Shown here piece by piece: positions 1 through 35,011 of a DNA stretch of 35,011 nt (position 1 is the first letter of the stretch; each line of letters begins with the position of its first letter). This DNA comes from a virus. Both the position numbers and the translations under genes were made by a program. Below the pieces are notes generated by a model that worked only from the letters and a program-made list of their open reading frames with translations, made no database searches and had not been told where the DNA came from. The stretch is from the IMG/VR virus record IMGVR_UViG_3300025771_000081, positions 1 through 35,011 of that record; one strand, 5' to 3'.

Positions 1-1190
1 TCATCTTTCTTGACGAGTTCGCGTTCATCCCGAATCACATTGCTGATGACTTCTTTGCCTCTGTTTATCCTACTATTTCTTCTGGACAGAGCACAAAGGT
101 CATCATAGTCTCAACGCCACGCGGTATGAATCACTTCTACCGTATGTGGCACGATGCGGAAAGAAATAAAAATGAGTACGTTCCAACCGATGTTCATTGG
201 TCAGAAGTTCCTGGAAGAGATGCTGCTTGGAAAGAACAAACTATTGCCAATACATCTGAACAACAGTTTAAGGTTGAGTTTGAGTGTGAATTTTTAGGAT
301 CTGTCAATACTCTTATAAATCCATCAAAACTTAGAAATTTTGTGTATGAAGACCCAATACAAAGAAATGCCGGTCTTGATATCTACGAAAAGAGTAAGCC
401 AGATCACAATTATCTAATTACCGTCGATGTTGCTAGAGGTATGGGTAATGATTATTCGGCATTTATAGTTTTTGATACTACATCTTTTCCATATAAAGTA
501 GTTGCAAAATATAGAAATAACGAAATAAAACCAATGTTATTTCCCAGTATAATTAATGAGGTGGGAAAAGGTTATAATAATGCATGGATTTTAGTAGAAG
601 TGAATGATATTGGAGACCAAGTAGCAAATATTCTTCATTTTGATTTAGAATACGATAATATTCTAATGTGTTCAATGAGAGGCCGTGCTGGGCAATTAGT
701 AGGTACTGGTTTCAGTGGTAAAAAATCACAACTTGGGGTGAGAATGACTGCCGCTGTTAAAAAACTGGGGTGCTCAAATTTAAAAACATTAATGGAAGAT
801 GATAAACTATTAACCATTGACTATGATATCATTTCAGAACTAACAACATTTGCACAGAAGCATAATTCTTTTGGAGCAGAAGAAGGATGTAATGATGATT
901 TAGCAATGTGTCTTGTCATTTTTTCGTGGCTTGTTGCACAACCTTATTTTAAGGAAATGACTGATAATGATATCCGTAAAAGAATTTATGAAGAACAGAA
1001 AAATCAAATTGAGCAGGACATGTCTCCATTCGGGTTTATTTCTGATGGACTAGATGATTTTGAAGTTACTATTGATAAAAAAACCGGAGATTCTTGGATG
1101 TTTGCTAATGAAAGCAACAAACTACAATCTTTAGAAATTTGGAATGTTGATGAATATGGTGATAAGTCTTATATGTGGGACTATATGTGA
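1..1190 (+). CDS. 17: Terminase large subunit gp17, 3' part (5' end outside window)
   Basis: ATPase-nuclease motor that pumps DNA into the prohead and cuts the concatemer. The reading frame is open from base 3, so the true start lies upstream of the window. Visible from the left edge: the end of the ATPase domain, with a Walker B strand and catalytic acid (IFLDEFAFIP) and the coupling motif STPRGMNHFY. The C-terminal RNase H-like nuclease follows, with the acidic motif VDVARGMGND, a second acid in VEVNDIGDQV and a third in CNDDLAMC. The gene heads the structural cluster, as in cyanophages. The first ~170 bases are visibly less AT-rich than the rest. The stop codon overlaps the next start (TGATG). 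Identification is secure from motifs and from gp18 next door. Confidence 0.95.
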   Translation, partial: IFLDEFAFIPNHIADDFFASVYPTISSGQSTKVIIVSTPRGMNHFYRMWHDAERNKNEYVPTDVHWSEVPGRDAAWKEQTIANTSEQQFKVEFECEFLGSVNTLINPSKLRNFVYEDPIQRNAGLDIYEKSKPDHNYLITVDVARGMGNDYSAFIVFDTTSFPYKVVAKYRNNEIKPMLFPSIINEVGKGYNNAWILVEVNDIGDQVANILHFDLEYDNILMCSMRGRAGQLVGTGFSGKKSQLGVRMTAAVKKLGCSNLKTLMEDDKLLTIDYDIISELTTFAQKHNSFGAEEGCNDDLAMCLVIFSWLVAQPYFKEMTDNDIRKRIYEEQKNQIEQDMSPFGFISDGLDDFEVTIDKKTGDSWMFANESNKLQSLEIWNVDEYGDKSYMWDYM

Positions 1191-1423
1191 TGGAATTTGA
1201 AGATCAAATTGAATTAGAGCATTTATTTTTTTTAGATAGAAAATGTAGATCTTGTGGAAAAATTAAAAATTTAATAGATGATTATTATATCACTAGGAAA
1301 GACAGAACTACTCTTGCATCTTCATATTCTTATGAATGTAAAGAATGTACAATCAATAGGATAATAAAAAATAGAGAAAAATCTAAAAATGATGGTATAA
1401 ATTGGATATATCCAGATTGGTAA
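1190..1423 (+). CDS. Small zinc-ribbon protein, unknown function
   Basis: 77 residues starting MEFEDQIELEH. The ATG at 1190 overlaps the gp17 stop and was preferred to a start 15 bases upstream inside gp17. Two CxxC pairs (CRSCGK and CKECT) about 35 residues apart, with an aromatic/basic stretch between them, resemble the zinc-binding N-terminal module of phage endonuclease VII and HNH-type proteins. No catalytic nuclease part follows, so this is at most the zinc module alone or a DNA- or protein-binding adaptor. It is very AT-rich. Translational coupling to gp17 suggests expression with packaging genes. I do not recognise a named family. Confidence 0.7.
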   Translation: MEFEDQIELEHLFFLDRKCRSCGKIKNLIDDYYITRKDRTTLASSYSYECKECTINRIIKNREKSKNDGINWIYPDW

Positions 1424-1462
1424 TTGTTCACGCACCGTTTCCCCATTCTAAATAACATTTTT

Positions 1463-1470
1463 AATAAATA
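1463..1470 (+). promoter_or_regulatory. T4-type late promoter box upstream of gp18
   Basis: AATAAATA differs from the T4 late consensus TATAAATA at the first base only. It lies 34 bases before the gp18 ATG in the only gap between gp17 and the tail genes. gp55, encoded at 12871, is the factor expected to recognise it. Confidence 0.7.
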
Positions 1471-1503
1471 TTTCTAGAATAATTCTGGTACGGAGAACGT
1501 AAG

Positions 1504-3657
1504 ATGCCACTTAATTTAGCATCTCCTGGACTTGTAGTGAGAGAGGTTGATTTAACGATTGGTAGAGCAACGCCATCATCGGATAAAATCGGCGCAATCG
1601 TTTCACCATTTGTCAAGGGCCCTGTAGAATCACCAATTTTAGTTGAAAACGAAAACGATTTATTAGATAGTTTTGGAAAACCTCATGATGTTGATAAGAA
1701 CTATGAGCACTGGTTATCGGCAGCATCATACTTAGCATATGGTGGAGCATTAAGAGTTGTTAGATGTGATAATGCAGAACTTACCAATGGATTTGTCGGT
1801 AGTGCATCAAGTATAAAAATTAAGAGTCTTGAGCACTATACTGAACTTGGTTATAATGATAATACTATTCCCAATGTACAATTTGCTGCAAGAAATCCAG
1901 GATCATGGTCCAATGATATTAGAGTTGCAATTATTGATGGTAAAGCAGATCAAAGAGTCTATATTAGTGACACTACCAATATCACAGTTGGAATGGGTGT
2001 TACACAAGCAGTAGATGGAAGAGTCGCTGCAGGAGCTGGAACTACTACTCTACTTACTGGTTATTTGAGAGGGATTATTACTGAAGTCGATTCGGCATAT
2101 TTAGGAGTCAAAGTTCTTTCACATGTTCCAAATGGTGGAACAGAAACAGAACGTGACTACTCTCCAAATAGTGTTTATGAGTTTAAGTCATCTCAAAATA
2201 TTACTGTTCGCAATTCCGCATTAACTGGAATTGCTACTGAATCAGTAACATCTACTTTAGATTGGTTTGATCAGCAAACTATTACATTGAATGCATCATC
2301 AACAGTTAAATGGAATGCCTTATCAAATCGCCCAACTACCACTCAATATGCTGCTGCAAGAGGTTCTAGATTTGACGAACTTCATGTTGTCATTATTGAT
2401 GCACAGGGATCCATAACAGGAAATGCTGGAACAATTCTTGAGAAGCATTTAGGTTTGTCCAAGGGAACAGATGCTCAATATTCCGTAGGATCCACTTCAT
2501 ACTGGAGAAAATATCTTGCAAATTCTTCTAATTATGTGTTTGCTGGAACTTCTCCAACAGGTATTGTAACAACAGGATTTAGTTCTGGGTTTACCTTGGA
2601 AACTGATGTTGCATGGGATCAAGAAGTTTCTAATATTACTTTTGCTGGTGGTGGTGCAAATAATTACACCCTTGCAGGTGGAAAAAATTATGATGGTACA
2701 TCCACGTTAACAACTGGATCTTTACAGGCAACACTTGCAGATTTATCTTCTGGTTATGACTTATTTGAAAATACTGATAATTTTAAAGTTGATTTCTTAT
2801 TAATGGGTTCGGCAGGTTATGGGAAGGAAACTGCTCAAGCACTTGCCAATAAGTTAATTTCTGTCGCAGAATTGAGAAAAGATGCAATTGCATTTATCTC
2901 ACCATATAGAGGATCTGCAATTACAGACACTTCAGTTCAGTCTGAAGTTACTATAAGATCTGCAGCAGATATTACGACAAATGTAGTCTCTTTCTATTCT
3001 GCGGTAACTTCTTCTTCTTATGCGGTATTTGATAGTGGATACAAATACATGTACGATAGATTCTCAAATACATTCAGATATGTACCCCTGAATGGTGATA
3101 TTGCGGGAACCTGCGCAAGAAATGATATCAATAACTTCCCCTGGTATTCTCCAGCAGGTACTTCTAGAGGTGCGATCTTAAACGCAGTCAAACTTGCATA
3201 CAATCCATCCAAGGCCCAAAGAGATACTTTATATTCAAATAGAATTAATCCAGTTATCTTCTCACCTGGATCTGGCATTGTTCTCTTTGGAGATAAAACT
3301 GGATTTGCTAAGGCATCCGCATTTGATAGAGTTAACGTAAGAAGACTCTTCATCTATCTTGAAGAAGCTATTTCAAGAGCTGCAAAAGATCAACTTTTTG
3401 AATTTAATGATTCTTTAACTAGAACAAATTTTGTAAATACTATTGAACCATTCTTACGCGATGTTCAAGCTAAGAGAGGAATTTTTGATTATGTTGTAAT
3501 TTGTGATGAAACAAACAATACTGCTGCAGTGATTGATAATAATGAGTTTATTGCTGACATTTACATTAAACCCGCCAGATCGATTAACTTTATTGGACTA
3601 AACTTTGTGGCAACCAGAACTGGTGTTGCTTTTGAAGAAGTAATCGGTAATTTCTAA
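1504..3657 (+). CDS. 18: Contractile tail sheath protein gp18
   Basis: 717 residues against 659 in T4. It forms the contractile sheath around the tail tube. The N-terminus (MPLNLASPGLVVREVDLT) is typical of T4-like sheath proteins. The conserved C-terminal assembly domain includes FVNTIEPFLRDVQAKRG and ends with VATRTGVAFEEVIGNF. The middle is variable and rich in Ser, Thr, Gly and Asn, as expected of the exposed sheath domains. A clear ribosome site (GGAG at 1492-1495) lies 8 bases before the ATG, and a late box sits 34 bases upstream. The tail tube gene follows after 22 bases, matching the T4 order 17-18-19-20. Confidence 0.96.
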   Translation: MPLNLASPGLVVREVDLTIGRATPSSDKIGAIVSPFVKGPVESPILVENENDLLDSFGKPHDVDKNYEHWLSAASYLAYGGALRVVRCDNAELTNGFVGSASSIKIKSLEHYTELGYNDNTIPNVQFAARNPGSWSNDIRVAIIDGKADQRVYISDTTNITVGMGVTQAVDGRVAAGAGTTTLLTGYLRGIITEVDSAYLGVKVLSHVPNGGTETERDYSPNSVYEFKSSQNITVRNSALTGIATESVTSTLDWFDQQTITLNASSTVKWNALSNRPTTTQYAAARGSRFDELHVVIIDAQGSITGNAGTILEKHLGLSKGTDAQYSVGSTSYWRKYLANSSNYVFAGTSPTGIVTTGFSSGFTLETDVAWDQEVSNITFAGGGANNYTLAGGKNYDGTSTLTTGSLQATLADLSSGYDLFENTDNFKVDFLLMGSAGYGKETAQALANKLISVAELRKDAIAFISPYRGSAITDTSVQSEVTIRSAADITTNVVSFYSAVTSSSYAVFDSGYKYMYDRFSNTFRYVPLNGDIAGTCARNDINNFPWYSPAGTSRGAILNAVKLAYNPSKAQRDTLYSNRINPVIFSPGSGIVLFGDKTGFAKASAFDRVNVRRLFIYLEEAISRAAKDQLFEFNDSLTRTNFVNTIEPFLRDVQAKRGIFDYVVICDETNNTAAVIDNNEFIADIYIKPARSINFIGLNFVATRTGVAFEEVIGNF

Positions 3658-3679
3658 TTAACTAAGAGGTTCAAAAACT

Positions 3680-4270
3680 ATGGCAACCAGAAATCAATTA
3701 AATCCACCTCCTTTAAGAAAGATTACGGATTTCAAAAGTAAGTTAACCGGTGGTGGAGCAAGAAGTAATTTATTTGAAGTTGTTCTATCTTTTCCAGATA
3801 TAGCACAAGCAGATACTAATGTTCTTGACAAATCAAGATTTTTAGTGAAATCTGCGGCTCTTCCAGCATCGAATATAGCACCTTTAGATGTTGCATTTAG
3901 AGGTAGAGTCTTAAAAGTTGCTGGAGACAGAACTTTTGATAGTTGGACAGTCACCATCATCAATGATACTGATTTTGCTATTCGTTCAGCATTCGAAAAC
4001 TGGATGAATACTATTAATAGATTATCCGATAATACCGGTTCAACTGATCCTACATCGTATCAGGCAGATGCTTTTGTTTATCAGTTAGATCGTGATGGTA
4101 GTACTTTGAGAGCATATCATATGTATGATTTGTTCCCAACTTCAATCAGTCAAATCCCATTAGATTATGGTACAAGTACCATCCAAGAATTTACTGTAGA
4201 AATGCAAGTTCTTTGGTGGGAAGCGATTAAAGGTGATTCTGCTGCTGCTGGTGGACAGGACATCAATTAA
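3680..4270 (+). CDS. 19: Tail tube protein gp19
   Basis: 196 residues (T4 gp19: 163). Hexamers of this protein stack to form the inner tail tube through which DNA passes. The N-terminal stretch TGGGARSNLFEVVLSFP, the RGRVLKVAGDRTFDSWTVTI segment and the late FTVEMQVLWWE strand fit the T4-like tube fold. The C-terminal tail is low-complexity, with Ala and Gly residues. A ribosome site (AAGAGG at 3664-3669) precedes the start. No separate late promoter is seen, so it is probably co-transcribed with gp18. Position between sheath and portal supports the call. Confidence 0.93.
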   Translation: MATRNQLNPPPLRKITDFKSKLTGGGARSNLFEVVLSFPDIAQADTNVLDKSRFLVKSAALPASNIAPLDVAFRGRVLKVAGDRTFDSWTVTIINDTDFAIRSAFENWMNTINRLSDNTGSTDPTSYQADAFVYQLDRDGSTLRAYHMYDLFPTSISQIPLDYGTSTIQEFTVEMQVLWWEAIKGDSAAAGGQDIN

Positions 4271-4275
4271 AATTG

Positions 4276-4283
4276 AATAAATA
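4276..4283 (+). promoter_or_regulatory. T4-type late promoter box upstream of gp20
   Basis: AATAAATA lies in the short gp19-gp20 gap, 31 bases before the gp20 ATG. No good ribosome site is visible in the leader. Confidence 0.65.
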
Positions 4284-4313
4284 GATTATATTAAAGTAGT
4301 TTAAATTTATAAA

Positions 4314-5999
4314 ATGGCGAAACTTTTTGGTTTTTCGATTGAAAACAAGGATAAGAAATCCAGTTCTATAGTTTCCCCCGTCCCAGTAAATTCTGAAGAC
4401 GGGGTTGATTATTATATTCAATCTGGATTTTACGGGCAAACCGTAGATATTGAGGGAGTATATAGAACTGAATTTGATTTAATTCGTAGATATAGAGAAA
4501 TGTCTCTACATCCAGAATGTGATAATGCGATAGAAGATGTTGTAAATGAAGCTATTGTAAGTGACTTATACGATTCACCGGTAGAAATTGAGTTGTCAAA
4601 TTTAAATGCTAGTGATAAGTTAAAAAATATTATAAGAACTGAATTTAAATATATTAAAGAAATCATGGATTTTGATAGAAAGTGCCATGAAATTTTCAGG
4701 AATTGGTATATTGATGGAAGGGTATACTATTTAAAAGTTATTGATATGAAGAATCCTCAGGCAGGGATTCAAGATTTAAGATATATTGATCCTATGAAAA
4801 TTAGGCATATACGCCAAGAAAAGAAAGATCCAAATCAAAAATATAAAAATCCTAGTCTTAGAAACTCAGATCAAGATACCAAATTTCTAGAAATTGAAGA
4901 ATATTTTGTATATACTCCAACATCAAATAATCCATCTGGTCCATTATTTAATAATACCAAAAAAGGTACTATAAAAATTGCAAGGGATTCTGTAGCATAT
5001 ACAAATTCTGGACTAGTAGATAGAAATAAAGGTACTGTACTTTCATATCTTCATAAAGCAATTAAGGCACTCAATCAACTTCGAATGATTGAAGATTCTC
5101 TTGTAATTTATAGACTTTCAAGAGCTCCAGAAAGAAGAATTTTTTATATTGATGTTGGCAATCTTCCCAAAGTTAAGGCAGAGCAATATCTTAAAGAAGT
5201 GATGTCTCGCTATAGAAACAAATTAACTTATGATGCAAATACTGGTGAAATCAGAGATGATCGCAAATTTATGAGTATGCTTGAGGATTTTTGGCTTCCT
5301 CGTCGTGAAGGTGGTAGAGGAACAGAAATTACTACTCTTCCCGGTGGTCAAAATCTTGGAGAACTTAGTGATGTAGATTATTTCCAGAAAAAACTATATC
5401 GATCACTTGGAGTCCCAGAATCAAGAATTGCTGGTAGTGGAGATGGTTTCAATCTCGGAAGATCTTCTGAAATTTTAAGAGATGAACTTAAATTTTCTAA
5501 ATTTGTTGGAAGACTAAGAAAAAGATTTTCAAATTTATTCAATGATATTTTACGCACACAATTAGTATTAAAAAATATAGTATCCCCAGAAGACTGGGAT
5601 AGAATGAGTGATCATATTCAGTATGACTTTTTGTATGATAATCATTTTGCAGAATTAAAGGAAAGTGAACTCATAACAAATCGTCTCACTTTGGCCACAA
5701 CTATAGAACCTTATATTGGAAAATATTATTCTACAGAATATGTTAGAAAAAAAGTTCTTAGACAAACAGATTCCGAAATACAAGAAATTGATATTCAGAT
5801 TGATGATGAAATTAAAAAGGGAATTTTACCCGATCCAAATGCTCCAACTGATGAAATGGGTAACCCAATTCCACAAGATGAAACTACAGTAGAAGGTGAA
5901 GCACCACCAGAAGAATTACCACCTGAAGAAAATCAACAAGTAGACGAATTAAATCCTCAGCAAATTCCACCTCCAAAACCTAAGGGTGGTAAAATATAA
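4314..5999 (+). CDS. 20: Portal vertex protein gp20
   Basis: 561 residues (T4: 524). Twelve copies form the head-tail connector through which DNA enters and which nucleates prohead assembly. Recognisable T4-like portal segments include YREMSLHPECDNAIEDVVNE near residue 60, the LRYIDPMKIRHIRQEKK region, RAPERRIFYIDVGNLPK and the LPGGQNLGELSDVDYFQKKL stretch. The last ~50 residues form an acidic, Pro/Glu/Gln-rich tail (PPEELPPEENQQ onwards) that is probably disordered. This gene is the classic cyanomyovirus marker. It is followed by gp67-, gp21- and gp22-like prohead genes as in T4. Its stop codon overlaps the next late box. Confidence 0.97.
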   Translation: MAKLFGFSIENKDKKSSSIVSPVPVNSEDGVDYYIQSGFYGQTVDIEGVYRTEFDLIRRYREMSLHPECDNAIEDVVNEAIVSDLYDSPVEIELSNLNASDKLKNIIRTEFKYIKEIMDFDRKCHEIFRNWYIDGRVYYLKVIDMKNPQAGIQDLRYIDPMKIRHIRQEKKDPNQKYKNPSLRNSDQDTKFLEIEEYFVYTPTSNNPSGPLFNNTKKGTIKIARDSVAYTNSGLVDRNKGTVLSYLHKAIKALNQLRMIEDSLVIYRLSRAPERRIFYIDVGNLPKVKAEQYLKEVMSRYRNKLTYDANTGEIRDDRKFMSMLEDFWLPRREGGRGTEITTLPGGQNLGELSDVDYFQKKLYRSLGVPESRIAGSGDGFNLGRSSEILRDELKFSKFVGRLRKRFSNLFNDILRTQLVLKNIVSPEDWDRMSDHIQYDFLYDNHFAELKESELITNRLTLATTIEPYIGKYYSTEYVRKKVLRQTDSEIQEIDIQIDDEIKKGILPDPNAPTDEMGNPIPQDETTVEGEAPPEELPPEENQQVDELNPQQIPPPKPKGGKI

Positions 6000-6002
6000 A
6001 TA
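5995..6002 (+). promoter_or_regulatory. Consensus late promoter box overlapping the gp20 stop
   Basis: A perfect TATAAATA whose central bases include the TAA stop of gp20. It lies 24 bases before the gp67-like start. Confidence 0.75.
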
Positions 6003-6025
6003 ACTGTATATTAATAATAAATTTT

Positions 6026-6187
6026 ATGGAAAATATTATAGATTTGATTGCTACAGACTCTTCTGCTTCGGAAATTACAGATAGTATTAAATCTGCAATT
6101 TTCTCTAAAGCAATGGAGAGAATTGATGCAGCAAGACCTGCAGTTTCAAATACACTTTTTGATATCGATACCACGGAAGAGGAATAA
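6026..6187 (+). CDS. 67: Prohead core protein gp67-like
   Basis: 53 residues (T4 gp67: 80). T4 gp67 is an abundant component of the prohead core that is degraded by the gp21 protease during maturation. The sequence runs from MENIIDLIAT to an acidic end (DIDTTEEE), with a central helix containing IFSKAMERIDAARPAV that resembles the T4 gp67 helix. Position directly between portal and protease genes is that of T4 gene 67. A perfect late box lies upstream. The stop overlaps the next start (TAATG). The short length makes the call depend mainly on context. Confidence 0.75.
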   Translation: MENIIDLIATDSSASEITDSIKSAIFSKAMERIDAARPAVSNTLFDIDTTEEE

Positions 6188-6462
6188 TGCAAATAACTAA
6201 AATTATATCAACTGAAGTTGCTTTACCAACATCCGCAGGTACTGCATCAAGCATCACTGACGCAACTTGCGTAAGATTATATAACGGATCTGGTGATGCT
6301 GCAACAGTTAGTGTTGCCAGTAGCACTACTGCAGGTTTAGCAAATACATCAACATTTACCATTCCAAATACTGGTGTTGAATTTCTTCAAAAATCTGCTA
6401 CAGATTATATTTGGGCATCATCAGCATTAGTTAAAGGTGCAAAAGTAGGATTTACAAACTAA
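6187..6462 (+). CDS. Hypothetical protein, probable virion or prohead component
   Basis: 91 residues, starting on the last base of the gp67 stop. Ser-, Thr- and Ala-rich, and predicted mostly beta-strand: MQITKIISTEVAL, then alternating hydrophobic/Thr stretches such as VSVASSTTAGLANTS and FTIPNTGVEFLQK. It has no signal peptide or membrane segment. It takes the place of T4 gene 68 but shows no resemblance to gp68. The all-beta composition and late-operon position suggest a small surface or decoration protein, which is an inference. No catalytic motif is visible. Confidence 0.7.
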   Translation: MQITKIISTEVALPTSAGTASSITDATCVRLYNGSGDAATVSVASSTTAGLANTSTFTIPNTGVEFLQKSATDYIWASSALVKGAKVGFTN

Positions 6463-6468
6463 GGAACA

Positions 6469-7119
6469 ATGAAACTCATTACGGAAGAAGTATCAGAAGT
6501 TAAGTTTATTACCGAAGGAAACGGTAATTCTAAGAAAATGTTCATTGAAGGTATTTTTCTTCAAGGAAATATCTGCAATCGTAATGGAAGAATGTATCCA
6601 ATGGAAACACTCTCCCGCGAAGTACAAAGATACACAGAATCTTTTGTAAACAAAGGTCGTGCCCTTGGTGAACTTGGACACCCAGATGGACCAACTGTAA
6701 ATCTTGATCGAGTTTCACATAAAATTGTTTCTCTTACATGTGAAGGAAATAATTTTAGAGGTAAGGCACAACTTCTTGATACTCCAATGGGTAAGATCGC
6801 CCAATCATTAATTGGTGAGGGTGTTTGTCTTGGTGTTTCTTCTCGTGGTGTAGGTTCACTTAAAATGACTAATGAAGGTCATAAAGTTGTTGGTGAAGAT
6901 TTTATGTTAGCAACTGCTGCTGATATTGTTGCGGATCCTTCTGCACCTGATGCCTTTGTTCAGGGAATTATGGAAGGTAAAGAATGGGTTTGGGAAGGTG
7001 GAATTCTTAGAGAAAGACTAGCAGAATCAACAAAGCGTAGAATTAATACTTTAGTTGATGAAAGAACTCTTCAGGAAAATAAGGTTTTATTATTCCAAGA
7101 ATTTCTTTCAAATCTATAA
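6469..7119 (+). CDS. 21: Prohead maturation protease gp21
   Basis: 216 residues (T4: 212). It is the serine protease of the prohead core that cleaves scaffold and capsid proteins after Glu during head maturation and then itself. Visible family features: the N-terminal GIFLQGNICNRNGRMYP segment, the catalytic His in LGELGHPDGP (His71) and the nucleophile region LGVSSRGVG (Ser124/Ser125). These are arranged like the herpesvirus-assemblin-type fold of T4 gp21. A ribosome site (AAGGA) precedes the ATG. It follows gp67-like and precedes scaffold gp22, as in T4. Its probable cleavage motif occurs in the gp23 product downstream. Confidence 0.95.
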   Translation: MKLITEEVSEVKFITEGNGNSKKMFIEGIFLQGNICNRNGRMYPMETLSREVQRYTESFVNKGRALGELGHPDGPTVNLDRVSHKIVSLTCEGNNFRGKAQLLDTPMGKIAQSLIGEGVCLGVSSRGVGSLKMTNEGHKVVGEDFMLATAADIVADPSAPDAFVQGIMEGKEWVWEGGILRERLAESTKRRINTLVDERTLQENKVLLFQEFLSNL

Positions 7120-7121
7120 TT

Positions 7122-7129
7122 TATAAATA
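7122..7129 (+). promoter_or_regulatory. Consensus late promoter box upstream of gp22
   Basis: Perfect TATAAATA starting 3 bases after the gp21 stop and ending 31 bases before the gp22 ATG. A second overlapping AATAAATA occupies 7126-7133. Confidence 0.75.
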
Positions 7130-7159
7130 AATATAGATTATATACAGAAATCTAAACAA

Positions 7160-8299
7160 ATGTCCGTTGGTAGAAATTTACAAGAAATGGAAAACGTAGT
7201 AACCAAAGGCGCAAATCCTGCAGAACCAATGCAATCTGGAAATGCTTCTGGTGTAGCAACACCTGGGCAAACTGGTGCATGGGAAGACTTGGGTGGCCCT
7301 ACTCCAGATAACTATCGTCCAGATGACGATTCCGCAAAGATCAAAGATCCTGCAACAACTCTCGCTCAAGTGAAAAACGTTGTCAATGCAAAAGCAGATG
7401 CAGTTAAAGAAGAAGTTGCTGATGAAGACGAAGAAGTAATTTCTGAAGAAGATGATGATGTTGTTGAAGGTGGAGATGAAGATGTTGAAGAAGGTGGTGA
7501 TGAGGTAGATGGAGAAGGTGCTGAAGAAGAAGTAGGCGAAGAAGAAGAAGTAGTTGAAGAAGATTTCAACATCGATGAAGATGTTAATGCTCTTCTTGCT
7601 GGCGAAGAACTCTCTGAAGAGTTCCAAGAAAAAGCACGTACTATTTTTGAAACTGCAATTCGTTCAAAAGTTTCTGAAATTAAAGAAGAACTTCAGCAGA
7701 CTTACGAAAATGCACTTATCGAAGAAGTAGAATTTATTAAAGAAGCACTTACTGATCGTGTTGATACATACCTTGAGTATGTTGCAGATGAGTGGTTCCA
7801 AGAGAACGCTCTCTCTATTGAACACGGTCTTAAGACTGAAATGACGGAATCATTCCTTGCAGGAATGAAGAACCTTTTTGAAGATCATTATGTTTCAATC
7901 CCTGAAGATAGATATGATGTTATCGAGAGTATGGTAGATAAACTTGATGAAATGGAAGAAAAACTCAACGAGCAGCTCGAAAGAAATATTGCTCTTAATA
8001 GAAGATTAGCCGAGTCGGTTGCTGATGTAATCTTTGCAGATGTCACTGAGGGTCTCGCACTTTCTCAGAAGGACAAACTCGCTTCTCTTGCCGAAAATGT
8101 TGAGTTTGATAGTGAAGAGGACTATCGTGAGAAGCTGGTAACCTTGAGGGAATCATATTTCCCATCAAACGCTGGTACTCAAAGAAATGACTCTGAGACT
8201 TTATCTGAAGAAATGATTTCAGATACTGATTCTAATCAGTCAGTATCACCAATGATGGAGTCTTATCTTCAGACTCTTGGCAGAGTCGCTAAAAAGTGA
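7160..8299 (+). CDS. 22: Prohead scaffolding core protein gp22
   Basis: 379 residues (T4: 269). Main internal scaffold of the prohead, later digested by gp21. Residues ~80-145 form a very acidic Glu/Asp/Gly/Val-rich block. Residues ~150-330 are largely helical and charged with coiled-coil character (for example MVDKLDEMEEKLNEQLERNI), as expected of a scaffold. Position between protease and capsid genes is decisive. The ribosome site before 7160 is poor. An internal ATG at 7187 (MENVV) is an alternative start. The greater length than T4 is due to the N-terminal acidic domain. Confidence 0.92.
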   Translation: MSVGRNLQEMENVVTKGANPAEPMQSGNASGVATPGQTGAWEDLGGPTPDNYRPDDDSAKIKDPATTLAQVKNVVNAKADAVKEEVADEDEEVISEEDDDVVEGGDEDVEEGGDEVDGEGAEEEVGEEEEVVEEDFNIDEDVNALLAGEELSEEFQEKARTIFETAIRSKVSEIKEELQQTYENALIEEVEFIKEALTDRVDTYLEYVADEWFQENALSIEHGLKTEMTESFLAGMKNLFEDHYVSIPEDRYDVIESMVDKLDEMEEKLNEQLERNIALNRRLAESVADVIFADVTEGLALSQKDKLASLAENVEFDSEEDYREKLVTLRESYFPSNAGTQRNDSETLSEEMISDTDSNQSVSPMMESYLQTLGRVAKK

Positions 8300-8348
8300 T
8301 TTATAGATTATAACAATCAAACTAAATTTTTTAAAAGAGGAAACACAA

Positions 8349-9761
8349 ATGCAGATGTTCAATGCAGAATATTTGCAGGAGAAGTGGGCACCTATCCTGG
8401 ACTACTCAGGACTCGATGAAATCCAAGATTCACATCGTAGAGCTGTAACCGCTATCCTGCTCGAAAACCAAGAAAAGGAACTCCGTGAGGCGCGTGAGTT
8501 TCTGTACGAAACTCCAACAAACTACACCGCTTCTGGTGCTGGTGCTGCTGGTTTTGGTGGTAGTGCACAAGGATTTAGTGCTGGACCTACCGCAGGTTTC
8601 GATCCAGTTCTGATCTCCCTGATCAGACGTTCAATGCCTAACTTGATCGCATACGATCTGTGTGGCGTTCAACCAATGAATGGTCCTACTGGACTTATCT
8701 TCGCAATGCGTTCACGCTACAACAATCAGTCTGGCGCTGAAGCATTCTATAACGAAGCAGATTCTGCCTTCTCTGGGCAAGATTCTGGATTCGATGTTAC
8801 CACTGGATTCACTGGTGGATCAGTTGGTATGGGTACTACCGCTCAGGGTGGAACCAATCCAAGCATCCTTAGTCCTTCAAATCAAAATGCTAACGCAGGT
8901 ACTGGTGCTGATCAGTACAACGTTGGTCAAGGTATGCGTACTGATAGCGCAGAATCCCTTGGTGATAGTGATCACTTTAATCAGATGGCTTTCTCAATCG
9001 AGAAAGTTACTGTTACTGCTAAGTCACGCGCACTGAAGGCTGAGTACTCACTTGAGCTTGCTCAGGACCTCAAGGCAATCCATGGTCTGAATGCTGAAGC
9101 AGAACTCGCAAATATTCTCTCCACTGAGATTCTTGCTGAGATCAACCGCGAAATCATTCGTACCATCTATAAAGTTGCTAAGCCTGGTGCTCAAGCAAAC
9201 GTTGCTACCCAAGGTACTTTCGACCTCGACGTTGACTCCAACGGTCGTTGGTCTGTTGAGAAGTTCAAGGGTCTTATCTTCCAAATCGAGCGCGATGCAA
9301 ACGCTATCGCCCAGCAGACTCGTAGAGGGAAGGGTAACATGATCCTCTGCTCTGCTGACGTTGCTTCGGCACTCACCATGGCAGGTGTTCTTGATTACAC
9401 CCCAGCACTTAACGCTAACCTTCAGGTTGATGACACTGGTAACACCTTTGCTGGTGTTCTCCAAGGTAAGTATCGCGTTTATATCGACCCATATTCGGCA
9501 AACGCTGCTGCTAACCAGTTCTATGTTGTCGGTTACAAGGGTTCTTCCCCTTACGACGCTGGTCTGTTCTATTGCCCATACGTTCCTCTCCAGATGGTTC
9601 GTGCCGTTGGTGAGAACAACTTCCAGCCTAAGATCGGCTTTAAGACTCGCTATGGTCTTGTTGCTAACCCATTTGCTGAGGGTGCAGACGTTGGACAAGG
9701 TGCTCTTAACACCAATGCTAACGCATACTATAGAAGAGTCAAAGTTTCAAACCTCATGTGA
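8349..9761 (+). CDS. 23: Major capsid protein gp23
   Basis: 470 residues (T4: 521). HK97-fold protein building the hexamers of the head. The N-terminal delta region (MQMFNAEYLQEKWAPIL) is charged and helical. A gp21-type site (hydrophobic-X-Glu) occurs at LYE, so cleavage after Glu54 is likely. Conserved mature segments include FDPVLISLIRRSMPNLIAYDLCGVQPM and the final GLVANPFAEG region. A good ribosome site (AAGAGG) precedes the ATG. Codons are clearly richer in G and C than those of most neighbours, consistent with very high expression. No late box was found in the 49-base leader, so it may be read from the gp22 promoter. A strong terminator follows. Confidence 0.97.
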   Translation: MQMFNAEYLQEKWAPILDYSGLDEIQDSHRRAVTAILLENQEKELREAREFLYETPTNYTASGAGAAGFGGSAQGFSAGPTAGFDPVLISLIRRSMPNLIAYDLCGVQPMNGPTGLIFAMRSRYNNQSGAEAFYNEADSAFSGQDSGFDVTTGFTGGSVGMGTTAQGGTNPSILSPSNQNANAGTGADQYNVGQGMRTDSAESLGDSDHFNQMAFSIEKVTVTAKSRALKAEYSLELAQDLKAIHGLNAEAELANILSTEILAEINREIIRTIYKVAKPGAQANVATQGTFDLDVDSNGRWSVEKFKGLIFQIERDANAIAQQTRRGKGNMILCSADVASALTMAGVLDYTPALNANLQVDDTGNTFAGVLQGKYRVYIDPYSANAAANQFYVVGYKGSSPYDAGLFYCPYVPLQMVRAVGENNFQPKIGFKTRYGLVANPFAEGADVGQGALNTNANAYYRRVKVSNLM

Positions 9762-9784
9762 TTTAATTTTACATATTTTTTCAG

Positions 9785-9810
9785 GGGGTCCCAAAAGGAC
9801 CCCTTTTTTT
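9785..9810 (+). terminator. Strong intrinsic terminator after gp23
   Basis: Perfect 7-bp GC-rich stem (GGGGTCC with GGACCCC), a 5-base loop and seven T residues, 23 bases after the gp23 stop. It ends the capsid transcription unit. Confidence 0.93.
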
Positions 9811-9811
9811 A

Positions 9812-9819
9812 TCTAAATA
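9812..9819 (+). promoter_or_regulatory. Late promoter-like box upstream of gp3-like gene
   Basis: TCTAAATA matches the late consensus at 7 of 8 bases. It lies directly after the terminator T-run and 37 bases before the next ATG, so it would restart transcription for the tail completion gene. Confidence 0.5.
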
Positions 9820-9855
9820 CAAATAAACAGAATGAAGTCTTTCTGATAAAGATAA

Positions 9856-10389
9856 ATGGCATCAATACTAGCATCTCAAATATCAAATAGAAATTTTCTA
9901 TCTCCAGTTGGATTTGAATTTTCTATAACGAAGCATCCCAAAGTAAGTTTTTTTTGTAATTCCGTTAAATTACCAGATATTACATTAGAAACTTTAACTC
10001 AATCTACTTACCTAAAAGATCTTGATATTGCCAGCAATAAAATACAATATGGAGACTTATCCATAAAATTTATTGTTGATGAGGACATGTCAAATTATGT
10101 TGCCATTCATAATTGGATAACAGGAATTGGATTTCCAGAAACTCCTGAGCAATATAAGAATATAATAACTAATAATGACAATATTGTAGATCCATTAATA
10201 CAATTTAGTGATGGTACCATTAAAATTTTGAATAGTAATTACAGACCAAACGTTATAATTTCATTTAAAGATCTTTATCCTGTAAATTTATCACCATTGG
10301 ATTTTAATGCGTCTATTGGAGATATTGAATACTTTACAGCAGCAGCTTCTTTCAAGTATACTATTTACAATATAAGCAATAACGTATAA
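9856..10389 (+). CDS. 3: Tail completion / sheath stabiliser gp3-like (tube-fold protein)
   Basis: 177 residues, close to T4 gp3 (176). It sits between gp23 and uvsY, where T4-like cyanophages carry the gene named gp3. The product would cap the tail at the head-proximal end. The sequence also shows a tail-tube-like pattern: SPVGFEFSITKHPKVSFFCN, then LKDLDIASNKIQYGDLSIKF, which parallels the equivalent segment of gp19 in this window, and an IHNWITGIGFPE motif. It could therefore instead be a tube-related initiator similar to gp54. No gp54 gene context (48-54) is present here. Function as a tail protein is firm; the exact T4 equivalent is less so. Confidence 0.75.
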   Translation: MASILASQISNRNFLSPVGFEFSITKHPKVSFFCNSVKLPDITLETLTQSTYLKDLDIASNKIQYGDLSIKFIVDEDMSNYVAIHNWITGIGFPETPEQYKNIITNNDNIVDPLIQFSDGTIKILNSNYRPNVIISFKDLYPVNLSPLDFNASIGDIEYFTAAASFKYTIYNISNNV

Positions 10390-10394
10390 ATTTT

Positions 10395-10826
10395 ATGAAT
10401 CTTGAACAAATTCAGGAGATGTGGGAGAAAGACTCTCAGATCGACCCTGATAACTTACATGATGAATCTTTAAAAATTCCTCAACTTCATGCCAAGTATT
10501 ATACCCTCTATAATACAATTACTTTGCTTCGTGAGAAAGCGAGAGAAACTCATAGCAAAGTAAAGTTAGAGCGTTACAACTACTACACTGGAAAGGCGGA
10601 CCCTGAGGTTTATGAGGAAGAACCTTTCCCATATAAAGTTCGTGATAAAGACGCCATACAGAGGCATATGGACGCCGATGAGAGACTGAATAAAATAGAC
10701 CTTAAGATTCGGTACTACGATATTATGTTAAAGTTCTTGGAGGAGATTATCAAAACTGTATCCAATAGAACTTTCCAAATCAAGAACGCCATTGAATGGC
10801 ATCGCTTCCAAGCAGGTTTTAACTGA
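10395..10826 (+). CDS. uvsY: Recombination mediator UvsY
   Basis: 143 residues (T4: 137). UvsY loads the UvsX recombinase onto gp32-coated single-stranded DNA. The N-terminus MNLEQIQEMWEKDSQID, the YYTLYNTITLLREKA helix and the C-terminal NRTFQIKNAIEWHRFQAGFN are typical of the family. It is mostly helical and strongly charged. It lies 5 bases after the gp3-like gene and is followed by uvsW, the conserved T4 order. Codons change from AT-rich in the gene before to more GC-containing here, a state that continues into the first half of uvsW. Confidence 0.94.
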   Translation: MNLEQIQEMWEKDSQIDPDNLHDESLKIPQLHAKYYTLYNTITLLREKARETHSKVKLERYNYYTGKADPEVYEEEPFPYKVRDKDAIQRHMDADERLNKIDLKIRYYDIMLKFLEEIIKTVSNRTFQIKNAIEWHRFQAGFN

Positions 10827-10829
10827 GGT

Positions 10830-10837
10830 AATAAATA
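10830..10837 (+). promoter_or_regulatory. Late promoter box upstream of uvsW
   Basis: AATAAATA ends 23 bases before the uvsW ATG. UvsW is a late gene in T4, so a late box here fits. The start of transcription would fall in or near the leader hairpin. Confidence 0.55.
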
Positions 10838-10859
10838 CCCATAGGTGATACTTATGGGT
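10837..10859 (+). promoter_or_regulatory. Leader hairpin holding the uvsW ribosome site
   Basis: An inverted repeat (ACCCATA with TATGGGT, one further G-T pair possible) ends one base before the ATG. The only Shine-Dalgarno-like bases (AGGTGA, 10843-10848) lie at the top of the stem and in the loop. It could limit translation or present the ribosome site in a loop. Confidence 0.5.
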
Positions 10860-10860
10860 T

Positions 10861-12324
10861 ATGTCTCATTTGATTATATCAAAAAAGAACGAAGTATATC
10901 TTCAAGTAAAAGCAGAACCACACGTATACTACGAACTAGCAGATCAGTTCACGTTTGAGGTTCCTGGTGCCAAGTTTATGCCTCAGTATCGTAGTAAGTA
11001 CTGGGACGGAAAGATTCGTTTATTTAATACCCAGACTGGTGAGATATATGTTGGGTTATTAGATAAACTCACAAAGTTTTGTGACGACCATGAATATACC
11101 TATGAGTTTGTAAACAACAAATTCTATGGCCTTCCATTTGAAGTTAATGACTTCATTTCAATGGAAGGTGTCAAGGATTATATGGCTGCTATTTGTAAGT
11201 ATGCTCCCCGTGACTATCAAGTAGAGGGAGTATACGACGCCCTAAGACATAATAGAAGGCTGTTGATATCCCCAACTGCTTCTGGAAAGTCTCTGATGAT
11301 ATATTCGATTGTGAGATATCACGTTGAGCGAGGGCAAAATACTCTGATAGTCGTTCCGACGACTTCCCTAGTAGAACAGATGTATAAAGACTTTGCAGAC
11401 TATGGTTGGGACGTAGGTTCATTTTGCCACAAGATATATGCGGGAAAAGAGAGAGAGACAGATTCTCAGGTCATCATAACGACCTGGCAGTCCATCTACA
11501 AACTTCCTCGTCAATATTTTTCAAGATTTAATGTGGTCGTTGGAGATGAAGCACACCAGTTTAAATCAAAGTCTCTAATATCTATAATGGGAAAACTTTC
11601 AGATGCAAAATATAGATTTGGTTTTACAGGAACTCTTGATGGAACTCAAACTCATAAATGGGTATTGGAAGGCTTATTCGGTCCTTCATATAAAATCATC
11701 AGAACAGAAGAACTGATGAAAAAGGGGCATGTTGCCAAATTGGATATTAATGTGCTTCTATTGAAACACCCACCACATAGGTTTGAAAACTTTGAAGAAG
11801 AAGTTCAATATATTATTAATCATGAGAGAAGGAATAAATTTATAAGAAACCTTGCTCTCGATCTTAAAGGTAATACTTTAATTTTATTTTCAAGAGTAGA
11901 AGGTCATGGACAACCTTTATATGAATTAATAAATAAGAATATCAGTGAAGATCGCCATTTATTTTTTGTTCATGGTGGTGTAGATACTGAAGATCGAGAA
12001 AAAGTTAGAGAAATTACTGAGAAAGAAAATAATGCAATTATTGTGGCTTCATACGGAACGTTTAGTACAGGCATTAACATTAAAAATTTACATAACGTTA
12101 TTTTTGCTTCACCTTCAAAGTCTAGAATCCGCAATCTCCAATCTATCGGAAGAGTTTTAAGAAAAGGTAACAATAAAATAAAAGCAACTTTATATGACAT
12201 TGCCGATGATATTAGTTACAAGTCAAGAAAAAATTACACACTTAATCATTTAATAGAAAGAATCAAAGTCTATAATGAAGAAAATTTTAATTACGATATT
12301 GTAAACATTTCGCTAAAAAACTAA
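10861..12324 (+). CDS. uvsW: DNA/RNA helicase UvsW
   Basis: 487 residues (T4: 502). Superfamily 2 helicase that unwinds R-loops and branched DNA, shifting T4 from origin-dependent to recombination-dependent replication. Motifs in order: Walker A variant PTASGKS (138-144), motif Ia VVPTTSLVEQ, DEAH box (229-232), FTGT (255-258) and motif VI QSIGRVLRKG from residue 427. The N-terminal ~110 residues form the UvsW substrate-binding domain. Base composition switches within the gene near 11560: the first half is clearly less AT-rich than the second. The stop overlaps the next start (TAATG). Confidence 0.96.
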   Translation: MSHLIISKKNEVYLQVKAEPHVYYELADQFTFEVPGAKFMPQYRSKYWDGKIRLFNTQTGEIYVGLLDKLTKFCDDHEYTYEFVNNKFYGLPFEVNDFISMEGVKDYMAAICKYAPRDYQVEGVYDALRHNRRLLISPTASGKSLMIYSIVRYHVERGQNTLIVVPTTSLVEQMYKDFADYGWDVGSFCHKIYAGKERETDSQVIITTWQSIYKLPRQYFSRFNVVVGDEAHQFKSKSLISIMGKLSDAKYRFGFTGTLDGTQTHKWVLEGLFGPSYKIIRTEELMKKGHVAKLDINVLLLKHPPHRFENFEEEVQYIINHERRNKFIRNLALDLKGNTLILFSRVEGHGQPLYELINKNISEDRHLFFVHGGVDTEDREKVREITEKENNAIIVASYGTFSTGINIKNLHNVIFASPSKSRIRNLQSIGRVLRKGNNKIKATLYDIADDISYKSRKNYTLNHLIERIKVYNEENFNYDIVNISLKN

Positions 12325-12740
12325 TGGGAGAAGAATTTTACTGTATTTTAAAATTAGTATCTGGTGAAGAAATCTTCTCACTTATAGTAATAGATGAAAA
12401 TGATGGAGATCAAGTAATCGTTCTTCAAAATCCAGTTATTATAAAAATTATTAACAATAATCATGGTAGTTTTATAAAAGTTAAACCTTGGATTGAAACT
12501 TCTAATGAAGATTTTTTTATTATAAAAGAAGATAAAATTATTACTATGACTGAATGTAGTGATGATAAATTAATAGAACTTTATAATAATTATATTGTAG
12601 ATAGTAATGAAGGCATAGTATCTACTAATATAACTACTGAGAATGAAGTTAAAATATCAAATACAAATAAAATGGGATATGTAGCAGGCGTAGAGGAGTC
12701 TAGAAGAATACTTGAAGATATATTTAAGAATTCTCAATAG
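12324..12740 (+). CDS. Small beta-barrel-like protein, unknown function
   Basis: 138 residues, starting on the last base of uvsW. The first 50 residues (FYCILKLVSGEEIFSLIV, acidic turn, QNPVIIKI) show a strand-SGE-strand-loop-NPxxI pattern resembling Sm/SH3-like small barrels. The same pattern recurs in the products at 29436 and 29737. The C-terminal half has acidic and Thr/Asn-rich stretches and ends with a helix (GVEESRRILEDIFKN). Very AT-rich. Coupling to uvsW and proximity to gp55 suggest a role in nucleic-acid transactions or late control, but no function is known to me. Confidence 0.75.
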   Translation: MGEEFYCILKLVSGEEIFSLIVIDENDGDQVIVLQNPVIIKIINNNHGSFIKVKPWIETSNEDFFIIKEDKIITMTECSDDKLIELYNNYIVDSNEGIVSTNITTENEVKISNTNKMGYVAGVEESRRILEDIFKNSQ

Positions 12741-12870
12741 CTATATAACTTATCTTTCAACCGGGACAAAGGTAGTCTACTGACTTTTCTGCAATATGTC
12801 AAGCCTTTTTTTTATTTTCGTGTAATGTGCTATAATATTAATTAATTAAAGTTATCAAAAAACCAATGTT
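12741..12870 (+). other. Intergenic region before gp55
   Basis: About 130 bases without a gene. It holds a T-run of eight or more (12806-12813) after a poor imperfect hairpin, which may be a weak terminator, a near-palindrome GTAGTCTAC (12772-12780), and the gp55 promoter at its right end. Confidence 0.4.
12828..12836 (+). promoter_or_regulatory. Extended -10 sigma-70-type promoter for gp55
   Basis: TG, one base, then a perfect TATAAT (12831-12836), 34 bases before the gp55 ATG. No -35 match is present; a T-run occupies that position. Consistent with early or middle expression of the late sigma factor. Confidence 0.65.
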
Positions 12871-13389
12871 ATGTCCAAAAAGAAATCAGAACATTACGTA
12901 AATAACAAAGAATTGCTTGAAGCATTAATTGTTTACAGGGAAAAAGTTGAAAAAGATTTTTTTAATAAAAATTCTAGAAAACCGACAAGGGAAGATAGAG
13001 CAAAGCATTGGGAAGGTAAACCACCGATTACAAACTACCTAGGAGAATGCTTCCTAAAGATCGCCACGCACCTGTCTTACAAACCAAACTTTGTCAACTA
13101 CATGTTTAGAGATGATATGATCTCTGATGGTATTGAAAATTGTGTTCAGTATATTCACAACTTTGATCCAGAAAAATCTAAAAATCCCTTTGCATATTTT
13201 ACTCAGATTATTCATTACGCTTTTTTGAGGAGAATTTCTAAGGAAAAGAAACAGTTGGAAATTAAGACAAAAATAATTGAGCGAAGTGGATATGATGAAG
13301 TTATGATGGTTGATGAGACCTTGCTTTTTGGCAGTGCTTCGGACTATAATACTATTAAGGATGCTATTCAATATAGAAACAATAAATGA
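12871..13389 (+). CDS. 55: Late-transcription sigma factor gp55
   Basis: 172 residues (T4: 185). Minimal sigma-like factor that redirects host RNA polymerase to TATAAATA late promoters, activated by the gp45 clamp. The region TNYLGECFLKIATHLSYKPNF followed by DDMISDGIENCVQYIHNFDP and NPFAYFTQIIHYAFLRRISK corresponds to sigma region 2 as kept in gp55 proteins. An extended -10 promoter sits upstream. The 3' end overlaps the gp47 start by 4 bases (ATGA). Its presence agrees with the late boxes mapped across the window. Confidence 0.95.
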   Translation: MSKKKSEHYVNNKELLEALIVYREKVEKDFFNKNSRKPTREDRAKHWEGKPPITNYLGECFLKIATHLSYKPNFVNYMFRDDMISDGIENCVQYIHNFDPEKSKNPFAYFTQIIHYAFLRRISKEKKQLEIKTKIIERSGYDEVMMVDETLLFGSASDYNTIKDAIQYRNNK

Positions 13390-14420
13390 AGGTAGCAATT
13401 ATTACAGATACTCATTATGGGTGTCGGAAAGGATCTAAACATTTCCATGATTATTTTGAAAAATTTTATGATGATGTATTTTTTCCAAATTTAAAAAAAT
13501 ACAATGTTGAATCGGTAATTCATATGGGTGATGCCTTTGATAGTCGAAAATCAATAGATTATCAAAGCCTTGAATGGGCCAAAAGAGTAGTTTTTGATCG
13601 ACTTAAAGATTATCAAGTTCATATGATTATTGGTAATCATGATTGTTATTATAAAAATACTAATAATATTAATTCCCCCGAACTTCTCCTTCAAACATAT
13701 TCAAATATTAAAACTTATAGTGAAATAGCAGAAGTAAAATTAGATAATTTTAAAATTGTTTTTGTTCCTTGGATTAACTCTGAAAATTACGACACTACGG
13801 TAAAAGTTATTCAGAATACTTCCAGTAAATGTGTAATGGGACATCTTGAACTCAATGGGTTTAGAGCTCATAGGGGTCACATTATGGAAGATGGTATGGA
13901 CTGTGATATATTTGAGAAGTTTGATCGTGTCTTTTCTGGACATTACCATACAAGATCAAATAATGGAAAAATATTTTATTTGGGAAACCCGTATGAAATG
14001 TTTTGGAATGACGTAGATGATACCAGGGGATTTCATATCTTTGATTTGGATACCTTAGAACTTATTGAAATTAATAATCCTTATAAATTATTTTATAACG
14101 TTTATTATGAAGATACTAATTATAAACTTTTCAATGCATCCCTTTATAAGGATAAAATTGTGAAAGTTATTGTTCGTAAAAAAACAAATATAAAAAATTT
14201 TGAAAAATTTGTTGATAAACTTTATTCATCTGGTGCCCATGAAATAAAAATTATTGAAAATTTTGAGATACATCATGATGAAGAATTTACTGTTACTGAG
14301 GATGAAAATACCATATCAATATTAAATCGTTATATTGAAGAATCGGACTGTAGTCTCAATAAAGGTATTATAAAAGGCATTTTTCAAGATCTTTATAGGC
14401 AATCTTGCGAGGTAGAGTAA
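13386..14420 (+). CDS. 47: Recombination endonuclease subunit gp47 (Mre11/SbcD type)
   Basis: 344 residues (T4: 339). Metallophosphoesterase subunit of the gp46-gp47 complex that resects DNA ends for recombination and degrades host DNA. Metal-binding motifs in order: ITDTHYG (Asp8, His10), HMGDAFDSR (Asp49), IIGNHDCY (Asn84-His85), VMGHLELNG and FSGHYHTR. Very AT-rich. It overlaps gp55 upstream by 4 bases and its stop overlaps the DUF3110-like start by one base. gp46 follows after that small gene. Confidence 0.96.
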   Translation: MKVAIITDTHYGCRKGSKHFHDYFEKFYDDVFFPNLKKYNVESVIHMGDAFDSRKSIDYQSLEWAKRVVFDRLKDYQVHMIIGNHDCYYKNTNNINSPELLLQTYSNIKTYSEIAEVKLDNFKIVFVPWINSENYDTTVKVIQNTSSKCVMGHLELNGFRAHRGHIMEDGMDCDIFEKFDRVFSGHYHTRSNNGKIFYLGNPYEMFWNDVDDTRGFHIFDLDTLELIEINNPYKLFYNVYYEDTNYKLFNASLYKDKIVKVIVRKKTNIKNFEKFVDKLYSSGAHEIKIIENFEIHHDEEFTVTEDENTISILNRYIEESDCSLNKGIIKGIFQDLYRQSCEVE

Positions 14421-14689
14421 TGTTCCTTCTCACCATAAAAGATAGAAAAGATGATGGTGCATATGCTGTCCAAGATTCTCAGGGAAATAAAGTTTTATTT
14501 TTATTTGAGGAAGAGGATGATGCAATAAGATATGCCTGGATGTTGGAAAATCAAGAAGATGGTGAAATGGACGTTGTAGAAGTTGATGATCAACTTGCAA
14601 TAAAGACTTGTAAGATGTATAATTACAAATACACGGTGATAACACCAAACGATATTGTAGTTCCTCCAAATAATGTTAGTCTTCAATAA
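14420..14689 (+). CDS. DUF3110-like protein between gp47 and gp46
   Basis: 89 residues starting MFLLTIKDRKDDGAYAV. The ATG at 14420 overlaps the gp47 stop and is preferred to a TTG 15 bases upstream. The LFLFEEEDDAIRYAWMLE segment and the later VVEVDDQLAIKTCK stretch resemble the small DUF3110 family found mainly in cyanobacteria and their phages. The family assignment is from memory of the motif. The last 17 bases overlap gp46, so translation of the three genes is probably coupled. Function unknown; position suggests a partner of the gp46-gp47 nuclease. Confidence 0.75.
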   Translation: MFLLTIKDRKDDGAYAVQDSQGNKVLFLFEEEDDAIRYAWMLENQEDGEMDVVEVDDQLAIKTCKMYNYKYTVITPNDIVVPPNNVSLQ

Positions 14690-16394
14690 AATTCGCTGGA
14701 AAAATTTTCTGTCAACTGGAAATCATTTTACTGAAGTAGATTTTGAAAAGTATAATACAAATCTTATAATTGGAACAAATGGATCTGGTAAATCTACAAT
14801 TCTAGATGCATTGACTTTTGGTTTATTTAATAAACCTTTTAGGAAAATTAATAAACCTCAATTAGTCAATAGTTCAAATGAAAAAGATTGTCTCGTCGAA
14901 ATTGAATTTTCCGTAAATAATAAAAAGTATTTGGTGCGCAGAGGAATTAAACCTAATATTTTTGATATTGAAGTTGAGGGAAAACTTCTCCATAAAGAAT
15001 CTGATGATCGTGCAAATCAAAAAATTCTTGAAGAAAATATTTTAAAGGTTAATTATAAATCATTTACTCAAATTGTTGTTTTGGGTAGTAGTTCTTTTGT
15101 ACCGTTTATGCAATTGACTACTTCAAATCGTAGAGAAGTTATCGAAGATCTTTTAGATATTCGTATTTTTTCTACAATGAATAATTTGATTAAAGATAAG
15201 ATAAAAGAAAAAAAAGATCAAATTAAGTCTTTAGATCTAAAGAAACAAACCCTCAAAGAAAAGGCAGAAATGCAGAAAAATTTCATTGAGGAACTTGAGA
15301 ATCGTGGAAATGCCAATATTAATGTCAATAAAGAAAAGATTGCTAATTTAGATTCTGAAGTTGGCATTTACATTGAGCAGAATTCCAGAACTGAAGAAGA
15401 TATCCATAAGTTCACAAAAGAACAGGAAGAAGTTCTCGGTGCATCGGACAAGTTAGTGAAATTAAACAATCTTAAAGGTAAAATCTCCCAGAAAGTATCT
15501 GTGATTACGAAAGAGCATAAGTTTTTTACAGAAAATACGGTATGCCCTACTTGTACTCAAACTATAGAGGAAGAGTTTCGGTTAAATAGAATTACAGACG
15601 CTCAAAATAAGGCAAAGGAACTTAAGGAAGGTTACGAAGAACTCGAAAACACTATCAAGTTCGAACAGGAGAGAGATCGTCAATTCACTGCACTTTCCAA
15701 GGAGATTACGAAACTCAACCATGAGATTTCTCAAAACAATACTAGGATTTCCCTCAACCAGAGACAAATCCGAGATCTTGAAAATGAAATTCAAACTATT
15801 GCCCAAAACCTTGCAAACAGAAATACTGAGCATGAGAAGTTAGAAGAATTTCAAACCAATCTCCAAAAAACAATTGAAGATCTTTTAAAGAAAAAAGAAG
15901 AAATCGTTTATTACGATTTTGCCTACTCCTTACTTAAGGATGATGGCGTTAAAACGAAGATAATTAAAAAGTATCTTCCGTTCATAAATCAGCAGGTGAA
16001 TCGTTATCTTCAGATGATGGACTTTTATATTAATTTCCATTTGGATGAAGAATTTAACGAAACGGTAAAATCACCCATTCACGAAGACTTTTCTTATAGT
16101 TCTTTCAGTGAGGGTGAAAAAATGAGAATTGACCTTGCCCTTCTCTTCACTTGGAGAGAAGTAGCCCGAGTCAAAAATTCAGTTAATACCAATCTGCTGA
16201 TTATGGATGAGGTATTTGACAGTTCTCTTGATGGTTTTGGCACTGATGAATTTCTTAAGATTATTCGTTATGTGATTAAGGATGCTAACACTTTTGTGAT
16301 CTCTCATAAAGGTGGACTTGAGGACAAATTTGAAAGTGTCATAAGGTTTGAAAAAGTCAAAGGTTTTTCCCGTAAGATAACCCCATCTTCCTAA
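14673..16394 (+). CDS. 46: Recombination endonuclease subunit gp46 (Rad50/SbcC type)
   Basis: 573 residues (T4: 560). SMC-like ATPase partner of gp47. Walker A IGTNGSGKST (Lys40), two long coiled coils either side of a zinc hook CPTC (Cys291, Cys294), ABC signature FSEGEK (Ser479), Walker B LLIMDEVFD (Asp512, Glu513) and H-loop His545. Base composition switches near 15240: the first third is very AT-rich like gp47, the rest has clearly more G and C. It overlaps the preceding gene by 17 bases. Complete and apparently functional. Confidence 0.96.
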   Translation: MLVFNKIRWKNFLSTGNHFTEVDFEKYNTNLIIGTNGSGKSTILDALTFGLFNKPFRKINKPQLVNSSNEKDCLVEIEFSVNNKKYLVRRGIKPNIFDIEVEGKLLHKESDDRANQKILEENILKVNYKSFTQIVVLGSSSFVPFMQLTTSNRREVIEDLLDIRIFSTMNNLIKDKIKEKKDQIKSLDLKKQTLKEKAEMQKNFIEELENRGNANINVNKEKIANLDSEVGIYIEQNSRTEEDIHKFTKEQEEVLGASDKLVKLNNLKGKISQKVSVITKEHKFFTENTVCPTCTQTIEEEFRLNRITDAQNKAKELKEGYEELENTIKFEQERDRQFTALSKEITKLNHEISQNNTRISLNQRQIRDLENEIQTIAQNLANRNTEHEKLEEFQTNLQKTIEDLLKKKEEIVYYDFAYSLLKDDGVKTKIIKKYLPFINQQVNRYLQMMDFYINFHLDEEFNETVKSPIHEDFSYSSFSEGEKMRIDLALLFTWREVARVKNSVNTNLLIMDEVFDSSLDGFGTDEFLKIIRYVIKDANTFVISHKGGLEDKFESVIRFEKVKGFSRKITPSS

Positions 16395-16399
16395 GACTA

Positions 16400-16543
16400 A
16401 TGCAAGTTCCCAATCGCTACCATCATTCTAAAAAGGAGCAAAAGCGGAAACTAAAACCGCAAGCACTCCGACAAGCAAAGGCACGACGCCAAGCACTCAA
16501 GAAGCGCCTCTCACGGGGCGCTTCTTATTTTATAAATAATTGA
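16400..16543 (+). CDS. Putative 47-residue highly basic protein
   Basis: Starts 5 bases after the gp46 stop: MQVPNRYHHSKKEQKRKLK, ending YFINN. Roughly a third of its residues are Lys or Arg, with almost no acidic residues, suggesting a nucleic-acid-binding peptide. An AAGGAG-like string lies inside the gene, and the start itself has only a weak ribosome site. Its last 15 codons run through the terminator hairpin and the late promoter box, so the same bases would code and regulate. It could also be a chance open frame. Confidence 0.5.
   Translation: MQVPNRYHHSKKEQKRKLKPQALRQAKARRQALKKRLSRGASYFINN
16499..16532 (+). terminator. Terminator after gp46
   Basis: Perfect 10-bp stem (16499-16508 with 16517-16526) around an 8-base loop, followed by a T-rich run interrupted by A. 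It ends the gp55-gp47-gp46 unit. Confidence 0.85.
16531..16538 (+). promoter_or_regulatory. Consensus late promoter box after the gp46 terminator
   Basis: Perfect TATAAATA directly behind the terminator and 20 bases before the next ATG. It marks the following gene as late. Confidence 0.75.
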
Positions 16544-16558
16544 AAAGGTATTTGTAGT

Positions 16559-17263
16559 ATGGCAAAGGACGAAAGAGAAGAAGGTATTACTGGACTACCT
16601 ATTCCCAAGAAAAAAATGAGTCCTAAAAAAAGACATGAGTTTGAGAAGAAAAGAAGAGCAGCAAGAAAAGAAAGGGGTGATGATAGAGTAGGAGATACAT
16701 TTTCTCAACATAGAATGACTGGTAGTAGAGGACATGGATCTGAACATGAAGTTAACCCCAGAATTTCTTACAGACATAATGAAGAGTATTTAATTGATTA
16801 TCTTCTTGGAGAAGGTTTTGCATCTGATGGGAAATCGGCTCAAGCAATCGTTGGTGCAATGAGTGAAGTGTGGAAAAATGATATTGTAGAACGTTATGCT
16901 GGTAGGCATGGTCAAACTGCCACACAATATGCGAACTCACGTTCTCCTGGAGGTAGTATGGTTTCTGGCACTGGAACTATGAGTGGTGCTGAATACACTC
17001 ACGGTAGCAGAGTCAAGGCAGCAAACCCTGGTATGCAACCTAATCCAGGCGGCAGTACCAGACCCCAGTCTCAGGGTAGAATGGATCGTGGCACCCGTGC
17101 AGATATGGAGTATCGTAGGGCAAACCTGAAAAATACGAGTAAAGGTGGACGTGGTGGTCGTAGTAGTGGTCGCGGTGGTCGTGGTGGTGGTGGGTTTAGT
17201 TCACTTGATACTGCCACTTATGGTATTGGTCAATTTGATCCAGCAAGACTTGGTGGAGTCTGA
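16559..17263 (+). CDS. Gly/Arg-rich probable virion protein, paralogous motifs with the 19686 product
   Basis: 234 residues. The N-terminal ~45 residues are Lys/Arg-rich and likely disordered. Residues 77-112 form a helical motif (YLIDYLLGEGFASDG and MSEVWKNDIVE). Residues ~128-180 are Gly/Ser/Pro-rich. Residues 181-192 carry ADMEYRRANLKN, followed by an RGG-like tract (GGRGGRSSGRGGRGGGG, 196-212). Both motifs recur in the 437-residue product at 19686, in the opposite order. A perfect late box 20 bases upstream suggests late expression, so a structural or packaged protein is likely. That role is an inference; no enzyme motif is present. Confidence 0.8.
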   Translation: MAKDEREEGITGLPIPKKKMSPKKRHEFEKKRRAARKERGDDRVGDTFSQHRMTGSRGHGSEHEVNPRISYRHNEEYLIDYLLGEGFASDGKSAQAIVGAMSEVWKNDIVERYAGRHGQTATQYANSRSPGGSMVSGTGTMSGAEYTHGSRVKAANPGMQPNPGGSTRPQSQGRMDRGTRADMEYRRANLKNTSKGGRGGRSSGRGGRGGGGFSSLDTATYGIGQFDPARLGGV

Positions 17264-17282
17264 ATCCACTTTTCAAACTGTC
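17263..17282 (+). repeat. Conserved 20-bp element, copy 1 (before cobT-like gene)
   Basis: Starts with AATCCACTTT and ends with AAACTGTC. It matches copy 2 (21009-21028) at 18 of 20 bases. Both copies lie just upstream of a terminator and an early promoter. Confidence 0.75.
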
Positions 17283-17287
17283 CACTG

Positions 17288-17312
17288 AGGTGCCCTAGCG
17301 GCACCTTTTTTT
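17288..17312 (+). terminator. Terminator between the Gly/Arg-rich gene and the CobT-like gene
   Basis: 7-bp perfect stem (AGGTGCC with GGCACCT), 5-base loop and a run of seven T. It ends the late unit started at 16531. Confidence 0.9.
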
Positions 17313-17319
17313 GTATAAT
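17312..17319 (+). promoter_or_regulatory. Early promoter -10 of the CobT-like gene
   Basis: TATAAT (17314-17319) lies directly behind the terminator T-run, preceded by TG, 21 bases before the ATG. No good -35 match is seen 17 bases upstream. Confidence 0.55.
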
Positions 17320-17340
17320 AGGTCCATACGCAACAGAGCA

Positions 17341-19455
17341 ATGACCGTTCGCCACGAAATCAAGTCCCAACTCGCCAAACTTCTTGCTACAGAAGACCTT
17401 GTGGTTGAGCATAAGAAGGTAGAGACTGCCTGCTTTAATGTCCATACTCGTGTGCTGACCCTGCCTATGTGGGAGCGAGCAAGTAGCACCGTGTATGATC
17501 TTCTGGTGGGTCATGAGGTTGGTCATGCTCTCTATACTCCTGATGAGGATTGGTTGCAAAAGCACAAGATCCCCCCACAGTTTGTAAATGTGGTTGAGGA
17601 TGCCCGTATTGAGAAACTGATGAAGCGTCGTTATGCTGGTCTCGCTAAGACCTTCTATAACGGTTACAAGGAGTTGTCCGATGAAGATTTTTTCCAACTG
17701 AATGATGATGACCTTGATACTTATAATCTTGCTGATCGTGCTAACCTCTGGTTTAAGATTGGTAACTTCGTAGATATTCCTGTTGAGCGTGGTGAAGAAA
17801 CGGAAATCATCAATATGATTGCTGATACCGAAACCTTTGCTGATGTTTTGATTACTGCTGAGGCACTCTACAAGTTCTGTAAGCAAAAGCAGCAGGAAGA
17901 AACTAAGATCCCCATGGATGATTTGGAGTCTCAGAATTCTGGATCAAACCAACCTGCCTCTGATTTCTCCGACCAACCTGAAGGTGAGAATGAAAGTGAC
18001 CAGGAGCAACCTGGTGAAACTGAATCTTATGGTGGAACTTCTGATGAGCATAATGAAGAACCTGAGGTTAAAACCATGGAGTCTCTGGAAGAGGCACTGA
18101 AGGATCTTGCCAATGTGGATGGTTATGAGAATGTTTATCTGGAGTTGCCTAAGGTCGATTTAAATAAAATTATTGTCCCTAACTCCGAGATTCATTCTAA
18201 GTGTGATGAATACTGGGGATCTTGGTTGGAGGAAAAAGAATATTCTGAACAGGAAATCTTTGGTGAAGTTGACAAGAAGTTTTTGGAGTTCAAGCGTTCT
18301 GCTCAGAAAGAAGTAAACTATCTGGTCAAAGAGTTTGAGTGTCGTAAGGCAGCAGACTCTTATGCCCGTGCTACCACTGCCCGTACTGGTGTTCTGGACT
18401 GCACTAAACTTCATACCTACAAATACAATGAGGATCTTTTTAAGAAAGTTACCACTCTTGCCGATGGTAAGAACCATGGTCTGGTGTTTGTCCTCGATTG
18501 GTCTGGTTCTATGAGTGATGTGATGCTTGATACTATTAAGCAACTCTTTAACCTTGTTTGGTTCTGTAAGAAGGTTTCTATTCCCTTTGAGGTTTATGCA
18601 TTTACCAATGAGTATCCTCTGGTTTCTTATGATGAAGAAGGTAGGGCAACTCTACGTGAACTTTCCTATGATAAAAGAGATGGTCTTGTTCAAGTTGGTG
18701 AATGGTTTTCAATGATGAACCTTCTCACTAGCAAAGTGAATGGTAAGACTTTAGATAATCAGATGAGGAATATTTACCGTCTTGCTTCTTCTTTCCGTTA
18801 TAATTCTTACGTTTACTATACATGTCCCGTGGGTATGAGTCTTTCTGGAACCCCCCTGAATGAGGCACTAATTTCTCTTCATCAGATTCTTCCTAAGTTT
18901 GAGAAAGAAAATAAATTGCAAAAAGTTCAGTGTGTAATTTTGACTGATGGTGAAGGTGCTCTACTTAAATATCACCGCGAAGTTCAACGCAGATGGGAAG
19001 AAGAACCTTACATGGGCACTGCACACATTGGTTCTAATTCTTTTATTCGTGATCGAAAGACTGGCATGACTTATTCTTGTGATTGCGAATATTATGAATT
19101 TACTAACATACTACTTCGCAATCTTCGTGACAGGTTTACTGATATGAACTTTATTGGTATTCGTGTACTCGAATCTCGTGATGCTGGGCACTTTATTCGT
19201 CGTTACTGTGGATACTATGGGGATACTTATGATAAGACTATGAGTGCATGGAAGAAAGAAAAGGCATTCAATATTAAGACTTCTGGTTATAATGCATATT
19301 TCGGTCTTTCTGCTGCAACGCTTGCTCAGGAATCTGAATTTGAAGTTGCCGATTATGCTACCAAGTCTCAAATCAAATCCGCATTTGTGAAGAGTCTTAA
19401 ATCTAAGAAGATGAATAAAAGGATTCTTGGTGAGTTTATAGAACTTGTTGCTTGA
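17341..19455 (+). CDS. CobT-like zinc peptidase-VWA protein
   Basis: 704 residues from the ATG at 17341. A TTG start 30 bases earlier would lie on the promoter. The N-terminal domain has a zinc-protease motif HEVGH (His58, Glu59, His62) with a following NVVEDARIEK segment that could give the third metal ligand. A low-complexity acidic, Gln/Ser-rich linker covers about residues 180-260. The C-terminal VWA domain has a complete metal site: DWSGS (Asp386, Ser388, Ser390), a later Thr in SGTPL, and Asp in LTDGEG. This layout resembles CobT and MoxR-associated VWA proteins, and a CobS-like AAA+ ATPase lies two genes downstream. The intact HExxH suggests a peptidase or metal-dependent chaperone role besides, or instead of, cobalt insertion. 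The target is unknown. Confidence 0.88.
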   Translation: MTVRHEIKSQLAKLLATEDLVVEHKKVETACFNVHTRVLTLPMWERASSTVYDLLVGHEVGHALYTPDEDWLQKHKIPPQFVNVVEDARIEKLMKRRYAGLAKTFYNGYKELSDEDFFQLNDDDLDTYNLADRANLWFKIGNFVDIPVERGEETEIINMIADTETFADVLITAEALYKFCKQKQQEETKIPMDDLESQNSGSNQPASDFSDQPEGENESDQEQPGETESYGGTSDEHNEEPEVKTMESLEEALKDLANVDGYENVYLELPKVDLNKIIVPNSEIHSKCDEYWGSWLEEKEYSEQEIFGEVDKKFLEFKRSAQKEVNYLVKEFECRKAADSYARATTARTGVLDCTKLHTYKYNEDLFKKVTTLADGKNHGLVFVLDWSGSMSDVMLDTIKQLFNLVWFCKKVSIPFEVYAFTNEYPLVSYDEEGRATLRELSYDKRDGLVQVGEWFSMMNLLTSKVNGKTLDNQMRNIYRLASSFRYNSYVYYTCPVGMSLSGTPLNEALISLHQILPKFEKENKLQKVQCVILTDGEGALLKYHREVQRRWEEEPYMGTAHIGSNSFIRDRKTGMTYSCDCEYYEFTNILLRNLRDRFTDMNFIGIRVLESRDAGHFIRRYCGYYGDTYDKTMSAWKKEKAFNIKTSGYNAYFGLSAATLAQESEFEVADYATKSQIKSAFVKSLKSKKMNKRILGEFIELVA

Positions 19456-19461
19456 TAAATA
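19454..19461 (+). promoter_or_regulatory. Late promoter box overlapping the CobT-like stop
   Basis: GATAAATA uses the last two bases of the TGA stop and ends 25 bases before the ATG of the repeat protein. Confidence 0.6.
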
Positions 19462-19486
19462 TAAGAAGAGTATTTTGTATAGTACA

Positions 19487-19660
19487 ATGGGTAGATTTTT
19501 AGATCTTATTTCTTCAGATGTAAAACCCGTAGTAGAAACTACACCAGAACCCGTAGTAGAAACTACACCAGAACCCGTAGTAGAAACTACACCAGAACCC
19601 GTAGTAGAAACTACACCAGTGGTGAAGGCAGCAAGAGTTAAAAAACATAACAAAAAATAA
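19487..19660 (+). CDS. Small Pro/Glu/Val/Thr repeat protein
   Basis: 57 residues from the ATG at 19487. An in-frame TTG 42 bases upstream is inside the CobT-like gene. A 15-residue head (MGRFLDLISSDVKPV) leads into an eight-residue unit (PEPVVETT) repeated about four times, then a basic tail (VKAARVKKHNKK). The repeats are encoded by near-perfect 24-bp DNA repeats. Such Pro/Glu-rich tracts are extended spacers, as in TonB-like linkers, so it may be a virion-associated tether or a short structural peptide. A late box upstream supports late expression. Function unknown. Confidence 0.7.
   Translation: MGRFLDLISSDVKPVVETTPEPVVETTPEPVVETTPEPVVETTPVVKAARVKKHNKK
19526..19618 (+). repeat. Tandem 24-bp coding repeat, 3.9 copies
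   Basis: Copies at 19526-19549, 19550-19573 and 19574-19597 are identical, and 19598-19618 matches the first 21 bases. It is in frame, so copy changes would add or remove eight residues without frameshift. Confidence 0.95.
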
Positions 19661-19663
19661 ATA
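19656..19663 (+). promoter_or_regulatory. Late promoter box upstream of the 437-residue protein
   Basis: AATAAATA overlaps the stop of the repeat protein and ends 22 bases before the next ATG. Confidence 0.6.
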
Positions 19664-19685
19664 TTAATATAGGACAGATAAAAAA

Positions 19686-20999
19686 ATGAACACCAAACAA
19701 GTATCAGATTTCAACTTGCTTTATCATGCAGTTTATGATGAGAATCTCAGAGAGCAAGTTGAAGATTATAATAATACCGTCTTTGATGAGGACATTGTAG
19801 AAGTTGCAACCGAGTATTTCTATACTTATGGACTCAATGAAGATGGTGTTAATATCTTGATCGAAAAAGTTGGTCTTGATAATTTTGTAGAATTTGTTTA
19901 TGATCTTTCTGAAGATTTAACAGTTCTTACCGAAGCAAGATCGGCAAGAAAAAGAAAAGGTGGGCCTTCATATGAAGAAGTGAAATCAAAAATTGATGCA
20001 AAAGAAGCAGCAAAGAAAAAGGCGAAGGCAGCAGCACAAGAAAGATCTGAAACTGAAAAAAAAGAACCAGAATCAAAAGGTGCTGATACTGAAGCAAAGG
20101 AAGAGCAATCAAAATCAAAAAAACCAATTCGTGATGCCATTGCAAGACAAGTTCTTGCTGGTATGGAACGTCATCGTAAAGCAATGGAACTTGCTAGAGA
20201 AACTAGTAAAACAGTTGCAAAAGCAGCATCGGTAGCACATGAAGCAGGTCGTCGTGCTGGAGAGCATGTTAAGAAGTATGGGTTGAAATCTCTTGCAAAT
20301 GAAGAAATTGAAAATTATTTTGATGAAGCAGCAAAGAGAACTCGTAAAAAAGTAAGGGGTGCTAAAGATCCTGAAAAGGAAATGGCAGGTCGTTCCGATG
20401 CTGGTAAAAGAATTTCTGGTGATGAAAAAACTGGTCCAAGACATTATACTTTAGGGCGTAAAGTTTCTCCAGATGCCCCAACACAACCAGGGAAAAAACC
20501 AGAAGGTACTCCTAAATTGGCAAGTTGGGAAAGGGATGATATTGAATATCGTAAAGCAAATTTAAAAGCAGGAAAAACTCACAAGGTTGGTGGTGAAAAG
20601 GGTCTTCCAGAATCTTATGATAATTTTGATTATATTCTTGAGTACTTGGTTGCTGAAGGTTACGCTGACACTAATCAGGCAGCATTTGCTATTATGGCAA
20701 ATATGAGTGAAGAGTGGAGACAGAGTATTGTTGAGGGATGGGCAGAAGTTCGTGCCAATGTCACTGACGCTCTCCCCTGGAACCGTAACACCAAGTACAC
20801 CACTCAAGGTGAACTCCGTAAGCCTGGTGAAAATGTTTATGGTCAACAAACTGGTAGAGGTTTGAATGTTCAGACTCATGCGGTGAAGAAAGGAGGTAAA
20901 CCTACACCTCCCCCAAGTGGAGTGTTTCCCCCACTCATGCCTAAACCAAGAACTAAACCTAGACCTGATAGAGGTAGAGAGTTTTCTCATGGCAGTTGA
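19686..20999 (+). CDS. Lys/Ala-rich probable virion structural protein
   Basis: 437 residues. The N-terminal ~85 residues form an acidic helical domain (LLYHAVYDENLREQVEDYNN, then VEFVYDLSEDL). Residues ~86-240 are Lys/Ala/Glu-rich and mainly helical or coiled. Residues 284-294 carry DIEYRKANLKA, and residues 316-350 the helical motif YILEYLVAEGYADTN with MSEEWRQSIVE. The C-terminus is Pro/Lys/Arg-rich. The last two motifs are shared, in swapped order, with the 16559 product. A late box precedes it and a terminator follows. Similar long, charged proteins are known as cyanophage virion proteins, which is the best guess here. No enzymatic motif is seen. Confidence 0.82.
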   Translation: MNTKQVSDFNLLYHAVYDENLREQVEDYNNTVFDEDIVEVATEYFYTYGLNEDGVNILIEKVGLDNFVEFVYDLSEDLTVLTEARSARKRKGGPSYEEVKSKIDAKEAAKKKAKAAAQERSETEKKEPESKGADTEAKEEQSKSKKPIRDAIARQVLAGMERHRKAMELARETSKTVAKAASVAHEAGRRAGEHVKKYGLKSLANEEIENYFDEAAKRTRKKVRGAKDPEKEMAGRSDAGKRISGDEKTGPRHYTLGRKVSPDAPTQPGKKPEGTPKLASWERDDIEYRKANLKAGKTHKVGGEKGLPESYDNFDYILEYLVAEGYADTNQAAFAIMANMSEEWRQSIVEGWAEVRANVTDALPWNRNTKYTTQGELRKPGENVYGQQTGRGLNVQTHAVKKGGKPTPPPSGVFPPLMPKPRTKPRPDRGREFSHGS

Positions 21000-21008
21000 G
21001 CAATAAGT

Positions 21009-21028
21009 AATCCACTTTCTAAACTGTC
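21009..21028 (+). repeat. Conserved 20-bp element, copy 2 (before cobS-like gene)
   Basis: Matches copy 1 (17263-17282) at 18 of 20 bases and has the same position before a terminator-promoter pair. Confidence 0.75.
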
Positions 21029-21033
21029 ACAGT

Positions 21034-21055
21034 GGCACCGACAGGTGCCTTTTTT
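21034..21055 (+). terminator. Terminator before the CobS-like gene
   Basis: Perfect 6-bp stem (GGCACC with GGTGCC), loop GACA and six T residues. The loop forms the right half of the -35 box of the next promoter. Confidence 0.9.
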
Positions 21056-21066
21056 ATGGGTATAAT
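21038..21066 (+). promoter_or_regulatory. Early promoter of the CobS-like gene, -35 in the terminator loop
   Basis: CCGACA (21038-21043), a 17-base spacer, then a perfect TATAAT (21061-21066). The -35 matches the consensus at 4 of 6 bases and lies across the terminator hairpin loop. The ATG follows 34 bases after the -10. Confidence 0.65.
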
Positions 21067-21100
21067 ATGAGAGTTCAAATGAAACACACCTAACTACATC

Positions 21101-22219
21101 ATGCCTCGTAAAATTTCTGTGACCGACGAACAACTCATTTCTGACCTCAAATCTCTGTTTGGTACAGAGTTTTCTGCTGGTGATGTTCGTGGTTATTGTG
21201 CATCTAAGGGTATTTCTTATCCCACTGTTACTAATCGTCTTGAACCTTTTAAAACTGCTCGCGGTCGTTGGAATCTTGAAGTGACTCAAGAACGAGTTGA
21301 GGAAATCGAACGCTCTTATCAAGCACCTGCCGCTCTTCCTTCTGTCGAACAAAATCTTATTCCTGAAAAAGATGATACCTTCGTCAAGTTTGGTAACTTT
21401 GCTGATGTTAAAAAAATTATTCAGTCCCGTCTATTCTATCCGACGTTCATTACGGGTCTGTCTGGTAACGGCAAAACGTTTTCTGTTGAGCAGGCATGTG
21501 CCCAGTTGGGACGTGAACTCATCCGGGTAAACATTACCATTGAAACTGATGAAGACGATCTTATTGGCGGTTTTCGCCTTGTGGATGGCAACACTGCTTG
21601 GCACAATGGACCTGTCATTGAAGCACTCGAACGAGGGGCAATCTTGCTACTCGATGAAATTGACCTTGCTTCTAACAAAATCCTCTGTCTCCAATCCATC
21701 CTTGAAGGTAAGGGTGTGTTTCTGAAAAAGATTGGACGTTGGGTGAAACCTGCTGCTGGTTTCAACGTTATCGCTACTGCCAATACTAAGGGTAAGGGTT
21801 CTGATGACGGTCGTTTCATCGGCACCAATGTCCTCAATGAGGCATTCCTTGAGCGTTTCCCTGTGACTTTTGAGCAGTCCTATCCTTCTCCTGCCACTGA
21901 GCAGAAGATTCTGGAAGGAATTGCTCTGGACCTTGGCGTGGAAGACCGTGACTTCTGCAAGCGCCTGGTTGATTGGAGTGATATCATCCGCAAGACCTTC
22001 TATGATGGTGGTATTGAGGAAATCATCAGCACCCGTCGCCTGGTCCACATCATTCGTGCCTATAGTATTTTCAAAGATAAGGCAAAGGCAATCCAAGTTT
22101 GTGTGAATCGTTTTGATGATGAAACCAAGCAAGCATTCCTTGAACTTTATGACAAGGTGGATGCTGATTTCCAAATGCCTCAGGATCGTCAGGAACTTGA
22201 CCCCTCAGATACTTTCTGA
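21101..22219 (+). CDS. cobS: CobS-like AAA+ (MoxR-type) ATPase
   Basis: 372 residues. Walker A GLSGNGKT (119-126), Walker B ILLLDEID (Asp185, Glu186), sensor 1 ATANTKGKG (Asn228) and an Arg-finger region NEAFLERFPV. The N-terminal ~60 residues look like a small winged-helix-type domain. This is the protein annotated CobS in cyanophages, where CobS with CobT and CobN would insert cobalt into a corrin ring. No CobN lies in the window. The family is close to MoxR ATPases, which work with VWA proteins; the HEVGH-VWA protein at 17341 is the obvious partner. It has its own early promoter, and the next promoter begins inside its 3' end. Confidence 0.92.
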   Translation: MPRKISVTDEQLISDLKSLFGTEFSAGDVRGYCASKGISYPTVTNRLEPFKTARGRWNLEVTQERVEEIERSYQAPAALPSVEQNLIPEKDDTFVKFGNFADVKKIIQSRLFYPTFITGLSGNGKTFSVEQACAQLGRELIRVNITIETDEDDLIGGFRLVDGNTAWHNGPVIEALERGAILLLDEIDLASNKILCLQSILEGKGVFLKKIGRWVKPAAGFNVIATANTKGKGSDDGRFIGTNVLNEAFLERFPVTFEQSYPSPATEQKILEGIALDLGVEDRDFCKRLVDWSDIIRKTFYDGGIEEIISTRRLVHIIRAYSIFKDKAKAIQVCVNRFDDETKQAFLELYDKVDADFQMPQDRQELDPSDTF

Positions 22220-22225
22220 TATAAT
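22197..22225 (+). promoter_or_regulatory. Near-consensus sigma-70 promoter of the clamp operon
   Basis: TTGACC, a 17-base spacer, then an extended -10 (TG, one base, perfect TATAAT at 22220-22225). It overlaps the cobS stop and lies 32 bases before the next ATG. The best sigma-70-type match in the window. Confidence 0.85.
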
Positions 22226-22257
22226 AATGGCAGTATAAAATACCGTTCTCTTTTATT

Positions 22258-22752
22258 ATGGACGAATATCCGTACTCTGAAAATGACTTTAAATTCATGA
22301 ACAACACATCGAACCAAGATTTCTGGATTGAGGATGGCGTTAGTTTAACTGGAAATCCAAATTCTTCTCCAGATATGATCGTCTTTGGGTCACAATCTTA
22401 TGATACCAATAGTTATAATCAACTTTCTTTAGATATTAAAATGCCCGAAAATACAAATACAAATGGATTCTGGAAATATAATGAAGAAGAAATTGTAAAA
22501 GAACTTCTTGAGTACATTCGTGGTACTTACAATCAACACTACTCTGCTGGAGATCAAAAGATCCAAACTCTGGATTTGATTGAAGCGTGTGGTGATGGTG
22601 AAGCATTCTGTCGCAGTAACATTCTTAAGTATGCTTCTCGCTATGATAAGAAGGGCAGTGCCCGCCGTGATATCATGAAGATCTTGCACTATGCTGTTCT
22701 TTTGATGAACTTCAACGATAAGAATGCTGTCCGTGAAACCTACAATCAATGA
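22258..22752 (+). CDS. DUF3310 (SaV-like) domain protein
   Basis: 164 residues. The N-terminal ~75 residues are Asn/Asp/Ser-rich and probably disordered. Residues ~90-152 carry the pattern of small phage DUF3310 proteins: NQHYSAGDQKIQTLDLIEAC, FCRSNILKYASRYDKKGS, RRDIMKILHYAVLL. T7 gp1.7, a nucleotide kinase, has been linked to this family, but I see no kinase motif, so function is open. It is the first gene after the strong early promoter and overlaps the gp45 frame by the ATGA arrangement, so it is likely an early replication-module gene. Confidence 0.75.
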   Translation: MDEYPYSENDFKFMNNTSNQDFWIEDGVSLTGNPNSSPDMIVFGSQSYDTNSYNQLSLDIKMPENTNTNGFWKYNEEEIVKELLEYIRGTYNQHYSAGDQKIQTLDLIEACGDGEAFCRSNILKYASRYDKKGSARRDIMKILHYAVLLMNFNDKNAVRETYNQ

Positions 22753-22769
22753 AACTTCAAGATAAAACT

Positions 22770-23435
22770 ATGAAACTCTCTGACAACACCCTGACCATTC
22801 TCAAGAATTTTGCTGGCATCAATAACTCTATTCTTGTGAAGCAGGGTAACAAACTCCGCACTATTTCTGTTGCTAAGAACATTCTTGCTGAAGCAGATAT
22901 TACTGAGGAGTTTCCTCGTAGTTTTGCAATCTACGATCTTAATCAATTTCTGAATGGTCTTGGACTTCATCAAGATCCTGATCTTGATTTTGCTGAAGAA
23001 TCTTATCTCAGCATCAAAGAGGGTAAGCGTCGTGTGAAGTATTTCTTTGCAGATCCAAACGTGATTATTTCTCCTCCCGATAAGGACATTCAACTTCCTT
23101 CATCTGATGTGTGTTTCCAACTGGATAGCACTTCTTTGGAAAAACTGGTGAAGGCAGCAGCAGTTTACCAACTTCCTGACCTTTCCGCTGTTGGAGAGAA
23201 TGGTGTAATCAAACTGGTGGTTCGTGATAAGAAGAATGATACTTCTAACGAATATGCCATCGTTGTTGGTGAGACTGATGAAGAGTTCAGTTTTAACTTC
23301 AAGGTTGAAAACATCAAGATCATTCCTGGCGCTTATGACGTGGTGGTCTCTTCTAAACTTTTGTCACAGTTCACGAATACCAAGTATAATCTGACCTATT
23401 ATATTGCTCTGGAACCTGATTCCACATTTGGATGA
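22770..23435 (+). CDS. 45: Sliding clamp gp45
   Basis: 221 residues from the ATG at 22770 (T4: 228). The trimeric ring tethers DNA polymerase and also activates late transcription with gp55. The start MKLSDNTLTILKNFAGINN aligns with T4 MKLSKDTTALLKNFATIN. An ATG 21 bases upstream (22749) overlaps the previous stop and would add MKLQDKT, a near copy of the first seven residues, so either start may be used. Other clamp segments: FAIYDLNQFLNGL, KYFFADPNVIISPPDK and the C-terminal YYIALEPDSTFG. The next gene overlaps its stop. Confidence 0.93.
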   Translation: MKLSDNTLTILKNFAGINNSILVKQGNKLRTISVAKNILAEADITEEFPRSFAIYDLNQFLNGLGLHQDPDLDFAEESYLSIKEGKRRVKYFFADPNVIISPPDKDIQLPSSDVCFQLDSTSLEKLVKAAAVYQLPDLSAVGENGVIKLVVRDKKNDTSNEYAIVVGETDEEFSFNFKVENIKIIPGAYDVVVSSKLLSQFTNTKYNLTYYIALEPDSTFG

Positions 23436-23866
23436 TGCAATTTCTTCTTTATCTTTCTCCCGAAGGAACCGAAATCTATAATATGATTTCAAAAAAAATT
23501 CGGGTAGTTGAAAACACACCCATTTGTCGTAAACATGACATTTATGGTTGGTATCAAAACACATCTAAAACGATGGTTCTTTGTACAGACAGAATTCTTT
23601 CTAATAAAAATTCTAAGTACTACATAAACGAAACTTTATTTCATGAATCAGTGCATGTTGCTCAAGCATGTAAACAGAATATGAATGATGTAAAAGAATT
23701 TGGTATTTCACCTACTTCAATGAATCTTTCACACAATAAAAATAAAGATCTTATGAAATCAGTTTCAATATCAGGTAAACATACCCTTCTCCTTGAAAAG
23801 GAAGCACTATGGATGGAAGATAAACCTAAAAAAGTTAAGTATGTAGTTAAAAAGTATTGTTTTTAA
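23432..23866 (+). CDS. Small zincin-like protein (HESVH motif)
   Basis: 144 residues, start overlapping the gp45 stop (ATGATGC). Metal-protease motif HESVH at 71-75 within INETLFHESVHVAQAC, and a later LEKEALWMED helix whose Glu (122 or 124) could be the third zinc ligand, the gluzincin layout. No signal peptide or membrane segment, so a cytoplasmic or packaged enzyme. Substrate unknown. It sits between clamp and clamp-loader genes but has AT-rich codons unlike gp45. Function as a peptidase is an inference from the motif. Confidence 0.75.
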   Translation: MMQFLLYLSPEGTEIYNMISKKIRVVENTPICRKHDIYGWYQNTSKTMVLCTDRILSNKNSKYYINETLFHESVHVAQACKQNMNDVKEFGISPTSMNLSHNKNKDLMKSVSISGKHTLLLEKEALWMEDKPKKVKYVVKKYCF

Positions 23867-23868
23867 TT

Positions 23869-24381
23869 ATGAACATTTTTGTGACTTCTCCCTGGCCAGC
23901 AGAAAGTGCCATTTGTCTCCCCGATAAACATATCGTGAAGATGCCCCTAGAATGCTGTCAAATGCTTTCTATTGTAGCATCAGAAAAGTGGGGACATAAC
24001 TATGGTCCATTACTCAAAGCAGATCATACTCCATACAAAACTGAGAAGGGAGCATTTCGCAATCATCCGTGTACCAAGTGGGCAATGGAAAGTATCCATA
24101 ATGCATATTGGTTGATTAAGCATGGATTGAACTTGTGTGATGAATACACTTTGCGGTATAATAAGACTCACTCCTGTTATAAGACTCTTGTGGATGCTTT
24201 TTATTTGTTTCCAAGGGGAAAGATTACAGAAGTAACTCCATTCGCTCGTGCTATGCCCGACGAATACAAACTTGATGGCAGCATTGATACATTTACTGCT
24301 TATAAAATGTATATTGCTTCCAAACCTTGGGTAGCAGACAATTATCTGCGTATTCCTGAGCGTAAACCTGATTGGATTTGA
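23869..24381 (+). CDS. Conserved phage protein, unknown function
   Basis: 170 residues from the ATG at 23869. A TTG 12 bases upstream is inside the previous gene. Notable segments: MNIFVTSPWPAESAICLPDK, HIVKMPLECCQML, NHPCTKWAMES, CDEYTLRYNKTHSCY and TPFARAMPDEYK. These conserved His, Cys, Lys, Glu and Arg residues look catalytic or metal-binding and recur in small proteins of many phages. I recall such proteins sometimes being labelled as pyrimidine-dimer glycosylase-like, but I cannot confirm that. Three bases separate it from gp44, so it is part of the clamp operon. GC content is higher than in the zincin gene. Confidence 0.75.
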   Translation: MNIFVTSPWPAESAICLPDKHIVKMPLECCQMLSIVASEKWGHNYGPLLKADHTPYKTEKGAFRNHPCTKWAMESIHNAYWLIKHGLNLCDEYTLRYNKTHSCYKTLVDAFYLFPRGKITEVTPFARAMPDEYKLDGSIDTFTAYKMYIASKPWVADNYLRIPERKPDWI

Positions 24382-24383
24382 TT

Positions 24384-25325
24384 ATGAGTGATTTTATTTG
24401 GGTTGAGAAATATCGCCCTAAGACTATTGAGGATTGTATTCTCCCAGAGACTACAAAACAAATGTTTCGGGAGTTTCTAAATAAAGGCGAAATTCCTAAT
24501 ATGCTTCTTGCTGGTCCTCCTGGTATTGGAAAGACCACAGTTGCTAAGGCACTATGTAATGAACTTGGAGCAGATGTATATGTCATCAATGGATCCGACG
24601 AGGGTAGATTCCTCGATACTGTCAGAAACAATGCGAAGAACTTCGCTTCGACCGTCTCACTTACTTCGGATTCTAAACACAAGGTCATCATCATTGATGA
24701 GGCAGATAACACGTCCAACGATGTTCAACTCCTCCTACGGGCGTTTATTGAGGAGTTTGCTGGGAACTGTCGATTCATCTTCACCTGTAACTATAAGAAT
24801 AAAATCCTTGAACCCCTGCACTCGCGATGTGCCGTTGTTGATTTCTCAATCAAAGGAAAAGAGCGACAGTCCATTGCTGCACAGTTCTTCAAGCGTCTCC
24901 AAGAAATCCTGGTTGCAGAAGGTGTTGAATCTGATAACAAGGTCCTGGTAGAACTTGTTAATAAGCACTTTCCAGACTGGCGTCGTGTTCTTAATGAGTG
25001 TCAACGATACTCTGTCAGTGGAAAGATTGATGCTGGTATTCTTGCTACGTTCTCTGATGTTGCCGTAAATGAACTTGTTAAAAACCTCAAGGAAAAAAAC
25101 TTTCCCGAAGTTCGGAAGTGGGTGGTATCTAATCTGGACAATGATACTACTGTATTGTTGCGCCGTATTTACGATGCTCTTTATCTATCCCTTGAAAACA
25201 ATAGTATTCCTGCTGCTGTGCTTGTGCTTGCTAAGTATCAGTATCAGGCGGCATTTGTAGCAGACCAAGAAATAAATATGCTTGCTTGTCTAACTGAACT
25301 TATGGTGGAGTGTAACTTTAAATGA
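24384..25325 (+). CDS. 44: Clamp loader large subunit gp44
   Basis: 313 residues from the ATG at 24384 (T4: 319). AAA+ ATPase that, as a tetramer with gp62, opens and loads the gp45 ring. Motifs: N-terminal WVEKYRPKTIEDCILP, Walker A GPPGIGKT (44-51), Walker B IIIDEAD (Asp105, Glu106), sensor 1 FTCNYKNKI and the SRC arginine finger (147-149). It shares an ATGA overlap with the next small gene. In T4, gp62 follows directly; here four genes lie between. Confidence 0.96.
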   Translation: MSDFIWVEKYRPKTIEDCILPETTKQMFREFLNKGEIPNMLLAGPPGIGKTTVAKALCNELGADVYVINGSDEGRFLDTVRNNAKNFASTVSLTSDSKHKVIIIDEADNTSNDVQLLLRAFIEEFAGNCRFIFTCNYKNKILEPLHSRCAVVDFSIKGKERQSIAAQFFKRLQEILVAEGVESDNKVLVELVNKHFPDWRRVLNECQRYSVSGKIDAGILATFSDVAVNELVKNLKEKNFPEVRKWVVSNLDNDTTVLLRRIYDALYLSLENNSIPAAVLVLAKYQYQAAFVADQEINMLACLTELMVECNFK

Positions 25326-25516
25326 AAAACAAAAGTCACCAGGTTAAGTCTAGGTTCTATTACATTTTTTGGGGAGTTGCTACTGTTTCGGTAGTGCTTG
25401 GGCAAATCTATGTTGGAACTGGATATCGTATGATGGCAGGAAGTTTCAACAAGTTCTTTTACACACTTACAGAGTTAATGGAGGAAGTGCCAAATGGGTC
25501 TATTGATTATCGATAA
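25322..25516 (+). CDS. Small single-pass membrane protein
   Basis: 64 residues. A short basic head (MKNKSHQVKSR) is followed by one membrane segment (FYYIFWGVATVSVVLGQIYV, residues 12-31) and an acidic C-terminal tail ending GSIDYR. The basic N-terminus suggests an N-in orientation. ATGA overlap with gp44 implies translational coupling. Its last 23 bases overlap the next gene. Role unknown; small membrane proteins of early phage operons often act on the host envelope or replication site, but nothing here proves that. Confidence 0.75.
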   Translation: MKNKSHQVKSRFYYIFWGVATVSVVLGQIYVGTGYRMMAGSFNKFFYTLTELMEEVPNGSIDYR

Positions 25517-25697
25517 AACTAAGTTGGTAGAACCACGAGTGAAGACTACACCTAAGAATGTGCAAGAGGCAAATGAAGGTCTTTTTCGTGCTAAGATGAC
25601 TTTACCTGCTGCCGCAAAACATTGTGGTATGACAAAGAAAGAAATGAAAATGACATTTCTTGAATATCTTAAATACCACAAACCAGAGTATACTTGA
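25494..25697 (+). CDS. Small helix-turn-helix-like protein
   Basis: 67 residues: MGLLIIDKTKLVEP, then NEGLFRAKMTLPAAAKHCGM and TKKEMKMTFLEYLKYHKPEY. The segment TLPAAAKHCGMTKKEMKMTFLEYL fits a helix-turn-helix (an alpha helix, a turn at CGMT, a second helix), so DNA binding is possible. A good ribosome site (GGAGGA, 25480-25485) lies 8 bases before the ATG, inside the membrane-protein gene. No function known. Confidence 0.7.
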   Translation: MGLLIIDKTKLVEPRVKTTPKNVQEANEGLFRAKMTLPAAAKHCGMTKKEMKMTFLEYLKYHKPEYT

Positions 25698-25715
25698 ATT
25701 ATCAACGATTTTATT

Positions 25716-26321
25716 ATGAATAAAATGAATGTATCCCGAAATGTCATTTCTGAAGATTACAAATTTGGTAGTAAGAGGAAAAAAAATTGGGAAGAATATT
25801 GTGAGACATCGTACCGTGAATTAAATTCTATTTTAGATCTCTGGCAAGATCCAAACTATAGTGCTAGACCTCTTACTAGAAGTTACTATATTAAAGTCTT
25901 TGATTGTTCCTTATGTAATTTTACTGGGTATGCAAGTGAGGAAGCATTAAAAAATAAGTTGAATGGGAAAAAAGTAGTTTACGATCACTGCCTTTCTCCT
26001 CAATTTGTTACTAGAATGATTTTGGATAATCCTGAAATTTATTTGAAAGATTATAATAATTTCAAACAGATTTTTTGGGATTGTTGTAGTACTATTATGG
26101 TAACACAGGAAGAAAATATTAGACTTTCTCGACTTACTGAGAATGATGGTTATTATTATAAAATTCATGTTCCAACACATTTAAAATATAACCACTTAGG
26201 AATTAATCTTTATTTTCGTCCAACGTTAAAAGGTAAATGGAAAGATGCTGTTCCATTGGAAACGAATATTATCGAAGTTCCCAAAAATTTGATTGAATAT
26301 GAAAAGTACTTTTTGGTTTAA
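25716..26321 (+). CDS. Hypothetical protein with possible HNH-like centre
   Basis: 201 residues, very AT-rich. The middle has a Cys pair (CSLC, 64-67), then KVVYDHCLSPQFVTRMIL (Asp90-His91) and VTQEENIRLSRL (Asn134). The order DH...P...EN faintly resembles an HNH nuclease with a zinc site, but the spacing is unusual and I cannot assign the family. The DruA-like gene starts 2 bases after its stop, so the two form a pair inserted between clamp-loader genes. Alternative start codons: ATG at 25716 or 25725. Confidence 0.7.
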   Translation: MNKMNVSRNVISEDYKFGSKRKKNWEEYCETSYRELNSILDLWQDPNYSARPLTRSYYIKVFDCSLCNFTGYASEEALKNKLNGKKVVYDHCLSPQFVTRMILDNPEIYLKDYNNFKQIFWDCCSTIMVTQEENIRLSRLTENDGYYYKIHVPTHLKYNHLGINLYFRPTLKGKWKDAVPLETNIIEVPKNLIEYEKYFLV

Positions 26322-26323
26322 TT

Positions 26324-27382
26324 ATGTTATCACCTGAAAATGCTGTTTGGGCAGCAAATCAATTTATTGATTATTATTCAAAGTTTAATCGAATTGACGA
26401 TTATTTGAGGTACGTAAAAAAAAGTAGAATTAATAATTCTGCTGGTAAATTATTTGGTCCTGAGGATGAAATTTTTTCAGATTTTTCTATAGATCCTAGA
26501 GATATGGTGTTTAGTATTCGTGAGGTTGATACTAGTACAAAACCAAAAACAAAATATAATCAAGAGTTGTATTCTGAAATTCTTAATATGACTGCTTCCA
26601 ACCCAATTGAAGAAGCAATTCCTGGAAGAACGATTAAGTGGATAATTACAGAAGACACTACTGATAAAATTGTTGGTGTAATTAGATTTGGTTCCCCAAC
26701 AATTAATTCAAAACCTAGAAATGATTATTTTGGTGAAGTTCTACCACTATCTAAAATTAATCATGAATTTGTAATGGGATTTAATATTGTCCCAGTACAA
26801 CCATTTGGATATAATTATCTTGGTGGAAAACTTCTTGCTCTTTTGGCATCATCCAATGAACTCAAACGACAATTTGATGCAAAGTATGGAACTAATCTTC
26901 AATACTTTGAAACTACTTCACTATACGGTACTACAAAAGGAGTATCCATGTATGATGGTCTTAAACCTTATGTCAGACATATAGGAGATACTGAAAGTAA
27001 TTTTCTTCCATTGTTTCATGATGATTATTTTCGTGAAATGTTTTGGTGGTTTAATAATAATGCTAATGGTGGAGAAAGACTTGTTTCTGCAGACAAATCA
27101 TCTAAAAAATTAAAAATTCAAACCAAGATGATTTCAATCATCATGAAGTCTCTTCAAGATGCTTCAAAGTTACATGAGTTTAAACAATGTATCACTCATG
27201 CTAAGTCTCTTACCGAGAAAAAACGTTATTATATTTCAAAATTTGGATATGAACCTGAAGAGGTTATTGGGTGGTGGAAAAGTAAAGCATCGAAAAGATA
27301 TGCAAAACTTAATAACGAAGACAGATTAAAAACAGAATTGGAGTTGTGGACATCTGATTCTGAACTAGAAATTATTAGATAA
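26324..27382 (+). CDS. DUF4338 / DruA-like protein
   Basis: 352 residues. The core (~105-225) resembles DUF4338, the domain of DruA in the Druantia anti-phage system: IVGVIRFGSPTI, PRNDYFG, FNIVPVQPFGYNYLGGKLLA, then FETTSLYGTTKGVSMYDGL and RHIGDTES. The N-terminal ~100 residues are specific; the C-terminal ~120 residues are helical and basic (SKASKRYAKLNNEDRL). It is more AT-rich than gp44 or regA and interrupts the gp44-gp62 order. Enzymatic activity of the domain is unknown to me. Family call is by motif memory. Confidence 0.7.
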   Translation: MLSPENAVWAANQFIDYYSKFNRIDDYLRYVKKSRINNSAGKLFGPEDEIFSDFSIDPRDMVFSIREVDTSTKPKTKYNQELYSEILNMTASNPIEEAIPGRTIKWIITEDTTDKIVGVIRFGSPTINSKPRNDYFGEVLPLSKINHEFVMGFNIVPVQPFGYNYLGGKLLALLASSNELKRQFDAKYGTNLQYFETTSLYGTTKGVSMYDGLKPYVRHIGDTESNFLPLFHDDYFREMFWWFNNNANGGERLVSADKSSKKLKIQTKMISIIMKSLQDASKLHEFKQCITHAKSLTEKKRYYISKFGYEPEEVIGWWKSKASKRYAKLNNEDRLKTELELWTSDSELEIIR

Positions 27383-27383
27383 T

Positions 27384-27764
27384 ATGGAATTAAAAGACTG
27401 GTTAAATTCTATCAATCAGACTAAACAAAATTTGATTGATGAAGATCCTTCATTAGAAAGAGAATATCCCTCTTACATTATTAACCGATGTTTTTCTGGA
27501 CATGTGGACTCTATTATGTTTTCAAATGAAATGAATAGATATCATTTTCTTTCTAAAAAGATGCAATATGATTTTTTTATAAATATTCTGAGGAAAAAGA
27601 AGAGGTTTTCTCCCTGGATCCGAAAAGATACAATCAAAGATCTTGATTATGTCAAACGATATTATGGTTATAGTAATGAAAAGGCAAAACAAGCTTTGAG
27701 AATTCTCACAAAAGAGCAACTAACATTTATTAAATCAAAATTTGAAACTGGAGGAACAAAATGA
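27384..27764 (+). CDS. 62: Clamp loader small subunit gp62
   Basis: 126 residues (T4: 187; shorter forms are usual in cyanophages). Non-ATPase subunit that completes the gp44/gp62 loader. The characteristic stretch YIINRCFSGHVDSIMFSNEMN is followed by KKMQYDFFINILRKKKRFSPW and YYGYSNEKAKQALRIL. It follows the DruA-like gene by one base and overlaps regA by 4 bases, as 62-regA do in T4. Very AT-rich, like the two genes upstream and unlike regA. Confidence 0.9.
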   Translation: MELKDWLNSINQTKQNLIDEDPSLEREYPSYIINRCFSGHVDSIMFSNEMNRYHFLSKKMQYDFFINILRKKKRFSPWIRKDTIKDLDYVKRYYGYSNEKAKQALRILTKEQLTFIKSKFETGGTK

Positions 27765-28201
27765 GCGTGGTTCAAGTACCTGAAGTGAAATGGGCACCTG
27801 ATCAAATGGTAGAAGTGGTTCTTAATGAACCTGATGACTTTTTGAAAGTGCGTGAAACTTTGACCCGTATCGGAGTCGCTTCTAGGAAAGAGAAAAAAAT
27901 TTATCAGTCTTGCCATATTCTTCACAAGCAAGGCAGATACTATCTGGTTCACTTTAAGGAGTTGTTTGCCCTTGATGGCAAACATGCAAACCTGACGGTG
28001 AATGATGTTCAGCGTCGCAATCGCATTGCCCAACTTCTTGCTGATTGGGGACTCATCACTATTGTTGATGCAACCAAGATTCAAGATATTGCTCCACTCA
28101 ATCAAATCAAAGTCCTTGCTTATAAGGACAAAAGTGACTGGATTCTGGAAACCAAATATAATATTGGTTCCAAGAAGAAAAAAGTTGAGGAAGCAGAATG
28201 A
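27761..28201 (+). CDS. regA: Translational repressor RegA
   Basis: 146 residues (T4: 122). RNA-binding protein that blocks translation of early phage mRNAs at their start regions. It matches T4 RegA closely in VVLNEPDDFLKVRETLTRIG, YQSCHILHKQGRYYLVHFKE and ADWGLITIV. It has an N-terminal extension of about 15 residues and a C-terminal extension of about 30 residues ending in a Lys/Glu tail. The ribosome site (GGAGGA) lies inside gp62. A terminator follows 5 bases after the stop. Confidence 0.97.
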   Translation: MSVVQVPEVKWAPDQMVEVVLNEPDDFLKVRETLTRIGVASRKEKKIYQSCHILHKQGRYYLVHFKELFALDGKHANLTVNDVQRRNRIAQLLADWGLITIVDATKIQDIAPLNQIKVLAYKDKSDWILETKYNIGSKKKKVEEAE

Positions 28202-28206
28202 AACAA

Positions 28207-28230
28207 GGGGGTTGACGAACCCCCTTTTTT
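28207..28230 (+). terminator. Terminator after regA
   Basis: Perfect 7-bp stem (GGGGGTT with AACCCCC), loop GACG and six T residues. It contains the -35 box of the next promoter. Confidence 0.93.
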
Positions 28231-28240
28231 ATGTTAGAAT
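28212..28240 (+). promoter_or_regulatory. Early promoter with -35 inside the regA terminator
   Basis: TTGACG (28212-28217, 5 of 6), a 17-base spacer and an extended -10 (TG, one base, TAGAAT at 28235-28240). The ATG of the next gene follows 25 bases later. Confidence 0.78.
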
Positions 28241-28265
28241 TACGTTGCACCGTATAAATCTGATC

Positions 28266-28775
28266 ATGTTAGTCACTGATTATAGAAAAAATGTGACAAT
28301 GGAGAGTATCTCAGAAAAATATCCAAATTTTGAATCTGAATATAAAAAAATTTGGAGAGCAATTTGTAAACGATGTCTTTCCGCACAAGCATCTAGAAAT
28401 TCAACATCAACTCGCCTTGGTGGTGTAACAGAAGAATCTAAAAACTTTTTTCCATATTTAAATAATGATGAACTGAGAACTGTTGCTAAGTGTATTAGTG
28501 CAAGGTTCAGAAATAATCGTGGACACGAAGACTGGGATGCTTGGAGAAAGAAACTTCCTAAAATTTTTGAAGATGTTGAAGATATGAATGATCGAGTATT
28601 AACTGTATTTGAAACCATCGATGGTATGCCACAATCAGTATCTCAAATTATGAAAGAACTTACTTTCACAGTTACAGTTTGTTCTGATGATGGTGCTCAA
28701 GTATTTAAGTGGAGTGGAGTTCCGAAAGACATTGCTATGACATCTATTTCTGAAATCACTAAGGCACTTGCCTGA
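28266..28775 (+). CDS. Hypothetical protein downstream of regA
   Basis: 169 residues from the ATG at 28266. The open frame extends upstream through regA, but the promoter at 28212-28240 rules out earlier starts. A second ATG at 28299 is possible. No signal peptide. The middle is helical with several Arg, Asn and Lys residues (IWRAICKRCLSAQASRNSTS, CISARFRNNRGHEDW). The C-terminal part is predicted beta-alpha (FTVTVCSDDGAQVFKWSGVP). No family recognised. It is a single-gene unit between its own promoter and terminator. Confidence 0.75.
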   Translation: MLVTDYRKNVTMESISEKYPNFESEYKKIWRAICKRCLSAQASRNSTSTRLGGVTEESKNFFPYLNNDELRTVAKCISARFRNNRGHEDWDAWRKKLPKIFEDVEDMNDRVLTVFETIDGMPQSVSQIMKELTFTVTVCSDDGAQVFKWSGVPKDIAMTSISEITKALA

Positions 28776-28792
28776 AAACCGAACAAAAAGGT

Positions 28793-28817
28793 GAGGGGTT
28801 TACCACTCCTCTTTTTT
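28793..28817 (+). terminator. Terminator before hsp20
   Basis: 7-bp stem with one G-T pair (GAGGGGT with ACTCCTC), a 5-base loop and six T residues. Confidence 0.85.
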
Positions 28818-28825
28818 ATGTAATT

Positions 28826-28836
28826 TGATATATAAT
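28826..28836 (+). promoter_or_regulatory. Putative -10 region of hsp20 promoter
   Basis: TG, one base, TATATA overlapping a perfect TATAAT (28831-28836), just after the terminator. No -35 match at the usual distance. The leader would be about 55 bases long. Confidence 0.5.
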
Positions 28837-28896
28837 AATTGAGAACGCCGTAAAGGGTTCACACAACACAAACTCGCTTTTAAAGGAGCTACAATA

Positions 28897-29331
28897 ATGA
28901 CAAACCTCACCAGGTACACTGCTGCGGATCTTAACACCTTGATGGATAAGATCACTCGTAATAGCATTGGTATGGACGAATACTTTGATCGTCTGTTTAA
29001 TCTTCACGAAACTACAAAAAACTATCCACCTTACAACCTGATTCAGGTAAATAATGTAGAATCTCATTTAGAGATTGCACTAGCAGGTTTTAAAAAAGGA
29101 GAGGTCAATGTCTTCACGGAGTATGGAAAACTTTTTGTCGAAGGGCAACGGGAGGACACCGAATCCGACAAGACATTTATCCATAAGGGACTGGCTCAAA
29201 GAAGTTTTCAACGAGCGTGGACTTTATCCGACGACACAGAAGTCAGGGACGTTGTATTCGAAGACGGACTTTTACGGATCGTACTTGGGAAAATAGTTCC
29301 GGAGCATCATTCGCGCAAAGATTATCTCTAA
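28897..29331 (+). CDS. hsp20: Hsp20-family small heat shock protein
   Basis: 144 residues. Alpha-crystallin-domain chaperone (IbpA type) that holds unfolded proteins; such genes are common in T4-like cyanophages. The domain spans about residues 44-135: PPYNLIQVNNVESHLEIALAG, KLFVEGQR, then GLAQRSFQRAWTLSDDTEV and the final EDGLLRIVLGKIVPE strand pair. An excellent ribosome site (AAAGGAG, 28882-28888) precedes the ATG. It lies in its own unit between two terminators. Confidence 0.95.
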   Translation: MTNLTRYTAADLNTLMDKITRNSIGMDEYFDRLFNLHETTKNYPPYNLIQVNNVESHLEIALAGFKKGEVNVFTEYGKLFVEGQREDTESDKTFIHKGLAQRSFQRAWTLSDDTEVRDVVFEDGLLRIVLGKIVPEHHSRKDYL

Positions 29332-29359
29332 ATAATAGAGAATATCGTCGGCGCAGACG

Positions 29360-29401
29360 GAGAGGTAACTGGCAAAATCCAGTTGACACCTCTCTTTTTT
29401 T
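29360..29401 (+). terminator. Terminator after hsp20
   Basis: Long hairpin: 7-bp outer stem (GAGAGGT with ACCTCTC) and 6-bp inner stem (AACTGG with CCAGTT), a 3-base bulge (GAC, 29385-29387) on the right arm, a 6-base loop and seven T residues. The bulge is part of the next -35 box. Confidence 0.9.
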
Positions 29402-29411
29402 GTGGTACTAT
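29383..29411 (+). promoter_or_regulatory. Early promoter with consensus -35 inside the hsp20 terminator
   Basis: Perfect TTGACA (29383-29388), a 17-base spacer and an extended -10 (TG, one base, TACTAT at 29406-29411). It starts the unit with the DNA polymerase gene. Confidence 0.8.
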
Positions 29412-29435
29412 AGATGTATTAAAATAGATTTAAAA

Positions 29436-29744
29436 ATGTCAATAAAACTCGTTTTACTCAAATCTGGAGAAACTTTAATTTCTGATGTAAAGGAAATTTT
29501 ATCTAGTTCTGATGAAAAACTTTCTAAGTATCTTTTAAAATCCCCATATAAAGTTGTTAGTCAAACTCCCATCATGTTAACTGAACAAGTTGATAATGAT
29601 GTTCAAGATGTACAAATTTCTTTATCAAAATGGTTTATCTTATCCCAAGATACTGAAATTGCTATAGTACAAGATTGGGTAGTTACTATTACAGAACCAG
29701 TTGAATCTCATAAAAATCTTTACGAGGAAAATGTAAATGGATGA
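29436..29744 (+). CDS. Small Sm/SH3-barrel-like protein
   Basis: 102 residues from the ATG at 29436; the frame is open further upstream but through the terminator and promoter. MSIKLVLLKSGETLISDVKEI followed by LLKSPYKVV and a beta-rich middle (WFILSQDTEIAIVQDWVVTI) give the strand-SGE-strand-loop-xxPYxV pattern also seen at 12324 and 29737. No catalytic motif. First gene of the polymerase unit; it overlaps the next gene by 8 bases. Binding of RNA or protein is a guess from the barrel-like pattern. Confidence 0.75.
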   Translation: MSIKLVLLKSGETLISDVKEILSSSDEKLSKYLLKSPYKVVSQTPIMLTEQVDNDVQDVQISLSKWFILSQDTEIAIVQDWVVTITEPVESHKNLYEENVNG

Positions 29745-30000
29745 TAATGAAAATAAAATTAAATGTCTTCTTTTAGATGTTGATAATGTTATAATTAGTG
29801 AAGTTGTTGAAGTTGATTCTCAGATCGGTGACCCTGATTGCAAACTAATCAATCCCTATCTTTTTATCAGTGAAGATGAAATGGTTCCATGGCCAAAAAT
29901 AACTAATCAAACTGAATTGATGGTTAGATCTTCTGATATCCTAACCATTGCAGATCCAAAACCAGAAATTATTCAAAAGTATCTTGAACTAACTGCCTGA
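29737..30000 (+). CDS. Small Sm/SH3-barrel-like protein, paralogue of the previous gene
   Basis: 87 residues. KIKCLLLDVDNVIISEVVEV, then GDPDCKLINPYLFI, repeats the pattern of the 29436 product (strand, turn, strand, loop, NPYxx). The C-terminus is VRSSDILTIADPKPEIIQKYLEL. Acidic overall. Its stop overlaps the gp43 start (TGATG), so it is translated with the polymerase. Function unknown. Confidence 0.75.
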   Translation: MDDNENKIKCLLLDVDNVIISEVVEVDSQIGDPDCKLINPYLFISEDEMVPWPKITNQTELMVRSSDILTIADPKPEIIQKYLELTA

Positions 30001-32501
30001 TGAGATTTTACACAAACGTCCAGATGGTCGGGGATCACTTCTTGGTTCGCGGTTACGAAAATGGTCGCCATTTCGCAACTCGTGAGAAGTTTAACCCGAC
30101 TCTTTTTGTCCCTTCTCGAAAGAAAACTAAATATCATACTTTGAATGGTGAGTATGTTGAAGCAGTTCAACCCGGTTCTGTTCGTGATTGTCGTGAGTTC
30201 ATTAAAAAGTATGATGGTGTAGAAAACTTCAAGATTTATGGTAATACTCAGTACATCTATCAGTATATTTCTGAGATGTATCCTGAGGAAGAACTGAAGT
30301 TTGATATTAGTAAAGTTAAAGTTACCACTCTTGATATTGAGGTTGCATCTGAGAACGGATTCCCTGATGTAGAGTCTGCTGCCGAAGAAGTTCTCCTCAT
30401 CACCATTCAAGACTATTCCTCCAAACAGATTCGTACCTGGGGTATGGGTCCTTTTAAGAACCAACAGAAGAATGTAATCTATCGTTCGTTCAATAACGAG
30501 CGTGATCTATTGATGGACTTTATTAACTGGTGGATGGTTGAAGAAAATACACCAGAAGTTGTAACTGGTTGGAATATTGAATTGTATGACATTCCATATC
30601 TTGTTCGTCGCCTAGATCGTATTCTGGGTGAAAAACTGATGAAGCGTATGTCTCCATGGGGACTGGTGACCGAAGATGAGATTTATATTGCTGGTCGTAA
30701 ACATATCTCTTATGATGTTGGTGGTATTAGTCAACTTGATTATTTGAATCTTTATAAAAAATTTACTTATAAAGCGCAGGAATCATATCGCCTCGACTAT
30801 ATTTCAAGCGTGGAACTTGGGCAGCAAAAACTTGACCACTCTGAGTTTGATACCTTTAAAGATTTTTATACTAAAGGGTGGCAAAAGTTTGTAGAATATA
30901 ACATTATTGACGTAGAACTTGTTGATCGTTTGGAAGACAAGATGAAACTGATCGAACTTGCTTTGACTATGGCATACGATGCCAAAGCAAATTATAACGA
31001 TGTGTTTTCACAAGTTCGTATGTGGGATACGATCATTTATAACTATTTAAAGAGGAGAAATATTGTCATTCCTCCTAAAGAACGTTCCGATAAGGATTCT
31101 AAGTATGCAGGAGCTTACGTCAAGGAACCGATTCCTGGAAAGTATGATTGGGTTGTGTCTTTTGACCTTAATAGTCTGTACCCTCACCTTATTATGCAGT
31201 ACAACATTTCCCCAGAGACGCTCTTGGACGAGAGACACCCAATGGTTACAGTTGATAAGATACTTGAAGAGCAAATAACCTTTGAGATGTATAAGGACTA
31301 TGCAGTGTGTGCCAATGGTGCCATGTATCGTAAAGATGTGCGTGGGTTTCTTCCAGAATTGATGGAGAAGATCTATAAAGATCGAACTATCTACAAAAAG
31401 AAAATGCTTGCTGCCAAACAGGAGTATGAGAAGACAAAGACAAAAGAGTTGGAAAAGGAGATTGCTAGATGCAACAACATCCAAATGGCAAGGAAGATTC
31501 AACTTAATTCTGCTTATGGTGCTATCGGTAACCAGTATTTCCGTTATTATAAACTAGCAAACGCAGAAGCAATTACACTTTCCGGACAAGTTTCTATCCG
31601 ATGGATTGAGAATAAAGTTAATGGATATCTAAATAAACTTCTACAAACAGAAGAAGTCGATTATGTTATTGCATCTGACACCGATTCAATCTATCTTAAT
31701 ATGGGACCTCTTGTTACTAAATTTTTTAGTAATCAGTCTGATGATAAAACAAAGATTGTTGGAATACTTGATAAGATCTGTCAAGAGAAACTGGAACCAT
31801 TCATCGAATCTTGTTATCAGGAACTTGCGAATTATGTTTCGGCGTATGAGCAAAAGATGCAAATGAAGCGAGAGAATATCGCTGAGCGTGGTATCTGGAC
31901 TGCGAAGAAGCGATATATTCTCAACGTATGGAACAGTGAGGGTGTTCAGTACAATGAACCCAAACTGAAGATGATGGGTATTGAGGCAGTCAAGTCTTCT
32001 ACACCTGCCCCCTGCCGTCAGATGATTAAAGACGGTCTCAAACTAATGATGAATGGGACTGAAGATGATGTTATCAACTTCATCGAAGAATGTAGAGTGA
32101 AGTTCAGAAGTCTTCCTCCAGAGGAAATTGCTTTCCCAAGAACTGCTTCAGATATTCGTAAGTATCACTCTTCATCAGACATCTATACTAAGGGTACTCC
32201 TATTCATTGTCGTGGAGCACTTCTATTTAATCACTACGTGAAGCAGAAAAAACTTACTAATAAATATTCACTTATCAATAATGGGGAAAAAATTAAGTTC
32301 CTCTATTTGAAAAAACCAAATATCATTCAGGAGAACATTATCTCCTTTATTCAGGACTTCCCACGGGAACTTGGTCTTGACAAATACATCGACTATGACC
32401 TACAATTTGAAAAGAGTTTTGTAGAACCCCTTAAGTCTATTCTTGATGCTATCGGGTGGAATGTCGAAAAAACTGTAAACCTAGAATCGTTTTTCTTTTA
32501 A
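30000..32501 (+). CDS. 43: Family B DNA polymerase gp43
   Basis: 833 residues (T4: 898). Replicative polymerase with proofreading. Exonuclease motifs: Exo I TLDIEVAS (Asp112, Glu114), Exo II VTGWNIELYDIPYL, Exo III YNIIDVELVD. Polymerase motifs: A FDLNSLYPHLIM (Asp389), B KIQLNSAYGAIGN, C ASDTDSIYL (Asp560, Asp562). The C-terminal residues NLESFFF resemble the clamp-binding tail of T4-like polymerases. Uninterrupted, without intein or intron. It starts on the last base of the preceding stop, and its own stop overlaps the next mini-gene. Confidence 0.98.
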   Translation: MRFYTNVQMVGDHFLVRGYENGRHFATREKFNPTLFVPSRKKTKYHTLNGEYVEAVQPGSVRDCREFIKKYDGVENFKIYGNTQYIYQYISEMYPEEELKFDISKVKVTTLDIEVASENGFPDVESAAEEVLLITIQDYSSKQIRTWGMGPFKNQQKNVIYRSFNNERDLLMDFINWWMVEENTPEVVTGWNIELYDIPYLVRRLDRILGEKLMKRMSPWGLVTEDEIYIAGRKHISYDVGGISQLDYLNLYKKFTYKAQESYRLDYISSVELGQQKLDHSEFDTFKDFYTKGWQKFVEYNIIDVELVDRLEDKMKLIELALTMAYDAKANYNDVFSQVRMWDTIIYNYLKRRNIVIPPKERSDKDSKYAGAYVKEPIPGKYDWVVSFDLNSLYPHLIMQYNISPETLLDERHPMVTVDKILEEQITFEMYKDYAVCANGAMYRKDVRGFLPELMEKIYKDRTIYKKKMLAAKQEYEKTKTKELEKEIARCNNIQMARKIQLNSAYGAIGNQYFRYYKLANAEAITLSGQVSIRWIENKVNGYLNKLLQTEEVDYVIASDTDSIYLNMGPLVTKFFSNQSDDKTKIVGILDKICQEKLEPFIESCYQELANYVSAYEQKMQMKRENIAERGIWTAKKRYILNVWNSEGVQYNEPKLKMMGIEAVKSSTPAPCRQMIKDGLKLMMNGTEDDVINFIEECRVKFRSLPPEEIAFPRTASDIRKYHSSSDIYTKGTPIHCRGALLFNHYVKQKKLTNKYSLINNGEKIKFLYLKKPNIIQENIISFIQDFPRELGLDKYIDYDLQFEKSFVEPLKSILDAIGWNVEKTVNLESFFF

Positions 32502-32671
32502 TGGATCTTCCTATTAATGATAAAGATCTTGCGACTATTGTGAGCGCACTGCATCTTGGCGGTGACACCGCTTTATATCAAAAACTTAAACTGGTAAAAG
32601 AGATTCGTCAGGAAAATCCTGGCGGACCCTACAAAAAAATTCTTCGTGAGCAATATGGTATTGCAGCATAA
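32501..32671 (+). CDS. Mini-gene 1 after gp43 (tandem paralogue)
   Basis: 56 residues from the ATG at 32501, overlapping the gp43 stop by one base. MDLPINDKDLATIVSALHLGG, then ALYQKLKLVKEIRQENPGGP: two helices with a Gly-rich turn. The N-terminal half matches the product of the next gene (LPI, KDL, TI, AL, LY, KL in the same order). Unknown function; likely a small helical hairpin binding a protein partner. Confidence 0.75.
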   Translation: MDLPINDKDLATIVSALHLGGDTALYQKLKLVKEIRQENPGGPYKKILREQYGIAA

Positions 32672-32805
32672 TGTCAATAGAATTACCAATTACAAAAAAA
32701 GACTTAGATACTATTATTGAAGCATTAAAAGGTCCTCATCCTGATCTTTATGCTAAGCTTTGGTGTTATAAAATTAACTACATGAATAAGGAGAAAAATG
32801 ATTAA
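32671..32805 (+). CDS. Mini-gene 2 after gp43 (tandem paralogue)
   Basis: 44 residues, starting on the last base of mini-gene 1 (TAATG). MSIELPITKKDLDTIIEALK, then GPHPDLYAKLWCYKINYM. It shares the LPIxxKDLxTIxxAL...LYxKLxxxK pattern with mini-gene 1, so the two arose by duplication. More AT-rich than mini-gene 1 and lacks its C-terminal extension. Its end overlaps mini-gene 3 by 8 bases. Confidence 0.7.
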   Translation: MSIELPITKKDLDTIIEALKGPHPDLYAKLWCYKINYMNKEKND

Positions 32806-32917
32806 ACTAAAATATCAACTTAAAGAGCATCCAAATACAATACTTTTTAAGTTCTTTAAAACTGAAGAGCAGGTAGAGATTTTTAAATCTCAAAATTCAC
32901 ATTATATTTTTAGGTGA
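32798..32917 (+). CDS. Mini-gene 3 upstream of uvsX
   Basis: 39 residues: MIKLKYQLKEHPNTILFKFF, then KTEEQVEIFKSQNSHYIFR. A strong ribosome site (AAGGAG, 32788-32793) lies 4 bases before the ATG, which supports real translation. Predicted strand-strand-helix. It ends 3 bases before uvsX, and its last codons carry the AGGTGA that probably serves uvsX. Unknown function. Confidence 0.65.
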   Translation: MIKLKYQLKEHPNTILFKFFKTEEQVEIFKSQNSHYIFR

Positions 32918-32920
32918 TTT

Positions 32921-33925
32921 ATGGACTTTCTTAAAGATATTGTAAAAGAGATTGGTGATGACTACACCAAACTAGCATCAGACATTGACGAGACTGAAAC
33001 TTATGTGGACACAGGTTCGTACATTTTTAACGCACTGGTTTCAGGTAGCATATTTGGTGGTGTATCTGGGAATAAGATTACTGCTATTGCTGGAGAATCT
33101 TCTACTGGAAAGACTTTCTTCAGTCTCGCCGTTGTTAAGAATTTTCTTGATACCAATCCCGATGGTTATTGTCTCTATTTTGATACTGAGGCTGCTATCA
33201 CCAAATCTCTTTTAGAATCGCGTGGAATTGATACTTCTCGTTTGGTTGTTGTGAATGTCGTAACCATTGAGGAGTTTCGTAGTAAGGCACTCAAGGCAGT
33301 GGATATCTACTTAAAAAAACCTGTAGATGAACGCAAACCTTGTATGTTTGTGTTAGACTCTCTGGGTATGCTCTCAACTGAGAAAGAGATTACTGATGCA
33401 CTGAACGACAAACAAGTTCGTGACATGACCAAATCTCAATTGGTCAAAGGTGCGTTCCGTATGCTTACTCTCAAGTTGGGTCAGGCAAACATTCCAATGA
33501 TCGTTACTAACCACACCTATGACGTTATCGGTGCTTATGTTCCTACTAAGGAGATGGGAGGTGGTAGTGGTCTTAAGTATGCCGCTTCTACTATCATTTA
33601 TCTCTCAAAGAAAAAGGAGAAAGATGGAACAGAAGTCATTGGAAACATTATCAAAGCAAAGACTGCTAAATCACGTTTAAGCAAAGAGAATAAAGATGTG
33701 GAAGTTCGCCTTTATTATGATGAGCGTGGTCTTGATCGATATTATGGTCTTCTTGAACTCGGTGAGATTGGTGGACTTTGGAAGAATGTAGCAGGACGTT
33801 ACGAAATGAATGGTAAAAAAGTATATGCTAAGCAAATTCTTAAAGAACCGGAACAATATTTTACTGAAGAAGTAATGAATCAATTGAATGAAATTGCAAA
33901 AGAAGAATTTAGTTACGGTAAGTGA
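32921..33925 (+). CDS. uvsX: RecA-like recombinase UvsX
   Basis: 334 residues (T4: 391; cyanophage versions are shorter). Forms filaments on single-stranded DNA and performs strand exchange with UvsY. Walker A GESSTGKT (58-65), Walker B CMFVLDSLGML (Asp146), and L2-loop-like segment YVPTKEMGGGSGLKYA. C-terminal extension with WKNVAGRYEMNG. Ribosome bases AGGTGA overlap the previous stop. Confidence 0.96.
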   Translation: MDFLKDIVKEIGDDYTKLASDIDETETYVDTGSYIFNALVSGSIFGGVSGNKITAIAGESSTGKTFFSLAVVKNFLDTNPDGYCLYFDTEAAITKSLLESRGIDTSRLVVVNVVTIEEFRSKALKAVDIYLKKPVDERKPCMFVLDSLGMLSTEKEITDALNDKQVRDMTKSQLVKGAFRMLTLKLGQANIPMIVTNHTYDVIGAYVPTKEMGGGSGLKYAASTIIYLSKKKEKDGTEVIGNIIKAKTAKSRLSKENKDVEVRLYYDERGLDRYYGLLELGEIGGLWKNVAGRYEMNGKKVYAKQILKEPEQYFTEEVMNQLNEIAKEEFSYGK

Positions 33926-33927
33926 TT

Positions 33928-34827
33928 ATGAGTGGGAGAGTAATTGATTGTTTTCCATATTTTAATGAGAAAGAATTATTAGAACTAAGAATTAAACTTT
34001 TGTATGATTACGTCGATAAATTTATAATTACCGATGCCAATTATACACATAGTGGAAATCCAAAACCATTTACGTGTAAAGCGGAATTAGAAAATCTAGG
34101 ATTGGTTGGAGATAAAATTCAAGTTATTGAATTGGATTTATCTGATGATAAAATTTCAAATCCAGATGATTATGATAAGTTCTGGGGTGGGAATGAGATA
34201 ACATTGGGAAGTAGAGAACGGTTGCAAAGGGATGGTATATTAACTATCTTGGACGAGTTTGATCAGGATGATGTTTTTATAGTTTCTGACTGTGATGAAA
34301 TTATAAATCCTCATACAATACAATTTCTATCTAATATCTTGAGATATCAGTATGATAATGTTTTGAAAATTCCACTGGTTCTTTTGGAAGGAAGGGCAGA
34401 TTTAAGATCTTATCGAACAGAAGATAATACTGAAAAACCATGGGATAGATCCATGTACATGTGTTTAAAACATCACTTAGAAAAATGCTTTCCAACACAA
34501 ATCAGATCAGAATATTATCTCCCATTTAGTGTGACATATGCTTATGAGAATGGGAATAGACTTATTGATCTTGGTTGGCACTTTACCTGGATGGGTGATA
34601 CAATTAGACGAATTACAAAAGCAGAATCATTTTGCCATTTTTCGGATCATTTGATAGAATATATGAAAACTTATGTTCCAAATGAAAATGAACTTAGTCC
34701 AGAATCAATTTATTTTAACCATACTGATTATATCTTAAAAAAATATCCAATCGAAAATTTACCAAGTTTAATTTTTGATTTGCCAAATGTAAAAAATTTT
34801 TTATTACCAAATAATGGAACGAATTGA
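33928..34827 (+). CDS. Glycosyltransferase family 17-like protein
   Basis: 299 residues from the ATG at 33928, preferred to a GTG 6 bases upstream that overlaps uvsX. VIDCFPYFNEKELLELRIKL followed by DKFIITDANYTHSGNPKPF is typical of family 17 (beta-1,4-N-acetylglucosaminyltransferase-like) proteins. An acidic donor-site motif VSDCDEIINP and LGWHFTWMGD follow. Acceptor unknown: capsid, DNA or host surface glycan. Very AT-rich. It lies between uvsX and gp41, where T4 has gene 40, and overlaps gp41 by 14 bases. Confidence 0.85.
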   Translation: MSGRVIDCFPYFNEKELLELRIKLLYDYVDKFIITDANYTHSGNPKPFTCKAELENLGLVGDKIQVIELDLSDDKISNPDDYDKFWGGNEITLGSRERLQRDGILTILDEFDQDDVFIVSDCDEIINPHTIQFLSNILRYQYDNVLKIPLVLLEGRADLRSYRTEDNTEKPWDRSMYMCLKHHLEKCFPTQIRSEYYLPFSVTYAYENGNRLIDLGWHFTWMGDTIRRITKAESFCHFSDHLIEYMKTYVPNENELSPESIYFNHTDYILKKYPIENLPSLIFDLPNVKNFLLPNNGTN

Positions 34828-35011
34828 GACTACTATTCTTAGGAACCTTGTTTTTAATGAAAATTATTCAAGAAAAGTTATTCCTTTTATTCAACCAAAC
34901 TATTTCGATCAGAGGACCGAAAAAGTAATCTTTCAGGAAGTGGTTAATTTCATTGTTAAGTATGGATCTTCTATTACTATTGAAGCACTCAATATTGAAG
35001 TGGAGAATCGG
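34814..35011 (+). CDS. 41: Replicative helicase gp41, N-terminal part (cut by window end)
   Basis: 66 codons visible, open to the window edge. MERIETTILRNLVFNENYSR, then KVIPFIQPNYFDQRTEKVIF and SSITIEALNIEV, fits the N-terminal domain of T4 gp41 (DnaB-type hexameric helicase), including the FxQPxYF pattern and the spacing of the following helices. The ATPase motifs lie beyond the window. Position after uvsX (as in T4, uvsX-40-41) supports the call. Confidence 0.88.
   Translation, partial: MERIETTILRNLVFNENYSRKVIPFIQPNYFDQRTEKVIFQEVVNFIVKYGSSITIEALNIEVENR

Follow-up and report, generated by a model that had tools for sequence, protein, structure and literature searches.

The known systems nearest to the locus studied here are NorQ-NorD, the cobaltochelatase subunits CobS and CobT, Midasin, and the VWA-AAA pairs of SSU5-type phage-plasmids and IncC plasmids. 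NorQD inserts iron by means of a MoxR/VWA-type machine; a role has been described for the helix-2 insert (H2i) of NorQ, and the NorD VWA constructs include a pore 'finger' (PMC13036017). In almost every T4-like virus that infects marine cyanobacteria there is an adjoining pair of genes whose usual annotation is that of vitamin B12 enzymes. Of these, 'cobS' is listed among the core auxiliary metabolic genes of T4-like cyanophages, and the count serves as evidence for ocean viruses boosting vitamin B12.

The window, i.e. the whole 35,011-nt stretch of viral DNA that was analysed, contains such a pair. The first gene (17341..19455, + strand, from the list of open reading frames) encodes a 704-aa protein of phrog_459, annotated 'peptidase' (PHROGs E 4.7e-268), which we refer to as the zincin-VWA protein. 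The second (21101..22219, + strand) encodes a 372-aa MoxR/AAA_5 ATPase of phrog_249, annotated 'CobS' (E 4.8e-140). The original prediction had interpreted the two as a possible MoxR-type machine; both reading frames and the motifs it listed (HEVGH, a full VWA/MIDAS, Walker A and B, sensor-1) were verified. The genes are a core pair of Kyanoviridae: 463 phage records carry the zincin-VWA gene, 458 the ATPase gene and about 460 both. The zincin-VWA gene is followed by the ATPase gene in 135 of 156 contigs that have the former, some of which stop before the ATPase. The pair is also found in a Pelagibacter phage, and distant relatives occur in SSU5-type elements of enterobacteria.

Conserved zincin-type motifs in the VWA partner

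In the AF2 model of the zincin-VWA protein (mean pLDDT 76.6), two predicted helices bear both zincin motifs: HEVGH (residues 58-62; 17512..17526, + strand) lies on helix 49-65 and NVVEDARIE (residues 83-91; 17587..17613, + strand) on helix 79-97. The original prediction had been made to depend on a third zinc ligand, and a candidate is present: E86 is invariant and, judging from the alignments, is likely to be this ligand. Twelve residues (H58, E59, H62, N83, E86, D87, E91, D386, S388, S390, T504 and D536) are invariant in 31 relatives with 29-80% identity, a set partly collected with the HEVGH pattern, while only 6.5% of well-filled alignment columns are invariant across the same sequences. 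H58, E59, H62, N83, E86 and D87 show no variation across 33 divergent members. In an unbiased set, gathered with search patterns that did not include HEVGH, HExxH was retained in 76/76 relatives, and it is present in 7/7 Kyanoviridae isolates chosen by tblastn. Taken with the MIDAS and the ATPase motifs described below, these motifs go far above what chance would give. The exact HExxH is missing in two distant pair members, ZY21 and an Acinetobacter element, so catalysis is not required in every relative.

The protein thus combines HExxH with a conserved downstream third-ligand candidate, a zincin assignment made at the level of sequence. No named peptidase family matched it at its cut-off; PF04298 (E 4e-4) and MPTase-PolyVal (E 0.024) stayed below threshold. 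Both of these weakly matching families are zincins. The fold search, dominated by the VWA part of the protein, linked the N-domain to no solved zincin, and matches from a profile search of the PDB with the N-domain were rejected as chance-level, with none credible.

The zincin and VWA parts are joined by an acidic linker (approximately residues 186-250; 17896..18090, + strand; 32% D+E), predicted with low confidence (pLDDT <50 at 190-238). A predicted helix (residues 303-349; 18247..18387, + strand) precedes the VWA core and lies within the region that aligns to NorD VWA constructs; it may be the equivalent of the NorD finger. The VWA domain (approximately residues 377-704; 18469..19452, + strand) has a full MIDAS made of D386-S388-S390, T504 and D536, the first element reading DWSGS (residues 386-390). 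The C-terminus ends in V or I followed by A, V or S, with V/I at position -2 in 141/142 sequences.

The ATPase belongs to the MoxR group

The ATPase carries Walker A (GLSGNGKT, residues 119-126; 21455..21478, + strand), Walker B (ILLLDEI, residues 181-187; 21641..21661, + strand), sensor-1 (ATANT, residues 225-229) and a candidate arginine finger, R252. A predicted beta-hairpin (residues 156-169; 21566..21607, + strand) sits where MoxR has the helix-2 insert. Residues 9-72 (21125..21316, + strand) form an N-terminal domain with secondary structure H-E-H-H-E-E-H (pLDDT about 81-90 at residues 11-60), which the model suggests to be of a winged-helix-like fold class.

Among Pfam families, AAA_5 (65.2 bits) and CbbQ_C (22 bits) both scored above cut-off. 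AF2 models were of moderate confidence (pTM 0.66 and 0.46). The best Foldseek match of the ATPase was NorQ in NorQ-NorD complexes (E 3.7e-14), with CbbQ next, and NorQ/CbbQ were likewise the best folds by VIA (Z 16.3 and 15.3), in whose fold lists CobS structures and zincins did not appear. The CobS entries are possibly newer than the fold library, and no conclusion on membership can be drawn from these absences. The ATPase is of AAA_5 type with the features of the MoxR subfamily, and it adjoins a VWA partner with an intact MIDAS, as expected of a MoxR/VWA pair. Midasin appeared as the closest ATPase by phmmer (E 8e-50), but this was rejected since the E-value sums several AAA domains and the best single domain gives 43 bits.

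Relation to cobaltochelatase

Liu et al. 2021 (PMC8651126) proposed a viral CobST, according to which the pair provides both of the ATPase subunits that the host lacks, hijacks host CobN and raises cobalamin output. The best single-domain PDB sequence match of the ATPase is indeed CobS (77 bits, with NorQ at 54 bits), and the VWA domains of the zincin-VWA protein and CobT are homologous (hhalign E 6e-6). Yet against the CobS equivalog TIGR01650 the ATPase reaches 66.6 bits, far under the cut-off of 558.55. The zincin-VWA protein matched neither CobT profile (PF06213, also searched across the window, and PF11775) and had 0 Pfam families. The active-type HExxH of the phage protein is found in 0/38 cellular CobT sequences. 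By these sequence measures, the pair is not a standard CobST; profile scores and the retention of a motif that CobT has lost support the MoxR-type machine that the original prediction had preferred to a cobalt chelatase.

Compared directly, the phage N-domain and CobT show weak homology (hhalign E 0.03); for this reason the link is drawn solely via SSU5-type proteins, which gave hhalign E 6e-37 to CobT and E 2.4e-9 to the phage N-domain; the SSU5 VWA scores 374 bits against CobT_C. From these comparisons true CobT seems to be a relative of the phage protein in which the motif was lost, with SSU5-type phage-plasmids as the link. The literature covered by the search contained no description of CobT as a metallopeptidase.

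CobN is absent from the window, as the original prediction had stated. The genome to which the window belongs is represented by a 35-kb fragment. Sixteen other pair-bearing records searched whole (S-SRM01, P-SSM2 and 14 further) have no CobN. By tblastn with CobN/ChlH, 2 of 50,697 phage records matched, Pseudomonas phage Y13 and a fecal phage, neither of the pair-carrying kinds, and zero matches fell in the about 460 pair-bearing records. This absence of CobN from pair-bearing phages also backs the MoxR-type reading.

The proposal of Liu et al. places CobN in the host. CobN scored above the equivalog cut-off in a host-type Prochlorococcus genome, and CobT was not found in picocyanobacterial genomes, so the complementation logic works in picocyanobacteria and host-CobN hijacking in cyanobacteria is possible. 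A pair, however, also occurs in a phage of Pelagibacter, and related pairs are found in elements of enterobacteria, whose hosts are not CobN users (E. coli is without CobN). The ribonucleotide reductase (RNR) of the phages is of the B12-independent class I in 7/7 isolates, and the pair lies among replication genes (see below). We consider a viral CobST unlikely. A Nonlabens contig (L102) that might have pointed to a host lacking CobN was set aside, given that the phage contig is possibly contamination.

The same RNR data bear on another explanation, in which a MoxR/VWA chaperone inserts metal into a non-corrinoid metalloenzyme, e.g. the phage class I RNR, and HExxH holds metal with no peptide cutting. 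NorQD inserts iron by such a machine (PMC13036017), true CobST likewise serves metal insertion, and 7/7 Kyanoviridae isolates searched encode the small subunit of a class I RNR. Against this, the catalytic-type E59 is invariant, beyond the needs of metal binding alone; T5S1 has related proteins but no class I small subunit, and no fixed linkage to nrd genes was seen. We judge such a chaperone to be about as improbable as the viral CobST.

Flanking genes and promoters

The original prediction had suggested virion maturation as one target, with two flanking lysine/glycine-rich proteins preceded by late boxes. Late protein X (16559..17263, + strand) and protein Y (19686..20999, + strand) do share a 35-aa module, and proteins with this module have late boxes at 14/25 starts. 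An exact late box, TATAAATA at 16531-16538, precedes the upstream flank gene only; for the downstream one there is just an imperfect GATAAATA, located some 225 nt before the gene. The late boxes given for both flanks are corrected to this extent. TATAAATA is not enriched in the window (4 found vs 3.1 expected from shuffles).

Both flanking proteins are accessory rather than a conserved part of the system. By HMM count, module proteins lie between the pair genes in 12/64, 4/49 and 1/7 cases, Y being usually missing from this position, and the flanking K/G-rich proteins were rejected as conserved substrates for their low conservation. The pair has promoter signals of a different kind. A terminator, GGTGCC..GGCACC-T7, followed by TATAAT (17314-17319) occupies 17289..17319 (+ strand) upstream of the zincin-VWA gene, and GGCACC..GGTGCC-T6 followed by TATAAT (21061-21066) occupies 21034..21066 (+ strand) upstream of the ATPase gene. 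In relatives, terminators were found in 94/134 and TATAAT in 56/134 upstream regions of the former gene, and in 88/126 and 115/126 of the latter, compared with 24/948 and 91/948 random control windows. Late boxes occur at 1/260 pair starts vs 14/948 in controls (p 0.21), a non-significant depletion, which leaves TATAAT/terminator enrichment as the sole significant promoter signal of the pair. The S-CREM2 virion proteome (PMC10665884) lists 52 proteins, a gp21-type protease among them but neither member of the pair, and in T5S1 the pair is in the replication arm. The flanks are lineage-specific and use late promoters, unlike the pair. A protease that matures the virion by cutting both flanking proteins is the least credible of the explanations, and we regard it as very improbable.

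Replication and recombination genes near the pair in several elements

In Kyanoviridae the gene order is gp47/46-pair-gp45/44, and in S-CREM2 the pair stands beside recA/primase/polymerase genes. DNA Pol III alpha follows it in SSU5, pJN2-26, B1VFA, RHph_Y2_11, ZY21 and the Acinetobacter element; polymerase/primase accompany it in Zobellviridae. The replication arm of T5S1 that holds the pair is on the strand opposite to the virion genes, and in IncC plasmids an ATPase and a VWA protein flank ssb-bet-exo. Mobile elements of several unrelated kinds thus place the pair with genes for replication or recombination, an apparent link counted in few independent lineages; Gordonia phage Niagara and Roseobacter phage CRP-810 do not show it.

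We consider it probable that the pair is a MoxR AAA+/VWA remodelling machine with a zincin-like domain, whose client belongs to the replication/recombination programme; the more likely function is that of a machine driven by ATP which acts while the viral DNA is replicated, remodelling or cutting other proteins. The genes would be transcribed as their own early/middle-type units. By analogy with NorQ-NorD, the ATPase may form a hexameric ring into which the partner would dock with its VWA region and C-terminus. Powered by ATP hydrolysis, and by way of the flexible acidic linker, the VWA domain would then change its position with respect to the N-terminal domain. The client, gripped by the MIDAS and N-domain, would be remodelled and probably cut by, or supplied with metal through, the HExxH site. 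It would most likely be a replication/recombination-programme protein, with neither cobalt-corrinoid chemistry nor the virion involved. A broader view, in which phage/plasmid MoxR-VWA metalloproteases are a widespread class acting on replication/recombination proteins and CobST is a domesticated branch with a dead protease site, is possible but rather doubtful.

Should the pair prove to be a metalloprotease that remodels proteins, the cobS count and the ecological inference made from it would be mistaken, and cyanophage replication would include a core step that nobody has yet studied. The HExxH split (0/38 CobT vs 76/76 relatives) offers a one-residue genetic test.

Comparison with known systems

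Structure prediction, which the original prediction had proposed as a check, gave folds closest to NorQ/NorD and Midasin. NorQ-NorD is the best or second-best predicted-fold match and, like the phage pair, consists of a separate MoxR ATPase and a VWA partner with a C-terminal VWA, MIDAS and conserved C-terminus. NorD, unlike the zincin-VWA protein, is without an HExxH N-domain, and the phage ATPase has the extra N-terminal winged-helix-like domain compared with NorQ. Structural comparison of the VWA region gave Z 16.2 with MDN1-MIDAS and 15.6 with NorD, whereas ordinary VWA domains give about 11-12. Midasin/Rea1 (MDN1) shares the AAA_5 type ATPase, and its VWA/MIDAS is the top structural match; its AAA domains and MIDAS are in a single protein with no zincin domain, while the phage system is made of two proteins. 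CobS/CobT have homologous AAA and VWA domains, and CobT and the phage protein have the motif N-xx-E[DQ]-xR[VI]E in common, but CobT is without HExxH and works with CobN, whereas in the phages HExxH is retained and the pair is not accompanied by a CobN of phage origin. The pairs of SSU5-type phage-plasmids and of IncC plasmids, like the phage pair, combine an HExxH-VWA protein with a MoxR ATPase (phrog_249) and adjoin replication or recombination genes; their N-domains are below about 20% identity to that of the phage, and the SSU5 VWA is much nearer CobT_C.

Gene order and distribution of the pair

The 35-kb window is a genome fragment from a T4-like cyanomyovirus, and its genes run in the order tail sheath, capsid-module genes, uvsW, gp55, gp47, gp46, the pair, gp45, gp44, gp43, hsp20 and uvsX. 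The pair consists of a zincin-VWA protein (17341..19455 (+), 704 aa), which matches phrog_459 in PHROGs (E 4.7e-268), and a MoxR/AAA_5 ATPase (21101..22219 (+), 372 aa), which matches phrog_249 (E 4.8e-140). S-SRM01 has the same gene order; its counterpart of the zincin-VWA protein is 73% identical and that of the ATPase 87.5%. About 460 phage records carry the pair, nearly all of them Kyanoviridae; outside this family the VWA protein was detected in phage records of Pelagibacter (3), Stenotrophomonas (1), Pseudoalteromonas (1) and Ochrobactrum (1). Contig NODE_6 (188 kb) of a Nonlabens xiamenensis isolate assembly is also a T4-like phage genome fragment with this synteny. Two small ORFs lie nearby: one between the zincin-VWA gene and that of the flanking protein Y (19488-19660), mostly four tandem 24-nt units (VVETTPEP repeats), and one in the gp45-gp44 gap (23432-23866), coding for a second HExxH protein (HESVH) with a weak, sub-threshold Peptidase_M76 match.

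The HEVGH motif and complete VWA metal site of the original prediction were borne out: the family has few invariant columns, and those of HEVGH, N-xx-E-D-xx-[IV]-E and the full MIDAS, all present here, belong to them. Since two scans for relatives had used HEVGH as a pattern, HExxH was recounted on a set selected without it and was found in 76/76 relatives, as well as in all seven Kyanoviridae isolates picked via tblastn. The pair is best read as a MoxR/VWA machine with a zincin-like domain whose motif is intact, a candidate peptidase. A stretch similar to the N-xx-ED-xx-IE motif, NFVEDNFIE, occurs in AcrIIA26 (PDB 9zq6_B) against zincin-VWA alignment positions 83-112 (E 0.083, may be chance).

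Search for CobN

A MoxR-type machine had been favoured over a cobalt chelatase, and this preference held: CobN was found in 0/16 pair-bearing records, each searched whole. A tblastn search of 50,697 phage records with cyanobacterial CobN (and ChlH) gave two hits, Pseudomonas phage Y13 and a fecal phage, both outside the organisms bearing the pair. The pair is no standard cobaltochelatase. Viral CobST could instead hijack host CobN (Liu et al., PMC8651126), which is possible in cyanobacteria because both picocyanobacterial genomes have CobN-family genes while CobT is missing from the cyanobacterial (0/59) and picocyanobacterial (0/2) genomes; it fits poorly for pair relatives in enterobacterial elements, since the E. 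coli control genome gave no CobN-family hit. The small subunit of a class I ribonucleotide reductase is encoded in all seven Kyanoviridae isolates tested; these phages therefore have a B12-independent reductase of their own.

CobN was also unseen in 29/60 CobT-positive alphaproteobacterial genomes, to which MAG gaps may contribute, and the Caulobacter control genome has CobT and no CobN hit. Because about half of CobT-positive genomes and Caulobacter show no CobN, cellular CobT may have a second role.

Expression and genomic context

In relatives, 70% of pair genes have a terminator upstream (2.5% in windows drawn at random from their contigs), and TATAAT precedes the zincin-VWA gene in 42% and the ATPase gene in 91% (9.6% in random windows); late boxes show no enrichment over such windows. 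By these signals, the pair is expressed as early/middle-type units. Late boxes had been placed on both flanks, and an exact one was confirmed at the upstream protein X (16559..17263 (+)) only, not at Y, encoded between the pair genes (19686..20999 (+)). X and Y are no conserved part of the pair locus. They have in common a 35-aa module (EYILEYLVAEGYAD..MSEEW; 16777-16880 and 20621-20740), found at four places in the S-SRM01 record; several late proteins of this phage group, lysine/glycine-rich and otherwise unrelated, carry it.

The S-CREM2 paper (PMC10665884) gives cobS as absent, yet this phage does hold the ortholog pair as ORF55-56 (31017-34271), named otherwise. Neither protein is among the 52 S-CREM2 virion proteins of the published proteome. 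Together with the unconserved flanks and the upstream signals, this speaks against the proposed role in virion maturation, and the pair is not read as a virion protease.

Across unrelated elements, the pair sits with replication or recombination genes, a suggestive pattern: between gp46 and gp45 in Kyanoviridae; in S-CREM2, elsewhere in the genome, with recA, primase and polymerase genes; with Pol III alpha in SSU5-type, Rhizobium, Pseudomonas and Acinetobacter elements (SSU5-like elements, having one block in common, were counted once); with polymerase/primase in Zobellviridae; and with ssb-bet-exo in IncC plasmids. Such neighbours are missing in two lineages (Gordonia phage Niagara, Roseobacter phage CRP-810). 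The pair probably serves replication.

Relation to CobT and to NorQD

Phage annotations call the zincin-VWA protein 'peptidase'; the literature is split, with Liu et al. on the other side. Among 38 cellular CobT from alphaproteobacteria, taken across the PF06213 score range, HExxH was found in none, and MIDAS DNSGS is retained in 37. In true CobT the first motif is gone and the second kept, as in the aligned segment HDVAVHRR...AVEQARVE. SSU5-type phage-plasmid proteins (HEVAH...NALEDVFIE; 130 and 374 bits to the CobT profiles PF06213 and PF11775) bridge the two families by hhalign, matching the phage family with E 2.4e-9 over 130 columns and CobT with E 6e-37. The simplest reading is one HExxH-VWA superfamily, from whose CobT branch the site was presumably lost.

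Structure prediction of each partner also pointed to a MoxR-type machine. In the ATPase model (pLDDT 74, pTM 0.46) a winged-helix-like domain at the N-terminus precedes an AAA core, which by fold is closest to NorQ, as seen in NorQ-NorD complexes, and to CbbQ. In the zincin-VWA model (pLDDT 76.6, pTM 0.66) two helices of the N-domain bear HExxH and the ED motif; a flexible, acidic linker leads on to the VWA domain, whose predicted fold is nearer MDN1-MIDAS (Z 16.2, 228 residues, rmsd 3.9) and NorD (Z 15.6, 241 residues, rmsd 4.3) than ordinary VWA domains. In NorQD, NorD is held at the ring by its C-terminus and inserts a finger into the pore (PMC13036017); V/I at the second-last residue in 141/142 members of the phage zincin-VWA family is consistent with an anchor similar to that of NorD.

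Follow-up and report, generated by a model that had tools for sequence, protein, structure and literature searches.

Why should a gene related to DruA of the Druantia defence system lie, together with an orphan partner, between the two clamp-loader genes of a T4-like phage? The question arises from a 35-kb virus record (35,011 nucleotides, analysed at full length and called the window below) carrying the replication module of a T4-like cyanophage, a marine or freshwater virus, in the order gp45, denV-like, gp44, PHROG_2000 ORF, PHROG_1920 ORF, ORF A, DruA-like gene, gp62, regA, hsp20 and gp43 (Table 1). The names gp45, denV, hsp20 and gp43 were given by matching to annotated relatives; regA, downstream of gp62, is recognized by Pfam (PF01818, E=1.9e-44).

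An earlier note on this DNA had described two AT-rich genes between gp44 and gp62, and the coordinates agree with the spacing it gave: ORF A ends 2 bases before the DruA-like gene, which in turn ends 1 base before gp62. Its account of composition and position stands with two qualifications. The pair is AT-rich (29.2% GC for ORF A and 30.8% for the DruA-like gene, against 41.4% for gp44 and 40.6% for regA), but because gp62 is equally AT-rich (28.3%), low GC does not distinguish the pair; and two further small conserved ORFs also lie in the interval. Elsewhere in the window, the ORF at 14673-16394 matches Rad50/SbcC (gp46-like), and its PADLOC hit to LmuB (4e-27) is probably due to cross-matching of Rad50-type ATPases.

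Table 1. Features of the gp44-gp62 interval in the window
Feature	Coordinates	Strand	Remarks
gp44, clamp-loader large subunit, left flank	24372..25325	+	PHROG_168 E=2.7e-136; Pfam Gp44_lid
Small conserved ORF, PHROG_2000	25322..25516	+	E=9.7e-27; common to dam-bearing alleles
Small conserved ORF, PHROG_1920	25494..25697	+	E=9.1e-29; in dam-bearing alleles too; last shared gene on left
Left junction of swapped cassette, end of PHROG_1920 ORF	25680..25715	+	identity to relative L203 stops at 25679
ORF A, 201 aa	25716..26321	+	orphan cyanophage family; putative accessory partner of the DruA-like gene
DruA-like gene, 352 aa	26324..27382	+	DUF4338/DruA family; predicted GNAT-fold acyltransferase
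Most conserved stretch of DruA-like protein, residues 157-173, PVQPFGYNYLGGKLLAL	26792..26842	+	matches GNAT CoA-binding loop and helix by position
Right junction of swapped cassette at gp62 start codon	27382..27386	+	identity resumes at 27383, one base before gp62 ATG
gp62, clamp-loader small subunit, right flank	27384..27764	+	PHROG_225 E=4.4e-47; Pfam Phage_clamp_A 3.2e-7

A DruA-family protein and an orphan partner

The earlier note had likened the second gene to DUF4338, and the profile search bears this out: residues 74-197 of its product match PF14236, the family of DruA in Druantia type I, with a score of 49.2 bits (cut-off 27) and E=5.5e-13, the PADLOC DruA profile is matched at E=4.4e-8, and PF14236 is matched by 76 of 76 aligned relatives. 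The match in the window protein spans only profile positions 56-178 of 297, whereas that of a relative from Pelagibacter phage Mosig EXVC030M, 25-27% identical to it, spans positions 60-296; only a phage family, PHROG_19197, gives a full-length match (E=2.2e-160). DruA-like proteins in Synechococcus phages have already been published, in six phages identified with Phold, the one shown being that of S-PRM1, whose predicted structural match to DruA has a TM-score of 0.73 at 12.7-17.1% identity (PMC12774648). Mosig EXVC030M and a second Pelagibacter phage, HTVC008M, carry DUF4338 proteins of the same DruA-like family, in HTVC008M as two copies (86143-87234 and 99538-100656, one of them directly after gp43); in neither phage do these genes occupy the gp44-gp62 slot or have ORF A with them. 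We found no established biochemical role for DruA.

All structures in this analysis are predictions. The AlphaFold2 model of the DruA-like protein, built on a 70-sequence alignment, has a pLDDT of 87.5, and nearly all of its best 50 matches in a PDB fold search are GNATs, a single one of which falls at E<0.001 (KKT23, 6.7e-4), with TM-scores by target length mostly of 0.35-0.59. The protein is thus predicted to be a GNAT acyltransferase, in agreement with the description of DUF4338 as a GNAT domain (PMC10853773). Within its most conserved stretch, P157, Q159, P160, G162, N164 and G167-L171 are invariant in 70 relatives, and residues 157-173 would form the CoA-binding loop and helix. The GNAT loop motif reads R/Q-x-x-G-x-G/A; the invariant Q159-P-F-G162-Y-N164 departs from it at the last position, which holds N and not G/A.

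ORF A gives no significant family match in Pfam, PHROGs, NCBIfam or PADLOC and nothing significant in a PDB sequence search; its AlphaFold2 model (pLDDT 91) has no PDB fold match and finds only its own family in a BFVD fold search, and a pattern scan of about 85,000 genomes returned no cellular homologues. The earlier note had singled out a Cys pair and a DH...EN pattern as possible signs of a nuclease. The latter survives comparison and the former does not: The invariant residues are D90-H91-x3-P95-Q96, D104 and N134, with E133 nearly invariant and with D90, H91 and N134 holding across 56 relatives, while the second Cys is not conserved. In the model, H91 stands at the end of a strand, and N134, 43 residues away, in a helix that follows a strand, an arrangement that resembles HNH/His-Me nucleases. 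A nuclease is therefore a possible but unproven candidate reading of ORF A, for which Pfam, NCBIfam, PHROGs and PADLOC yielded no HNH profile match. Nor is ORF A similar to an HNH_3 gene found in the gp44-gp62 interval of DSL-LC03. A weak match to SegE (GIY-YIG) in seven members of the family was set aside, as it lies outside the conserved DH...N and fell below the cut-off in the member checked.

Among isolates, ORF A occurs only with the DruA-like gene. A tblastn search of 50,697 phage records recovered the DruA-like gene in 31, ORF A in 17 and gp62 relatives in 932; all 17 ORF A records, representing 11 distinct isolates, fall within the 31, and whole-record profile searches found no isolate (0) with ORF A but without the DruA-like gene. 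The reverse does not hold, as ORF A is absent from 7 of the 16 profile-searched DruA-positive isolates. Its two principal homes are beside the DruA-like gene at gp44-gp62 (60 loci) and downstream of uvsW, a helicase gene (36 loci, in most cases no more than 125 bases away). The two genes sit side by side in three unrelated places, namely at gp44/gp62, near gp46/47 in S-B68 and downstream of gp43 in L374. The confinement of ORF A to DruA-positive isolates and the adjacency kept at separate sites point to a functional tie and argue against a free-living homing gene.

Several individual records deserve mention. Placement close after uvsW, mostly at 4-125 bases, is seen in L011, L012, L014, L015, L016 and about 30 viral contigs. 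Contig G008 (174 kb), a candidate for ORF A without a DruA-like gene, was rejected since it also lacks gp44 and is hence a fragment; only in L132 (6 kb) does ORF A lie at gp62 without a DruA-like gene in view, and there an ORF that looks by eye like a 2OG-Fe(II) oxygenase (1067-1618) precedes ORF A and gp62. S-T4 (NC_048049) contains ORF A twice with equal score, close to either end of the record (6996-7526 and 178565-179095), which may reflect a terminal repeat in the sequence as deposited. In L071 there are tandem DruA-like genes (1454-2584 and 2606-3994). Several of the DruA-like matches in MAGs adjoin replication genes of phages, as if phage contigs had been binned with cellular ones; L373 (Thermoplasmata MAG CP070751) and L374 (Thaumarchaeota MAG), both with phage replication genes and a DruA-like gene, are probably contamination of this sort.

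The distribution bears directly on the suggestion, also made in the earlier note, of a homing-type module, in which ORF A would be a homing endonuclease inserted selfishly between gp44 and gp62 with a passenger gene. Homing endonucleases are common in T4-like phages, ORF A is found at several genomic sites, and DSL-LC03 has its HNH_3 gene in this interval; yet no isolate has ORF A alone, its homes at gp44/gp62 and just after uvsW are stable, and the alternative allele, as described below, is dam and not an empty site. We regard this explanation as very improbable.

The note had also suggested superinfection exclusion, and one may think more generally of a defence module that the phage took from Druantia and directs against its competitors. 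That DruA belongs to Druantia invites it, as does the rapid divergence of ORF A beside a conserved DruA-like protein (median amino-acid distance 0.44 vs. 0.16), which is reminiscent of an arms race. However, PADLOC found no Druantia protein besides DruA, and hence no DruB-DruE, among the 10 largest other ORFs in the left part of the window, itself a 35-kb fragment; and unlike Druantia type I, the window gene lies in the core replication operon of lytic phages, where it alternates with dam. Such a module seems to us quite unlikely, and nothing specific speaks for superinfection exclusion.

Allelic exchange with dam

In the isolates P-SSM2, Syn30, S-SKS1 and S-SCSM1, the gp44-gp62 slot holds a Dam-type adenine methyltransferase (PF02086) and no DruA-like gene. 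Comparison of the window with a close relative that bears dam (L203) reveals the nature of the difference: DNA identity is 84% up to position 25679 and 83% from 27383, and between these homologous flanks there is ORF A with the DruA-like gene here and dam in L203, a clean swap of cassettes. The same picture was obtained for seven further close pairs. On a quick clamp-loader tree built from gp44, gp62 and regA (113 rows), no fewer than 11-13 switches of occupant between Dam and DruA are needed; of 8 supported independent pairs, 6-7 show DruA changing in the direction opposite to Dam and none in the same direction (median p=0.03).

To count occupants without regard to what the slot contains, contigs were chosen by gp62 alone, with two different gp62 seeds, and 96 had gp44 in view; genes were scored among stop-to-stop ORFs at phmmer E<=1e-4, the contigs being fragments. 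Seventy-two intervals contained dam, 14 the DruA-like gene (3 of them with ORF A), 10 neither and 0 both, as against 10.5 of 96 in which the two would be expected together (hypergeometric 8e-11, kinship ignored). No ORF A was seen beside dam in the slot. The avoidance extends beyond the slot: A Dam-family gene above the Pfam cut-off occurs in 1 of 25 DruA-positive whole records (S-SCSM2R, with dam elsewhere in the genome), and a DruA-like gene occurs in 0 of the 4 whole records of dam-slot isolates and in none of 16 dam-slot contigs, four of which are 171-211 kb long.

With the DruA-like gene present in only 14 of 96 intervals, the pair is evidently not universal, and neither does it behave as a component of the loader, a finding that the earlier note had named as one that would refute its reading. 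Distances of the DruA-like protein correlate hardly at all with those of gp62 (0.18) or gp44 (0.15), both within the permutation range, although this is weak evidence since gp44 and gp62 themselves show a low value (0.12).

Single occupancy is partly mechanical, because homologous flanks exchange whatever lies between them, which by itself would make the occupants alternate; this is the main caution against reading function into the pattern. Room is not the limit, however: Dam-bearing gp44-gp62 intervals hold many other genes, even a second dam (L190, L235), and reach 4.7 kb. That two dam genes are tolerated in one interval, and that Dam is nearly absent elsewhere in DruA-positive genomes, argue, without proving it, that more than mechanics is involved. 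Of the ten intervals that lack both dam and the DruA-like gene, two contain a PD-(D/E)XK nuclease-like gene instead, which suggests that the slot attracts DNA-acting genes. PDDEXK_5 nuclease-like genes in neither-gene intervals were noted at L300:5214-5834, L316:5109-5747 and L184:2754-3380, and in DSL-LC03 a PDDEXK_5 gene lies between gp44 and gp62 together with the HNH_3 gene.

The same observations weigh on a different interpretation of the DruA-like protein, namely that its acylation target is a protein, be it host RNA polymerase, the phage replisome or a nuclease, that it serves takeover or anti-defence, and that it shares the slot with dam only because the interval is a hot spot for exchange of accessory genes. 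GNATs act mostly on proteins and small molecules, which favours this interpretation and counts against action on DNA, and the interval in relatives also holds metabolic genes, e.g., ferrochelatase and glutaredoxin. There is precedent in the phage GNAT Rac, which acetylates host RNA polymerase (PMC7824862). A mere hot spot accords poorly, on the other hand, with a dam gene that shares its interval with many genes, including another dam, and never with the DruA-like gene, and with how seldom Dam occurs elsewhere in DruA-positive genomes. We consider protein acylation unlikely.

A possible substitute for Dam methylation

The either/or occupancy of the slot suggests a role for the pair in marking or protecting the DNA of the virus itself. 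For a GNAT that repeatedly stands in for an adenine-methylating enzyme within a replication operon and tends not to occur alongside it, the simplest interpretation is that it is a DNA modifier with an equivalent job. Accordingly, of the functions that the earlier note had entertained, counter-defence fits best, in the specific form of an allelic substitute for Dam. We put the chances at about even that the DruA-like gene, with ORF A in an accessory part, constitutes a cassette for DNA modification (anti-restriction) and is a functional counterpart of dam.

Under this explanation, the pair would be one allele of a DNA-modification locus in the replication operon. The commoner allele would supply a Dam-type N6-adenine methyltransferase, and the alternative a GNAT acyltransferase of the DruA-like family, whose gene is often preceded directly by ORF A. 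Expressed together with polymerase and clamp loader, this acyltransferase might place an acyl-type group on phage DNA during replication, presumably at adenine N6 by analogy with Dam and with Mom of phage Mu, and the acyl mark would distinguish phage DNA or shield it from restriction by the host. ORF A would play an optional, accessory part, as an endonuclease that acts on DNA lacking the mark or as a factor that directs the modifier to its target.

The two alleles share their slot and flanks and exclude one another there, although their products are unrelated: Cyanophage Dam is a methyltransferase of the D12 type and the DruA-like protein a predicted GNAT. Another parallel is Mom, a phage-borne GNAT that acylates adenine at N6 and offers a precedent for acyl modification of this base (PMC7824862). 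Mom protects phage DNA by modifying adenine, and the DruA-like protein resembles it in being phage-borne and a GNAT by published assignment; in contrast to Mom, it has no detectable sequence or profile similarity (hhalign probability 0.3, and no match to the Mom family PF25680, which Mu Mom itself matches at 2.4e-75), and its action on DNA is our proposal. This lack of similarity to Mom counts against DNA modification, as does S-SCSM2R, which possesses both genes. Against a cassette that works as one rigid unit stand the uncorrelated distances of the DruA-like protein and ORF A (rho 0.11), which indicate that the partners also recombine, and the DruA-positive isolates without ORF A.

Palindrome usage lends DNA modification no support either. 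If the DruA-like enzyme shared the specificity of Dam, avoidance of GATC might be its sign, but we saw no clear difference in GATC avoidance between the two groups. Other palindromes did vary among gp45-gp43 loci: The observed/expected ratio of GGCC was 0.80 in DruA-only loci vs. 0.28-0.33 in the DruA+ORF A and Dam groups, and that of AGCT was 0.20 in DruA+ORF A loci vs. 0.35-0.46 in the other groups. These differences may be due to differences in hosts.

A special form of the DNA-modification explanation would make the cassette a phage restriction-modification pair: Phage DNA would be modified by the DruA-like protein, and ORF A, as an HNH-like nuclease, would destroy host or competitor DNA that lacks the modification. 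The invariant D90-H91 and N134 and nearly invariant E133, placed on a predicted strand...helix, and the restriction of ORF A, among isolates, to genomes with the DruA-like gene speak for such a pair, and in jumbo phages Mom is fused to, or stands next to, predicted nuclease domains or partners (PMC7824862). The absence of a nuclease family or fold match for ORF A, and the 7 of 16 DruA-positive isolates that manage without it, weigh against this form, which we deem unlikely.

A broader version goes further still: DruA and other DUF4338 proteins would be DNA-base acyltransferases, the cyanophage acyl mark would replace Dam methylation, and ORF A would represent a novel family of nucleases that recognize DNA without the mark. 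We offer this tentatively, as a possible but doubtful extension; if true, it would suggest what DruA does in Druantia.

In the open-access literature of PMC, we found no published account of the exchange between dam and the DruA-like gene or of the ORF A family and its tie to DruA, although priority is uncertain. From comparative genomics, the repeated replacement of Dam by a DruA-family GNAT at one operon position gives a clue that proteins of the DruA family act on DNA. Because isolated phages of both alleles exist (DruA-positive, S-PRM1, S-CAM9, S-SM2 and S-T4; with dam, Syn30 and P-SSM2), this idea is directly testable. If it is true, T4-like cyanophages carry alternative self-marking systems that are swapped between close relatives, and these would bear on host range and restriction in aquatic cyanobacteria.
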